A stretch of 64,000 bases of DNA from Rhizophagus irregularis (taxonomy: Eukaryota; Glomeromycota; Glomeromycetes; Glomerales; Glomeraceae), in NCBI RefSeq assembly GCF_026210795.1, contig NC_089430.1, positions 186,001-250,000 on the forward strand. Reading direction: 5' to 3'. A program made the translations under genes and the position numbers. Positions 1 through 64,000 of this stretch are shown here, one piece after another. Under the pieces are notes generated by a model. That model had not been told where the DNA came from. It saw only the letters and a list, made by a program, of their open reading frames with translations, and did not search any database. Each line of letters begins with the position of its first letter. The first letter of the stretch is position 1.

Positions 1-1113
1 ACAATCTTGTTAAATAAAATTACATCAAAAGAAAAAATACTACTAATTTATACACGTCATAAATATTATATTGGCAAGGAAATATTTATACAAAGTAATG
101 ATCACATGACTTCTTGTTAATCCAAGCCAAAATAGTTCTTTTGTTTTCGACTGAGGAACAGTAACATGAAAAATTTGACAACGTTTGCCTGGTTGTTTTA
201 AATCCAATTTTATTGAATCGCATGCCAATGATTTGTACGTAAACTTAGATCCAAATTGCGCTTTCTCGTAATCGAATAATTTGACAAATAACACCCACAA
301 CGTTTCGGTTTCAGACGAATAAACTCGAGAATGGCCATATTTTTGATAAATAGGCGTAGTGATTATTTCCTTGCAGAATACAGATTTTCCTCATGTTGAA
401 CTAATTTATTGACTGATGGCAAAGAAGTTTCTCCTGTATATATATATCTGCTGATGCTCGATTAATTTGTCGACTGATGGCACGAAAGTTTCTCCTGTCT
501 GTTGATGCTCGATTAATTGTTGACCGAAGAGGATACAGAATTTCCTCTTATTTGTTGATGCTCGATTGATTTATCAAGTGAGAACACTTTGACGACAGTG
601 CTAACAACATATCTTCCAACTTTTGCAACCAAATAAATTTTATTGGTAACTTTACTTATTTTCTGTACCCAAGGCACGAGAACTTTTAAACATTACAGTA
701 TACAAGTACTGGATGCTCACAACATCGGACGCTTTTCCATTGTTACCATTAAAACATAAGGAAACAAAATGCCAGTTGTTAGGCTTTAAAAGTATCTTTG
801 TATGTATCATCACATGGATAGTTGAAAGCAGTAGAGTCAGCTTTTGTTAATAACGCAACTTTGCCCCGAATTATTAATTCAAAAACTTGGTACATTATTC
901 TACGCTATGATTCATCGAAATCATAGTCAGTCCTATCGGAAATTTCTATTAATAATATATTGTCAGTACCTTCATGTAGTTTAAACGAAAATTATACTAG
1001 CAACAGTGTTTAATTTTCGTTACCCATGTGAAATTGGTTATGGCTAGAGATGCAAAGACTTTAATAACTAGCTGCGATGACTTATGACGAATATTTTTGT
1101 GTCATATTTAAGG
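1..1113. other. Intergenic stretch with diverged short repeats
   Basis: No gene is recognised. From about 395 to 580 a loosely conserved unit of about 70 bases recurs three to four times; its core reads GATGCTCGATTAATTTGTCG and is followed by a CTGATGGCA...GTTTCTCCTG segment. An open frame on the minus strand at 43-300 has no family signature and no convincing start context, so I leave it uncalled. Confidence 0.4.
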
Positions 1114-1121
1114 TCCATAGG

Positions 1122-1917
1122 TAGGGATGGAAAAAGTTCCAAATGGAGTGACTTGAGTTGGTTTTGGAGCCAAACGTCGGAACCATTTTTTAAGCCGAAC
1201 CGAGCAGCGCGAACGGAACGAATGGTTCTATGAGAGTCGACTCCGAAAGTCGACTTTGAAAGTCGGTTTGAAACCGGTTCTGTTCGTCTTATTTTATCAA
1301 ACAATAAAATTTAAAATGTATACTAAATTAATACTTGTCATTTGTCAATATATCATGATTATCAAATCTACCGTTTAATTATATTTTGTAACAGTAAGCG
1401 ATATATTTGTGTTCTGTTGAAATCGCCACATGAAAACAAATAATTGTTATTACAAATTGTCAATCTTTCTATAATAAATTTAATTAAATAAATAAACAGT
1501 TGAATTTCCACATGAAAACTTAAATAATTGTTATCTCAAACGTCATAAGCCTAAAGCGAAAAAAAATTAATGGCTTTAACAATACAAGCAACGAGCGTCG
1601 TATCAGATCGAGCGTTTTCGATCGCTGAAATGCGATTACAAAGACTCGGAATCGTTTATACCACGGCGAGGGCAAGTTTATGTGCGAAAAGTTGGATGGA
1701 TAATTTGGTAAAAGTTCCTTAATTACTATAAATAGTGAACAATTAACAGTAACAGTAACAATAACTGATAACAATAACATTGTAAATAGCGAACATTATT
1801 CTATATAACTAAATCATATTAACGAACATTTAATAATAATAAAGATATCATTTAATAAAATTTATTATTTTGAATATCGTATTCTTTGAACTAATTTGTC
1901 GAATCGACCCATCCCTA
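1122..1917 (+). mobile_element. Deleted hAT-family DNA transposon, 796 bp
   Basis: The ends are a 9-bp terminal inverted repeat, TAGGGATGG at 1122-1130 and its complement CCATCCCTA at 1909-1917. They are flanked by identical 8-bp direct repeats TCCATAGG (1114-1121 and 1918-1925). An 8-bp duplication is the hallmark of hAT transposition. Inside, near the right end, a short frame encodes the hAT C-terminal dimerisation segment, which supports the family call independently. The rest of the transposase is gone, so the copy cannot move itself. The subterminal part near 1150-1290 holds repeated GGTTC/GTCGACT motifs. Confidence 0.9.
1555..1722 (+). pseudogene. hAT transposase C-terminal dimerisation fragment
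   Basis: The frame from the stop at 1552 to the TAA at 1720-1722 encodes about 55 residues. They include ATSVVSDRAFSIAEMRL and, downstream, ARASLCAKSWMDNL. This is the pattern of the hAT dimerisation domain: an alanine/threonine-rich helix, S(E/D)RxFS, then LxxKSW near the C-terminus. It ends 195 bp before the right terminal repeat of the surrounding element, as expected for the 3' end of a hAT transposase. The catalytic RNase H-like part and the BED finger are absent, so this is a relic. Confidence 0.85.
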
Positions 1918-2150
1918 TCCATAGGTTCTGGCATGTTCGAAAACAAAGATTTTTGTAAATTTTTTGATGCGGTGGCTTATACGAATATCTCACTTGTCCT
2001 CACATACGTTAGTTTGCACCAATAAAATTTCACAAAAAACAGTATAAAACCCGAAAATGTCAGTCACGTTACTCTGTCTTGTTAACTCGCGAACGCTTTC
2101 TCTGTTCGATCGCGCAGCATAATAAAATGAGGTCATTCTTATGAAATTTT

Positions 2151-2445
2151 AACAATAAATCAAACTGAGTTGATTTTATGAGGTATTGATTTCCTTAACA
2201 AGGTTAACAAAAGAACGGAAAAAATTATCGCCATAACTAAGCAATAAATCAAACTGAGTTGATTTTTATGAGGCATTGATTTCCTTAACAGGAAACGGAA
2301 AAAATTATCGCCATCATTAACGGAGTCTATCTAATTATTTCTTAACAATAAATCAAACTGAGTTGATTTTTATGAGGCATTGATTTCCTTAACAAGGTTA
2401 ACAAGGGAAACGGAAAAAATTATCGCCATAACAAGAAGTCTATCT
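2151..2445 (+). repeat. Three tandem copies of a roughly 90-100 bp unit
   Basis: The block beginning AACAATAAATCAAACTGAGT and ending AAATTATCGCCAT occurs three times (about 2151-2238, 2241-2320 and 2344-2432). The middle copy lacks part of the AAGGTTAAC stretch. Spacer lengths differ between copies. No coding potential is seen; the array lies immediately upstream of the 2596 gene. Confidence 0.8.
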
Positions 2446-2595
2446 TATTATTAAATATTCATGATGTATTTAAGACCCAAACTTTCTCAAAGGTGCTTCA
2501 TATTTTTTTCTCTTAACAAAAACTAATAAATACATAAAATTTTCCACAAAATTTTCTTTTGAATTTTTTTTTTTTTACTAACGTAATTATCAAGG

Positions 2596-3946
2596 ATGTC
2601 GAATGGTAAGTGTAAAACCTTACTAGTATGTTTTTTGCAAGCGAAGAAGCGGAAGCTATGTACCTTGCTTGATTTATAATTAAGAAACTGCTTCATCTAC
2701 GTCTTTATCGTCTTTATCGTTATCGTCTTTATCGTTATCGTCTTTATCGTCTTTATCGTTTTTATCGTCTTTATCGTCTTCATAGTCGTCTTTATCGACT
2801 TTATCGTTATCGTCATTATCGTCATTATCGTCATTATCGTCTTTATAGTCGTCTTTATCGACTTTATCGTTATCGTCATTATCGTCTTTATCGTCATTAT
2901 CGTCTTTATAGTCGTCTTTATCGACTTTATCGTTATCGTCATTATCGTCATTATCGTCATTATCGTCTTTATCGTCTTTATCGTCTTTATCGTTATCGTC
3001 TTTATCGTCATCTTTATCGACTTTTATTGCAAGTATACTAATATCCTTTTTTTGTACAAAAGAAAAACCGATCGCTTGTCATGGATGTGGAAAAGATAAT
3101 CATAGTGTATATTTCAGTGGAAATATACACAGTCTTTCAGCCGAAGAAATCGAAGCGTGGTTGAAGTCTATAGAAGCTCCTCCATTCGTTCACGTCAATA
3201 AAAGTATTGACCATGGGTAAGTAGTGTCTATTTATATTTTATGTCTCTTGATTATCTTGATTAACAGAATTAATAATGTCAGGTACGGAGTTGTTCATTG
3301 TAACACATATGAAGACGCATGCGTTTTTTTTCATAAAATGAAACTTAAAAAGTATTTTGGCCCATCCGAGACTGTGATGAAGTTTTCCGAAGCTAGAGAG
3401 TTTAGATCAAAAAAACTTATAGAATATAGAGAAGTAAGTTTCCTGGTTAAAATTTATCTCTATATCTCTTCTAATTTCCTATATTTCTTTTTATTTACAT
3501 TTAGATTAATCCTCAGTCCTCAACAATAACTTCAACTTTCTCTTCAACCTCTTCAATTTCCTCTTCGACCTCTTCAACTTTGATCGCTTCTTCTGCTTCG
3601 ATGATTTCTACTTCTTCAATTCCTATGACCACTTTGAAGCCCTCTTCGGATCAATCAAAGAATGATACACCAATTCCAGTAACAGACTTAACTCAAATAC
3701 CATCTAAAAAGGTACTTGGTGCTTAATTATTTCTTGTGTTTTATTTCAATAATATTGATAATAAACTTTTTTTTTTCTTTGAAAAAAAAGCAAAAATTAG
3801 AAATTGATTGTCTCGAATGTGCCAAACTAAATAACCAAATTGACTCTTTAAAATCAAAAGTAATTTCTTTACAAGACGATTTGGTTACTGCTCAAAAAAA
3901 AATCATAGCGTATCAAGATCTCATCGTCGAAAGTCAAAAAAAGTAA
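2596..3946 (+). CDS. Hypothetical RRM-like protein with Ser/Thr-rich linker and C-terminal coiled coil (5 exons)
   Basis: My model is exons 2596-2605, 3063-3216, 3283-3433, 3505-3711 and 3791-3946. All introns are GT-AG, phases agree, and the total is 225 residues. The start is the ATG at 2596, three codons before a GTAAGT donor. Residues 4-105 carry a CxxC pair (CHGCGK), then VYFSGN, which resembles RNP2 of an RNA-recognition motif, and later GYGVVHCNTYEDA, which resembles RNP1; intron 2 splits the latter. Exon 4 (about residues 106-174) is almost all Ser, Thr and Ile. Residues 175-225 form a heptad-like coiled coil with a second CxxC (CLEC). RNA binding is inferred from the RRM-like pattern only; I do not recognise a named orthologue. 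Confidence 0.7.
2697..3026. repeat. Intronic minisatellite of TCGTCTTTA and TCGTTA units
   Basis: About 330 bases are built from 9-base units (TCGTCTTTA, TCGTCATTA) mixed with 6-base units (TCGTTA). They lie wholly inside intron 1 (2606-3062) of the gene starting at 2596. Larger blocks of about 70 bases are repeated too, showing a second level of duplication. The resulting minus-strand open frame is an artefact of the period being a multiple of three. Confidence 0.9.
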
Positions 3947-5043
3947 AGTGACTTTCATGTAAAAACGATTTAAGATGATCTTTAAGTGTTAAAAGTCAAT
4001 GATCGTTGACCAGTTTTTTTTTATCCCTTTTCCGCAGTTTATCATTTGATACTGCAGTATTTTCTTTTATTGGATCATAAACTAATATAAAGATTATGAA
4101 TAGTAATGATAAAAAGAAAAGAAAATTATAGTTCTTTAAACAAGTCATTCAACTAGTTAAATTTTTTCTTTTTATTTTTACCCTTTGTCATTATATTTAA
4201 ATTTTGTAGCAATGAAAATATGTATAAAATAAAAAAAAAACAGTGCGATTTATATTAGTTGAAAATTAAGTTTATTATTAAAATATGGAAAGCAATAAAA
4301 AAAAATTTTATGTAGATGTATTTTGTGTTTTAAGGTGTTTCAAAACCAAAAATCAAGTGTCCAACGTTCATCCGGATCAAAATTTATATTAGTATCCATG
4401 TCACATCTACAACTCACAGCAACACTCGATATATAAACGGTTAGATCGAAGTTTACTTTCACTAAAAACAAGATTCTGATAAATAAATGTAGTTAGCTTT
4501 CAGTTAAATAGTTTTTAAAAAGAAATGAAAAGGATCATTTACCTGAAAAAAATTATTAACGTCTAACAGCTTTGATAGGATCATATATAAGGGAGCATAG
4601 AGGATTTTTATTTTTTTTAATGAAAAATTTTCATTTTAACAATCAGTATAAATAAAAGAATCATACGAGTGTCATTATTGTTAACTCCATCCCATGTTAC
4701 TGTTGCAGCTAATTTATTTTTCCCAACTTTTTCGACGGTGAACGGTGAAGGTATAAATTGTCTTGGAGTCAGTCACAAAGAGAAGGGAAAGAACAAATAC
4801 AAGAATGATACTTAAGTTCATTAATCATCTTTAACAATATTTGTACGGTATTATTGATTAACATGTTATATAATCTTAAATGTTAATCTTTAAATGAATT
4901 TCATTTATTTATACAATACAGTATATTAAAAAACAAATTACAGTATTTTTGTTTGTTAAAATAAATATAAGAAGTAGTGTATTTATCTAAAAAAGAAGAA
5001 ATAATTTTTCGCGGCGTTCATAATTTGAAAAAAATTGAAACTA
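3947..5043. other. Intergenic stretch, nothing recognised
   Basis: A+T-rich sequence after the stop of the upstream gene. I see no coding exon, no inverted-repeat pair and no RNA gene. Confidence 0.4.
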
Positions 5044-5332
5044 GGCCTGTTCAATTCTGATCGTTCGGGTTTTTTGATCGAAAATCCATTAACCAATCCT
5101 ATCATGTGATCAAATCAAAATTGAGTACTTTGATCGGCTTATTGAACGCAATGAACGGTCACCTTATTTTTCGTATGATAAAATATTTTTCTTTTTTAAA
5201 AATGGCAAATAAGAAATACCATAAAGATATGTTAAACTTTTTGAGGGCGCGTATTAAAATGAAACTGATCAGGTCACAATTTCATCATCAATTCAAACCC
5301 GATCAAAATCCCGAACAATCAGAATTGAGACC
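5044..5332. mobile_element. MITE with about 25-bp imperfect terminal inverted repeats
   Basis: The left end (5044-5069, with TTCAATTCTGATCGTTCGGG) is complementary to the right end (5310-5332, CCCGAACAATCAGAATTGAG). The interior repeats GATCAAA/TTTGATC. An open frame at 5106-5339 runs into the right repeat and has no family match, so it is not called as a gene. I could not fix a target duplication. Confidence 0.7.
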
Positions 5333-5617
5333 ATTATGAGAAATCGTATCCTTTCTCATGAAATAAATGTTTCATAATTTTCGTTTATAAGTGAACCGTT
5401 TATTTATCTCTCCGATTTCTGGTATCTTATATTCTTGAATATCCAGCTGCCCTTTTAAGGTTAGCAATCTTTGTTTTGTACACTACTCTGTTCTTGTCAT
5501 AATATTAAAATAAAAATAAAATAAAAAAATGTAAGCATAGAACTATATCGAAGGGTGGGTCACGTAACCTCTGTATTTTATTCGTATAATTTGGCCATAG
5601 TTATTACCTTTCTAAAG

Positions 5618-5996
5618 TAAGGCTGCTCCAATTTGATAGTTTGTTTAACGTCCTAACTTTATATAAAAATTGAGGGGGGGGAGGGGGTCAAATTAAGTAA
5701 ACATTTAAAAATAAACATAGTTTTTTCTTTATCACTCAATGCATTTTTACTAAAAATACATCTTAATTTATTACAGATAATGCAATTAATAAGTTTACAT
5801 ATATTACTTTTATTAATTATACCATTTTCTTTGGTAGATTCAATTACACTGGAAAGAAATTCTTTTAAATATTATACAGATCGGTGATGTTATTATAAGT
5901 CACGTGATATAACATATGTTTGTTTATTTTTAAAAATTTTTCAAAAATGAGGGGGGTGGGGTACGTTAAACAAACTATTAAATTGGAGTGGCCTAA
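5618..5996. mobile_element. MITE with about 36-bp terminal inverted repeats
   Basis: The left end TAAGGCTGCTCCAATTTGAT continues into AGTTTGTTTAACGT. The right end (5961-5996) is its complement with a few changes. Both arms are bordered inward by G-runs (GAGGGGGGGGAGGGGG on the left, GAGGGGGGTGGGG on the right). The element belongs to the same family as the outer element at 7639, which starts TAAGGCCAGACCAATTTGAT. The exact target duplication is ambiguous. Confidence 0.8.
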
Positions 5997-6079
5997 GAAT
6001 AAAAAAAAAATGTAAGGAATATTGATTTCACCACGTGACTTCTAAATGCTTCTTGTGTTACTGCATAAAGGGTCTAGAG

Positions 6080-6989
6080 TAGTGCTTCGATCCATGCACG
6101 GATGAAACCGCGGTATCCGGATATCCGAAAAAAAAAAATAGCTATCCGGATACCGCGGTTTTATCCGGATAAAATATCCAGATAGAAAACATCCGGTTTG
6201 ACCCGTTATCCGGATAAAAAAAATTATAAAAATTTTTTTTTAATCATTTAAATTACTTATTTATTGAAATTATTATCTATTAAATTACCATTTGTTAAAA
6301 TCATACTAAAATTACTAGTAGAATATTCAATGGTCGGTAGTAATTCAGGCCATCTATAATGCCAGCCCGAATTTTGCGAAATTGATATTTGTCAAGAGGC
6401 AGCAGTATCCGGTCCAGCTAAACAAAATTTGGGATTTTTGTAATTTTGGCCACCATTATATGATGTTTGGCCCAAATTACTGTTGATTTATGATTTAAAA
6501 AAAAAGATTTTTTCTAATAGTTAGGTTGAATTGATTAATTTTATATTACAAAATAGTATATAAATCTAATAAAAATAATTAGTTTATGCATAATCTTCCA
6601 TTATTTTACGATTTTAATGTGTTTTTATATTTATAATAACAGATAATGTATTTATTGCAAAATTTTATGTTTCTCAAATTTTCAAAAAATTGACATAATT
6701 CAGGCAAATTCGTAGTGCCAGCCGAAATTAAAATTTTATTTTATTTAAAATTAATAAAATATCACTAATTTCGTTAAAAATATCAAGTCAAAATTTAATT
6801 AAGTTAATGCCACTGATATTATTTGTTAAGATCGATCAATGAAAAAATTTTTTTAAATTTAATCTTATCCAGGTTTTGGTTTCTATCTGGATATATCTGG
6901 ATTTATACCTGAACTGGATAATCTGGATAAAACCTGGATAATTTTTTTAATTTATCCGGATAACGGTTTCTACCTGGATCGAAGCACTA
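6080..6989. mobile_element. Non-autonomous hAT element with perfect 15-bp TIRs
   Basis: TAGTGCTTCGATCCA at 6080-6094 is matched exactly in reverse complement at 6975-6989. Flanking octamers are GTCTAGAG (6072-6079) and GTCAAGAG (6990-6997), seven of eight identical, which fits an aged hAT duplication. Both subterminal regions are packed with ATCCGGAT-type palindromes, which typically serve as transposase-binding sites. No coding remnant is seen in the 910 bp. Confidence 0.85.
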
Positions 6990-7070
6990 GTCAAGAGTGT
7001 AATTTACAGTCATTTAGCATTTCAAACTTCTGTTTTCTAGTAATAAATAAAAGTAGTTTCATTTCGAATA

Positions 7071-7447
7071 TAGAGTTTGGAATCGATTAAGGTTAATCAA
7101 TTAATTAATCGACTAAGACGGTTAATCAATTAAGGTATCTCAAAAATTGGTTAATCGATTAAAATTATCAACCCATAATTCTGGTCAAATTATCTAATGC
7201 AGCCCAGAGCTGTGATTTTTGGTCACATGTTCTCCGAACTTGGAAGAATTTGTATTAATTTTTTAATGATAATAATAATAAATAAGACTTTCCTATAACT
7301 AAATGTATGATCAAAAACAATTTGGTGCAATCTGTGGTCAAAAAAAAAATTTTTAATATTTTAATATTAATCGATTATTAATCGATTAGGGCCCTTGGTT
7401 AATTGATTATTAATCAATTAAGGCTTTTTGGTCAGTTCCAACCTCTA
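7071..7447. mobile_element. hAT-like MITE rich in TTAATCGATTAA palindromes
   Basis: The left end TAGAGTTTGGAA (7071-7082) pairs with the right end TTCCAACCTCTA (7436-7447), with one mismatch. The flanks TTCGAATA and TTCGATGA agree at six of eight positions. Inside, both arms carry several copies of TTAATCGATTAA or TTAATCAATTAA. The element is 377 bp and non-coding. Confidence 0.7.
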
Positions 7448-8898
7448 TTCGATGAAACTAGAGAAATACTGTTTTAAATGATTTAAAATTTACTATTTAT
7501 TAAAACTATTAAAACGCATATACTGTAACTCTTCTTAAAATTACATTTGCAAAAGAAAGGATCTGGCAAAAACTTCTTACTATGGCGTAAATTTTTCACT
7601 GTTATTGGTGAACGTAATGTAAATATATTGGTTTAATGTAAGGCCAGACCAATTTGATTTTCCGTTTAACAAAATCCCCCCAAAATTTTAATTTAAATAG
7701 ACACCAAAAAAGCAAAAATTCATTAATTTTTTTAGATCTTCTCTCCTCCCTCTCAAAAATTTGTCTCTTACTATACATATTAAAAAAAAATTTTTTTTAT
7801 ATAATATTCCCCTCACTATGGAAATCTAATTTTTAGATATCTTTTTTTTTTTACTTTTTCCTCATATTTTCAAAATTTAATATTTAATAGTAAAAAATAA
7901 TTTAAAAAATTTTGTAAATTATTTTTAACCCTTTCTCCCCCCTCTCTTTTTTCAATAAAACTCTTGTTAAACCAGTGTTTGGCAAATGACTTGAAATGAA
8001 CAAATGACTCAAATGACAAGTCATTTGTCATTTGTCATTTGCAACTCAAATGACCTGTCATTTAAGTCATTTGAAAAATATTAAATATTCTGAGAATTTT
8101 TATTAATTATTTTGTTTATTTTTAATTAAGAAAACAAAAATATTAAAACAAAATTGGTTTAATATATATAATCAAAAAAGTTCCAATAGTAGTAAAGATT
8201 TTTAATCACGTGATTTTGTTATTATTTTTACAGGTTATTATTTGTTAATAATAATATTATTATAATTATTTCACTAATGATCATTTTATCCACACAGATA
8301 AAAGTTAATTAATTTTGCAATAAAATATTTAATTGTAACACATGTAGTGGATTCCATTTTTCACCATTTTTATATATAATTGTTGTCTTTATTTAATCAT
8401 AAGATGGCCATAATATTTATTTATGCATATAATTATATAATAAAATTATATATAATAAATAACATATCAAATATTATCACTTTAATAATTATGGTTGTAT
8501 TATTTATTATTTTCAGATTACAGTAAAAAATAAATACTTTGGTGAAATTGATTCTGTTATTTTATTTTTATTTTTAGAAAACAGAAAAGCGAAACAGTAG
8601 ATTCAATTACGCGGACAACATAAAATGAGTCTATATGTAATTCTATCACTACACGTCAAGCCACCCCGAAGCGTGACAAATTCTGTCCTTTATAGATATA
8701 GGTGAATACGAGTCAGAACCAAGAACTTTTCCAAGAACACCCACCTAATAGCACTAGTCGAGCCATAAAAAATAAAAATAAACTATCTAATGTCAAAGAC
8801 ATATTTTAGAAAACTATTTTGTAAAATAAGAAATAAATCTATATTATTGAACCCTATATTATCCCTATAAGTCCCGAATGTAAATAATTACTTGTCAT

Positions 8899-11800
8899 TT
8901 AACGAATATGGGCGTGATGATCATGGAAGATACCGTCCCTATAATAAGGAGTTGTAGCAACGTGTCGATGATTATAATTTCGACACGGAGATGAATTTTG
9001 AGTGGAAACGTCTGGAGCAGGAGGAGGAGGAGCTCTTTTCTTTTGTCGTTGTCTATAAAATCTTTTTTTGTTTTTAGTAATGGATAAAGTACTTTCCCAT
9101 TGTTTAATTAAGGAAGCACGACGTGACCAAATAAGTGTATCAATTGAAGACATTAAAGTTGAAAAAAATTTCAAAAATAAAGAAAATCGTAATTTTTTGT
9201 CTTTAATATAATTATAAAAAATTAATGTAAGGTCACTCAGGACCAAATGATGTATAAGTAAATATCCTGGGTGTGATTGTGGTAAAATATCATCAAAGGT
9301 CGTGTTAAAAAGAGGAGAACTACGTATAGTATCATCCAAATCGAAACCTGCATCTTTAGTATTCGTTATAATAAGTTCTTGTAAATCATGAGCAGCTTGT
9401 GTTAATATATTAATAATTTGATTTGAGTGTTCCTTGCACAAGCCCACGTGTACATTATCATCGCGAGCATAAGCGCATTCAATACATGGTATACTACCGA
9501 GAGAGTACAGACGAGGATAATTACGTTGTTGTATATCAATTGTCAGATATATAAAATTACATTTTTTAATTCTGTTTCCTTGTTGTTTAGAAACTTTGAT
9601 GCTACACAGAGCATCATGATCATTAGAATTTAACCATTCAAGGTGTTTTTCATTTATTAAGAAAAAGATTAAGTCCCATATTAAAAAATTTGATTGCTTC
9701 AATTTTTGTCGTGGGCTGACGATGCCTGATTGCATACGCGTATTGAAAATATTAATACAATTGGCTGAGTCAGTATAAATGTTGATTCTACAATTGAAAG
9801 GAGATATTATAAGTGCCGTGAGTATACCCATACTTTCACTTTTGGAAGAGGAAGGGAAAAAGACAGTAGATCCTTTGAAGTTAATTCGCGGTGTAAAAGG
9901 TTGAACCTGGGTCCATCCGTATCCACTAATACTATGGGTAGTGCCAATATACTGGACGGAACCATCTGTATAAAATGTTAATAAAATTTCTGATTCTAGT
10001 TTTTTGGCACAAGATTTTAATTCTATTTTGAGATCTGGGTGGCAAATTAAAGCGTGATCAATATGATTATCTATATTATTCGAGGGTGAAGAAGTATTTG
10101 GTGTTAAAGTAACGTCTAAAGGACGTTGTGAAGAAGTATTTAAAGGGGATTTATCTATTTTTATAAAATGTTCATACGCAATATGTCTAAGAGTATGAAA
10201 AGGTTTCGTAGCTACTACGAAAGTTTGGTGATTATAATATTCTAATAACGATTTGTATTCAAAAGAGGATTTTTTAAAAATATTAAATAACAATAATTTT
10301 TGTGTTCTTATTGCAATAACGTATGTTGGACGAGTGTCATGCGGATAGTAGGAATGTAAAAGGCAGCCCTTACACGCAATAAGGCCAAGTAATTGTTTTT
10401 TGGGTGTTAAATTATTATCGTGATGGGTTTGTTGGGGTATAAAATGTTGTAAATAAGAAATTGAAGTTGAACGATCTGTATCTTGTGATAAAGTTTTTCC
10501 AAAAATAACTTGTTTTTGTACATTATTCCAGTGTATTGACCATTGTGATTTAGGTATAGTAATAGCTGGGATAATTGAAGGTGATTTGTGTGTTCTACTG
10601 ATGTCACACACAACATCGTTAAGAGGGTGGATTAAGCGTAAATTATTACTAAGTACATAATTGTCCGTTAGTTTTTTGTACCATGTTGGGATTGGTCCGC
10701 TGTAATTGTTATTATTGTTTCTTTTTACATCAGGCCATGAAAGTAAATAGTTTCCATCTGATGAAATGACCTGATCCATATAGATAATATTTTTGGCTTT
10801 TAAAGATTGAATGTCAGCGGTAGAAAGATCTGACATATAATCTCGTATAGGGGTATTTCCTCCTAAAATGTTGATATCAAATGTGAAATTAATTGAAAAT
10901 CCATAATGATTTATTAATCCTAACGCTTTAGTTAGGTAGGTAGGCTTTGCAATATGGTCCATGTATGTATTAATGTTGGACCGAATAGTAGAATACCAGA
11001 TTTCTAATATCGTGTTGTATATTTTCTGAATCGCTATTTCACGAAGTACCAGTGTATTAAAAAGTGCACCTAAAATATTAAGTTGTTATTTCATTTGTAT
11101 ATCAAAGAAGTTGTTAATAGATTGAAACATGTTGTTGTAAATAATATTATCCGCTGTGTTCGATGAAAGGTTCAAACATTGTTTGAATAATCTCTTTAAT
11201 GGTCCCATCAGAGACTGACATTGTTTTAGATTGAGGATCGTATGTTGAAAAATATACTCCAATTTTGGTATAACTATTTTGTTAATAATATATTGTATAT
11301 GGTGATGCGTCAATTTTTTGTTTTTCATGATGTTGTAATGAGCCATCACTATTTGTTTGCCCTTTTGTATCGTTTGTGTTTGTTTATCTAATGCGTTGAT
11401 ATATAAGCCCAAGATGCGTTCACCTTTATTGCGTGACGTGATGGGTATTTCATATGGTCGATTGTTAATTGTAAGGGTAATATTTGGTTGTTTGATGGAG
11501 CGATCATTTGTTAAAATTTTGTATTTATCCATATTAACTTTGATATTATTAAGATCGTAAAAGAATTGGCTATTGATAATTTTTCTTCGATTTGTAATTG
11601 CGAAGAGCCAAACCATGTAGTGTCGTCTAAGTAGTCCACTACAGAGATATCATATGTATGAATGATATCATTATCTTTGTGTTAACAATTTTTCTTTTGT
11701 ATCGCAAAAGTAGAATAGTGTGAATGAGTCAATTGATTGATACGATGAAACATCAGATCATAATATATATTCCAAAGGAGTGGTGAAACAACTTCGCCTT

Positions 11801-14348
11801 GGTCGATGCCTTGGAGAACTGCATAAGATGGCATCAAGCCGTTCGTGGTTATGATTTCATTATATCTATCAGTGAATAAATTAAGAAAAAAAGTGATAAT
11901 AATATCAGGGATTTTTGGCCGTTCTAGTGCCAATTTCAATAATCGTAAATCGACGTGATCGTATGCTTTTGATAAATCTTGTAATACGATCCAGATGGGT
12001 TTTTTCTTAATACGTGCGTGTTCTATTAGATGTTGTGTAATCATAAGTGGTTCTAAAGTTGATTGGCCTAAGACGTCCGCTTTGTTATTGAATTGCAAAA
12101 TTGGGTGTTTAGAAAGCGCTTGGTTTAACCTTGTCAAGATAATGTTGACTAACAATTTCCTGGGAATTTCCAAGAGAGTTATAGGCCTTGTATTGGTTAA
12201 TTTACAATTCCAATCGTGTAGTTTCGGTATCAGAAAGAGTAAAGCATGTTTCCATTTATTTGGAATCACTTTAAGTGTTATGCAAGCGTTAAATATTTTA
12301 ATGAGAATCATTAAAGTTTCCTCGTGTAAATGGGTGATGTCTTCGTATGTGATTTTAGAAGGACCTGGCGCTTTATTGTTGTTCAATTTTTTAAAAATGG
12401 AGGAAAGGTCCATTAAAGTAATTGGTTCAATTAAATTATTCCACCATTCTTCTTTGATATTTTGTAAAGTATGATCATAATGATCTTTCCAATCTTGTGG
12501 CAGGGAGTCTAGGTTCATAATATCCTTGATATTTGGAGGCCCCGCTTGATGTTGGAAATGTTTGATGGCTTCTTTTTCTATAATTTCTGGATTATTAGTA
12601 AATACATAATCACCTTTGTTGTCGATGAATGAAAGTCTATCAAGCACGATACGACGTGGTTTACGATTTAAAATAGAATTAATCATTTTGGTTTGATTGT
12701 GTTGTAAATTATCATTACGTTCTATAACATAAGAACTTATTTTGTCTGAAAGGTGTTTATCATACGCAGATTTGTAAGCGGTCTTCATTGTATGATATAA
12801 TTGGTAAATTTCATCCTTTGTTGATACAAAATTATAAGGAGTAACAGTTGATGGTAAAGTAATTGATAATTTGTTGAAGTCTAATAAGACTTTAAGGCGA
12901 GGGAGGTATTTCATCCATCCTTCGTAGTAGGTATTCCATATATGTTGTGGGATGTTATGTAAAGTTGATAATGTGGGTGTAAAGTTCAATTTGAAACGGA
13001 TTTTAATATGTTTGAGATTTAAAAATTGTTTGACTTGATATAAAAGAATCACGTGATTATTCATCTGTCGTAATTCTAAAGGCAAATCTATATTTGATGA
13101 TGTATTTGAGTTAATAGTTTTTTGTGGTATAATGTCCTCTTTGAGTTCGATTAATGTTTTCTCAAAGAGATCCCATTGTCAGTTTAAGGATGTTTTGTTA
13201 TTAATCTGTTGTGGTTCTTTAGAAAATCTTTTTTTGAATGTTGAGCAGCTACGATTCGTATATGAGGACCATAATTCTTTAGTCATTTGGTCGTATTTGA
13301 AGAATTTTTTAGCTTCTTCATTCCGCTTGTTGAAAGGAAGGACATTCATGAACTTATCAAATAGATGTTTGTTTCTTGAATCGAAAAAAGTTTTTTCTAA
13401 AAGGGTTATAACAATGTTATGATCAGTATTGAAAAAAGATTGTGGTATCGATTGTGTATAAGAATGAATTGATTGTTCTAATAGATATGTATTTCCAAAA
13501 TGATAGTCAATTCTATTTGTGTTATGAGTTGAATTGTTATCTAAAGATTCTTGGTGATATTTAATCATATCTTTGTATCCGTTATTTTTAAGTAAACGGA
13601 TGGAAGGATAATTCGGATCTGATTTATTTTTTGTTGTTACATTAAAGTCGCCGATAACAATGGCGTATGAATTTTTGGTGTTGTTGGATTTGGTAATTAA
13701 TTTGTTCAATTTGTCGACGCAAATAGCGCTGATTTTAGATTTGGTGATATCATTCTTAGGGCTAGATGGTAGGTAGCAGCAAGTCACATTCAGTTGTTTT
13801 GATTTCTTGAAACCGAAGATGAGATTGATGATACGTCCTTCGAGAAATTCTGTATGTTGTAAATGTTTTTCCATTTTATCGGTAATCATGATGGCGACTC
13901 CTGAGCCTTTATTTGAACCAGAAGTGTCATGAACTATGTATATAAAATTGTTAGGTAAAGTAGGATGTTTGTGTTTGTTAATAATAGTGTTTGATTGATC
14001 TCCAAAGAGACCAGTTTCTGATAGACCAAGAATATCAAAATTGTGTCCGACAAAATAATTAATGATGTCGTTAAGTTTGTTGTTGAAGGCTGTTTGAATA
14101 TTAATGCTGCCTATTTTGATATAATCGATAAAAAAATTTTTATTAATATTTTCTTGATTGATCACGTGCAAATTTGTAATGTGTTCTTCATTGATCAAGT
14201 GATCGGAAGTTTGTGAGAAAGAATGTGAAGTATTAGGAAAGGGGTCAGATATATTTAAGTTGTTGTATGACATTTTTAAAGTAAATTGAAAATTGAAATG
14301 TGTGTAAACCAAAAAATTGGGATAAAAACAATAAGGGGAATCAAACAT
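8899..14348 (-). pseudogene. LINE ORF2: endonuclease-RT-RNase H polyprotein, disrupted
   Basis: One reading frame of about 1,800 codons is broken at four places: TGA at 13179-13181, TAA at 11682-11684, a frameshift near 11590-11620, and TAA at 11086-11088. Frame continues across each stop. The first segment (14348-13179) has APE-type endonuclease motifs: IGSINIQT, LGLSETG, VIGDFNV, and TDHN near its end. The second segment has reverse transcriptase motifs NTRPITLL, DLSKAYDHVD and GIDQGEVVSPLLW. The catalytic YLDD lies just past the TAA at 11682. The last segment (10962-8899, 687 codons) holds RNase H with TFYTDGS, the glutamate in SKSESMG and IYTDSANC, followed by a Cys/His-rich tail. All catalytic residues I can place are still present, so the damage is recent relative to the substitutions. 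Confidence 0.9.
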
Positions 14349-14389
14349 TATGTCCGATTTCTTTATGATTATAAAGAATAAATCACAAT

Positions 14390-16508
14390 TTAAACCTGAG
14401 GTTTATTACCGCAATTGAATGGGTTAAGTATGAAGCTTGATTGTCCTGAGGTATCTTGTTCAGACGCTTCATATGTGTTTTCAATGATGCCTGTATCGGA
14501 GACCTCCCCAGATTCAGTATAATATTCGTCTGAGAGTGGGAGTGCATTACTGTCTTCCATGGCCGGTTCGGCAGATGGTTGGATGAACCATTTTTTCACC
14601 TCTTTTAGAGGAGTTTTTTTGTATGGGATACTAGTACGCTTGGCTTTTCTGACTGGTTGTAGTCGAAGGGGTGAGGTTTGTGATACTTGTAAGGTGTCAA
14701 TGAGTGTTTGCATTTGTGTCATCAAGCTTTTGTGTTGATTTTCTAGACTACCTTGTCTCTGTGTGAGCAAGGCTATGTTAGTGTCAATCGTGGTCAATTG
14801 TTGATGATGTGATGAGTATTAATCCGTGAACGTTTGGTGGGAACCTTGTAGTACGTTAACATGATTTGTTAAAGTAGTAATTTGTTGTTCCATATGTGCG
14901 ATTTTGTTTAGGATTTCTTAAGGAATTTGTTGTTGAGTCCAGGATGAAGTAGACTTTTGATGTGTCCCGTCCAGGTTTTTCTTAATGTTATTATAGGATT
15001 GTTTTTGTTTTCCTTGTGTATCAGGTTGAGGGCGAGATTGTATGTTTGATTTACCAGAATTATTATTGGCTGGAGAGTCTTATGACGTGGTTATAATTTT
15101 GTCTAGTTGTTTCATTGATCATTATGCATTCCTTGTTACGCATGATGAAACGTTTTTTGAAAATTTTTCGTTCATTTTTGTCTAAGGTGAAATCTGTACT
15201 AGTACAGTTTTTATATTCGTGTATGTGACTACCATATACATTACATGTTTTTTTGGTATTTGTGTAAGGAAAAATAAAGATTGTATATTCTCCAAATTTT
15301 GTACCCGTGATTGTAGTGTAATCTTTTTTAATATCATCAGAGTGAACGTATATAAATGCGTTCTTGAAGAATGATGAGCGTGAGGTTTGAGTAAATGTAC
15401 ACGTTCGTCCCTTTAGATGTGTAACTAAAGGGCTTAAATCTTTTGCGTTCGTGTTTAAAGGTAAACCAGTGATTTTATAGAAAGCAGAGGTTTGTTGTGT
15501 GTATATTGGATGTTTCGGATTGCCTGGTAGGATTCTGGCTACTGAGTCCTTAATAACTAAGCACCAGTCTTGTTCTAATAGGTAATCTGCCGCTGCTTTG
15601 TCTTCAAAGCTAATTATTAGTTATTTATAGCTCAGCTTGATAAAAATTGGTTTGTCATTTTTGTTCCGGTTTTGGATTTTTTGAGGTAGTTTTCTAATTT
15701 CTTTGTAAGTTGCGATTCTTTTTCCCGTTACGTTAGTTATTTGTTTTATTAATAATGTGACATCGTAATTGATAGGGATATCTAATATTTTGATGATCGT
15801 GTTATCTTGTAATTGGAGTTTACGTTCAATTAAGGTATCTATATTTTGTTGTGTATATTCATAAATTTTAACATTTTGAAGTTCTGGAGGTGATGTTTTG
15901 ATAAGGTATGACAATTTGTCTTTAGTCGACACAGATATCATATAAAATTTGAATGTCATTTTTTTGAGGGATCTAACTTTAATAAAGTCTTTGTCTCCGA
16001 CAAAGATGTTGTTGAGTTTTTGTAAAATTTCTTTGTCTGTAAGTTTTGGCGGAAAACTATCTCGTGGGATAAACCCTTCAAAAGAAGTTTGTGCTTGTAT
16101 ATTTGAGGCTGAGAATATGTTGTCGATCATGGGGATTTCCTCGATTGGTGGTGGATTACCGTTAATGGATGTAGATCCTTCTAAAGGTTGTTGTGTATCA
16201 TTAATCGTTTCAATGATTGGTGCAGTTGGTAAATGGGCGTTGAAGTCACGTGTTTCTGAGGAATTTTTCCCAGAGACTTGCTCCACGGAGGAGGAAGTTC
16301 GAGAAGGTAAAGTCAAAGCAGGCTCGGCTGTCTTCTGACTATTTTCGTTGTTTGTTGTAGATATGTTCGACATTTTTCTATTTCTATTATTATTAACGTT
16401 AGGAGCGAAAGTTCTATATATATCTTCTTTGTCGGTAGAAAAATGATATGTTTTTTCGATATTTTTTAGAATTTTTTGAGAAAACTTGGAACGAGTGTTT
16501 TTACTCAT
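14390..16508 (-). pseudogene. LINE ORF1: RNA-binding protein with zinc-knuckle-like motif and coiled coil, disrupted
   Basis: The first 295 codons (16508-15621) begin MSKNTRSKFSQK and are basic, then Ser/Pro-rich, then fold-like. After a TAA at 15621-15623 the same frame continues to about 15064. This part contains an RRM-like stretch (KITGLPLNTNAKDLSPLV) and CNVYGSHIHEYKNC, a CCHC knuckle in which the second cysteine appears to have become tyrosine. More stops follow, then an open segment at 14797-14390 with a coiled coil (LLTQRQGSLENQHKSL) and an acidic tail. LINE ORF1 proteins coat the element RNA; this copy is non-functional. The start is taken at the first ATG, 144 bp from the element's 5' end. 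Confidence 0.8.
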
Positions 16509-17000
16509 GTAAATAATGTAAACAAGAGTGTAGAGTCCAAAAAATCACAAATTAGATCAGGTTTGTATGTAGAAAAAATAGTTTATATAGTATATTTCTT
16601 TAGCTAAAAAAATGGTCAGAGTGATCATTCTCCAGAGTTTCCCGAAGTTTCCGAAATTGATTCTGTTTGTGATTATTTCGATTACGTCCTTCCTTTTTTG
16701 TACATCACATGATTATAAATTGTCCAATAATCTTTAAATATTTTAATGACAAATGATCAAATAACAAAGGACGCAAATGACAGCCCAATCATTTGGAATT
16801 TGTCATTTCACGAATAATTCAAATGCCAAATGCCAAATGAAGGGGTGTCATTTGACCAAATGACTCCTAATCCGAAAAATGGTCAAATGACCAGGTCATT
16901 TCTGAATACTGTGTTAAACAGAAAATCCTATTCGTCTGGCTTAATGCACCATTTTAATCACCCTTATTAACTTTCTATTATATAATTTTTTATTTCCTAG

Positions 17001-17846
17001 ATTATAGTTGCCCATTTTGACGATGCCAAGTGGCACTTAGTATATTTCAAACTTATGTGGACGAAAATGTAAGTTGTTTAAATCGAATTTACATATGTGT
17101 ATCTTTTTTATGGTTTTAATATATTAATATTAGTTGGTTTATTTATATCGTAGGAAGAAGAAAATTATTATTGCTGCGCTTGGTCTATTGATCTGAATGG
17201 CACATTTGTCATTACTACGCACCTCCTCATGCTTGTTCTCCCAGCAAGTGCTACCATTATAATATGCTATTGGAAGGCTATAGGGAGACGATTTGTACAC
17301 CTGTCAGGTCAGATTTTTTATGCCCAGAGGTGGGAGCGCCATTACTTGCTGTTACTGAAGCTACAGGAATTATTATAATTCTAAACACTAAGTGTAGGAT
17401 CGGCTATAAAAGTATAATAACAAAATTATATTACAAATTGATTTAAATGGAATTTGAACATCATGATATTTGGTTTCTTTGCTTTGGAATTTCATATGAC
17501 TATCAAATGCTTGCAACGGGAATCAAGCAAGGCAAATTTATATATGGGATTTTCAGGATATTATTCCACATTATATTGATTACTATATCGAAAAGAAAAA
17601 AGCAGAGTATTCGGGAACGAAAAAGGAAAAAGCTGTAAAAAGAAAGGCAGTACTTCCATTGTTAATAAAAAGATTAGTGACAATACTGATGCATTAGTAA
17701 GTGGAAGTTCTTATGTAAGTGAAAGAGCATATATTAAGAAACCTATTATCCTTGAATCATTTTCATGCGAGAGCATAATTCGACAAGTTGATTTTTCAAA
17801 AGATAGACAATGCTTTGATTTGGTGTTAGAAAGATGTTGGAAATAA
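17001..17846 (+). pseudogene. Relic of an EED/ESC-type WD40 gene (Polycomb PRC2 subunit)
   Basis: Four pieces match the EED family in order. IFQTYVDEN (about 17039-17068) is followed by an intron (17069-17153) and then EEENYYCCAWSID, matching the family's YVD...ENFYTCAW. GAPLLAV...GIIIILN lies at about 17325-17395, matching PLLAVAG...GIIRIIN. HHDIWFLCFGISYDYQMLATG lies at 17459-17520, matching the CDIWY...MLALGN blade; a frame change then leads to WDFQD. IIRQVDFSKDRQCF lies near 17771-17815, matching IRQTSFSRD near the C-terminus. The middle blades are missing. There is a TGA after DYSCPF, a 100-bp unrelated insert after CAWSID, and at least two frameshifts. The retained intron argues against a processed copy. 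EED reads H3K27me3 within PRC2; this copy cannot do so. Confidence 0.75.
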
Positions 17847-20337
17847 AGCGATTGGAAATGATGCGATTAATGGCAATAGCATAAATCATCAATAAGACAT
17901 TTAATTGAAATTATTAACCAAGCGCGAAGTAAAGCTTGATCTCATAAATCAGCTTGTATAGTATATTTTGTATTACGCAAAGCTACTACCACAAATTATA
18001 TCTCATCAGTACTTACGTGAGAATTTGGCATAGAATTTAATTAATTTAGAAATTTTATTATCAATAATGGACAAAAAACATACGTACAAAAAAAAAATCA
18101 AAGATAGTAAATGTTCAATTCCCGCAAACAATGGTGGTTGTATAACTGATAATTTTTTATTTAATAATTTAAATACATAAGTAGTAATTATAATGATTTT
18201 ATTTAATAATTTAATAAATAAATTAATAATAAAATACGATGATATATATAAAAGGCTCAATGACATTTATCAATTTATCATGACTGCAACTACAAATTGT
18301 AATTGTTTCTAGTGATATAAAGATTCATTTCGATGATACAAGAAGAACATTCTTATTAAAATAAATTCACAAATAGAGTTATAGGATCACCGCCCAACCT
18401 TCTTTTTATATATTTAACTGAACTGACAAAATGACGAAAATTTGTTATTGAGTCGTTTATTTATATTTATCTGGTCACGGACTTGCTAATCTAAAATGGT
18501 GTGTCCAATTTTATAAAATCTTTTAAATAACTAGAGGTCCGGACCGGTCCTCAAATCATGAGCCAAAGACCATGAAGACCAGTCCTAGGATCGGTCTTTG
18601 CCAGGACCGATCCAACCGTATAAATAACCAAAATATTTTTCTATAGTTAGGTTTGTAAAGTTTGATATTTTTTTTAGAATTTTTTTTTGTCTAATGTTCA
18701 CGTGATAATCGCCAATCGTTTGATTGGCTAATAGTTCAGATTGTATAAAAAAATCTATTATGCCATTTATGTATCGTTCAGCTAGTATATATGAGACTGG
18801 ATCCGTTAATCCGGATATCCAATTTTGGGGTCGTCTAAATATTCAATGAAGTATTTGATAACAATTATACCTAATTTTTGAAATAGTATATATAACATAT
18901 TAGGATCGTGCTACAACTTCATGATTACTTGTTGTAATGGTTGTATAAAAATAATAAATATTAACAATATTTGTATGGACAAATTTTGTTTAATATATCG
19001 AATACTGTAGATTATTATATGAATGAGAAATTATGTGACAATGTTGTGGTGAAACAATGGGTAAGTTTCTCCATAAAGACGAGATTGAATATGTAGTAGT
19101 GATATTACTGCGCCTTAATCTCTGAAGGAGAAAGTCATGATTACGTTTCTATAGGAAAAAATGATTTTTGAGATTTTAAGAAATTATACATAAATTGTGT
19201 TTTGGAGATTAGATTTCTATCACACTGTTACAAAATTCATATTCAAATAAAAATTGTATGTTTCGTAACTTTGTTGAATTTATTACTCTTTTATGATTGG
19301 GGCGCAATTGATTCACCGCACAGAAATGCGCCACTCGCACAGCGATTTTTTGATGAAAAATAAATACTGATGTGAAGTATATTTTTGATGTACAAATTAT
19401 TTACTAAATTTACACAAAATAGTTTTGTTTGAGAAATATTTGTTGATTATCAAGATGCACTGCAAAACTACAGAAGAACAGTATTTAGGATTGCTTGATG
19501 TATTTTAGGAGAAAAAATTTCTACATTTCTAATGAGAAAGAAACGTTTTTATGCTACAGAAGTAATGATACATCATGCATCTTGCTAATAGGAGACTGAT
19601 TCTGGAATGGTTATCTGCTTTTCATGCAATTAATTTGCATACACTAGAATATCCTACATGGAAATAGGTGAAAAACTCGCATATAATGGAAAGTTTCAAC
19701 CAAGAAATTCAGATAGGTTGGTTTTGATGGAGCGCATATAAAAATGTATCTGGGCTACAGCTTGTACTGGAAACAAGTTTTGCAAGCTAAATTTCATGAA
19801 AATATGACAAGTGATCCCATTGGATAGATTAACGGCATTCCATCAATATGATTTGATCCATTTGGTAAATTTCGACGCAAAAAACCATCCATTAATCTCG
19901 GAATTAATTTCAGCAATAAATATGACTATATTAAAGAAAATTAACTATAAATATTTTTATGGCTGGAATGCTTTAGACGCATCAGGCAGAAACAATCTAT
20001 AATCCCTTCCTCTTCCAAAGAAGTATAGCTTCGAGGGAAGATTTGATTAATAAGTTTTGGGATAATAACTCAGAGATGCGATACTAGAAGTATCCATTAA
20101 ACATAAATGGGCGGGACGGATTGATGAACATTGAGATTCCGTAGAAAAAGGAGATAGAACAGGGACTTAAATTAAATATATTATTTGAAAAATTATAACT
20201 TGACAACAAATTTTGTTAAATAGAAAGCAAATAAACATATTTTGTTATATTTATTTATAAGTAAATATATCTTTTCTTTTCTTTTAGTTAAATCAATTTT
20301 ATTTTACAGACACGCCGTATTGAATTATCCACCGAAT
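17847..20337. other. Intergenic stretch, no gene recognised
   Basis: A+T-rich sequence with only short open frames. Traces of decayed coding sequence may exist at about 19800-20000, where about 60 codons are open, but no family signature is visible. The one structured element is the repeat at 18536-18617. Open frames on the minus strand near 18006-18266 are low-complexity and not called. Confidence 0.4.
18536..18617. repeat. Short GGACCGGTCC-type palindromic repeat, family shared with 34.1-34.7 kb
   Basis: GGTCCGGACCGGTCCTCAAA at 18536-18555 occurs exactly in reverse complement at 34188-34207. The other end, GGACCGATCCAACC, resembles the GGACTAATCCAACC end at 34728-34741. It looks like a MITE or solo MITE end. 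No duplication could be fixed. Confidence 0.6.
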
Positions 20338-22990
20338 TTATTTTAATGATTCCGTAAATGCTTCAAGTGAATGAGTGATTTGTATACCTGAAGTACCTAA
20401 AGGAATGATACATTATGTTATTTAATGCTTTAAATCAACGTACTATATTCAAGCACACAATAACTTACTTTCACCCGTTGTTGTATTTTCACCTGTCGAT
20501 GGCGTCGGTGGCGTCGGCAGTGTTGGTGGCGTTGGTGGCGGTGGTGGTTCATAATTTAACTGAGGAATCTCATTAGTAACAATGGAAGCAATTTTTCCTT
20601 CGGAGAAATCACGCATGATATCAAGTTCGTCTATCATAGTTAAATGTATTAGAATCAACAAGTTTGACACACATCGCTTAAATATCGTACTTACACAACC
20701 AATTTTGGTAGTCATTAATGTGGATTGTATTCCATTCGTCAGCTAATATATGAATTAGTTAATTACAGCGTCAAAAACAATTTGATAAGGGTTAGCATCT
20801 TACCTTCGTCTTCATATTTTTTATCATCATTATCAGAATTTGTGCCTACAATAAGTTGTATAAAGTGAGTTTACCACATAACCTTTTAACTATAAATATA
20901 TCGAATATCAACAATACCCGAATCTGTTACCTTTTTTTATTTTCGCTGCCAGTTTTTCTATGATGGGATCTTTAATAGTTTGTGTTTTTACAGATTGACT
21001 CGCATATTCAACGTTAGAATCGTGTACTTCGTCAAATGAATTTTGTTTGTTTGTGATAAACTGTTGTATGGTGTCCGGTAAGGGAGTTTTGTTGAACTCA
21101 TTAAGCCAGAATAATATTTTTTGATACAGATCCTTAGTAGTTGGACGTTTATCTGGATCTTTGTCCCAACATTTTTGCATCAATTCCTTGTAATCTGGTG
21201 GTGTTTCATCAAGAATCTTCGGACGAAGGTTTTCACATATCTCTCTAGCCAAGTATTTATCATATACACGATCATAGAATGGATATTCTTTCGAAGTAAT
21301 GAACCACATAATTATTCCAATACTATAGACGTCTGATGCTTGGGTGTAAGGTTCTCCATTTAAAACTTCTGGAGCTATGAATGGTAAAACGCCAAATATC
21401 TCATCAGATGATGTTACATCATCAACTTGACGACAAAGACCTAAATCAGACACAGAAATGGTCCTTCGGTAATGGAGGAGATTTCCTGGGTGCAAATCAC
21501 GATGAACCAACCCTCTAATATGAATATCAGCTAGTCCGTATAAAATATGTCGTAAAATATCTAATTTGTTTAACCAATTCAGTCTTTTTTTCATGTAATT
21601 TCTTAAATTGCCTCCGTGGGCGTAAGGAAAAACCATGATATATTCATTAGTCTTAGGATTTTTTGAGATACCATAGCAACGAAGCACTGTACTAGAAGAT
21701 GACTTGATATAGGCAGTGACCTAAAATAATTAATGTACAAATGGTTAATATAATAATTCAAGCTATCCACGTCTTTATAAATGCTTATGTTACCTCTTCA
21801 AGAAACTCTTTACCGATGTGTATTGAATTCTTGAGTTCTTTTAAAGCTACAGGTGTGTTTGGATATCGAACTCTCTTTCCAAGAGCATAATCCCAGGTAC
21901 CGAGTCCTTCAACCCAATTGGCTTTATAAACATTCGCATAAGCACCACGACCTACGAATTCAACATTAACAAATTTTTCATAAGGGATCCATTGTATAAA
22001 TCCATTTGGATATTTGATAGAAAGCTGAGAGTCATGGATAATTTTATCGAACTCTGGATTGCCACTTCCCCAATTGGAGAACTGTTTTTTAAACTGTTCA
22101 ATATCACAGAACTTGCACCATTTAATAAATACATATGGTCTGTTGCATACAAAGCATTGTTGTGCTTGATTACTATAAGCTGGAGTCCTAGCCATTCGTA
22201 TCCTATTGAGCTTGAGAACTGTTTTATCAAGCAGTTCACGATATTCTTTAATCTTATCTTCGGTTGCAGTTATGTCATCTTGATATATGTTCAGATTAAC
22301 ACCGATTTCAATGAAAAGATTCTCTATCTGATACATCGTGTTGAGTCTATGAATAAGAATATTGTTTGATAATTTGGATTGAGTACGTGAATCAAATCTA
22401 CTTAACAATGAACGTTATTTAACTTACTTCGAGAAAAAACCCAAGTTACAACAACCTCGGCTTTTGGTATGATAAGAATGCTTAAAAAGACGATATATCA
22501 GAGGATGAAAGCTTCCACCTGGTAGACTCAATTTACTCAATTTCGAAAGTTGACTGAGGGTTTTGTTAATACTATCTTTGTTTTTCTGAGTAGTCTCCTC
22601 GAAAAGCTTTCCAAACTCATCACATTTTTTCTGATAATCTTCGAATTCATCTATACAGGTTCTCCAGCCGGAAATAAATTCCTTTGCTATGGCATACCTT
22701 TCTTGATAAGTTTTATCGTCTTCCTTGCCCTTAGGAGGTACTTCTGATGGATAAGAATTGTCTATATTTGACTGGGCTAATTTTATTTGACCTTTCCGGT
22801 TTACCCAAGCTTTTACTTCGTTTTTGAGCTTCAAGTTCTCCTCTTGTACATCTTTAGCTTTTTCATTAAGAGAGCGAAGCTTCTTTTGGTTTTCGTTAAA
22901 TCCTTCTAACTTATCTTTTAACAATCCATTGGAGTCGAATAGAGAAGTAAAATCATCAGCGCTAAACTCCGTATTCTCCGTATTGTCCAT
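20338..22990 (-). CDS. Tyrosine-kinase-like protein kinase with coiled-coil leader and zinc-ribbon-like motif (7 exons)
   Basis: Exons on the minus strand are 22990-22428, 22346-21794, 21720-20931, 20845-20804, 20742-20695, 20630-20469 and 20396-20338. All are GT-AG with matching phases, giving 738 residues. Residues 1-187 are charged and coiled-coil. A CFVC...WCKFC motif at 252-268 is the leader commonly seen before kinases of this fungal group. The kinase domain has GRGAYANVY (320-328), VALK with Lys 357, HRDLHPGN (445-452), DLG in place of DFG (464-466) and APE (488-490). Catalytic residues are present, so activity is likely. The tail is acidic, then Pro/Thr-rich (PPPPPTPP). It lies head-to-head with the pseudokinase gene at 24580. 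Substrates are unknown. Confidence 0.88.
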
Positions 22991-23230
22991 GTTAGTAAAT
23001 TCAGGAGTTGCTTGATACCTATTATAAATAATACAATGTGACGCAAAAAATAAGCACCGTGCAACATTGGGTGTAACTGATAATAGATTTAATATATACC
23101 GGCACTAACACAATATATTCCCGAGTATATGATAAAGTAGTATGGTACGATATGATATAATAAGTAAGGTATGTAACCTTTGGGTATGATTAATCACATT
23201 ACAGTTGTATTATAGACAAAATGAATACAA

Positions 23231-23266
<36 letters not shown>

Positions 23267-24579
23267 GTTATTTCCGTACCTAATATATACAGTACATCCA
23301 GAGAAACAGTACGGTAAGATCGGCGGGTAAAGTTACCTAAAAAATCAATAAAGCATAATTAACAAATACACAAGAACATTCCATAACAAAATAAACACCT
23401 TGCCGATATTTCTTATTTTAGGAATTTCCAAGTAAGTTGTCTGTGTAAGGCCCCCTGAATATGGCGAACTTGATGTACAGTTACACAATATTAGACATCT
23501 TCTTTAGGTCAAATGCGATCATGTGTAGTTAATTTTTGTCGTACACCAAATAAAATTGGAAATATGTTTTGTCCAGGCTGATCAAAAGAAGTCCCCCATT
23601 TTTTTTTTGGAGATATTCGCGTAAAAAGTTTCGCGTAAAATATATAAAATTTAATTATTATTTTAATTATAAAGACTTAAAAATTCCTTCACATCTTCAA
23701 ATATTTAACAATTAAAACTTATTAAATTTATAACTATTCTAATAACTATCTAACTATCCTAAGAAATCTATTATGAATCTGGACAACACTATATTCATCA
23801 TTAACGAATTAATGAAGAATATTTGTTATATATCTATCATTTATTTCAAACACTTCAAATTTCTGATAATTATAAAGTAAAATCTATTTGGAAAAAGTTT
23901 AGGAAAGATGGTTAGTCAGTTGTATACAAGTATTAGAGTAATTAAAAAAAAAATCAAACACGTAAAAGTAATACTTTTTAACTATATAATAATAATAATA
24001 TTTCACTTTTTTTAAATAAAAGCAAATAAAACTTACTTGCAATAAAACTCTCCCGGTTTCTTTCTTGAGATTTTTTGATCCGTTCCTTTCATTTTTGATC
24101 GGTTCCTCAGTTTATTACATATTAAAAAGTTTTGTTCGGGGAGTTGAAGATATTTAGGGATCGACAATAATTCTCATGATTATATGACATTTATGTCACA
24201 CATAACAAAAAATAGGGCACACTATTTTTTTGATCAGACCGATATGTTATTTCATTCACTTTATACACTTCAACGGTTCAACTAAATTTCTATATTTCCG
24301 TTCATTGTGCGTATGCGTGTTTTTTGTGTGTAACTGTCAACTCATTTTTCTTATTATAAACAAATATACGAAATAATAAAAATCAATGCTAGATGCAACA
24401 TGTTGCAATTCTATTGGTTATCAATACATGTAGTATTCAGCCACTTGAAAGATTAACGCTGATATATCCATATCAAGCAATATATATTATCCGGATAGAC
24501 GGATGGTTTGCCTTTCTAAATATTGTTTTTATCTGATATCAAAAATACCAAAATCATATAAATATGAAAGGTCACTGCT
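22991..24579. other. Divergent intergenic region between the two kinase-family genes
   Basis: Holds the upstream sequence of both the minus-strand kinase and the plus-strand pseudokinase. A run of 27 A sits at about 23238-23264. No coding exon, inverted-repeat pair or clear TATA box could be assigned. Confidence 0.4.
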
Positions 24580-26821
24580 ATGTACTTTTCTCTAGTATTT
24601 GCAAATGTTAAAATTTTACAATCTAAAATGACCACGAGAAGCGCCGTAATTAATGCCACGGAAATATGTGTTACGACGGGTGTTATCGTCGGTGGTGTAA
24701 TACCCGTTGTCAGCGGTGCAATCACAGCTATTGATAGAATAACGTGTTTAATTCAGAAAGCTATGTTTAATAAGGCCCTCTGCGCCTTTATTGGAGAGCG
24801 CTTAGATAATGCAAGATTGACTCTGAAAGAATCTGCTAATGACATAGACGAGAAAGTCCTGGAGCGTTATTTAAAAGTGTTAAGAGAAATTGAAGACGAT
24901 ATTAAATTGATATCTGAAAGTAAACAAAAATTCAAACTTTGGATACTTACAAAGAAAGTTGTAAACGCCAAAGAGGTAAATTTTATTGTGAAATTAAGAC
25001 GTTGCTATTAAATCTTCTGTTTTGTTTCAACGTATACCTTGCATATATTCAGGTTGAAGAAAAGCTTATAATACTATATAAGAAACTCGATGCTGCCAAT
25101 GATGAACTCTTTTTATCGGTCTTGAAAGGCACGCATCAAATCGTTACGAAAATGAAGGATGAGATACCGGAGCAACTTCGAAAGCTCATCCGAATACTTA
25201 CCATGAAACTTGACATTGATGATTTGAAAATAAGTGATTGGCAAATCAATGATGTTATTTTAGACAATAAAAAGATAAGCGAGTTGCGCAATCAGCCAAA
25301 AGTTATTCGGGGTAATATTTCGAAGAAAAAATTTCTCACACAGGACGTTGCGCAAAAACTTCTCGATTCTTGTGATAGTAATTCTTGTAAAATTATTAAT
25401 ATGCTCAAGTTGTTAGCTGATTGTAAAAATGTCATAGAATTGTAAGTGCTGTTCATGAGTTGCTTTACGTGCTTTTCTCTCCGTTTAAATAACCTCGTTT
25501 ACTTATAGTTTCGGTATCTATAAATTGAGCGGCGATCAATACTTGATCACTGAATGGTGCGAACATGGTAACCTTGAAGAATATTTGTTGCGAAATCCGG
25601 GGCTCGACTGGAATGTAAAAGTCAACATCGCTACAGGTATAGCTAATGGGGTAGTATTCTGTCATGATCGAGATATCCTCCACCATGATATTAGGAGCTC
25701 CAATATAATGCTTGATGCACATTTGTGCCCAAAGCTCTCGAACTTTGAACTGAGCCGAAGAGAACAAGATAATACTGTTCCTGGTCTTCAATTGGCAGAC
25801 GCTGCTAGGTATTGTACGGATTGTTACAGTTTTCTGGAATTTGCCGCTGATAAATAATGCTTGTAATAAAACATACTTTATAGATACATGGCACCTGAGA
25901 AAATCAAAGATAAAAAGAATCCTTACACGAAAGAGTGTGACATTTTTAGGTAAATTATATATGGTCTTCTTCTAAGATATAAAGGATCGATCAATAACTG
26001 ATGTATCACGATCTTATAATTCTTGTAATAGCCTTGGAATTGTCCTTTGGGTAATTGCTATGCAAGAAAAGCCGTACGCAAACATTAAGAGCTTCCAAAA
26101 AATCGAGGACTCTGTCATGGAAGGAAACCGCCCGAAACCTGTAGATGAAAACATTCCAATTAAATACCAGAATATCATGAAAAAGGCATGGGATAACGAT
26201 AGCAATTACCGCCCGGTAGCAAGTATAATGTATGAGGGGCTTTCCAAGTGTTTGGAAGATGATGACGTTTATCCTGTGAAGGATGAGCCTAAAGATTTAA
26301 CACTAAATTCGGATAGTGACAACATTCAACTTGATGAAGCCGGATTATACAAAAAAGCAGTTGGCTATCATCAAAGTCAAAAGCGCGAAGAAGCCTTTCG
26401 CATTTTCTATGAATTAGCAAATGTCGGTCACAAAGAATCGTTGTTTTACCTCGGCTATTACTATGCAAACGGGTATATCGTATCTAAAGATAATAAAAAG
26501 GCTCTCAAATATTACAGAGAGTCCGCTGATAAAGACTGCAGTGATGCAGTATATCACTACGCGGAAGCCTGTCTAAAATTGGCTCATGAGTATATGGAAA
26601 AGGCAATAAAACTTGGACAGTTTAAGGCAGGCATAAAATTAGCTGAGTATAATATCTCTCAAACTTGTTCACAGGATAAGTGTCACAAACTCTTGGGATA
26701 CTTAGATGCTGATGAGGTTAGACTGAGCAAACTGAAACCAAAGGTAGCGGAGTTGTATCGAGAAAGAATCGAAAGATTACGAAATGAGATCAAGCAGATG
26801 CAAAATCAACTAACTAAATAA
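24580..26821 (+). CDS. MLKL-like protein: helical N-terminal domain, pseudokinase, Sel1 repeats (5 exons)
   Basis: Exons are 24580-24975, 25053-25441, 25509-25808, 25884-25949 and 26032-26821; 646 residues, all phases agree. The start could instead be the ATG at 24628. Residues about 18-200 are helical with a hydrophobic segment (VTTGVIVGGVIPVVSGAI), resembling the four-helix domain of MLKL/HeLo-type proteins. The kinase fold that follows lacks a glycine loop and the VAIK lysine. It has HHD for HRD (320-322), an intact IRSSN, and NFE for DFG (340-342); APE is kept (365-367). Vertebrate MLKL shares the IRSSN and the degenerate xFE. After FSLGIVLW and the RP motif (NYRPVASIM) come Sel1-like repeats (about 487-600) and a basic coiled-coil end. 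Role in membrane-damaging cell death is inference from architecture. Confidence 0.85.
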
Positions 26822-29800
26822 CGATAAGTTTATGATAATCTTGAGTTAGAATTTGACTTTTATTCTGTAGACGATCTTAATTAAATTAAAAAAAAATCAC
26901 TATCAAATTTAGAGTTGATTATTTAGTAGTTAAATTATTATCAATGCTTTTGCAAATTATTTGTTTACATTACTTTTTAATGACAGAATAAGAAATTTCT
27001 ATGTTCAAATTATACAATCCAAATTAATAAAATAATATTCTGTGAAATTTCTATTCATATTGTATCAATTTATTATTAGTCCGAATATAATCTTGTCATA
27101 GATAAAAATTTTCATTTTCGCGGAAAGTTTCCAAATTTTTCCAATTTACACGATGTACTTTTCCAAATTCTCCGAAATCAATTTCTTGAACGTTACTAAA
27201 ATGTTTGTAATAGTAATAATTTACATGATGTATTATTATTCTTCAATCCAACTAATCCATTAATTTGAATTTTCTGTAGCTGCATTTCAGTAAAATAAGA
27301 TGTGGGCCAAATAATATTTATTTAAAATTATCGACAAATATAATTAAGTTAAAATTTGTTTACTGAACACAAATTTCAATATTTAAAGAAAAAAAAAAAG
27401 ATATATATGCGTACATATTAATCAACGAAAACTTCTTTCTAAAGCTGTAAATGGTTTAGTCGATCTTTAAATTATATAGTACATGGAATTTTGTACAATA
27501 GATTAATTTTCCCAGACTAACCTGATTGAAACCGTCGATGATGTACCAAATAAACCTTAACGCTCACCTTCTTTTTTTACTTTGGTACCTTAGAATTTGG
27601 GGTAAGGGTAAGATATTTTAGGATTAAGATGATTGGGATCATCGGATCATTTTTTTAGTAGTGAATAAATATAGGTCGATAGTTACTCTAAACTTATGGT
27701 TAGAAATGTGCAAAATGAAATTATTATTGAAATTTGAAAAGTTAATTCTGAGCTATCACATGTTATTATTACAATCTTTTAATATCATTTGATAATCCCT
27801 TAATCCCTGATTCCCTGTATAAAATTCCTAATTTCAACTTTGAACTTAACTGTATTACATTAAATTAGTGTATTTACAAATCATAAAATAGGGAGTATAT
27901 TTTTAACAATCTTATCTAATATTCTTTTTTTTCGTGCACCACTTTGTCTAGCACGAATTGATTGATTGTTTGAAAAAAAAAAAATTTATTTATTGCATCA
28001 AGGACGCGATATAATAATACACATTTACAAGATCGATGATAACTTTGAATAAGTGACCAATATTTTATTCTTTTTTGAATGTATATAAAAAAAAAAGAAA
28101 AGGAAATAAGCATATAATAAATCACGTGATCCGATGATTTTAGTTTTGACGCAATCAAAAACACACTATAAAGCATACGTAATTGATTTTAATAAAATAT
28201 ATCATGAGTTTACTAGAAATATTGAAATTTACTCTGTATTTGACATTTTCATGCATTTCTTGCATAATAATTTCTGCTGTTGTTAGTGCAACTGCGTACT
28301 ATTGCGTCTATTCCTTAATATATTCGTCACGGTTCTTATCCCTCTCTTCAACTTTATACATTAAATTTGTAGCGCTTTGTATATTTTATGCGCCCTTTGT
28401 CTATTAGGTCTATTAGACCTAGTTCTAATTCTTAAATCACTTAAACCTTCCAAGTAAAAAAACTGCATTCGAATTGTATTGTCTAAAAAGTAGAGAATTT
28501 AATTAATAAAATACGGGGGAAGTATAAATCATAAAACAGATCTTTACATGAATTTTCTTTATCAAAAGTTGGTTTGACACTTTAGTATAAAGTAAATTTT
28601 ACTTTTTTGGACTTTGTATATACGTAAGTTTAGAAGTTATGTGTAAAAAACTTTACCACATATAAAACATTTTTTATTTCTTTAGAAAAGGTGTCAAACT
28701 TTAAGTGCATTTGTATATATTTAGCTTTATATTTGAAAATATATTTAAGAAATACATACTTGTCTATAAAGGAAATATAACAAAATTTCCCCGATTTTAA
28801 TAGTTAATTAAATTCTCTACCTTTTATGCGCACTATTGCACTGCTGAAAATAATAAAAAATTACCTTTATTATAACTTATTAAATGATTTTTATGTTTTA
28901 GAAATCATTAAAATTTATTCACTAATAATTATTTATACAAGAGTGAAATTAATCACTTATAAAACCCTTGCTTTCACATCTTTATACGTCATGTACATTA
29001 GTGCCTGTTCAAGGCGACCTTGTTTTCCTTCGTAATCATCTTTTAAAAAATAATGGTTAGGAGAGGGTCTCTTAGTAAGTTGAGCTAGTGAGATAAAAAC
29101 TCTACGCTTTCCATAACTATCATCACATTATTATAGGTCAAATGTAATTTGAACGGTAGTACCGGAAATAACTATAGCGTTAAAAGATGCATTATTTCTA
29201 TAATTAATTATTAAAATTAATAATTTACAAACATTTAAATTAAAATATTTTATTAATAATCTTTAATATTTAAAATATTTGAGAATTTTTCTGTAATGAA
29301 TTAGGTAAAATTAAGAAATTATAATAATATTTGAAAAATGAAAATAAAAGTCAAGTGCATTTATTGACGTTCATCACATTTACCTATCATTTCCCGACTC
29401 AACTTTATTTTGTCGAATTGTCACAGTCCATTTTGCCGGAATATTTTAAAGATTTATTCACGCAATATTTATCTTATTATAAGATCATTTTTTTTGTTCT
29501 CTTTATACAGAACTCAATTATGAATAATTATATATAAAATAATGAAATTTCGTTTATTGATTAAAGTTATAAAATTGATACAGCAAGGATGCGTGCACAG
29601 GTTATTTGAAAAAATAGCGGTCAGAAAATTTCTTGGTGAAAATGACGATTAGAAATGGTGTCATATGCGTACATGAATGAAATGTAAAGTATATGTATGA
29701 GGTTAATCATCGGATTATTATAGCTAAAGGTTTTTCAATATTTGAATTGTATTATGCAAAACGTGCAATTCACATGATAATTAATTTTTATTTATCACCC

Positions 29801-30047
29801 CAACTGCTAATACTGAATTTGGATTTATTTTAGCCTATTTTTCATATTTTTTCCCATGTTATCAAGCAATCTATGTTTTAAGTTTTTGATTATCATGTCA
29901 GATGATCGATAAAGATGCGGCGATTACAAATAAGGATTCTCAGACTAACCAATAACGTCAATTAATGAAATTTCAGCTTTATTAAATGATACGAACAAAG
30001 AAATTTTTTTTTTCTTTTATTTTTTTTTCAAAATAAATTTATTTACC
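26822..30047. other. Intergenic stretch of 3.2 kb, no clear gene
   Basis: Very A+T-rich. Only one small hydrophobic open frame (28204-28407) is worth listing, and it is given separately. I find no inverted-repeat pairs with flanking duplications and no RNA gene. Confidence 0.4.
28204..28407 (+). CDS. Possible 67-residue membrane peptide
   Basis: An ATG at 28204 opens a frame starting MSLLEILKFTLYLTFSCISC. It encodes two strongly hydrophobic segments (about residues 8-32 and 38-64) and ends with a stop at 28405-28407. An upstream in-frame ATG at 28186 is possible. Hydrophobic frames arise easily in T-rich DNA, there is no family match, and nothing around it supports expression. Confidence 0.2.
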   Translation: MSLLEILKFTLYLTFSCISCIIISAVVSATAYYCVYSLIYSSRFLSLSSTLYIKFVALCIFYAPFVY

Positions 30048-32642
30048 ATGTCTGACGATACCAGTGTTGATTATTCGGCTGATATTGATTGGATTGAAGA
30101 AGCTATCACTAAAAAGTATTTTAAATATTATGAATTCGAGAATTTTAACAATATTCAGGAAATTGGTTCGGGAGGTTTCGGAAAGGTTTTTCGCGCAAGT
30201 TGGAAAAATTCGGGACAGTATTTAGCCTTAAAAACTTTTTTTAATTTTGACGATGCTACAATTAAAGGGATCGCTCGTGAGGTAATTAGTTATATTTATT
30301 GTATATATAATTATATAACATTTTCTTTAAAAAAATCTTAATATGATTAGTTATTCTTTCTATATATTAATTTTTAATTAGTTAAAACTTCAACGTGAAG
30401 TTGATTTTCATAATAATATTATTCGTTTCTTTGGAATTACAAAATATGAGCCAGGTATAAACTTTTTATATTATTATGCCTTTTTATCGTTTTAACGTCC
30501 CTCAAGATTTAACATTGCTGTGACGTAAACATTATGCTCTTTTTTAAAAAAAAAATTTTTTTTTTTTACTATTAGAAAGCGAAAATAATCTATTGAACTT
30601 GAACCGGTATTCATTTGTAATGGAATATGCTGATAATGGCACGCTTCGAAAATATTTGAAGAATAATTTCGATAGTATTACTTGGAAAGATAAATTAAAT
30701 ATGGCTTACCAGCTGGCTAGTGCCGTTTCTTGTTTACATAATGAGGGAATTGTGCATAGTGATTTGGTAATTATTTTAAATTATATAATTTTTTTTTTCT
30801 TGTCGCATTCTACCCTTCTATATCATTATGTTAATCCTAATCCATTACGTTTAACGTATATTAAGAATTAATAAGTATTATATTTATTTTTATGATAGCA
30901 CTCCAATAATATCTTGGTTCTTAAGAATAAGATTAAATTGGCTGATTTTGGACTGTCAAAGAGGATTGAAGAAACGTCCAGTCGGCAATCTTTCAAATTA
31001 TTTGGTGTTATTCCTTATATTGATCCAAAAAGATTAATGGATCAAGAATACAAATTAAATGAAATGAGTGATATATATAGTGTAGGTGTATTATTATGGG
31101 AGTTATCTAGTGGTAAGCCACCTTTTTATAATGATGGTGAAGCGTATGATATTGGTTTAGTTGTTGAAATTTTACAAGGTATTAGAGAAGAACCTATTCC
31201 TGATACACCCGAGGCTTATGTTGCGCTTTATACTGGTAAATATATTCTTCAAATAATAAATAATAATAATTATTAATATTATTGATATTTTAATAACAAT
31301 TTCTTTTTAAATCTAACGGTAATTTTTTTTACCAGAATGTTGGAATAAAGAACCAGTTCTTCGTCCAGCTATAAGTGAAGTGCTTGATCAATTGAAAGCA
31401 ATTATTTTTTCAGTCGACGAAACTAATGAAAATGATTTATATAATACTGTAAGTCAACATCAAGAAGACGGGCAAAGTAAACAAGGCGGACAAGAAAATA
31501 AAAATAATGAGGAATCAATAGACGATGAGAATTCATCATTTGTAAATTCATTATTAATAGGCATAATAGCTGATGAATTATCTAATCTTATTTTTAATGG
31601 TGAGAAAAAATTGGAAGTATCTACCATTTGTAATTCTTGTGAAGTTTATAACATCAAATCAGTAGAAGTTTATAAGTGGTTATTAGATAATCAATATGAT
31701 CCAAATCATATTTTTTTACTTGGAGCTTTTAATTATTTAGGAATTGGAACTGATGTTAATAAGGAAAAGGCGGTTGAATTATATCAAAAAGCGGCAGGCT
31801 TAGGACATAGTGTAGCTCAATATAATCTTGCTTGTATATATAAAGAAGGAAAAGTTGTATATCGAGATAATGAAAAAGTTTTTAACTTGCTAAAAAAATC
31901 ATCTGAAGGAGAATACTTAAACGCAATAAATATGTTAGGAGAATGTTATCATAAGGAAATCGGAACCGATATTGACAAAGAAAAAGCTTTTGAGTTATAT
32001 CAAAAAGCAGCGAATTTAGGGCATAGTGTAGCTCAATATAATCTTGCTCGAATGTATAGAAATGGAGATGGTGTTGATAAAGACAATGACAAAGCTTTTG
32101 AATTTGCTACGAAGTCTGCTGAAGGGAAAAATTTAAATGGAATAAATTTATTGGGAATTTTTTATAGTAAAGGAGTTGGAACTAGCGTTGATAAGCAGAG
32201 GGCATTTGAATTATATAAAACGGCATCAGATTTAGGACATAAATCAGCTAAAAGTAATCTTGCAATTTTATATAAAAAGGGAGAAGGTACTGAACAAGAT
32301 TATGAAAAAGCTGCTGAATTATATAAACAATTATATAGTGAAGGATATTCAAATGCATTTGGAATATTATTAGATTGTTTTGATGTTGATACTGAAGAAA
32401 AAGATGAAATGAAGGAAACGTTTGGAGGGAAATCAACAAGTTTAATTAATATTTTTATTGATGGAATGAGTGAAGAGGAAAAACTTAGCGTTCATGAGTT
32501 TGTAGCAAAACTTGGAAAACCATTGAGCATTATTAATCCTATTGAAGTCGTTGAAAATTATAAAACTGGGGAAGGAATTTTTAAAAATGCAAAAAATTTA
32601 TTTTACAGAAGTGCAGATGAGATTAGAAAACTTAAGAATTAA
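30048..32642 (+). CDS. Protein kinase with C-terminal Sel1 repeats (5 exons)
   Basis: Exons are 30048-30281, 30382-30454, 30576-30766, 30899-31235 and 31336-32642. Phases agree and the product is 713 residues. The kinase domain begins with GSGGFGKVF (40-48) and LALKTF, Lys 62. HSDLHSNN replaces HRDLxxxN (163-170) and DFG is intact (182-184). IPYIDPKRL stands where APE usually is, as seen in this kinase group. SDIYSVGVLLWEL and the RP motif (LRPAISEVL) follow. An acidic Gln/Asn-rich linker (about 300-350) leads to at least five Sel1-like repeats (about 404-625; for example KAVELYQKAAGLGHSVAQYN). Sel1 repeats are protein-interaction solenoids, here likely a scaffold. Catalytic residues suggest an active kinase even though Arg of HRD is Ser. 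Confidence 0.92.
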
Positions 32643-32784
32643 TAGATATAATATATATAATATTCAAATTTTTTTTAAAAAAAAAATGTTAAAATATTAA
32701 GACTTCATATTAAATAAAATTCCTTGGCGTCACTTAGAAATACCACATTATTGTCACGTGATACTTCAGAATTTTTTTATATAC

Positions 32785-32932
32785 AATTGTTCAACTACAT
32801 TTATGACAATTTCAATTTTTACACAGATGGATCCGACCTGGCCTTGGGAACACAAGATTGCGCTAGCGTTTCGGATGGGTTCAAATTCACCCTTCACCCC
32901 AAAATTTCAATTCAAAGGTAGGTCCCACAGTC
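32785..32932 (+). pseudogene. LINE RNase H fragment
   Basis: NFNFYTDGSDLALG in one frame and, after a one-base shift, GSNSPFTPKFQFKG in another reproduce the spacing seen in the RNase H of the LINE at 8559-16652 (TFYTDGS...QPFTPRINFKG). Nothing else of a LINE is recognisable around it. It lies about 150 bp downstream of the Sel1 kinase gene and is a short frameshifted relic. Confidence 0.7.
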
Positions 32933-33125
32933 TAAACGTGAAACTGAGACAATATTATTATAATATTATGCGCTATTATTACATTACCTTATAATAATAC
33001 AGCACGAATTTATACGGAATTTAATACAAGGATACATACTCCGGTTTCAAGTCCTCGAAAACAGTTGAAAAAGAAAAGCTTTCTCTTTTTTTTTGGATCG
33101 TAATCTCAATGTTCCACTTTATAAC

Positions 33126-33647
33126 GGGTCTGGTTCATTTCACTGACAATTATTTCACCGACAATCATTTACCGACATAAAAAATTAATATTGAATATGA
33201 GATATTTTATTATAAAACTTTTTTTTTTAGATATTTAGTTTAGATTTAATTAGTATTGATACTTTACTTTCATCTTAGACGAGTTAGTAGATAGAATAAC
33301 ATATAATTATATCTATTGTATTTTTTTTATTTTTTTATATATGTTATTATAAATTTCATTAAAATAATAAAAACTAACAAAAAAATATATATATAATAAA
33401 TTTTTTACAGTAATACATTTATTAAAAAAAAAAAACTAATGTAAAAAGTAGTAGTTTTTTGTATTTTATAAAATCTAACAAAGAAATACGTGTTACTAAC
33501 AAAAAAAAATCCCCATTTCACATAAAGATACAGTATATGTAAAAATATTAATAAAATTTTTATATTTAATTTTATATGTCGGTGAAATAACCCTGTCGGT
33601 GAAACGTTTGTTCTGTGAAGTAATTGTCGGTGAGTTAAACGCGACCC
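33126..33647. mobile_element. MITE with GGGTC...CACCGACAAT inverted ends
   Basis: The left end (GGGTCTGGTTCATTTCACTG, then ACAATTATTTCA) matches the reverse complement of the right end (33610-33647). Both arms repeat ATTTCACCGACA. The 522-bp element is A/T-rich inside with no coding sequence. A target duplication could not be fixed. Confidence 0.7.
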
Positions 33648-35938
33648 CTCACATTGTTTTGTTTTTATTTCGCAATTTTATTTTTCTTGTGCGTGCTATT
33701 TTGTTTATGTTAACTATTATAGCTTTAATTTTCCTTATCGTTATCTTTCCACCAGAATAAAGTTGACTTGATTTACAGTTTTCTATTTGTACAACTTTCG
33801 ACCCTATATATAGTCTCTTGTGGTCTGTACTGAAACTTTCTTTACTCTGTGAAATAAAAATAAAAATAAAATAAAATTGTTCAATCTATGTGCAAATAGA
33901 ATATAATACTAAAAGTAAATCCGCCCTTGAACAACCGTTCACCGATTTAAAAGTTTCATACATTCTCTTAACAATATATACCTCAAAAGATTGTTTTGAC
34001 TGACTCAAACGTATTAAGAAATGCAGGAGATTACAAAGAAGGAATTACCTTCTATGATAGGTAGCAAACATCTAATAATTGATGCGAATAAAATTAACCA
34101 ATCACAGCACGGATAGACAGACATTTGAGGGGTCGGTCCCAGGAAATGTATCGGTCTTGGGACCGGTCTTCGGTTTTCGGTCCGAGATTTGAGGACCGGT
34201 CCGGACCGAGACCGATTATATAAAATTATCATTTAATATAAAAATGTTAAATTATATATTATTAATAAAGTTTTCTTTTAAAAATATCAAAATTTTCATA
34301 TGTTGGTATTTTGCAATATCAATATCATTCGATTCCTCATTGATGCTTTAAAATGTTAAAGACTTAAAGTACGAGAAATAAAAATTTTTCGTATATGCAA
34401 TTATTTTGTGTTACATGGTCAGCATCAATTTGATAATTTACTTTTATTCCCGTTGCAATTTTTTTTCATATTTTTTGATGGTTGTAAAAATTCTATCCAG
34501 TATTTTACTCTTAAACTTTGAGATTTGACAACAAAGGTAACTGGTAATAAATAATAAATTAATCTCATAATTTTTAGTGCGACCTGTATTTCATTATCTC
34601 GTTGATCCAACCCAACAATACTGCTATTATAAATAAGATAATTTAAAAAATTTTAAGGATCGGTCAAAAGACTGGTCCGGTCCTGGCTGAAAGACCGGTC
34701 TTTTTTGGGACCGGACCGGACTGGACCGGACTAATCCAACCCTATCTTGAACTAGAGTAAAGTTATCTTCGTGGTGACTTGGTTTACAATTTTATATTAG
34801 TATTACTTTTGGTTCTATTATGTAGTATCTTTGTAATCGTTACTGAATCTTTATTTACTCTGTGAAACAAAAATAATTTTTAACATACAATTGATTCAAT
34901 GAGTTTTAGTTGGATTTATTCACGATAATATTTTAGGTTGATGACGAGGACTCAAATCGTCAGCATCAACAACTTCAGAAAGACTATTTCATCGCCACCA
35001 TCTTCCAGAATATTATTTATATATTATTCTGAGAAGATTTAAATAATTGGTTCTTAATTTTATGTCAGAAAAAGGAAGTAATTATTTTAATTGGTTTGTA
35101 TTTTTCATTCTTCTAAGTCGAAATCAGGAAATTAATATTTTGATTAGTTCTTTATATCTTAAATATAACGTATGGGATTTCATTGGGATAGAAACTTAGA
35201 ATTTATTTTCTTTCTTGAATTTTTCATTTCATTTTTATTATTCAATTTTATTTTGAAACTCGGGAATTGTTATAATTGTTTCGTAGCATGAGGCGGCAAA
35301 CGTCTTTATGACGTGCTCAAGTCCTACACCATGAAAATCGTTTTGAACCGAACAGGAACCGGCTCGAAATCGGGTTATCATCATTACGTAACAGACAGGG
35401 CAATCATTGATCATCGTCACATGCTCTACTTGTGTCTTAAATTTGACGCATGTACTGTAACAGCTCATATTTTTATGAGGCCGGTCCCAACCCTAGACTA
35501 CAAACATGAGAAGCATTAAAGAAGACCTAATAACCAATTTTAATCAAAATTAAAATTTTTGTACGCATAATTAAATCACTTAGTATTTACGCTATTACAC
35601 ATTCTGCGTAAAATCTAAATAAATTTCCAAAAAATATTTATAATTGTTACAAGCACGTCTACATATAGTTTTGGTGTTCATACAAATTGCGATTTTTTTG
35701 ATTTTTTTGATTTTTTTTGTAGCAACAAATCTTTATTTCTATGTAAAATAATTGTTTATAAGATAATTGTTCATAATTTTTATATAAATAACTTGTTTTC
35801 TCTAATATGATCTTTTTTTTTTAAAAAAAAAAGAAAAAAAATTGATAAGTTGTCAAAATGTTCAATTTGGCATTTAATAAATTTGAGAGACTTTGTTGGA
35901 GATAATAAATTAATTTAGGCATTGAAATTCTTAAAGTC
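33648..35938. other. Intergenic stretch with GGACCGGTCC repeats
   Basis: No gene is recognised. Repeats of the 18536 family occur at 34131-34212 and 34655-34745. Overlapping open frames on both strands around 35238-35519 have no family signature. A T-rich stretch then an A-rich stretch at 35813-35840 forms a simple hairpin. Confidence 0.4.
34131..34745. repeat. Paired GGACCGGTCC repeats, possible MITE
   Basis: Two clusters of GGTCC/GGACC palindromes (34131-34212 and 34655-34745) bracket about 440 bp of A+T-rich DNA. The right cluster ends CTAATCCAACCCTA. The left lacks a matching complement of that end, so whether this is one element or two is unclear. Confidence 0.45.
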
Positions 35939-37025
35939 TTACTCAAAAGACTCTATCAACTTATTTATAGGATTCTCATCTGAAGCATCAAGTTCTTCTA
36001 TATACTGATGACCTAATTCTAAGAGATAAGGAACACTTTTGTAATCATCCAAACTTATTTTTTCTTCAAACCAAACCTGCCATCGTTGATAATGATTTCC
36101 CAATAAACTATACATTGAACGATCAGTATTGCCTTTCTGTTGTGGTAGCACTACTTTGTGAAGATTTTGTGCCCAAAAAAGATTACCACGATATAGATCA
36201 GGATTTAAAGGGTTAGGCATATAGCCCCCTGTACCTAAAGAAAGCACGGAAATCTTTTCTTTTGCTACATTATACTGAATAGCTTTTTCATATGCCGCCA
36301 TTGCTGGATTATTAAGATGTAAGGCTCCGTCTATGAAAAAGCCCCTGCCCTTTATCTCATAAGGCGGAAAAAAAGTGGGCGCAGCCGTTGTTGCCATTAA
36401 AGTATCAAAAAAAGTGTCATTTGAGTAACCAGGACGATCATCCATAACGTGTAAATAAATGTGTACGTGTTAAATTATTTTCATCTACTGCAGGAATAAC
36501 TAGTTCTGTAAGTGCTTTATTTAAACGCACATTTCCGAAATGATTAAAAAACAATGAATTGCGATCTTTGTCTGTATATCTTGGCTTGAACAATTTCCAT
36601 GAATCATTTTTGGTAAACAAGTCTTTTACTTGGTTCTGGTAAAGATTTAATATATCTGAAGCTGAAAACTTTGGTCTTGAATTTGAACATTTATAATATG
36701 GCACGTTATTTTCATCATACATTATTTCCCAGGATGGTACCGATAGCCCAGCAGCAATAATCCCTCCTGTTGATGTTCCAGCTATCATATTAAATAAGCA
36801 AGAAATGGGTCTATGTGTGCGATATTCTATCTCACTAAGCCATAAGGCAGGTAATATTCCACAAACACCCCCTCCATCAATTGAAAGAATATTATAAGTG
36901 GGACTCTCTTTACCATAAGAACTCTTTAAGTAATCCATTTCATATTTAATAGTCTTTTTTCCTTTTTCGTAACAATCCATCCCTATGAAAAAAGCCTGTG
37001 TGATTTTTGTTGAAAAAACATCCAA
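35939..37025 (-). pseudogene. Patatin-like phospholipase with a frameshift
   Basis: Two overlapping frames on the minus strand together cover a patatin domain. The upstream one (37025-36438) has SIDGGGVCGILPALWLSEIE, the oxyanion-hole motif, and IAGTSTGG, the GxSxG nucleophile elbow. It ends LTRTHLFTRYG at a TGA. The downstream one (36445-35939) continues DDRPGYSND and has DGALHLNNPA, the catalytic DG(A/G). The two join with a single-base shift at about 36440-36446, so this is either a real frameshift or a base error. The usual arginine of DGGGxRG is cysteine here. Patatins hydrolyse acyl esters of membrane lipids with a Ser-Asp dyad. The start may be the later ATG giving MDCYEKGKK. Confidence 0.8.
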
Positions 37026-37164
37026 TTAAATTCACTATGATTTCTGTATATTTGACCATACAATAATTGTGCTAAAAATTGCAATAAATCACACAATAGT
37101 TGTATGGCAATCATACAATAATTATCCAATTTATGACCTGATTTTATACAATTATTGTCTAATT

Positions 37165-37470
37165 TTTGAGCCAAATTTCGGGCCGAATTTTAGGAATTAT
37201 TCTGGGCCGAATTTAGAAATTATTGTGAGCCGAATTTTAGGAATTATTAGGAATTATTATGGCCGAATTTAGGAATTATTGTGCCGAATTTAAAAATTAT
37301 TGTGGGCTTTTTGGGCTGAATTTTAGGAATTATTCTGGGCCGAATTTAGAAATTATTGTAATTATTGTGAACCGAATTTTAGGAATTATTAGGAATTATT
37401 ATGGCCGAATTTAGGAATTATTGTGGGCCGAATTTAAAAATTATTGTGGGCCGAATTTTAGGAATTATGA
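37165..37470. repeat. Tandem minisatellite of GGGCCGAATTTAGGAATTATT type
   Basis: Units of about 20-24 bases built on GCCGAATTT(T)AGGAATTATT repeat more than ten times with small changes. A larger block of about 120 bases is duplicated. It begins about 140 bp upstream of the patatin frame. Just before it, 37045-37150 holds several CAATAATTG palindromes. Confidence 0.85.
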
Positions 37471-37499
37471 TTACAGTAAGTCAAAATTTGGTCAGTAAC

Positions 37500-38470
37500 G
37501 ATTAACGACAAGCAAATTTATAAAGTGAAATTATGGATTTTTATTAATTTAAATATAAAATATACAAAATAAAACACTATATTTGATATGAATTATAAAT
37601 GTAGAAAACTATAAAAAAATATAAAAATATATATATAATAATTAATAAATAATATACTATCGCTGTATTAGATATAAACTATAAATTAAAACTATAAATG
37701 TATAAAGAAAATAAAATCAAATATCAAATAAATGTTAATAGCATGATTAGCGAATTAATAATATTAAAGAAAGTAAAGTAAATTATTGGTATAAGTAAAT
37801 TATTAATATTAAAAATAAAAAAGTATGAAGTTAGTAAAGAAAGCAAAATTAGAATTAGTAAGTAGTATGGAAAGTAAATTGTTAGCATTTGTTAGCGTTA
37901 GTAATAATAAAAAAAAAGAAAGTAAAATAAATTATTGTAAGTAAATTATTAATATTAAAAATAAAAAAGTATGAAGTTAATAAAGAAAGCAAATTAGTAA
38001 GTAGTATGGAAAGTAATTGTTAGCGTTTGTTAGCGTTAGTGATAATAAAAAAAAGTATAAAGTTAGTGAAAAAAGTAAGTTAGTAATTGAAATGTAAAAA
38101 AGTTAGAAAATAAATAAAAGGATAAAAAAAAATAAATTTTCTTACCGAAAAGAAAGTTTGAAGAAAAGAAAGTTTGAAGAAAAAAAGTTTGAAGGAAAAA
38201 AAGGTTAAAAAAAATAAACAAATATTTTCTGCGTAGTGAAAAAAGCAAGTTAGTAATATTCAAATGTAAAAAAGTTAAAAAATAAATAAACGAAAAGAAA
38301 AGTTTGAAGAAAAAAAGTTAAAAAAAAATAAACAAATATTTTCTGCGTTATATTTATTTTGATGATCAGATCACGTGTATAATATAATTTAATTTTAATT
38401 GGACGATCAGATCACGTGTATAATATACATAATTTTAATTGGACAATTTCCTTTATTTTCCAAACTAACC
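37500..38470. repeat. A-rich stretch with duplicated blocks
   Basis: A block of about 110 bases (AAAAGTATGAAGTTAGTAAA...GTTAGCGTTAGT) appears at about 37818-37912 and again at 37963-38042. A second block (GTTTGAAGAAAAAAAGTTAA...TATTTTCTGCG) appears at about 38170-38232 and 38305-38347. A third block of 42 bases with GATCAGATCACGTGTATAAT is duplicated at 38361-38445. No genes are seen; minus-strand frames here are low-complexity. Confidence 0.75.
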
Positions 38471-38906
38471 GGATAAGTAGTGACACAAAATTTTAACTAA
38501 CGAAAAATGAACTTTTAAACTTTAATTTTGCATTATCGTTACATTGTTACAAAATTTCATTACAAAAGCAATACGACACAAAAATTTACTTTATTTAAAA
38601 TATGCATATTATGTGCTATTCAAGGATTATAGATTCACAAAAGTACCCGAAATGATAAATTTGTCAAAATGTGATTCGTCTAGAATATATCTTTTATATT
38701 CAGGGGTTGCAAAATTTTGGTTTCTTTTTCTTTTTTACATATTGTTATCTCTAATTTATGAAATAAAATAAAATATTAGTATTTGTAACTAATTAATTTC
38801 AAATTAAATAACTTACTTTATTATTTTCGTTATAATCTAAAATAAAAATAAAAATTAATTGATTATTATAAAAAATTTTTTGTAATATAAAATGAAAAAA
38901 TAAGTA

Positions 38907-39942
38907 TTAATTATTACCTTTTCGCGGTTGATTGGAAATCCGCCCAGATTTTTTTCTTTCATTTTTTTTCTTCCCGCTCTTTCCGCTGACATTTGTATTG
39001 GTATTGTCAACGTCTGTATTATTATCGTTATTATCAGACTTCAAGAAAAGTTTAAAAGAGATATAACTGAAGTTAAAAATATGTTGCTTTAACAAAATGC
39101 TTATACTATATATATTATACCTTATCTGATAAATCATCTGCAGTTCCACTACTACTAATGACCACTTTGTTTTTAATTTTATCTCTAGTGATCACCGATT
39201 TATTCTTTTTTAAAATAACTTCCATTTCCTTCTTCTTTAGTCTTTTTTGGTGAGCACCTTTTATAAAATTCAAAAATTAATATGTATTTATTTTTATAAA
39301 TAAATATAATTCAAAAGGTGAAATTATTATTTACGTTTATTGTTCATCGAGCGGCGAAATAATTCTTTGATAGCCCAATCTCCTGTTGTTTTGGGAAAAT
39401 GACTATTATTTCCTTTGAACTGAAAAAAGAATTTTGTTAAATGTATTATAAATGTATTGATTTAAAATATGATTAAATGATTAATTTACAATATACTCAC
39501 CTTCTCAATAATTTTTAATATTGCTCTCCTCTCCTGCTTTTCCCAGGACGTTTCAACATCGATATACGCTTCAATTAGGTCACGTATACTTGACTAGTAA
39601 AATATATAAAAGTTAAATCCTAAAATGACAATACATGAATTATATCAACAATTACATATTTATATATTACAAACTTTGTAACCATTAAATTCCTCATTAT
39701 TCAGGTTTAAAATTTTTGCAATATTAATATAAGCACCGGTTGGTTTGGAAATTGATACAGTTTCATCCACCACTTTTTCTAGAATTCTCTATATTTATAA
39801 TTAAAACTTAATATTGTTAAAAAGAGATCAAACTGCAATATAAATGCTAAACTTAACTTACATTTTGTTGAACAGGAAGATCTGACGATTTTTTTGATTG
39901 ATTAAGAACGGTTATTTTATTTAATTTTTTGTTAGTAGCCAT
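38907..39942 (-). CDS. Hypothetical lysine-rich protein, 213 residues (6 exons)
   Basis: Exons on the minus strand are 39942-39862, 39788-39675, 39593-39501, 39419-39335, 39257-39121 and 39038-38907. All are GT-AG and in phase. The protein begins MATNKKLNKITVLNQ. Residues 28-125 look globular and mostly helical (RDLIEAYIDVETSWEKQERR; GDWAIKELFRRSMNNKR). Residues 126-213 are basic with an Asp/Asn run (SDNNDNNTDVDNTN) and end in GKKKNERKKSGRISNQPRK. The basic tail suggests nucleic-acid binding or a nuclear signal. I do not recognise the family. The model is strong because six phases agree, but no homology supports a function. Confidence 0.72.
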
Positions 39943-40039
39943 AACAGAAAAATTCAAATGTAATGAAGAGAAATTCAGATAGAACGAAGAAAACGAAGAA
40001 AAAAAAGAATGAATTAAATTTCTCTGAATTTATATTAAC

Positions 40040-40412
40040 TTGACGAGGTTTTTTTTTTAAAAAAAAAGGTAGAAACATTAGCGATTTTTCCTAAAAAGGA
40101 AAGATAAATGAATAATTTTTTTTTAAAAAAAAAGACAGAAACATCATCGACATTTCTTAAAAAAGAAAAATAAAATGATCAAATTTTTTCTAAAAAAATT
40201 GATAGCGATATTGTGTACAAAAAAGGAATATAAAAGGGTTTTTATAACATCTATTTTTAGCTATTTCAACAGTTACGGTAGAGTTTTTTAAATAAAGAAT
40301 AATAAAATGAATAAACGATACAAATTATTATAATCGTGTGTGACTTAATAAAAATATGAAGATTTTCCACTAGATTTAGTATTTTTGGGAAATTGGTATC
40401 AGAAGTTTCCTA

Positions 40413-40445
<33 letters not shown>

Positions 40446-41400
40446 GTAGAAACATTATCGATTTTCTTAAGATTTTTTAAAAAAAATTGACAATATTTGA
40501 CAGCAATATTGTATACAAAAAAGGAATACAAAAGGGTTTTAAAATTGACAATATTTGACAGTAATATTGTATACAAAAAAGGAATACAAAAGGGGTTTTT
40601 ATATCATCTATTTATAAAATTACACGGCTATTTCATCATAAGACGACCAGTCAAGGTAAAGCGATCATTTTTTTTTTTTAAAAAAAAAAGAACAATCTTT
40701 TTTTTAAAAAATGACAGCATTCGAAGTACGAAAAAGGAATACAAAGGAGGTTTTCATATCTATTTTTAAAATTACACAGCCATTTTATCATAAGATTTCA
40801 ACCCCTATAAAAAATTTTTATCCGAATTTTTCCATTATTTCTTCGTGTTTTCTGTGTCTTCCGTAAAAATTCGTGTGAAAATGACACATTCACGGATATC
40901 GAGATGAAAATTTCCATGATTTAAAGCTATTATTAATTCCATTAAAATGATACATTCATAAAAAAAAACATGGAAAGATAAATAAAATATGGATCAGATT
41001 TTTACAGGGATGTAATACTTATTTAAAATAATAGTTATTTAATTTGATGATTTTTTTTGAAGACAAAAAAATAGTGATAGTATTACTGTAGATTAAGTGT
41101 TAGATCCTCGAACGAGGATAATTTTTTTTAAGATGATTAATTTATCGTTAATCGCAACGAAATAAATAGGTGTGTAAACACTAGTGTAAAGATGTATGTA
41201 AAGAGGTATGTATAATGCTTTTTTTTAAAAAAAAAATAGGCAGAAACATTATCAATTGTTCTTAAAAAAAAAAATAATCTTTTTTTTTAATACAATATTC
41301 GAAGTACAAAAAAGGAATACAAAAGTCTATTTTTAAATTACACAGCCATCTTAAAACGACAATATTTAACAGGAATATTTGTGTACAAATTATTCCGAAT
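40040..41400. repeat. Diverged repeats of T-run/A-run hairpins and a GTACAAAAAAGGAATACAAA unit
   Basis: TTTTTTT...AAAAAAA snap-back runs recur at about 40049, 40116, 40411, 40667 and 41218. Each is followed by AGAAACATTA(T)CGA or a related segment. The unit with (G)TACAAAAAAGGAATACAAAAGG, followed by a TATCATCTATTT...CATAAGA segment, recurs at about 40215, 40512, 40570, 40727 and 41308. No gene is called. The array ends just upstream of the transposase gene start at 41563. Confidence 0.7.
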
Positions 41401-41904
41401 AAAGATAAATCAAAATTTTTTAGCTTATAAAATCTGAAACATAAATTTTATGCAGTGTGAAAAAAAAAAGTATTTTAGTTTTTAATTTTTATAAATCTTG
41501 TATAGTGTAAAAAAAAAGTGTTTATTTTTTATAAATTGTGAAAAAAAAGTATTGGAAAAAAAATGTCGAATAATAAAGTATTATGTATATGTTCCAAATG
41601 TAAAAAAAAAGGATCAGATAATATTGGTAAATATGTGCATCCTACTACCAAATGGAGACATATTAAAAATGCAAAAAAGAATTATAATTTTAGCGACAAC
41701 GATGATGATAGCGACGATCACAGGTCGAACAGATGTCATTGTCGCAAAATTTGCCTGGAATTTTTCTGGCAAATTGAGAATTATCCCGGTAAATTGAGGT
41801 AAATTGTGTTACAATTTTGGGATAATGGAGGTCTTACAATTTGGCAAATTTTGTCAAAATGGCGACAATCCTACACAATTCCTAATTCAAATGTTGAGAA
41901 ATTT

Positions 41905-42180
41905 TTCAGAAATTTTAGTCAAATTTTTAGTAATTTTATGCAAACGTAATGAAAATTGTGGTGAATTTAGTCAAAATTTTTAGTAATGTTATGTAAACGT
42001 AATGAAAATTGTGGTGAATTTAGTCAAATTTTTAGTAATTTTATGCAAACGTAATGAAAATTGTGGTGAATTTAGTTAAATTTTTAGTAATTTTATGCAA
42101 ACGTAATGCAAATTGTGGTGAATTTAGTCAAATTTTTAGTAATGTTATGTAAACGAAGTGCAAATTGTGGTGAATTTTTA
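41905..42180. repeat. Five tandem copies of a roughly 56-bp unit
   Basis: The unit reads roughly TTTTTAGTAATTTTATGCAA then ACGTAATGAAAATTGTGGTGAATTTAGTCAAA. Copies differ by a few bases and small indels. It lies in the left part of the 4.2-kb inserted element and is non-coding. Confidence 0.85.
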
Positions 42181-42609
42181 GCAATATTAGGCCAATGTTA
42201 TGTAAATTGTGATGAATTTTTTGTAATGATACGTAAATTGCAAATTTGAAATAAAAACTTTCCATTGTTGCACAATTTACCGGAAAAATTCTGGTAAATT
42301 GTGCATTTTTTTGTCAAATTTTGGAAAAATGGACCATTTTACCAAAATTTAACTTTCAAATGCTAGAAAATTTTTAGCAATTTTAGACAATTGAGTGACA
42401 ATTGTTTGACAATTTTTGGACAATTGAGTGTAAATGTAATATTTTTAAGACAATTTCTGACAATTGAGTAATAATTAAGCAACAATTTTGAGTAATTTTA
42501 TACAAATTTTATAACAATTTATTGATTCTAATTTTATTAACAATTTATCTAATTATTCAATTATAACGTGTAATTAAGTACAATAATGTTAAAAAAAACA
42601 AACATCAAA

Positions 42610-44184
42610 AAAAAACAAAAAGTTTCGAAGGTTAATCTTCGAAACTCACCAAGCAAGGAGCCAAAGAACTATTATCTTGTTACAATAACCTACAAAAAAA
42701 GAAAACCATTCAGTTAGAATGTTTCTTAAAGATAAAACAGAAGTTTCGTAACGAAACGTACGAAACTTACCATTTCAGAAGCCATATCCAATACCTGAAC
42801 GTAAAGTAATGGCTTCTATTCAACAATGGTTTTACGAGATTCATGTTACCTAAGTTAGCTTCCCAGATATCCCGAACCTACAAAAAAGAAAAGGAACGTT
42901 AGTAAACGGTTCCTAATAAAAAAAAATTAAGTTTCATGATATTTGTCATGAAACTCACCATTTAAACTGAAGTTTCGAAGTTATACTTCGAAACCTACAC
43001 GTTATCCAAACCCAAGTTCGAATCTGGAGGGGAGGGACCTACAAAAGAGAATAAAGAAATGTTAATAAAACATTTCTTTAAAAAACAAACTGAAGTTTCG
43101 CAACGTTTTTTTTGTTGCGAAACTTACCAAAGTCAAGTATCCCGCTCGAACCTACAAAAAAAAAATAGAAAAGAAACGTTAAAAAACGTTTCTAATAATA
43201 AAAAAAAAACACGGTAAGTTTCGTTGCGAAACTTACCATTTTCACTTTCCAATGATACCCGAATTGGAGACCTACAAGAAATGAAAAAGTAAAAGAAACG
43301 TTAGAACGTTTCTTAATTAAAAAAAACAAAAAAGATAAGTTTCGTTGATGAAACGAAACTTACATTTTTCCGTTTCGGAATCCTAGAGCACCGGAACCTA
43401 CAAAAAAAGTAGAAGAAACGTTAGAGAACGTTTCTTAATTAAAAAGAAAATAAAATATTTTAAGTTTCGTTAAAACGAAACTTACATGTTAACGTTTCGG
43501 AATCTTGGAGTACCAGAACCTACAAAAAAAGTAAAAGAAACGTTAGAACGTTTCTTAATTAAAAAAAATATAATATAATAAGTTTCGTTAAGTTTCGTTA
43601 AAACGAAACTTACATTTTCCGTTTCGGGAATCCTGGAGCACCGGAACCACCGAACCTACAAAAAAAGTAAAAGAAACGTTATAGAACGTTTCTTAATTAA
43701 AAAAATATAATATAAGTTTCGTTAAAACGAAACTTACATTTCCGTTTCGGCCATTAATGAATATTCATGCTGAAACTTGGCGTTCTCCTGAACCTACAAA
43801 AAAAAGTAAAAGAAACGTTAGAACGTTTCTTAATTAAAATAAAAATATAAATATAATTAAGTTTCGTTAAACTTACATTTCCGTTTCGGAATCGAGGAGG
43901 GCCATTAATGAATATTCATGTGAAACTTGGCGTTCTCCTGGACCTACAAAAAAAAAGTAAAAGAAACGTTAGAACGTTTCTTAATTAAAATAAAAATATA
44001 AATATAAGTTTCGTTAAACGAAACTTACATTTTGCCGTTTCGGAAACCTGGAGTACCGGAACCTACAAAAATAAAGTAAAAGAAACGTTAAAACGTTTCT
44101 TAATAAAGAAAAAAATAAAAAAAAAATAGTTTCGTAAGATAACAAACTTTACCCGACTTCTCCAAATGTAACGATAATTGCCAT
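42610..44184 (-). other. Array of eleven intron-like double-hairpin units between short exon-like blocks
   Basis: Read on the minus strand, a unit of about 80-90 bases repeats eleven times. Each starts with a donor-like GTAAGTTTCG (or GTGAGTTTC) whose bases form the left arm of a hairpin closed by CGAAACTT. Each then has a second hairpin of GAAACGTT...AACGTTTC type and ends TTTTTTGTAG, a good acceptor. Between units lie blocks of about 24-125 bases, several alike (GTTCCGGTGCTCCAGGATTC type). An ATG at 44184 followed by 32 nt and GGGTAAAG could be a first exon. Stems differ between units but stay paired, for example TTTCGTA/TACGAAA versus TTTCATG/CATGAAA, and GAAACG/CGTTTC versus GAAATG/CATTTC. 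Concatenated blocks do not stay in one frame, so coding is doubtful. It could be an intron array, a structured RNA, or transposon subterminal repeats. Confidence 0.6.
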
Positions 44185-44194
44185 ACCAACGGGA

Positions 44195-44310
44195 AATGGG
44201 AAAGGTGAGGGGAAGGACGAGAGAGAGGGAAGTGGGGAGAGAGAGGGAAGGAGAAACGAGAGGGAGGGTGACGGGAAAATGGTGAGAAGAAGGGAAGAGC
44301 GAAATAAACT
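44195..44310. repeat. Purine-only GA/GGGA tract
   Basis: About 110 bases are nearly all A and G on the plus strand (GGGAAAGG, GAGAGAGGGAAG and similar). It sits just upstream, on the minus strand, of the ATG at 44184. It may form triplex or act as a pyrimidine-rich promoter tract on the other strand. Beyond it are short CTGCGG triplet runs at about 44344-44366 and 44407-44423. Confidence 0.6.
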
Positions 44311-44439
44311 AAATTAGTTTTTTTTTTAAACTCTAAAAAAAAACTGCGGCTGCGGCTGCGGCTGCAATAGTTTATTTTTAGTATTTTTAGGTTAGTTAAA
44401 AAATGAACTGCGGCTGCGGCTGCAGTTTAACCAAGTTCA

Positions 44440-44710
44440 TGTCACGTGATACACGTGACATGTATTTTATATAAATAGGGGGCTTTTCCCCGAAACTTTT
44501 TTTTTTCTTTTTTTTATAATTTTTTTAATTTAATGATAGATGTATATATATACTTATATATATACATATATATATATCTATCTAATAAACTTTACGAAAA
44601 GCCCCTCCTCTGTAAACAGGTAGAGGCCATAAAGTACCTATAGGGGGAGAGCCATTGCTGCTCCCTCCGCCTGTTTATAGTGACAAAAAGAGGGAGTCTT
44701 CAGTAGTAAG
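44440..44710. promoter_or_regulatory. Possible promoter: CACGTG pair, TATA-like box and downstream hairpins
   Basis: TCACGTGATACACGTGA forms a short palindrome containing two CACGTG boxes. It is followed by TTTTATATAAATAGGGG, which is TATA-like on both strands. Downstream, GGGGGAGAGC and GCTGCTCCCTCC can pair. Such a dense arrangement is unusual in this A+T-rich DNA. No gene start can be tied to it, so the call is tentative. Confidence 0.25.
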
Positions 44711-44839
44711 GTTTAGTATTAAATTAAACAACATATCACAACACATCGTGTTGTTACATTGTTAATATTAACAATGTGTTTAATGTTAAATAATGCGTTT
44801 AGAATATAAATATTATAAATTTAATAATGTCCGTAATTT

Positions 44840-45780
44840 ACAAATAAATAAAAATTATCATCAATTTTAATGTAATTAAGTGTAATTCTACGTTATCCAA
44901 TGTAATTGTAATATTTTTTTGTGTTTTTTAGTGCAATTCCGCGTTTTTTAGTGCAATTCCGCATTTTCTAGCATAATGTTACATTTTCCAGCATAAATAA
45001 AAATTATCCTAATAATTTTAATGTAATTAAGTGTAATGCTACGTTATTCAGTGTAATTGTAGTATTTTTTTGTGTTTTTTAGTGCAATTCTGCATTTTTT
45101 AGTGCAATTCCACATTTTCTAGCATAATGTTACATTTTCCAGTATAACGCGAAATTTTCTAAAAAATATGATAATTGTGGTACTTTTTAGTGTAATGCTA
45201 CATTGTCTAGTGTAATTGTGGTATTTTTTAGTTCAATTCCACATAATCTAGTATAGTGCTACATTTTTCAGTATAATTTAATGTAATGTAGAATTTTCCA
45301 AAAAATGTGATAATTGTGATACTTTTTAGTGTAATTTGGTGAAATGCTACATTTTCCAGTGTAATGCTATATTATTGAGCATTTTCCAAAAAAAAATTGT
45401 AACATTTTAACATTCTGACGAAAATGAAACATTTGACCAAAAAAACATAAAATTTGCTGAAAATATGCAACATTTGACAAAAAATATAGAATTTTCATAA
45501 AAAATGCACCATTTGCTAGAAAATTGGAATATTTGACAAAATTTGATTTTAATTGACAATGTTACAACAATTTTATGAAATGTTGTTACAATGATATCAC
45601 ATTGGAGATAAAATGTGGCATTTTCATAAAAATGCACCATTTGCAAGAAAATTGGAACATTTGACAAAAAAAAAGCAAAATTTGATTTTAATGACAATGT
45701 TATAACAATGTCACAAAATGTTACGAAATGTTACATTTGAGATATAATGTAGCATTTTCCCAAAATTTCATAAAATTTGC
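44840..45780. repeat. Satellite of TTTTCCAGTGTAATGCTACA-type units
   Basis: Short units of about 15-25 bases (GTGCAATTCCGCATTTTCTA, CATAATGTTACATTTTCCAG and relatives) are organised into a larger block of about 150 bases present at least twice (about 44841-44995 and 44997-45140) and then more diverged. It fills the right third of the 4.2-kb element. No coding sequence. Confidence 0.75.
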
Positions 45781-48639
45781 TAAATCGGACAATGTTGTAA
45801 CAATGCTATTCCAAAAAATTGCTCAGCGTAATGCAGCATTTTCCACAATTTCCCACCATTTTCCAGAAAAATGTGGAATTTGCATTTTTTGAATTTTGGA
45901 CAATGGTGCCCCTTCGACCTGTGGATGACGATAGCGATAATGATGATAATAATAATAATAATAACGATCATGATGACGATAATAATGATAACGATAATGA
46001 TGATAATAATAACGACCACGACAAAGACCACGATGACGATAATGATCACGATGACGACCACGATAATGATGGCGATAATGATGATAATAATAACGACTAC
46101 GACGATAATAATCATGATGATAATGATGTAGAATATAAACAGTAAGTATTAAAAAGAATATTTCTGTTATTCGTTAACTAATAATGATTATTAAATGTTT
46201 TATATTATATTTTAATTGTAATGATGATAGGAGGAATGAACTTGATAATAGATCTTCAAGATCTCCTACTCCCGTTTTCATAGTAATTGATGATGATTGC
46301 TATGATGACAATCAAGAACACCATGACAATCGTGACAATTCTGATGAAAAAACAGAATCATCAACTGCAACTGAATCTGAATCTTATGAAAGTTTATATG
46401 ATTCTTTTGATGATAATAATACGTTTGAAGTATTACAAAAAGGACTATATAGTAGCGATAATGAATCATCTGATGACGGTATTAATTTAACAGAAGATAA
46501 TATACGCAATATTTATTTATTTATTTAAATTATTTATTATTAATGCAAATACATATTATTTGTAGGGTCTAATATTGTAGGGTCTAATATTAATAGTATT
46601 AATGATGAAGTTGCTAGAGGTTTACGTCTTCTTGAAGTAAAAACTCGACAAAATATTACTGATGCAGCCTTTAAAGAAATTGTTACTGCAGCTAGTGGTA
46701 ATTTTACAAGTCAATATACACTAATAAAAACACTTAAAAATATAGTTCCTATTAAACCAATTTGGGTTGATATGTGCATAAATTCATGCTGCGCTTTTAC
46801 TGGTAATTTGAAAACATTAAATAAATGTACTTATTGTAAAGCTGAACGTTATCAAGAAGGAGGACGACCAAGAGCACAAGTAGCATATTTTTCAATTCAG
46901 AATCGATTTAAAATTCAATATCAAGATCCAACACGCGCAAAACAATTACGTTATCATTCTGAATATATTACCAGAGAAGATGATGGTGCTATTGGCAATG
47001 TATTTGATGGCTCACAATATAAATATCTATCCCAAGAGGGATATTTTCAAGATGATCGTGATATTGTACTTTTAGGTTCTGTTGACGGTTATCAACTATT
47101 CAAACAAAAATGTAATGATTGTTGGATAGTTTTATTTATTAATGCTAATTTGCCACCCCATCAATGTGTAAAAAAAGAAAATTTACTTATTACTTCAATC
47201 ATCCCGGGTCCTAAAGCTCCAAAAAATTTTAATTCTTTTATGAAACCAATAGTTGAAGAATTATGCTTATTAAATGGTAATTTTAATTACATACATTATG
47301 ATAAAACTTAATGATAAAAAAAAATATATTAAAAATAATTGTAAATTTGTAAATTTGTAGATGGTGTTGAATGCTATGATGGTGCTACGAATGAGAATTT
47401 CCTCCTAAAAGTTACGGTACTTTCCTGGTCTGGAGATACTCCTGGATTGTCAAAACTTGCTTGCTTAACTGGACATAATTCATACATGGCATGTCGTTAC
47501 TGTGATCTTCGAGGGATATATAATAATCATGTATATTATCCTACAACACCACCATCAATTGAAACATATAAAACTTATAATCCATCAGATTTACCAAAAA
47601 GAACTCATAGAGATTATAAGATAAGAATTGAACAAATAACGACAATACCGCCATCAAGAACACACGATACATTAATTTCTGATTTAGGTAAATAATAAAT
47701 CTATTGCAACATAATTTTTTTTACTATAAAATTAATAATTATTATTTTGAAATAGGTGTTACAGGACGTAGTGTTTTATTAGAAATAGAAACAACTCGAT
47801 TTCCTACATGTTTTCTAATAGATATTATGCATTTGTTTTATGAAAACATCGCATTATATATGTTAAAACATTGGATGGGTTGTTTTTTTAAAGATTCTAT
47901 TCTTAATGATCAGCTATATGTAATTAACAACAAACAATGGACTGAGATTGGGATTGAAATGGAAACTATAAGAAAATCCATTCCAACTGATTTTGGTCGA
48001 TCACCACGAAATATCTTACATCACCATAATGGTTACAAAGCAGAGGAGTGGGCTTCATGGATAACCTTATATTCTTTACCTTTATTAAAAGATCGTTCGC
48101 CAGAAAAATATCTTAAAGGTTGGTCCTTTTTTGTTAAAGCTGTTCAGCTTTGTCATGATCAAGAAGAAATAAGGAAATTATTATTGCTATTTTATCAACA
48201 TTATAAACGGTATATATATTACAACATTTATTTATTTATTTGAATCTTTATTGTTTTTTTATTAAAATAATATTATTTTTAGTTATTATTATCAGTTTTT
48301 GGCTGCCCGACTAAGTGTAATGAAAGTATGCTTTCATTATATTTTACATGTTGCTGATAGCATTCAGGATACTGGACCATGTTGGTCAACATGGCAGTTT
48401 CCTATGGAACGTACTTGTGGAATGTTACAACCGCTAGCAAAATCACGTCTCCATCCATATAAAAATCTAACAAACAATGTATATTTGTTAGAATTATTTA
48501 ATAATTTGTGTTATTTTAGAAAATTTTATGATCAGATTTTTCCTTCTATACCTTGTAAAGAGTATAAAGAGCACCTGGTTTATACAAATGAGAATTATGA
48601 AGAAGAATTTCAATCCCTATAAAAAATATATATACAGTT

Positions 48640-49020
48640 AGTATACTGTATTTTCGTATTTTGCGAACAGTATATTTATAGTATTATTACCGTATAATTA
48701 CAGTATTTTCACATACTGTATATATTCGGTATTCTGCACACCGTATCATATATACGGTTTGCATACAGTATATTTTTCCAGTTTCACCCGTATGTTTTAT
48801 ACTTGTAAACAGTAGAAAAACCGTATGTTTTATACCAATAAACAGTATATTGTTTTATATTTTATATTGCGAACAGTATACTTTTCCAGGATAAACCGTA
48901 TATTTTATACTGATAAACAGTACTTTTTTCCAGTTTAAACTGCATATTTTGTACTGATAAATAGTATATATTATTCAATTAAATCGTATATTTTATATTT
49001 GCAAACAGAATTTAAAATGC
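48640..49020. repeat. Subterminal ACAGTATA/TATACTGT motif cluster (left)
   Basis: More than a dozen copies of (A)CAGTATA or TATACTG(T), often as ATACTGTAT palindromes. They mirror a similar cluster at about 53900-54200 near the other end of the element. Such mirrored clusters are typical binding sites for a transposase. Confidence 0.75.
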
Positions 49021-49869
49021 ATTTATAATCAATAAAATTTTTATTAAATAATATTAAATATACAAATATTTTTTTATAAATAATATAAATAAAAAACTAG
49101 TATAAAATAATATACTATTTGTAAAAAAAATAATATTAGCAAAATATAAACAAAAAAAAAAGAAATTTAATTAGTAATATTATCATTATTTTAAATATAA
49201 AAAAGGAATAATAAAAGGTTAGTAAAAAAAAAGAAATTTAATTAGTAATATTATCATTATGTTAGTAATATTATTAATATATTAGTTAGATATAAAAAAG
49301 TAATAAAACGATAGTAGTAATATTAGTAATATATTAAAAAAATTAAATAAAATACATAAAAGTAAAAAAAAATATAATTAATATATGTTAACATATAATA
49401 TTAATATAAAAATAAAAACATAAAACGGTGTACATATAGTTGTTTAATTAATATTGTTAAAATTCACCATTACAATTCCAGAGAGATATTAGTGAAAGTA
49501 ATTGTTAATTGATATACGAGCATATCACTTTTTGTATAATTAGTAGTTTGGTACAAATATATATATTATATATTATCAAAATAAGTTTTTTATTTAATTT
49601 TTATTATTATATGTTAAAATAATTTTGGTATTCATTTTTATTGTCTTTTTTTTCTAAAAAAAAAGAAGAGAAAAGAATATTTTTGAAAAAATAAACAAAA
49701 AATAAACAATAACGTGTTATTAATGCATGTGATCGGCGATCAGCTGAATTTTAATTGGTTAAATATAGAAATGCGAAAATTAAAAAGCAGAAGTATTTTT
49801 TTTAAAATTTAAATCATACAGATTGTTTTTAAAGTTTAATTAGTAATTTAAAAGTTCTTTTTTTTTAAT

Positions 49870-51790
49870 AAGAAAATTTGTAAAAATTTTTCTTAATACT
49901 GCTTAATTTTTAAATTAAAGCCTTAATACTAAATTAGCTAAATTAGAATTAAGAAAAATTTGTGAGAATTTTCTTTGATACTGCTTAATTTTTAAATTAA
50001 AGCTTTAATATTAAATTAGTTAAATTAGAATTAAGCAGTATTAAGAAAAATTCGCAAGAATTTTCCTTGATACTGCTTAATTTTTAAATTAAAGCCTTAA
50101 TACTACTAAATTAGTTAAATTAGAATTAACATATGGACTGATTTATGGAATTAAGTTTTTATATTCAAAAAACTAACTTTATTAAGAAAATGCTAATACA
50201 ATTTACATGAAAATGATAGATTCACACCGCTGATATAAATAAAATTGATTTGATTATATTATTTTTTGATTTTTTTAATAATATCATTAAAATTAAAAAA
50301 TTTAAATATAATTGTCATGACAAAATATTGAATAACTTAACGTGTATGTGTGCTAGACGAATGAATTTATATTCATTAGAAAGAGGTAATCAAGAGCTAT
50401 CCATAAACCAAATATCACATGAATTGGATCACAAGTTGCTGAATAATTACGTTCAATATATTTATTTTTAACCTTTGACTTTGATCGTTAATATCTTCAC
50501 ATCTAGTAATTCGATTTGAATAATCTTTTTTCGTTCAGGTAGAGTAGATTCTGGGCTTTCATATGAATATAAATATATGTGTTTAGCATACATGTACGCC
50601 GAGATATTAACGATTTTGTTAATTGAATAAAACTCTGACACAAAAATTTTTAAAATTATAATTCTTACCAAAAGATGATCTTTACAGGTATTATTGGGCT
50701 CTTTTTACTTTACTTAACAAGTTTTTATTTGCCATTTCTGTTTTAAATTGAATAAATTAATAAAATCAATTTTAAAAAGTAATTAACAAGTAGAATAAAA
50801 TTAGTATAGTAAAAAACAAAAAAAAACATCTCAAAAACTCTAAATCATAACTCACATTTTTATTTTGTATATATTTTTACTAAAAAAAAGAAGGGAATAA
50901 GGTTAAAAATAAATGAAAAAAGATTTTTCTAATTAATAAAAATTATTAATATTTGTTTTCTTACTTACTGATTAAAAAAAACCTGCTATATATGCCTATA
51001 AACTTTTCTAAGTCACCTAACAAAAATCTGATTGAAAAGTGATTGAAAAGTGATTGAAAAAGAAAGTAGTTGCCATTGTTATTTTTGAATAAACGTTAAA
51101 AAATTTTTTTTTTATTTTTTGATAGATTTAGATCATCTGATTATGTAACACATACAATTTAAGCTTGTGAAACATAATTCTTGTTAAAATGTGCAAATCT
51201 TTATGTTTGGCTAATTTCACGAATTGGCAGATATAAGCAGTATTAAGAAAAATTCGCAAGAATTTTCCTTGATACTGCTTAATTTTTAAATTAAAGCCTT
51301 TATACTAAATTAGTTAAATTAGAATTAAGCACAATAAGCAGTATTAAGAAAAATTCGCAAGAATTTTCCTTGATACTGCTTAATTTTTAAATTAAAGCCT
51401 TAATACTAAATTAGTTAAATTAGAATTAAGCAGTATTAAGAAAAATTCGCAAGAATTTTCCTTGATACTGCTTAATTTTTAAATTAAAGCCTTAATACTA
51501 AATTAGTCAAATTAGAATTAAGCAGTATTAAGAAAAATTCATGAGAATTTTCCTTGATACTGCTTAATTTTTAAATTAAAACCTTAATACTAAATTAGTT
51601 AAATTAGAATTAAGCAGTATTAAGAAAAATTCGCAAGAATTTTCCTTGATACTGATTAATTTTTAAATTAAAACCTTAATACTAAATTAGTTAAATTAGA
51701 ATTAAGTAGTATTAAGAAAAATTCATGAGAATTTTCCTTAATACTGCTTAATTTTTAAATTATAATTTATAAAAATGATTTATAATTAAG
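49870..51790. repeat. Interrupted satellite of a roughly 94-bp unit
   Basis: The unit starts AGCAGTATTAAGAAAAATTC, continues GCAAGAATTTTCCTTGATACTGCTTAATTTTTAAATTAAAGCC and ends TTAGTTAAATTAGAATTA. About three copies lie at 49890-50130 and about six at 51236-51780. The unit is partly palindromic (AGCAGTATTAAG... CTTGATACTGCTTAA). The 1.1 kb between (50131-51235) is unrelated and looks like a later insertion. A 73-codon open frame at 50250-50471 in it has no recognised match. Confidence 0.8.
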
Positions 51791-52275
51791 TTTTGAATTT
51801 AGTATTATCAATCGGACTTTGAACTTAAAAATTAAACAGTATTAACAAAAATTCTTGTGAATTTTTTAATAATTGTGATTTTACATCAGTGAGTTTTAGG
51901 GTAGTACATATTAGCAGATACTAGTATTGTTTGATGCTTTAAAGTGTAGAAAAACTTACTCTATCACACGTCAAATAAATAAAAATTGGCTGATTTTTAG
52001 CTATATTTGTCCGATTTGTGACTTTTTACAGCCGTATTACCAATTCTTAACCACATTTTTCAGTTTTTTCACTATACAAAAAAATTGTATATACATTATG
52101 AAATATATATTTTTATAAAAAATTATATTGTAATATTGAATTAAAATTTAAAAAATATTTTATTAAGCAATATTAAATAAAAAACTAATCTTAAATAATT
52201 AAATTTTAAACAAAATACATTAAGAATATAAATTTACTTGTAATTTAATGTAATACGCACAATTATAAAAAATTA

Positions 52276-53420
52276 ATAACTCCACAAATATTAACTGTGC
52301 CTTCATTAAAATAAATATTCAAGTAGATTCTAAGCTGCTGAACAATTTTTAATTAATAAAAGAAGTCGATTTACTTTGGCTAAAGTGCTTAAAATACGCT
52401 CTGAAGTAACAAAATGGAAAAAATAAAATTCGTAAATGAGTACCGTTGTGAAAATCGTGAATAACTCCACAAATATTAACTGTACCTTCGTAAAAATTAA
52501 TATCCAAGTAGATTTTGACCTGCTGAACAACTTTCAATTAATAAAAGAAGTCGATTTACTTTGACTAAAGTGCTCAAAATACGCTCTGAAGTGACAAAAC
52601 GGAAAAAAATAAAATTCGTAAATGAGTACTGTTGTGAAAATCGTGAATAACTCATCAAGTATTAACTGTACCTTCGTAAAAATTAATATCCAAGTAGATT
52701 TTGACATGCTAAACAACTTTCAATTAATAAAAGAAGTCGATTTACTTTGACTAAAGTGCTCAAAATACGCTCTGAAGTGACAAAACGGAAAAAAATAAAA
52801 TTCGTAAATGAGTACTGTTGTGAAAATCGTGAATAACTCATCAAGTATTAACTGTACCTTCGTGAAAATTAATATTCAAGTAGATTTTGACATGCTAAAC
52901 AACTTTCAATTAATATAAGAAGTTGGTTTACTTTGGATAAAGTGCTCAAAATACGCTCTGAAGTGACAAAATGAAAAAAATAAAAGTCGGGAATGAGTAC
53001 TGTTGTGAAAATTGTAAATAACTCATCAAGTATTAACTGTACCTTCGTGAAAATTAATATCCAAGTAGATTTTAACCTGCCGAACAACTTACAATTAATA
53101 TAAGAAGTTGATTTACTTTGGCTAAAGATCTCAAAATACGCTCTGAAGTGACAAAATGAAAAAAATAAAAGTCGTGAATGAGTACTGTTGTGAAAATTGT
53201 AAATAACTCATCAAGTATTAACTGTACCTTCGTGAAAATTAATATCCAAGTAGATTTTAACCTGCCGAACAACTTACAATTAATATAAGAAGTTGATTTA
53301 CTTTGGCTAAAGATCTCAAAATAAGCTCTGAAGGTAAAAAAATTTGTAACTTAATACTACTGTATAATATAAAAAATGTAAATAATTCCAAAAATATTAA
53401 CTGTACTTTTATGATCTTAA
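52276..53420. repeat. Six to seven tandem copies of a roughly 185-bp unit
   Basis: The unit contains CAAGTATTAACTGTACCTTC, AATATCCAAGTAGATTTTGA and GAAGTCGATTTACTTTGGCT. Copies start at about 52276, 52460, 52644, 52830, 53025 and 53205, with a degraded copy near 53383. Minus-strand open frames of about 60-70 codons recur once per unit because the repeat lacks stops there. They are not genes. A related array in opposite orientation lies at 56926-57890. Confidence 0.85.
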
Positions 53421-54835
53421 CAGTTTTAAACTTACTAAACTACTTTTAATTAAAAGAATAAGATTTACTTCAGCCAAAATGCTCAAACCATACTTTGAAA
53501 TATATGTAAAAAAAATATAATATTTGTTTATATTTTAAATTATGAGTTATTTAATTTAAATGTATTTATATTTAAGAAAAAAAATATTTTAATTCTATTT
53601 TATAAAGTATTTAAAAAGTATTTTAGTAAAGTTTTTAAGGCAAAAAAATAATTATAACTGAAATAAAAAAAAAATCTAAGTTAATAAATAAATATTAAAC
53701 CGTAATACATAATCACATGTTATATATTAAAATCGAAAAATCCTATTACAAATAACCAAAATCGGCAATTTCATGTTAAAAATCAGAAATATTATATTAA
53801 AATCAGAAATATTTATTAAAATCGGAAATATTATATTAAAATTGCCAAAAAATCAGACAGCCATATTAAAAAGGGCAAAAATCTGATTTTTATTTATTTG
53901 ACCTGTGTATATCTGTAGAAAATACGTTATAAACGTATAAATTTTAATATACTGTAGAATAATACGTATACCGTATCCTTTATTTACAATATTTTTGTGA
54001 ACCGTATACAAAATACTGATATACAGTAGAAATGATATACGTTATAGACGTATGAATTTAATATAGTATCACACAGTATGTTTACCGTATACTTTATTGT
54101 ATTTTTTACTAAGCACATTTTGCGAACAGTATACATTATACTGATATGCCATATGTAAAAATGCAAACTGTATCAAAAATACGTATATACAGTATAAAAA
54201 CTGTATACATATTTTTTATAGGGAATGGCCTTCTAAAACATACACTCTTACATTCCAAGAAGTTAAAAAAATAAAAGATCATTTATGTGTAATAGATGAT
54301 CGTGCATCAGAAATGCGATTAAATGTATGTATTAGTATTATTTTATTTTATGTTATTTTATTTTCAATTTCGCGATAGTATACTTTTAATGTGATAGTTA
54401 TTGATGATCACTTTCCAAATAAATGTACTTTTTCACTTAATTTGGTATTTGTTGTGTGATCTTCAAGTATTTTTTCAGAAATTTGGAAGTGTGCAACGTG
54501 AACTTTAGAGTTCAAATTTATATATATATAATATGCATATGCATATGCATATTCGCAATTTCAATAATAATACATTATTTAATGCTAATATTTCAAAAAA
54601 TATTGCTATATGCAAATATTGCTTCTTTTGACATTATTAGAATAAAATCATAAATTGGACACTTCTGTAATACTCTTATTGCTTGTTAAGTTTAATTATC
54701 AAATAATAAACTTTTGTAAAAAAAAAATTTTGTTGATCATCTTTTTTCTTTGATCATCGTCAAAGAGATAAATAAAAAAAAATTAAAAAAAAATTAAAAA
54801 ATGAAAAAACAATTAAATTTAGAGTAAATTTATTC

Positions 54836-54962
54836 ATCGCACGTGCGATGCATCGCCACTTTCCTTTTTTGTAAATTATTTATGTTGATCAACCTGCTTA
54901 TACATCGCCACCCCCCTTAAAATGGCAATGATAAACATAAAAATTTGCATCGCACGTGCGAT
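54836..54962. mobile_element. Miniature element with palindromic ATCGCACGTGCGATGC ends
   Basis: ATCGCACGTGCGATGC at 54836-54851 recurs in reverse complement at 54947-54962. The sequence is itself a near-perfect palindrome. Flanking AAATTTATT and AATAAATT also mirror each other. The element is about 130-150 bp and non-coding. Confidence 0.6.
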
Positions 54963-56925
54963 AAATAAATTATTTCTTAAATTTAATTAACATTTAATTA
55001 AATAATGAAGTTTTTACTAAAATTTATTAAATAAAAATAATATATTGTTTAATTATTTTATCCATTACAATATAATTTTTATATTAAAAAATTAAACCAA
55101 TAATACTAGTGCGTTGATCATTTCAATGATCAAAACATTGAATAATAAAAAAGCTCTGAACAGTTCCAATTTTCAATTCTTTTTTAATTGGTCAGAATCA
55201 TTTTCACGTAATAACTCACCATCCAGTGATCGTAGAAAGACGATTAAGAGCTCATTAGAATCCTCTTATTGAGAGCTTTCAAATGATGCCAAAATCATCA
55301 TTTTAGCATCGATAGATGGCGAGTTATTTTGACACATTATCAAAAAAAATAAAAATTAGAACCATTTGGCCAGGAGCTTTAAACAATACGCAAAATAATA
55401 TTATGTACTGATTATTGACATTTACTGAACATTATTCACTCAAGAATTGCTCATTGTATTGTTCAATGCTATATTATTTTTTGTAGAATTATTTTACTTT
55501 TTATTCAATACTTATCAATTTTTAAACTTTACAAAAAATTTAATACATATTTAATCAAAGGTCATCTAATTTAACTTCAAGAAACTTTCAGTTAGTAAAG
55601 TTAACCCAAAATTAAATTTTTCATAAAATTTTATCCATTTAACTTTTATAAACCTAAATTAAATATGTGTTATATGTTCAGATAATCCAAATTTATCAGA
55701 AAATAAAAAAATTTTTTTTATTATATTCAAAAACAAAGATAATAACCAATTCTTTTTTTCAATCACTTTTCAATCACTTTATTGTTAAAAAAAATTAATA
55801 AATATATAAAGTGGTTATTTTAAACAGTAAGTAAAAAAAAATTATTATTCATAAGTAAAAATTATTTTTTATTTGTTTTAACTTCAGTTCCCTACTTTTT
55901 TTTATATAAAATATTAAAAATATAAGCTATAATATAAGATTTTTTATTTTTTTTAAGTTAATAAGATTCTAAAATTTTTTTTTGATAAGAAATGATAACT
56001 TTATGTCAGTTTATGCAATTAACAAGTTCATTAATATCTTGGCATTCACATATGCTAATCAAATAATTTTAAACTCATTTGAAAGGTAAGAATGTACTTT
56101 ATTTTAGCATTACTAGGCATGGTGATATCAACAATCAAAGATAAAAATTAAAAAAAAAATATATTGAATGAATTTGCTCAGCAACCAGTGAATCAATTCA
56201 TTTGTTTTTGGATTCATTAGATAGGTCTTAATTTTCTCTTTTGGATGAATATAAATTCATCCATTTATCTTACATAGACATCAAGTTATTTGCAATTTTG
56301 TTCCAAGAATTTTATAATGATTATTTAAATTTTAATAATGGTGTATTAAAAAAAATATGATTAACAATTTTATTCATAAATTATTATTTTGTGCAACTGG
56401 TAATTTGGTAAAGTTTGTTTTTTAGAGTCAAAAAGTGCTAATTCCAAAAATTGGCATATATGAACAAATGATATGCTTGGGGACGAAGTCCCTCTTATTT
56501 AAGAAATAAATAAAGTTAAAAAAATTAAAAACGTATAGATGATCATGCAGATCTTGTGATAATCAATTAAAAAAGTGTTAGACGAAATTTTTTTTCAAAA
56601 ATTTAAAATTTTTTCTTTTTTTATAAAAACATCATAAAATTTTTTTTACATTTTTTTCTATTTGTAAGATTAAATATTTGGATATTACATAATTACAAAT
56701 TAAAATTATAAGTGTATTTCTTTTAAAAAATACTGTGATATTTCATAAAAAATATTTTTTTTTACTATTTTTATTTTTAAACTACTTGAATTTATAATTA
56801 ATGAAAGAATTAATTTAAAATTCATGTTATTTCAAATTTTTGTCAACTCAGTTCTTAATTTTTATATTACATTTTTTTTTATATAAAATTTTTTTAAATT
56901 AAACTTATTTTTCCAAACACACTAT

Positions 56926-57890
56926 AATCTCCACTTTGGACAAATGAAATCAACTTTATTTATTAATTGAAAGTTGTCCAGGCGGGTTAAAAGCACTTGA
57001 ATATTAATTTTCATGAATGTAGATGTAGTGCATAGAGAAGATTGCATTTTTCTTGATGATATTAACTCTCTTTTCTGTTTTTTTTTAATTTAGAGCGTAA
57101 TATCTCCACTTTAGACAAATGAAATCAACTTCATTTATTAATTGAAAGTTGTTCAGGCGGGTTGATTCTACTTGAATATTAATTTTCACGAACATAGGTG
57201 TAGTGCATAGAGAAGATTGCATTTTTCTTGATGATATTAACTCTCTTTTCTGTTTTTTTTTTAATTTAGAGCGTAATATCTCCACTTTGGACAAATAAAA
57301 TCAACTTCATTTATTAATTGAAAGTTGTTCGGGTGGGTTGATTCTACTTGAATATTAATTTTCATGAATATAAGTGTAGTGCGTAGAGAAGATTGCATTT
57401 TTCTTGATGATATTAACTCTCTATCTTTTCTGTTTTTTTAATTTAGAGCGTAATATATCCACTTTGGACAAATGAAATCAACTTTATTTATTAATTGAAT
57501 GTTGTTCAGGTGGGTTGATTCTACTTGAATATTAATTTTCATGAATGTAGGTGTAGTGCATAGAGAAGATTGCATTTTTCTTGATGATATTAACTCTCTT
57601 TTCTGTTTTTTTTTTAATTTAGAGTGTAATATCTCCACTTTGGACAAATAAAATCAACTTCATTTATTAATTGAAAGTTGTTCGGGTGGGTTGAAACCAC
57701 TTGAATATTAATTTTCATGAATGTAGGTGTAGTGCTTAAAGAAAATTGCATTTTTCTTAATGATATTCTGTTTTTTTAATTTAGAGCATAATATATCTAC
57801 TTTGGACAAATGAAATCAACTTCATTTATTAATTGAATGTTGTTCAGGCGGGTTGATTCTACTTGAATATTAATTTTTATAAGATTTCGT
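56926..57890. repeat. Six tandem copies of a roughly 176-bp unit
   Basis: Each unit contains TATCTCCACTTTGGACAAAT, GAAATCAACTTCATTTATTAATTGAAAGTTGTTC and TTGAATATTAATTTTCATGA, ending TTTTTTAATTTAGAGCGTAA. Copies begin at about 56931, 57101, 57280, 57458, 57632 and 57796. Minus-strand frames in it are repeat artefacts. In reverse complement it resembles the unit at 52276-53420. Confidence 0.85.
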
Positions 57891-59010
57891 TTTTTTGTAG
57901 CTGTATTAACTTTAAAACACTTATTACAACTTACATCATTATTTTAAATCATAGGAATTAATTTATATTATTGGCTAATTATAATCACATTGATACTAAG
58001 GATTTTTTTTTATTTTTATATTTGATTTAATAATTTAATAAAATATTATTAAAATCAAATTCATATAAATGCAACTAATATTAATAATTGTAATTTAAGT
58101 AGTAAATTCATTAACCAAATCATGTAAATTCTATGCTTAAAGTATGTAATTTCTGTGATCAAATCAATATAAATTCAGCATAAATTATGGTTAAATCATG
58201 CAAATGATGCATTTTGTAATATGGAATTGTGCATTTTCTGTATTCCTATATAGATTAGAAATATTATTTTTAAGAAAAAATTGTATAAAACCTTATTAAA
58301 AACATGATTTTTTATAGGATCTAATTATAATAAATTTTATTATTCAGTAATATTTTAGTGATTTTACATACAATTCAATTTATTTATATCAAAGAATTTT
58401 TTTAATTATAAATGTTATATTTGGGGGACGAAGTCCCCCGGCAAATCGCATATTCTAGTTTAAAATTAAATATTGACTAATATTTACATTTTTTACATTT
58501 TTTAGGATTTTGAAACCAATGGAACAAAATTTGGTCGTTTAATAACTTCCGATGGTCGAGTAATTGGGTCAGAATGGATACGTAGAAATAAAGACTGGGC
58601 ATGAATTAATTACACTGTTTTGGTTAGTATTTAATGCAATATAATCATTTATTAATTTTGTAAATTAATTTTGTAAGTTTTATTTAATAATTTTCATTTT
58701 AGACCCGTTTAGAAATTGACAAATGGGCTCACTTACCAAGTGCAATCCCAGAATTCGTAATTAAATCATTTTACGCTCAGGTTAATTATTTTTTTTTATA
58801 CGGATATATGGATCAGAAAATAATGCTAGCGAACGTAACATGGACAAATGAAGTTAATGTAGATTCATTAGGTACAACTTCCTTTGTAGGTGATAGTTCT
58901 ACACAATTTATTGATGTTACTGCAATCAATAGATGTGTAGGTTTTATGAAATTGGGACGTAAAACATATATTATTGATAAGGAATGTATGGAAGAATAGA
59001 AATAAATAAT

Positions 59011-59278
59011 TTAATTAAAAATTGTCAAATAATCTGAAATTGTATTACGCGCGATGTGTATGTCGGATTTCTTAAATAAAACTTTCTTAAATAAAACTTT
59101 CTTAAATAAAACTGTAGGGATATTATACGTAATTTCAATCTAATAAAATTAGAAATAAACGTCTGCCTTACTTACCGTTAAAATCTGAATAAGTATTTGC
59201 AATAGTTCTCAAATAAGTATAGAATTCTTTACCGATATCTGGACTAACAACAGACGTATTTATTATAACAGACTGCAT
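59011..59278 (-). CDS. Possible 67-residue two-exon protein with LFKKV repeats
   Basis: ATG at 59278 opens MQSVIINTSVVSPDIGKEFY and runs to a GTAAGT donor after 59176. An acceptor (CCCTACAG) before 59111 joins in phase to a second exon with three copies of (V)LFKK, encoded by three 15-base repeats, and a TAA at 59011-59013. It lies tail-to-tail with the transposase gene, 11 bp from its stop. Frame agreement across good splice sites supports it, but it is short and matches no family I know. Confidence 0.4.
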
Positions 59279-59559
59279 AGACGACGTATTGTAATGTATT
59301 ATAATAACGTTTATAAATAAAATTGTTTATAGTTAAATATAACAATTAGGCAGGCATTCATTTGGCCAATTTAGCCTTTATAATAAAAATCGCGTTAATA
59401 TTATAGCAATGATAATAATATAAAAATTTTTTTTATTAGAATGAATAATATTAATTAATTAATTATTAAAACGTTAATATATACTAAGCAATAAGCAATA
59501 ATTATAATAATATGAAATTAATTAATTAACATCAAGCCTCGCAATTTAATTAACATTAA

Positions 59560-60390
59560 TTAATCATCATCGATTTCCCAAATTGCGAGGCTTGCGAGGC
59601 TTGATTGAAAACCTCCTTCTTCTTCCTCAAATATTTGAACCACTTCCTGTTCCTGATCCTGCTGCTGCTGTTGCTGTTGCCTTTGTTGATCCTGCTGTTG
59701 CTGTTGCTGTTGCCTTTGTAATTTTTGATCCTGATCCTCCTGATTCTGATCTTGATCCTGCTGCTGTTGTTGTTGGCTAAGTAATTTTTTTTGATCCTGA
59801 TCTTGATCCTGATTCTGATCCCGATCCCGATCCCGATACTGCCGATTCTGATCCCGCTGCTGTTGCTGTTGTTGTGTTTGTGACTGTTGCCGTTGCAATT
59901 GTGTTTGTGACCGTTGGAATTGCAATCCTAAAAATATTATTTAGAATTTAATATTATTTAGAATTTAAAAAAGAAATTAAAACACTTTACAAGATGATTC
60001 AAAAGTTAATACTTGGTTTTTTCCAAAACTTATTTCTGAATTCTAAATAATATCTTTCTCCGTTTCTTGTTATTTTTCCCCTCGGATCCTTAATAATAGA
60101 TAATTCCATACTCTAAAGATTATAAATTAGTATATTAGCCTACATTTGAAGAGATAATGACAATATTGTATAATATTATATTGAATATTTACCCGACAAT
60201 CCTTTACAATACCATGGAATTTTTCGCTCGCTTGACGTCCTGTATAAACTGTTTTGAATCTTTGGTTGATTTTTCCAGCAGTTGAGATCCACCAAGCTCA
60301 CTTGCAATTACCACCGCCAAGCGAGTGGTAATGTGCATTACCTTCTTTCCTTTCATCGATGAGCATTCTTACTTTGTCGTCAGTCCACAT
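59560..60390 (-). pseudogene. Myb/SANT-like DNA-binding protein with Gln/Asp-rich tail, nonsense codon
   Basis: Exons on the minus strand are 60390-60193, 60112-60013 and 59927-59560, GT-AG and in phase. The first encodes MWTDDKVRMLIDERKEGNAH, later WWISTAGKINQRFKTVYTGR and EKFHGIVKDCR. That is the tryptophan-spaced three-helix pattern of Myb/SANT-like (trihelix/MADF-type) domains. The second (GKITRNGERYYLEFRNKFW) fits the continuation seen in such fungal proteins. The third is almost entirely Gln, Asp and Arg and ends EEEEGGFQ...WEIDDD. A TGA at 60300-60298 (codon 31) interrupts the domain. It may be a true mutation or a base error. Such domains often accompany Harbinger-type transposases. 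Confidence 0.65.
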
Positions 60391-60654
60391 AATGTTAATT
60401 GAAATTGAAATATTTTTTTTTTTGAAGAAAAAAAATTTTGAATTAATTTTTTTTAAAAAAAAAATGTAAAATGGAAACGAATGAATTTGATTTAATTTTT
60501 TTTTTCATAAATTAAATAATACTTACGTTTTAATGATGTAATAAATATCAATAAATTAAAAAAAGTCTAATAAATAATATTACTTATTAATGATGTAATG
60601 AATTACTACGCTGATTGATCAAATTGAATTACTTATGTTTATGTGTAATTCTGC

Positions 60655-61010
60655 AATTTTACCCGCGACTCACCCGTGACTCACCCGCAATAATATAATA
60701 CTTATAATATACTGAACACCGCGACTCACCCGCGACTCACCCGCGACTCACCCGTGACTCACCTGTAACTCACTCGCAACATTACTAAACACTTTATAAC
60801 CATCTTTCTATAAAAAAAATTACACAAATTTGAACCTTTTTATCAATTGAAAAAAAGAATTTAATCACTTATTACTTTATCAACAGCGGCCTCAATTTCG
60901 AATGGTATGTGATTACAAAATGATGATCTAATACTCAACAGCGGCCACCTCAATTCAAATATATTCGAATGGTATGTGATAACAAAATGATGAATTTACC
61001 TTAAGTGCTC
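60655..61010. repeat. ACTCACCCGCG minisatellite and a short tandem duplication
   Basis: At 60661-60780 a 10-base unit CGCGACTCAC recurs about nine times with variants (CGTGACTCAC, TGTAACTCAC), split by about 35 A/T-rich bases. At 60890-61005 a block of about 55 bases with CAACAGCGGCC...CGAATGGTATGTGAT is duplicated in tandem. Neither codes for protein. Confidence 0.75.
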
Positions 61011-61587
61011 GCTAGACGTTTCAATGATTTTGGTTTAGTTTTTAACAAAATGTAATACTTCATAACTAAATGTACAAGCATTTGACCTGACCACTGGTCT
61101 ACCATTATTTTTTTGCGTCATTGATTTTTTAAATGCGCCATTTATTATTTTTGCGCTACTATTTATTTCACAATTGGATTTCTTATATGACCGATATGCA
61201 AAATTGCATGTGATATTTTAATAAACGTTTTGCACTATATGTGTATTCTGCAGTTAGCCCATTATTTTATTTATATAGTTAAATTTATAATACTAGATTA
61301 TTAATTATTACACCAAAATTCTAAAAAATACTACGTATATATATATAATGGAATATTCCCTAATTTAGAAATTTACCATGATTTTAAAATTTTTTCCGTA
61401 CAAAAAAAATTTTTTTTCCATGATTTTTTACTAAAAAAAAAAATTCTCCTAATTCCATGATTTTTAATTTTTTTTTACCTCCTTATAAAAAAAAAAAATA
61501 AATAAAATGGATTTTATTTCAAGTCTCTCACCTTTCTCGCGTCTCTCACCTTCTTCGTATCTCTTACCTCGCTTCTAATTCTAAAAA
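61011..61587. other. Upstream region of the FG-repeat gene
   Basis: A+T-rich DNA with T- and A-runs. A pyrimidine-rich stretch with repeated TCTCTCACCTT/TCGC lies at 61521-61572, directly before the ATG at 61588, and may be the 5' leader or promoter tract. Nothing else is recognised. Confidence 0.4.
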
Positions 61588-61602
61588 ATGAATACCAATA
61601 AT

Positions 61603-61633
<31 letters not shown>

Positions 61634-62421
61634 TTCTATTTGCTTATCAAACAACAATGCAGGAGTTTAAAGAAGGAACTAACTCTATTCATAAAACGAC
61701 GCTTAACGCGCTTATTAATAACTTGCAGTAAGTAAAATAATTAATAAAAGAAATAAATAAAGTAAAAAAATAGATAAATAAATAAATAAATAAAAGAAAA
61801 ATCTTTAATTATAATCTTATAATCTTAAAATACATTTTTTGTTTTTTGACGACTTGTAATAAACAGACCACCAGTATTTGGAAGTGGGAAAACTTCTACG
61901 TTTAGTTCGTTCGGAGTACCTTCGTTTGGAGCACCCTCGTTCGGAGTGCCTTCGTTTGGAGCACCCTCGTTCGGAGTACCTTCGCCTTCGTTTGGAACAC
62001 CCTCGTTCGGAGTACCCTCGTTCGGAGTACCTTCGTTCGGAGTATCCTCGTTCGGAATTGGTAATAAAATTAATAAAATTTGTTTTTTTATATATATATA
62101 TATTTAACAACTTTAAAACAACTTCTATTATATTATTATAGCTGCGGCAAGAGCAGCAACAATAGCAGCAACGACCACAGCAGTAACAAATGTACCAACA
62201 CCAATAACAACCGCACCAACAACAACAAGTGCACTAATATTAGCTGCACAAACACTACCAACCGCATCAACAACCGCATCAACAACATCACCAATACCAA
62301 CCGCATTAACAACTACTGCTGCATCAACCGCAACAACAGCAGCTATTGCAACAACAACAATAGCAGCAGCAACAACAACATATCACCAGTCTCCATCAAT
62401 TCCATCATACTGGCCTTCTTT

Positions 62422-62476
<55 letters not shown>

Positions 62477-62534
62477 CAAAAGCAGCAATAGCAACAGCAA
62501 CAGCAACAGCAGCAATAGCAACAGCAACAGTGAG

Positions 62535-62579
<45 letters not shown>

Positions 62580-62923
62580 CAAAAGCAGCAACAGCAAAAG
62601 TAGCAACAGCAGCAATCACAGCAATCGCAGAAACGGCAACGGCAGCAACAACGTCAACAGCGCCGACAGCGCGAATGTTTTGAATCAACGGGTAATAGAA
62701 TTTATTAATTTAATGTAAAAGTAAATTTTATAAATTATTTAATAATAAAATTTTTAAATTAATAAAAATAGGAGCTGTTTGCTATTATTGTAATGATAAT
62801 CATTACATCTTCGCTTGTACTAAAATACCGAAAGAGTATAAAGGCCATTGCGTTAATTGCTGGGCGGACGATCATATGGTTATGAGTTGTAATAATGTTA
62901 AAATAAAAGAGCCTTGGCTCTAA
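61588..62923 (+). CDS. FG-repeat, polyQ, double CCHC zinc-knuckle protein (4 exons, interrupted polyQ)
   Basis: Exons are 61588-61727, 61867-62060, 62142-62691 and 62772-62923, GT-AG. The N-terminus is Asn-rich. Exon 2 encodes about nine SFG(V/A/T)P repeats, as in FG nucleoporin-type disordered domains. Exon 3 is Ala/Thr-rich, then YHQSPSIPSYWPSLQ and a long polyQ. Exon 4 has CYYCNDNHYIFAC and CVNCWADDHMVMSC, two zinc knuckles of CX2CX3-4HX4C spacing, ending KEPWL. In the polyQ, CAA/CAG codons are interrupted in frame by TAG (62489, 62516) and TGA (62531), with a one-base shift near the TGA. The QRQQRRQRE segment and knuckles are then in the shifted frame. Either the tract is mis-sequenced, a hidden intron is spliced, or the gene is broken. 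Function unknown; RNA or ssDNA binding is inferred from the knuckles. Confidence 0.6.
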
Positions 62924-63629
62924 AAATTTTTTATATTTTGTGGGTAAAATTTTTTTAGTACTAATGGCTTAGAATTTAAACTAATTTACAAAATTTTTTT
63001 TTCAGTTTTTAGTATCTGGAATCGATTAGTATCTGAATATCTGGGTTGGTTGGTTTTAAAAAAAAAATTTTTTTAATATAATTTTGTAAGTAAAAATTTA
63101 AAATAATTAGTTATTTTTTTAAATTTAAAAAACTAATATTTTTAATTTTTTAACTCCTTTTTTTCTCCTTTTTTTTTAATCTTTTTTAATTTTAGGTTAG
63201 ACTAAAAAGAATTATTTTTTTTTTTTTTTTTGAATTATGCTATGCTCGAACTATTTTTCGGGATTAATAAAAAATATTCGATTGGGGTCGAACTATTTTA
63301 CCGATTGGGGTCGGATTAATCTTGAAAAATGTTCGATTATATTATCCGATTGGGGTCGGATTAATATTTTAAAAAATGTTCGATTGGGGTCGAACTAATA
63401 ATAAAAAAAAAATTTTTCTTTATAAAATTATATATTTATTTTCATATATATTATTTTTAATATTTTTTATTTATTAATATTATACAATTAATACTAATTT
63501 TTTTGTCAGATGTATTAAATTAATTCGCAATTCGTAAAAAAAGTAATAAATGAAAAGATTTACATTAATTTTATATAATGATCGGTTAATAGTGATAATA
63601 AAATGTGTTAATACTAAGAATCAAATGCG
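62924..63629. other. Intergenic stretch with CGATTGGGGTCG repeats
   Basis: Low-complexity A/T DNA. From about 63238 to 63402 the motif CGATTGGGGTCG(A/G)A(C/T)TA is repeated about five times among ATTAATAAAAAATATT spacers. No gene is recognised. Confidence 0.6.
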
Positions 63630-63814
63630 TTAATACAAAGAATCTCTAACCGTTTTAAATCTAAACATGAATAAACGACCCATAAAATTCGTTTCTGTTA
63701 GCCAAATAATATGTAAATTATAAGATGTAACTTCAATTTGTATTAGACCACTTGCAATATTAATCCCGTCAATTACTAAATTTCTTGTTGTAATACAAGA
63801 TGTCTTTGCAGATT
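63630..63814 (-). CDS. Probable last exon of a minus-strand gene of unknown function
   Basis: An acceptor (TTTTTACAG) before 63814 opens about 61 codons: SAKTSCITTRNLVIDGINIA, then GLIQIEVTSYNLHIIWLTETNF and a basic end, with TAA at 63632-63630. The composition (alternating hydrophobic, few runs) looks coding, unlike its surroundings. Upstream exons would lie beyond about 63815 but I cannot place any before the window ends. No family recognised. Confidence 0.35.
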
Positions 63815-64000
63815 CTGTAAAAATTTTTCTTTATTGATTTTTTAGGACCCAGAAATATATATATAGGGGTCAGGTGGCGTAATGTGAAAAAATAGAATTT
63901 ACAATAGAATTTACTATTTTTTCAATAATATTTTTCTAAAATTTCACTTTTTAATCCTTAGAAATTTCTTCAATTAATACTAATTAAATAAGTACGTACA

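Follow-up and report, generated by a model that had tools for sequence, protein, structure and literature searches.

CMC-EnSpm transposons are reported as expressed in Rhizophagus irregularis, in which much of the repeat sequence is unclassified (available sections of PMC11075540 and PMC8647823), and uncharacterised repeats are put at 24% of the genome in the same portion of PMC8647823; the word intron has 0 occurrences in the main texts of these two papers. Repeated, structured introns are known as introners, many families of which bear marks of DNA transposition, and as fungal introner-like or symmetrical introns (PMC9860276 and PMC8469720, in their available parts); the available part of the introner survey PMC9860276 does not name Rhizophagus. 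Non-coding transcripts with dozens of tandem introns are exemplified by the SNHG14-type host gene (SNORD115/116; excerpts of PMC11608373). In yeast, short spliceosomal introns contain zipper and downstream stems, yet structure is depleted at canonical splice sites and the useful stems are placed away from them, with a gap of at least 10 nt required between the donor and the start of a zipper stem and of at least 20 nt between its end and the branch site (PMC12350175, available text). R. irregularis itself has SP7-like genes, whose products contain tandem repeats and which have an intron feature in common (PMC11333574, available text).

Here we describe an array of structured, intron-like units in a 64-kb stretch of R. 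irregularis DNA (hereafter the window). Its carrier resembles non-autonomous CACTA/CMC-EnSpm elements in its terminal inverted repeats beginning CAC, its 3-bp target-site duplication and its same-ended relative encoding tnp2 (PF02992), but its interior is a long structured intron-like array and not a deleted transposase gene. The likeness to SNHG14 as excerpted in PMC11608373 lies in a non-coding transcript with many tandem introns, in our case a predicted one; the arrays differ in having no Rfam snoRNA, in bearing structures on the splice signals themselves and in being transposon-borne. With the introners of PMC9860276 and PMC8469720 they share repeated structured introns, but in the arrays it does not appear to be the single intron that moves, and the units stand in tandem inside larger elements. 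RNA stems in short introns are common to the arrays and to the yeast cases of PMC12350175, whereas in the arrays the stems cover the donor and surround the branch site. Searches of the open-access literature on R. irregularis and on fungi turned up no account of such arrays.

The array occupies window positions 42588-44152 on the minus strand and comprises 12 tandem units of about 90 nt, each of which bears the signals of an intron's donor, branch site and acceptor (Table 1). An initial annotation had described eleven intron-like units with double hairpins; a regular-expression parse recovers 11 (44152-42690, minus strand, 81-121 nt long) with blocks of 24-107 nt in between, and a covariance model, seeded (A1, R1) with 18 introns of which four come from the window array, finds 12 units in the window at E<0.001, all inside the array and on the minus strand, the additional one being 42649-42588. 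Most units open with GTAAGTTTCG or a near variant, whose pairing partner is a downstream CGAAACTT, so that the stem runs from intron position +1 to +3 onward. Hairpin 2 is GAAACG...CGTTTC, with YTAAC at or beside the 3' side of the loop, and the units close with a T-run followed by GTAG, which gives predicted intron borders of GTAAGTTTC...GTAG on the array strand. The donor hairpin, second hairpin, T-run and GTAG ending are therefore as the annotation had stated them, the stem variants that it quoted are found in the array, and the intron-type signals that it claimed lie in register with the hairpins. Fold z-scores of the window's 11 units range from -1.8 to -6.5. The lone donor hairpin at 42998-42967 could be an unused donor or a 32-nt mini-intron. 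Other arrays of the family have leaders comparable to that of the window array before their first donor.

Table 1. Positions in the window of the array-bearing element, its termini and its intron-like units
Feature	Position	Strand	Basis
Entire CACTA-like element without transposase, array-bearing, 4,205 bp	41719..45923	-	Sharp ends common to many copies; exact terminal-repeat pair
5' terminal inverted repeat CACAGGTCGAAGGGGCACCATTGTC	45899..45923	-	Termini read
3' terminal inverted repeat, inward CACAGGTCGAACAGATGTCATTGTC	41719..41743	+	Termini read
Target-site duplication ATC, 5' side	45924..45926		Flank reading
Target-site duplication ATC, 3' side	41716..41718		Flank reading
Tandem 52-bp repeats, 3' part of element	41914..42177		Repeat listing
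C/T-rich leader, 95% pyrimidine, shortly before first donor	44209..44268	-	Putatively promoter or 5' UTR-like
Unit 1, weak donor hairpin	44063..44152	-	Regex, covariance model, fold
Unit 2, intron-like	43944..44028	-	Regex, covariance model, fold
Unit 3, short donor stem	43794..43876	-	Regex, covariance model, fold
Unit 4, intron-like	43656..43737	-	Regex, covariance model, fold
Unit 5, intron-like	43520..43613	-	Regex, covariance model, fold
Unit 6, intron-like	43398..43485	-	Regex, covariance model, fold
Unit 7, intron-like	43272..43363	-	Regex, covariance model, fold
Unit 8, intron-like	43152..43236	-	Regex, covariance model, fold
Unit 9, donor stem GCAAC/GTTGC, branch stem GAAATG/CATTTC	43039..43127	-	Regex, covariance model, fold
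Additional donor-type hairpin upstream of unit 10, ends CAG	42967..42998	-	Sequence
Unit 10, donor stem TTTCATGA/TCATGAAA	42878..42958	-	Regex, covariance model, fold
Unit 11, TAACT in loop, branch stem imperfect	42690..42770	-	Regex, covariance model, fold
Unit 12, donor hairpin and degenerate 3' half	42588..42649	-	Covariance model, E=1.8e-5

The CACTA-like home proposed for the array proved correct: the array is the interior of a CACTA-like element with terminal inverted repeats, a 3-bp duplication and flanks that are contiguous elsewhere, and it sits about 0.9 and 1.8 kb from the element's ends. The terminal repeats start CAC (CACAGGTCGAA at each end, about 25 bp, imperfect), and searches with both flanks place sharp boundaries at 45923 and 41719. 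Among the matches listed for the 5' flank, all 5 of 5 places have the 3' flank adjoining (C3 twice, C11, C13, C18), the 3' flank alone occurs at 5 further places among the matches listed, and one contiguous empty site that was read is uninterrupted sequence with one base altered in the duplication. The CAC repeats, the 2-3 bp duplications with empty sites and the tnp2 relative that mark a CACTA/CMC-like non-autonomous element are all present. The insertion host is itself a tnp2 element, in that window positions 46544-47311 (plus strand) match PF02992 at 1.7e-14, while a Pfam search with a second frame of the host repeat (47692-48243, plus strand) gave no match; the array element is nested in another tnp2 CACTA-like element. 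Elsewhere the window contains a LINE-like element (8899-16544, minus strand) whose frames include an endonuclease (PF03372) and a reverse transcriptase (PF00078), tandem 185-bp and 176-bp repeats (52275-53333 and 56927-57877), each with a double-length period, and kinase-like and Sel1 genes.

The terminal pattern of the carrier family occurs at 63+68 places in the genome, and the 100 listed of these 131 places include 36 terminal-repeat pairs, of which 23 span 4.0-5.5 kb, 6 span 8.0-8.8 kb and 7 are of other sizes; sequences were fetched for 15 of the 23 short pairs and 2 of the 6 pairs of about 8 kb. Both of the latter have the window element's ends: in one (L061, 8.2 kb) an 821-aa ORF matches PF02992 at 1.4e-9, and in the other (L062, 8.4 kb) this protein, as judged by eye, is spread over shorter frames. 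The array unit was looked for in these two tnp2-type relatives and found in neither. The 8-kb relatives have extra frames beside the tnp2 gene (L061 4601-6895), charged-residue-rich by eye, whose sole Pfam match is sub-threshold (WDCP). The 42 parsed array loci comprise 21 within an exact terminal pair, 14 outside one and 7 on contigs beyond the listed places; the 21 paired loci lie in elements of 4.2-5.5 kb in 15 cases and of 6.4-15.1 kb in 6, and these six longer elements, which were read in part, may carry transposase (L016 and L017, frames listed by ORF). Since 15 of the 21 paired loci are in short elements and none of the units is in L061 or L062, the array is mostly cargo of a short transposase-less class.

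A search for other genomic copies had been suggested in the initial annotation, and the array family turns out to be genome-wide. In the 146,748,485 bases of the genome (32 contigs), a DNA search gave more than 150 matches, and 347 units (327 distinct, median 89 nt) were parsed at the 42 loci, which include the window's own; because some of the 63 units that end GTAA or TTAA are early regex stops and not lost acceptors, these unit lengths are approximate. Some copies do have an acceptor of GTAA instead of GTAG. The donor-hairpin pattern GTAAGTTTCGN{3,30}CGAAACTT occurs at 336+352 places, self-palindromic places being scored on both strands, as compared to 0 for the reversed control pattern, which argues that the units are more than chance. 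Contigs 1 and 2 hold 33 pattern clusters (about 2.3 per Mb), from which we extrapolate roughly 340 array clusters for the whole genome, a figure that includes self-palindromic matches and misses arrays without an exact pattern match. Among 16 loci sampled outside the fetched family, from 100 of the 688 pattern places, 15 have at least four model matches (E<0.01) within 1.6-2.4 kb and one (L055) has a single match; even of the 10 with a single pattern match, 9 are nonetheless arrays. An introner in the usual sense, a single mobile intron in host genes, is rejected on this count, at least four units being found instead at 15 of the 16. The carriers also vary: the arrays L063-L065 lie in an element with the ends CATCAGCAAGTTT...AAACTTGCTGATG, L064 and L065 showing both ends together with the 2-bp duplications TA and AG, and L066 and L067 lie in a 3.5-kb element with the ends CACTGGTC and 3-bp duplications TGA and GCA, so that, with three distinct end types, at least three DNA transposon families, as defined by ends, carry arrays. 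Upstream of its array, L065 (about 1950-2300, array-strand numbering) has a run of hairpins that are all of the branch type, donors and clear blocks being absent.

The signals of U2-type introns, namely a GT donor, YTAAC, a T-rich tract and AG, are present at canonical spacing. YTAAC, sought from position 40 on, occurs in 235 of the 327 distinct introns, its median distance being 67 nt to the donor and 23 nt to the intron end, and it mostly stays at the 3' side of a loop whose length varies. Of 130 model matches, 91 start GTRAG, and the branch motif falls in hairpin 2 for 80 and in the donor hairpin for 2, a count made with a model that was seeded with introns of that build. T content is 50% in introns and 26% in blocks. 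Against single-base shuffles the mean fold z is -5.2 for 40 sampled introns as compared to -0.14 for 60 sampled blocks; structure is confined to the introns and absent from the blocks between. Four introns of the kinase-like host gene in the window, defined via its continuous reading frame, give z of -0.6 to +0.6, and one of that gene's introns has CTAAC about 20 nt before its AG. A yeast-type zipper stem does not describe the units, in which the donor stem starts at +1 to +3 and the branch site lies within the second hairpin.

The initial annotation had also claimed compensatory change in the stems and proposed a covariation test on units and homologues. In A1 (18 hand-picked introns), 88.1% of cells are paired and double changes occur in 11 of 23 pairs; the covariation score is 0.251, whereas shuffling gives 0.153 (0 of 500) and sliding no more than 0.090. 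In A2 (130 model matches, 21 loci), an alignment fitted to the structure, all 23 of 23 pairs show double changes. Double-changed cells number 360, as compared to 107 after shuffling, and the score of 0.344 compares with 0.147 after shuffling and no more than 0.065 after sliding; these controls, like all those for covariation here, are shuffles or slides that leave the relatedness of copies unmodelled and so fall short of a full phylogenetic null. Both scores exceed their shuffles, but the further pair types in A1 do not (24 against 23.4 shuffled, 228 of 500). A fit-free test, anchored only on the GTTT and AAAC of the outer stem and comparing the inner bases, gives 89.2% paired for the family (305 of 327 introns) against 76.9% shuffled (maximum 79.2% in 500). 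For a set of 22 loci, most of them from outside the family (L012 and L016, at least, are members), it gives 89.3% against 75.4% (maximum 79.2% in 1000) over 99 of 120 donors, short-loop cases being dropped uncounted. The distinct stem solutions include GCAAC/GTTGC, GCAAT/ATTGC, GAAGC/GCTTC, GAGGC/GCCTC, GTAAC/GTTAC, GCAGC/GCTGC and CATGA/TCATG.

Compensatory change is thus seen across units and divergent arrays, but recent single changes resemble neutral decay. Mispaired cells are G-U in 86 cases and A-C in 77 in the family, and 42 and 29 in the other 22 loci; in the model-fitted alignment the figures are 85 and 35 for helix 1 and 44 and 47 for helix 2. The near equality of G-U and A-C suggests that recent one-sided changes carry no clear RNA-strand bias and resemble CpG decay, and close copies differ largely by CG to TG/CA, as judged by eye. 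As proof of RNA-level selection, the G-U versus A-C asymmetry is not decisive (86/77; 42/29). Since the recent changes look like neutral decay of dead copies, any constraint would have acted on the source copies that spread, and we infer that selection acted on these during the spread of the transposon.

In other arrays (L029, L033, L035, L037, L038, L044, L048, L056, L064) the donor is enclosed by a different fold, in which the last bases of the block and the first bases of the intron form a stem around it, for instance at the borders TTTTGAAG|GTAAACCTTCAAAA, GGAATTTCGAAG|GTAAACGAAATTCC and GAACAGAATTTTGAAG|GTAACCTTTGAAATTCTGTTT. Among the 173 candidate donors of array loci, where related copies were counted singly and not removed, 12 have border stems of at least 11 bp, as compared to 0 of 46 for the remainder of the window, 0 of 5 for L061 and L062 and none in five block shuffles; for stems of at least 8 bp the counts are 26 of 173, 0 of 46 and 0 of 5, with 1-5 of 112-128 per block shuffle. 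That two unlike folds each place the donor in a hairpin argues for a shared function.

The blocks do not appear to encode protein. The annotation had noted that they keep no single frame, and this agrees with three-frame translations of 15 spliced arrays, which show no stable frame, and with block lengths, a multiple of three in 50 of 175 (blocks of 12-60 nt after AG, without inner GTAG). An exon-only query built from L007/L008/L010-type blocks found block-by-block matches in the genome and no spliced copy. An Rfam scan of the window at the gathering threshold returned no family, and a relaxed scan of the array gave 7 weak matches, no snoRNA among them. An intronic snoRNA host gene is rejected, Rfam finding no box C/D or H/ACA RNA in the array, as is a group I or group II self-splicing intron, whose catalytic core was sought with Rfam without a match.

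The reading toward which we lean on balance, drawing on the anatomy, carrier, copy number, covariation, absence of a coding frame and confinement of structure to introns as read from the sequence, is that a transposase-less CACTA-like transposon carries, as its cargo, a non-coding minigene built of structured spliceosomal introns. Transcription of the minigene would begin in the C/T-rich leader and yield an RNA in which tiny exons, about a dozen in number and mostly 21-56 nt long, alternate with spliceosomal introns of about 90 nt. In nearly every intron the U1 target (the 5' splice site) would be folded into a hairpin and the U2 target, the branch site YTAAC, would be displayed in the loop of the second, with the U-rich tract and GUAG next. 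The hairpins probably gate or order splice-site recognition where any donor could join any acceptor, and such gating may favour local, ordered joining among near-identical sites. Alternatively, the excised introns might be the product, as in SNHG14 (PMC11608373, as excerpted). Besides the GTAA acceptors of some copies, the failure to find a spliced copy with the exon-only query and the near-equal G-U and A-C mispairs, other considerations speak against a minigene: hairpins over donor and branch site should hinder splicing, and it is not evident what such a transcript would do for a transposon whose ends are all that it requires. From the depletion of structure at yeast splice sites (PMC12350175, available text), the array stems would be expected to slow or gate splicing. 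A bolder proposition, which we put forward tentatively as a possibility short of being probable, is that several DNA transposon families of this arbuscular mycorrhizal fungus share an undescribed kind of RNA gene, with mini-exons and double-hairpin introns in tandem and its splicing signals kept in hairpins by compensatory evolution, in which the introns or the act of splicing, and not the exons, would be the functional product, e.g., a gated spliceosome-engaging RNA serving the transposon.

Other origins have to be weighed against the minigene. That the array is a product of mutation without selection, its palindromes maintained by template-switch correction of quasi-palindromes and tandem duplication as junk satellites from a real gene's intron, seems to us unlikely. 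The near-equal G-U and A-C mispairs, the many copies decayed by eye and the evident duplication of units are as this would have it, but it sits poorly with two hairpin positions in register with the splice signals, with a YTAAC that mostly holds the 3' side of the loop as loop length varies, and with a second donor geometry that crosses the block-intron border. In En/Spm the TnpA sites are binding sites for a transposon protein, and palindromic internal repeats that work at the DNA level in this manner, their likeness to introns being coincidental, would suit palindromic, tandem units in a CACTA-like element with a tnp2-bearing relative. We consider this quite improbable: the arms change yet stay paired, unlike a fixed binding site; donor, branch site, T-tract and AG retain polarity and spacing; the sampled blocks between units do not fold; and the window array lies about 0.9 and 1.8 kb from its element's ends. 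Decay of a protein-coding gene whose mini-exons had been duplicated, for example an SP7-like tandem-repeat effector, would draw on the tandem repeats and intron feature reported for SP7-like genes (available text of PMC11333574), but the lack of a stable frame in the 15 spliced arrays and the 50 of 175 block lengths leave it very little credence; an intact SP7-like gene with repeated exons is rejected, the spliced frame not being open across arrays.

Hairpin-array elements could hide in the 24% of the R. irregularis genome that PMC8647823, in its available part, assigns to uncharacterised repeats. If the arrays are spliced, they would supply natural introns by the hundred in which donor and branch site are hidden, a ready test of how the spliceosome deals with structured sites, and these introns would bear on how a donor chooses the next acceptor among a dozen near-identical ones. 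Transposase-less DNA transposons would then, contrary to expectation, gain an RNA-level trait under selection.
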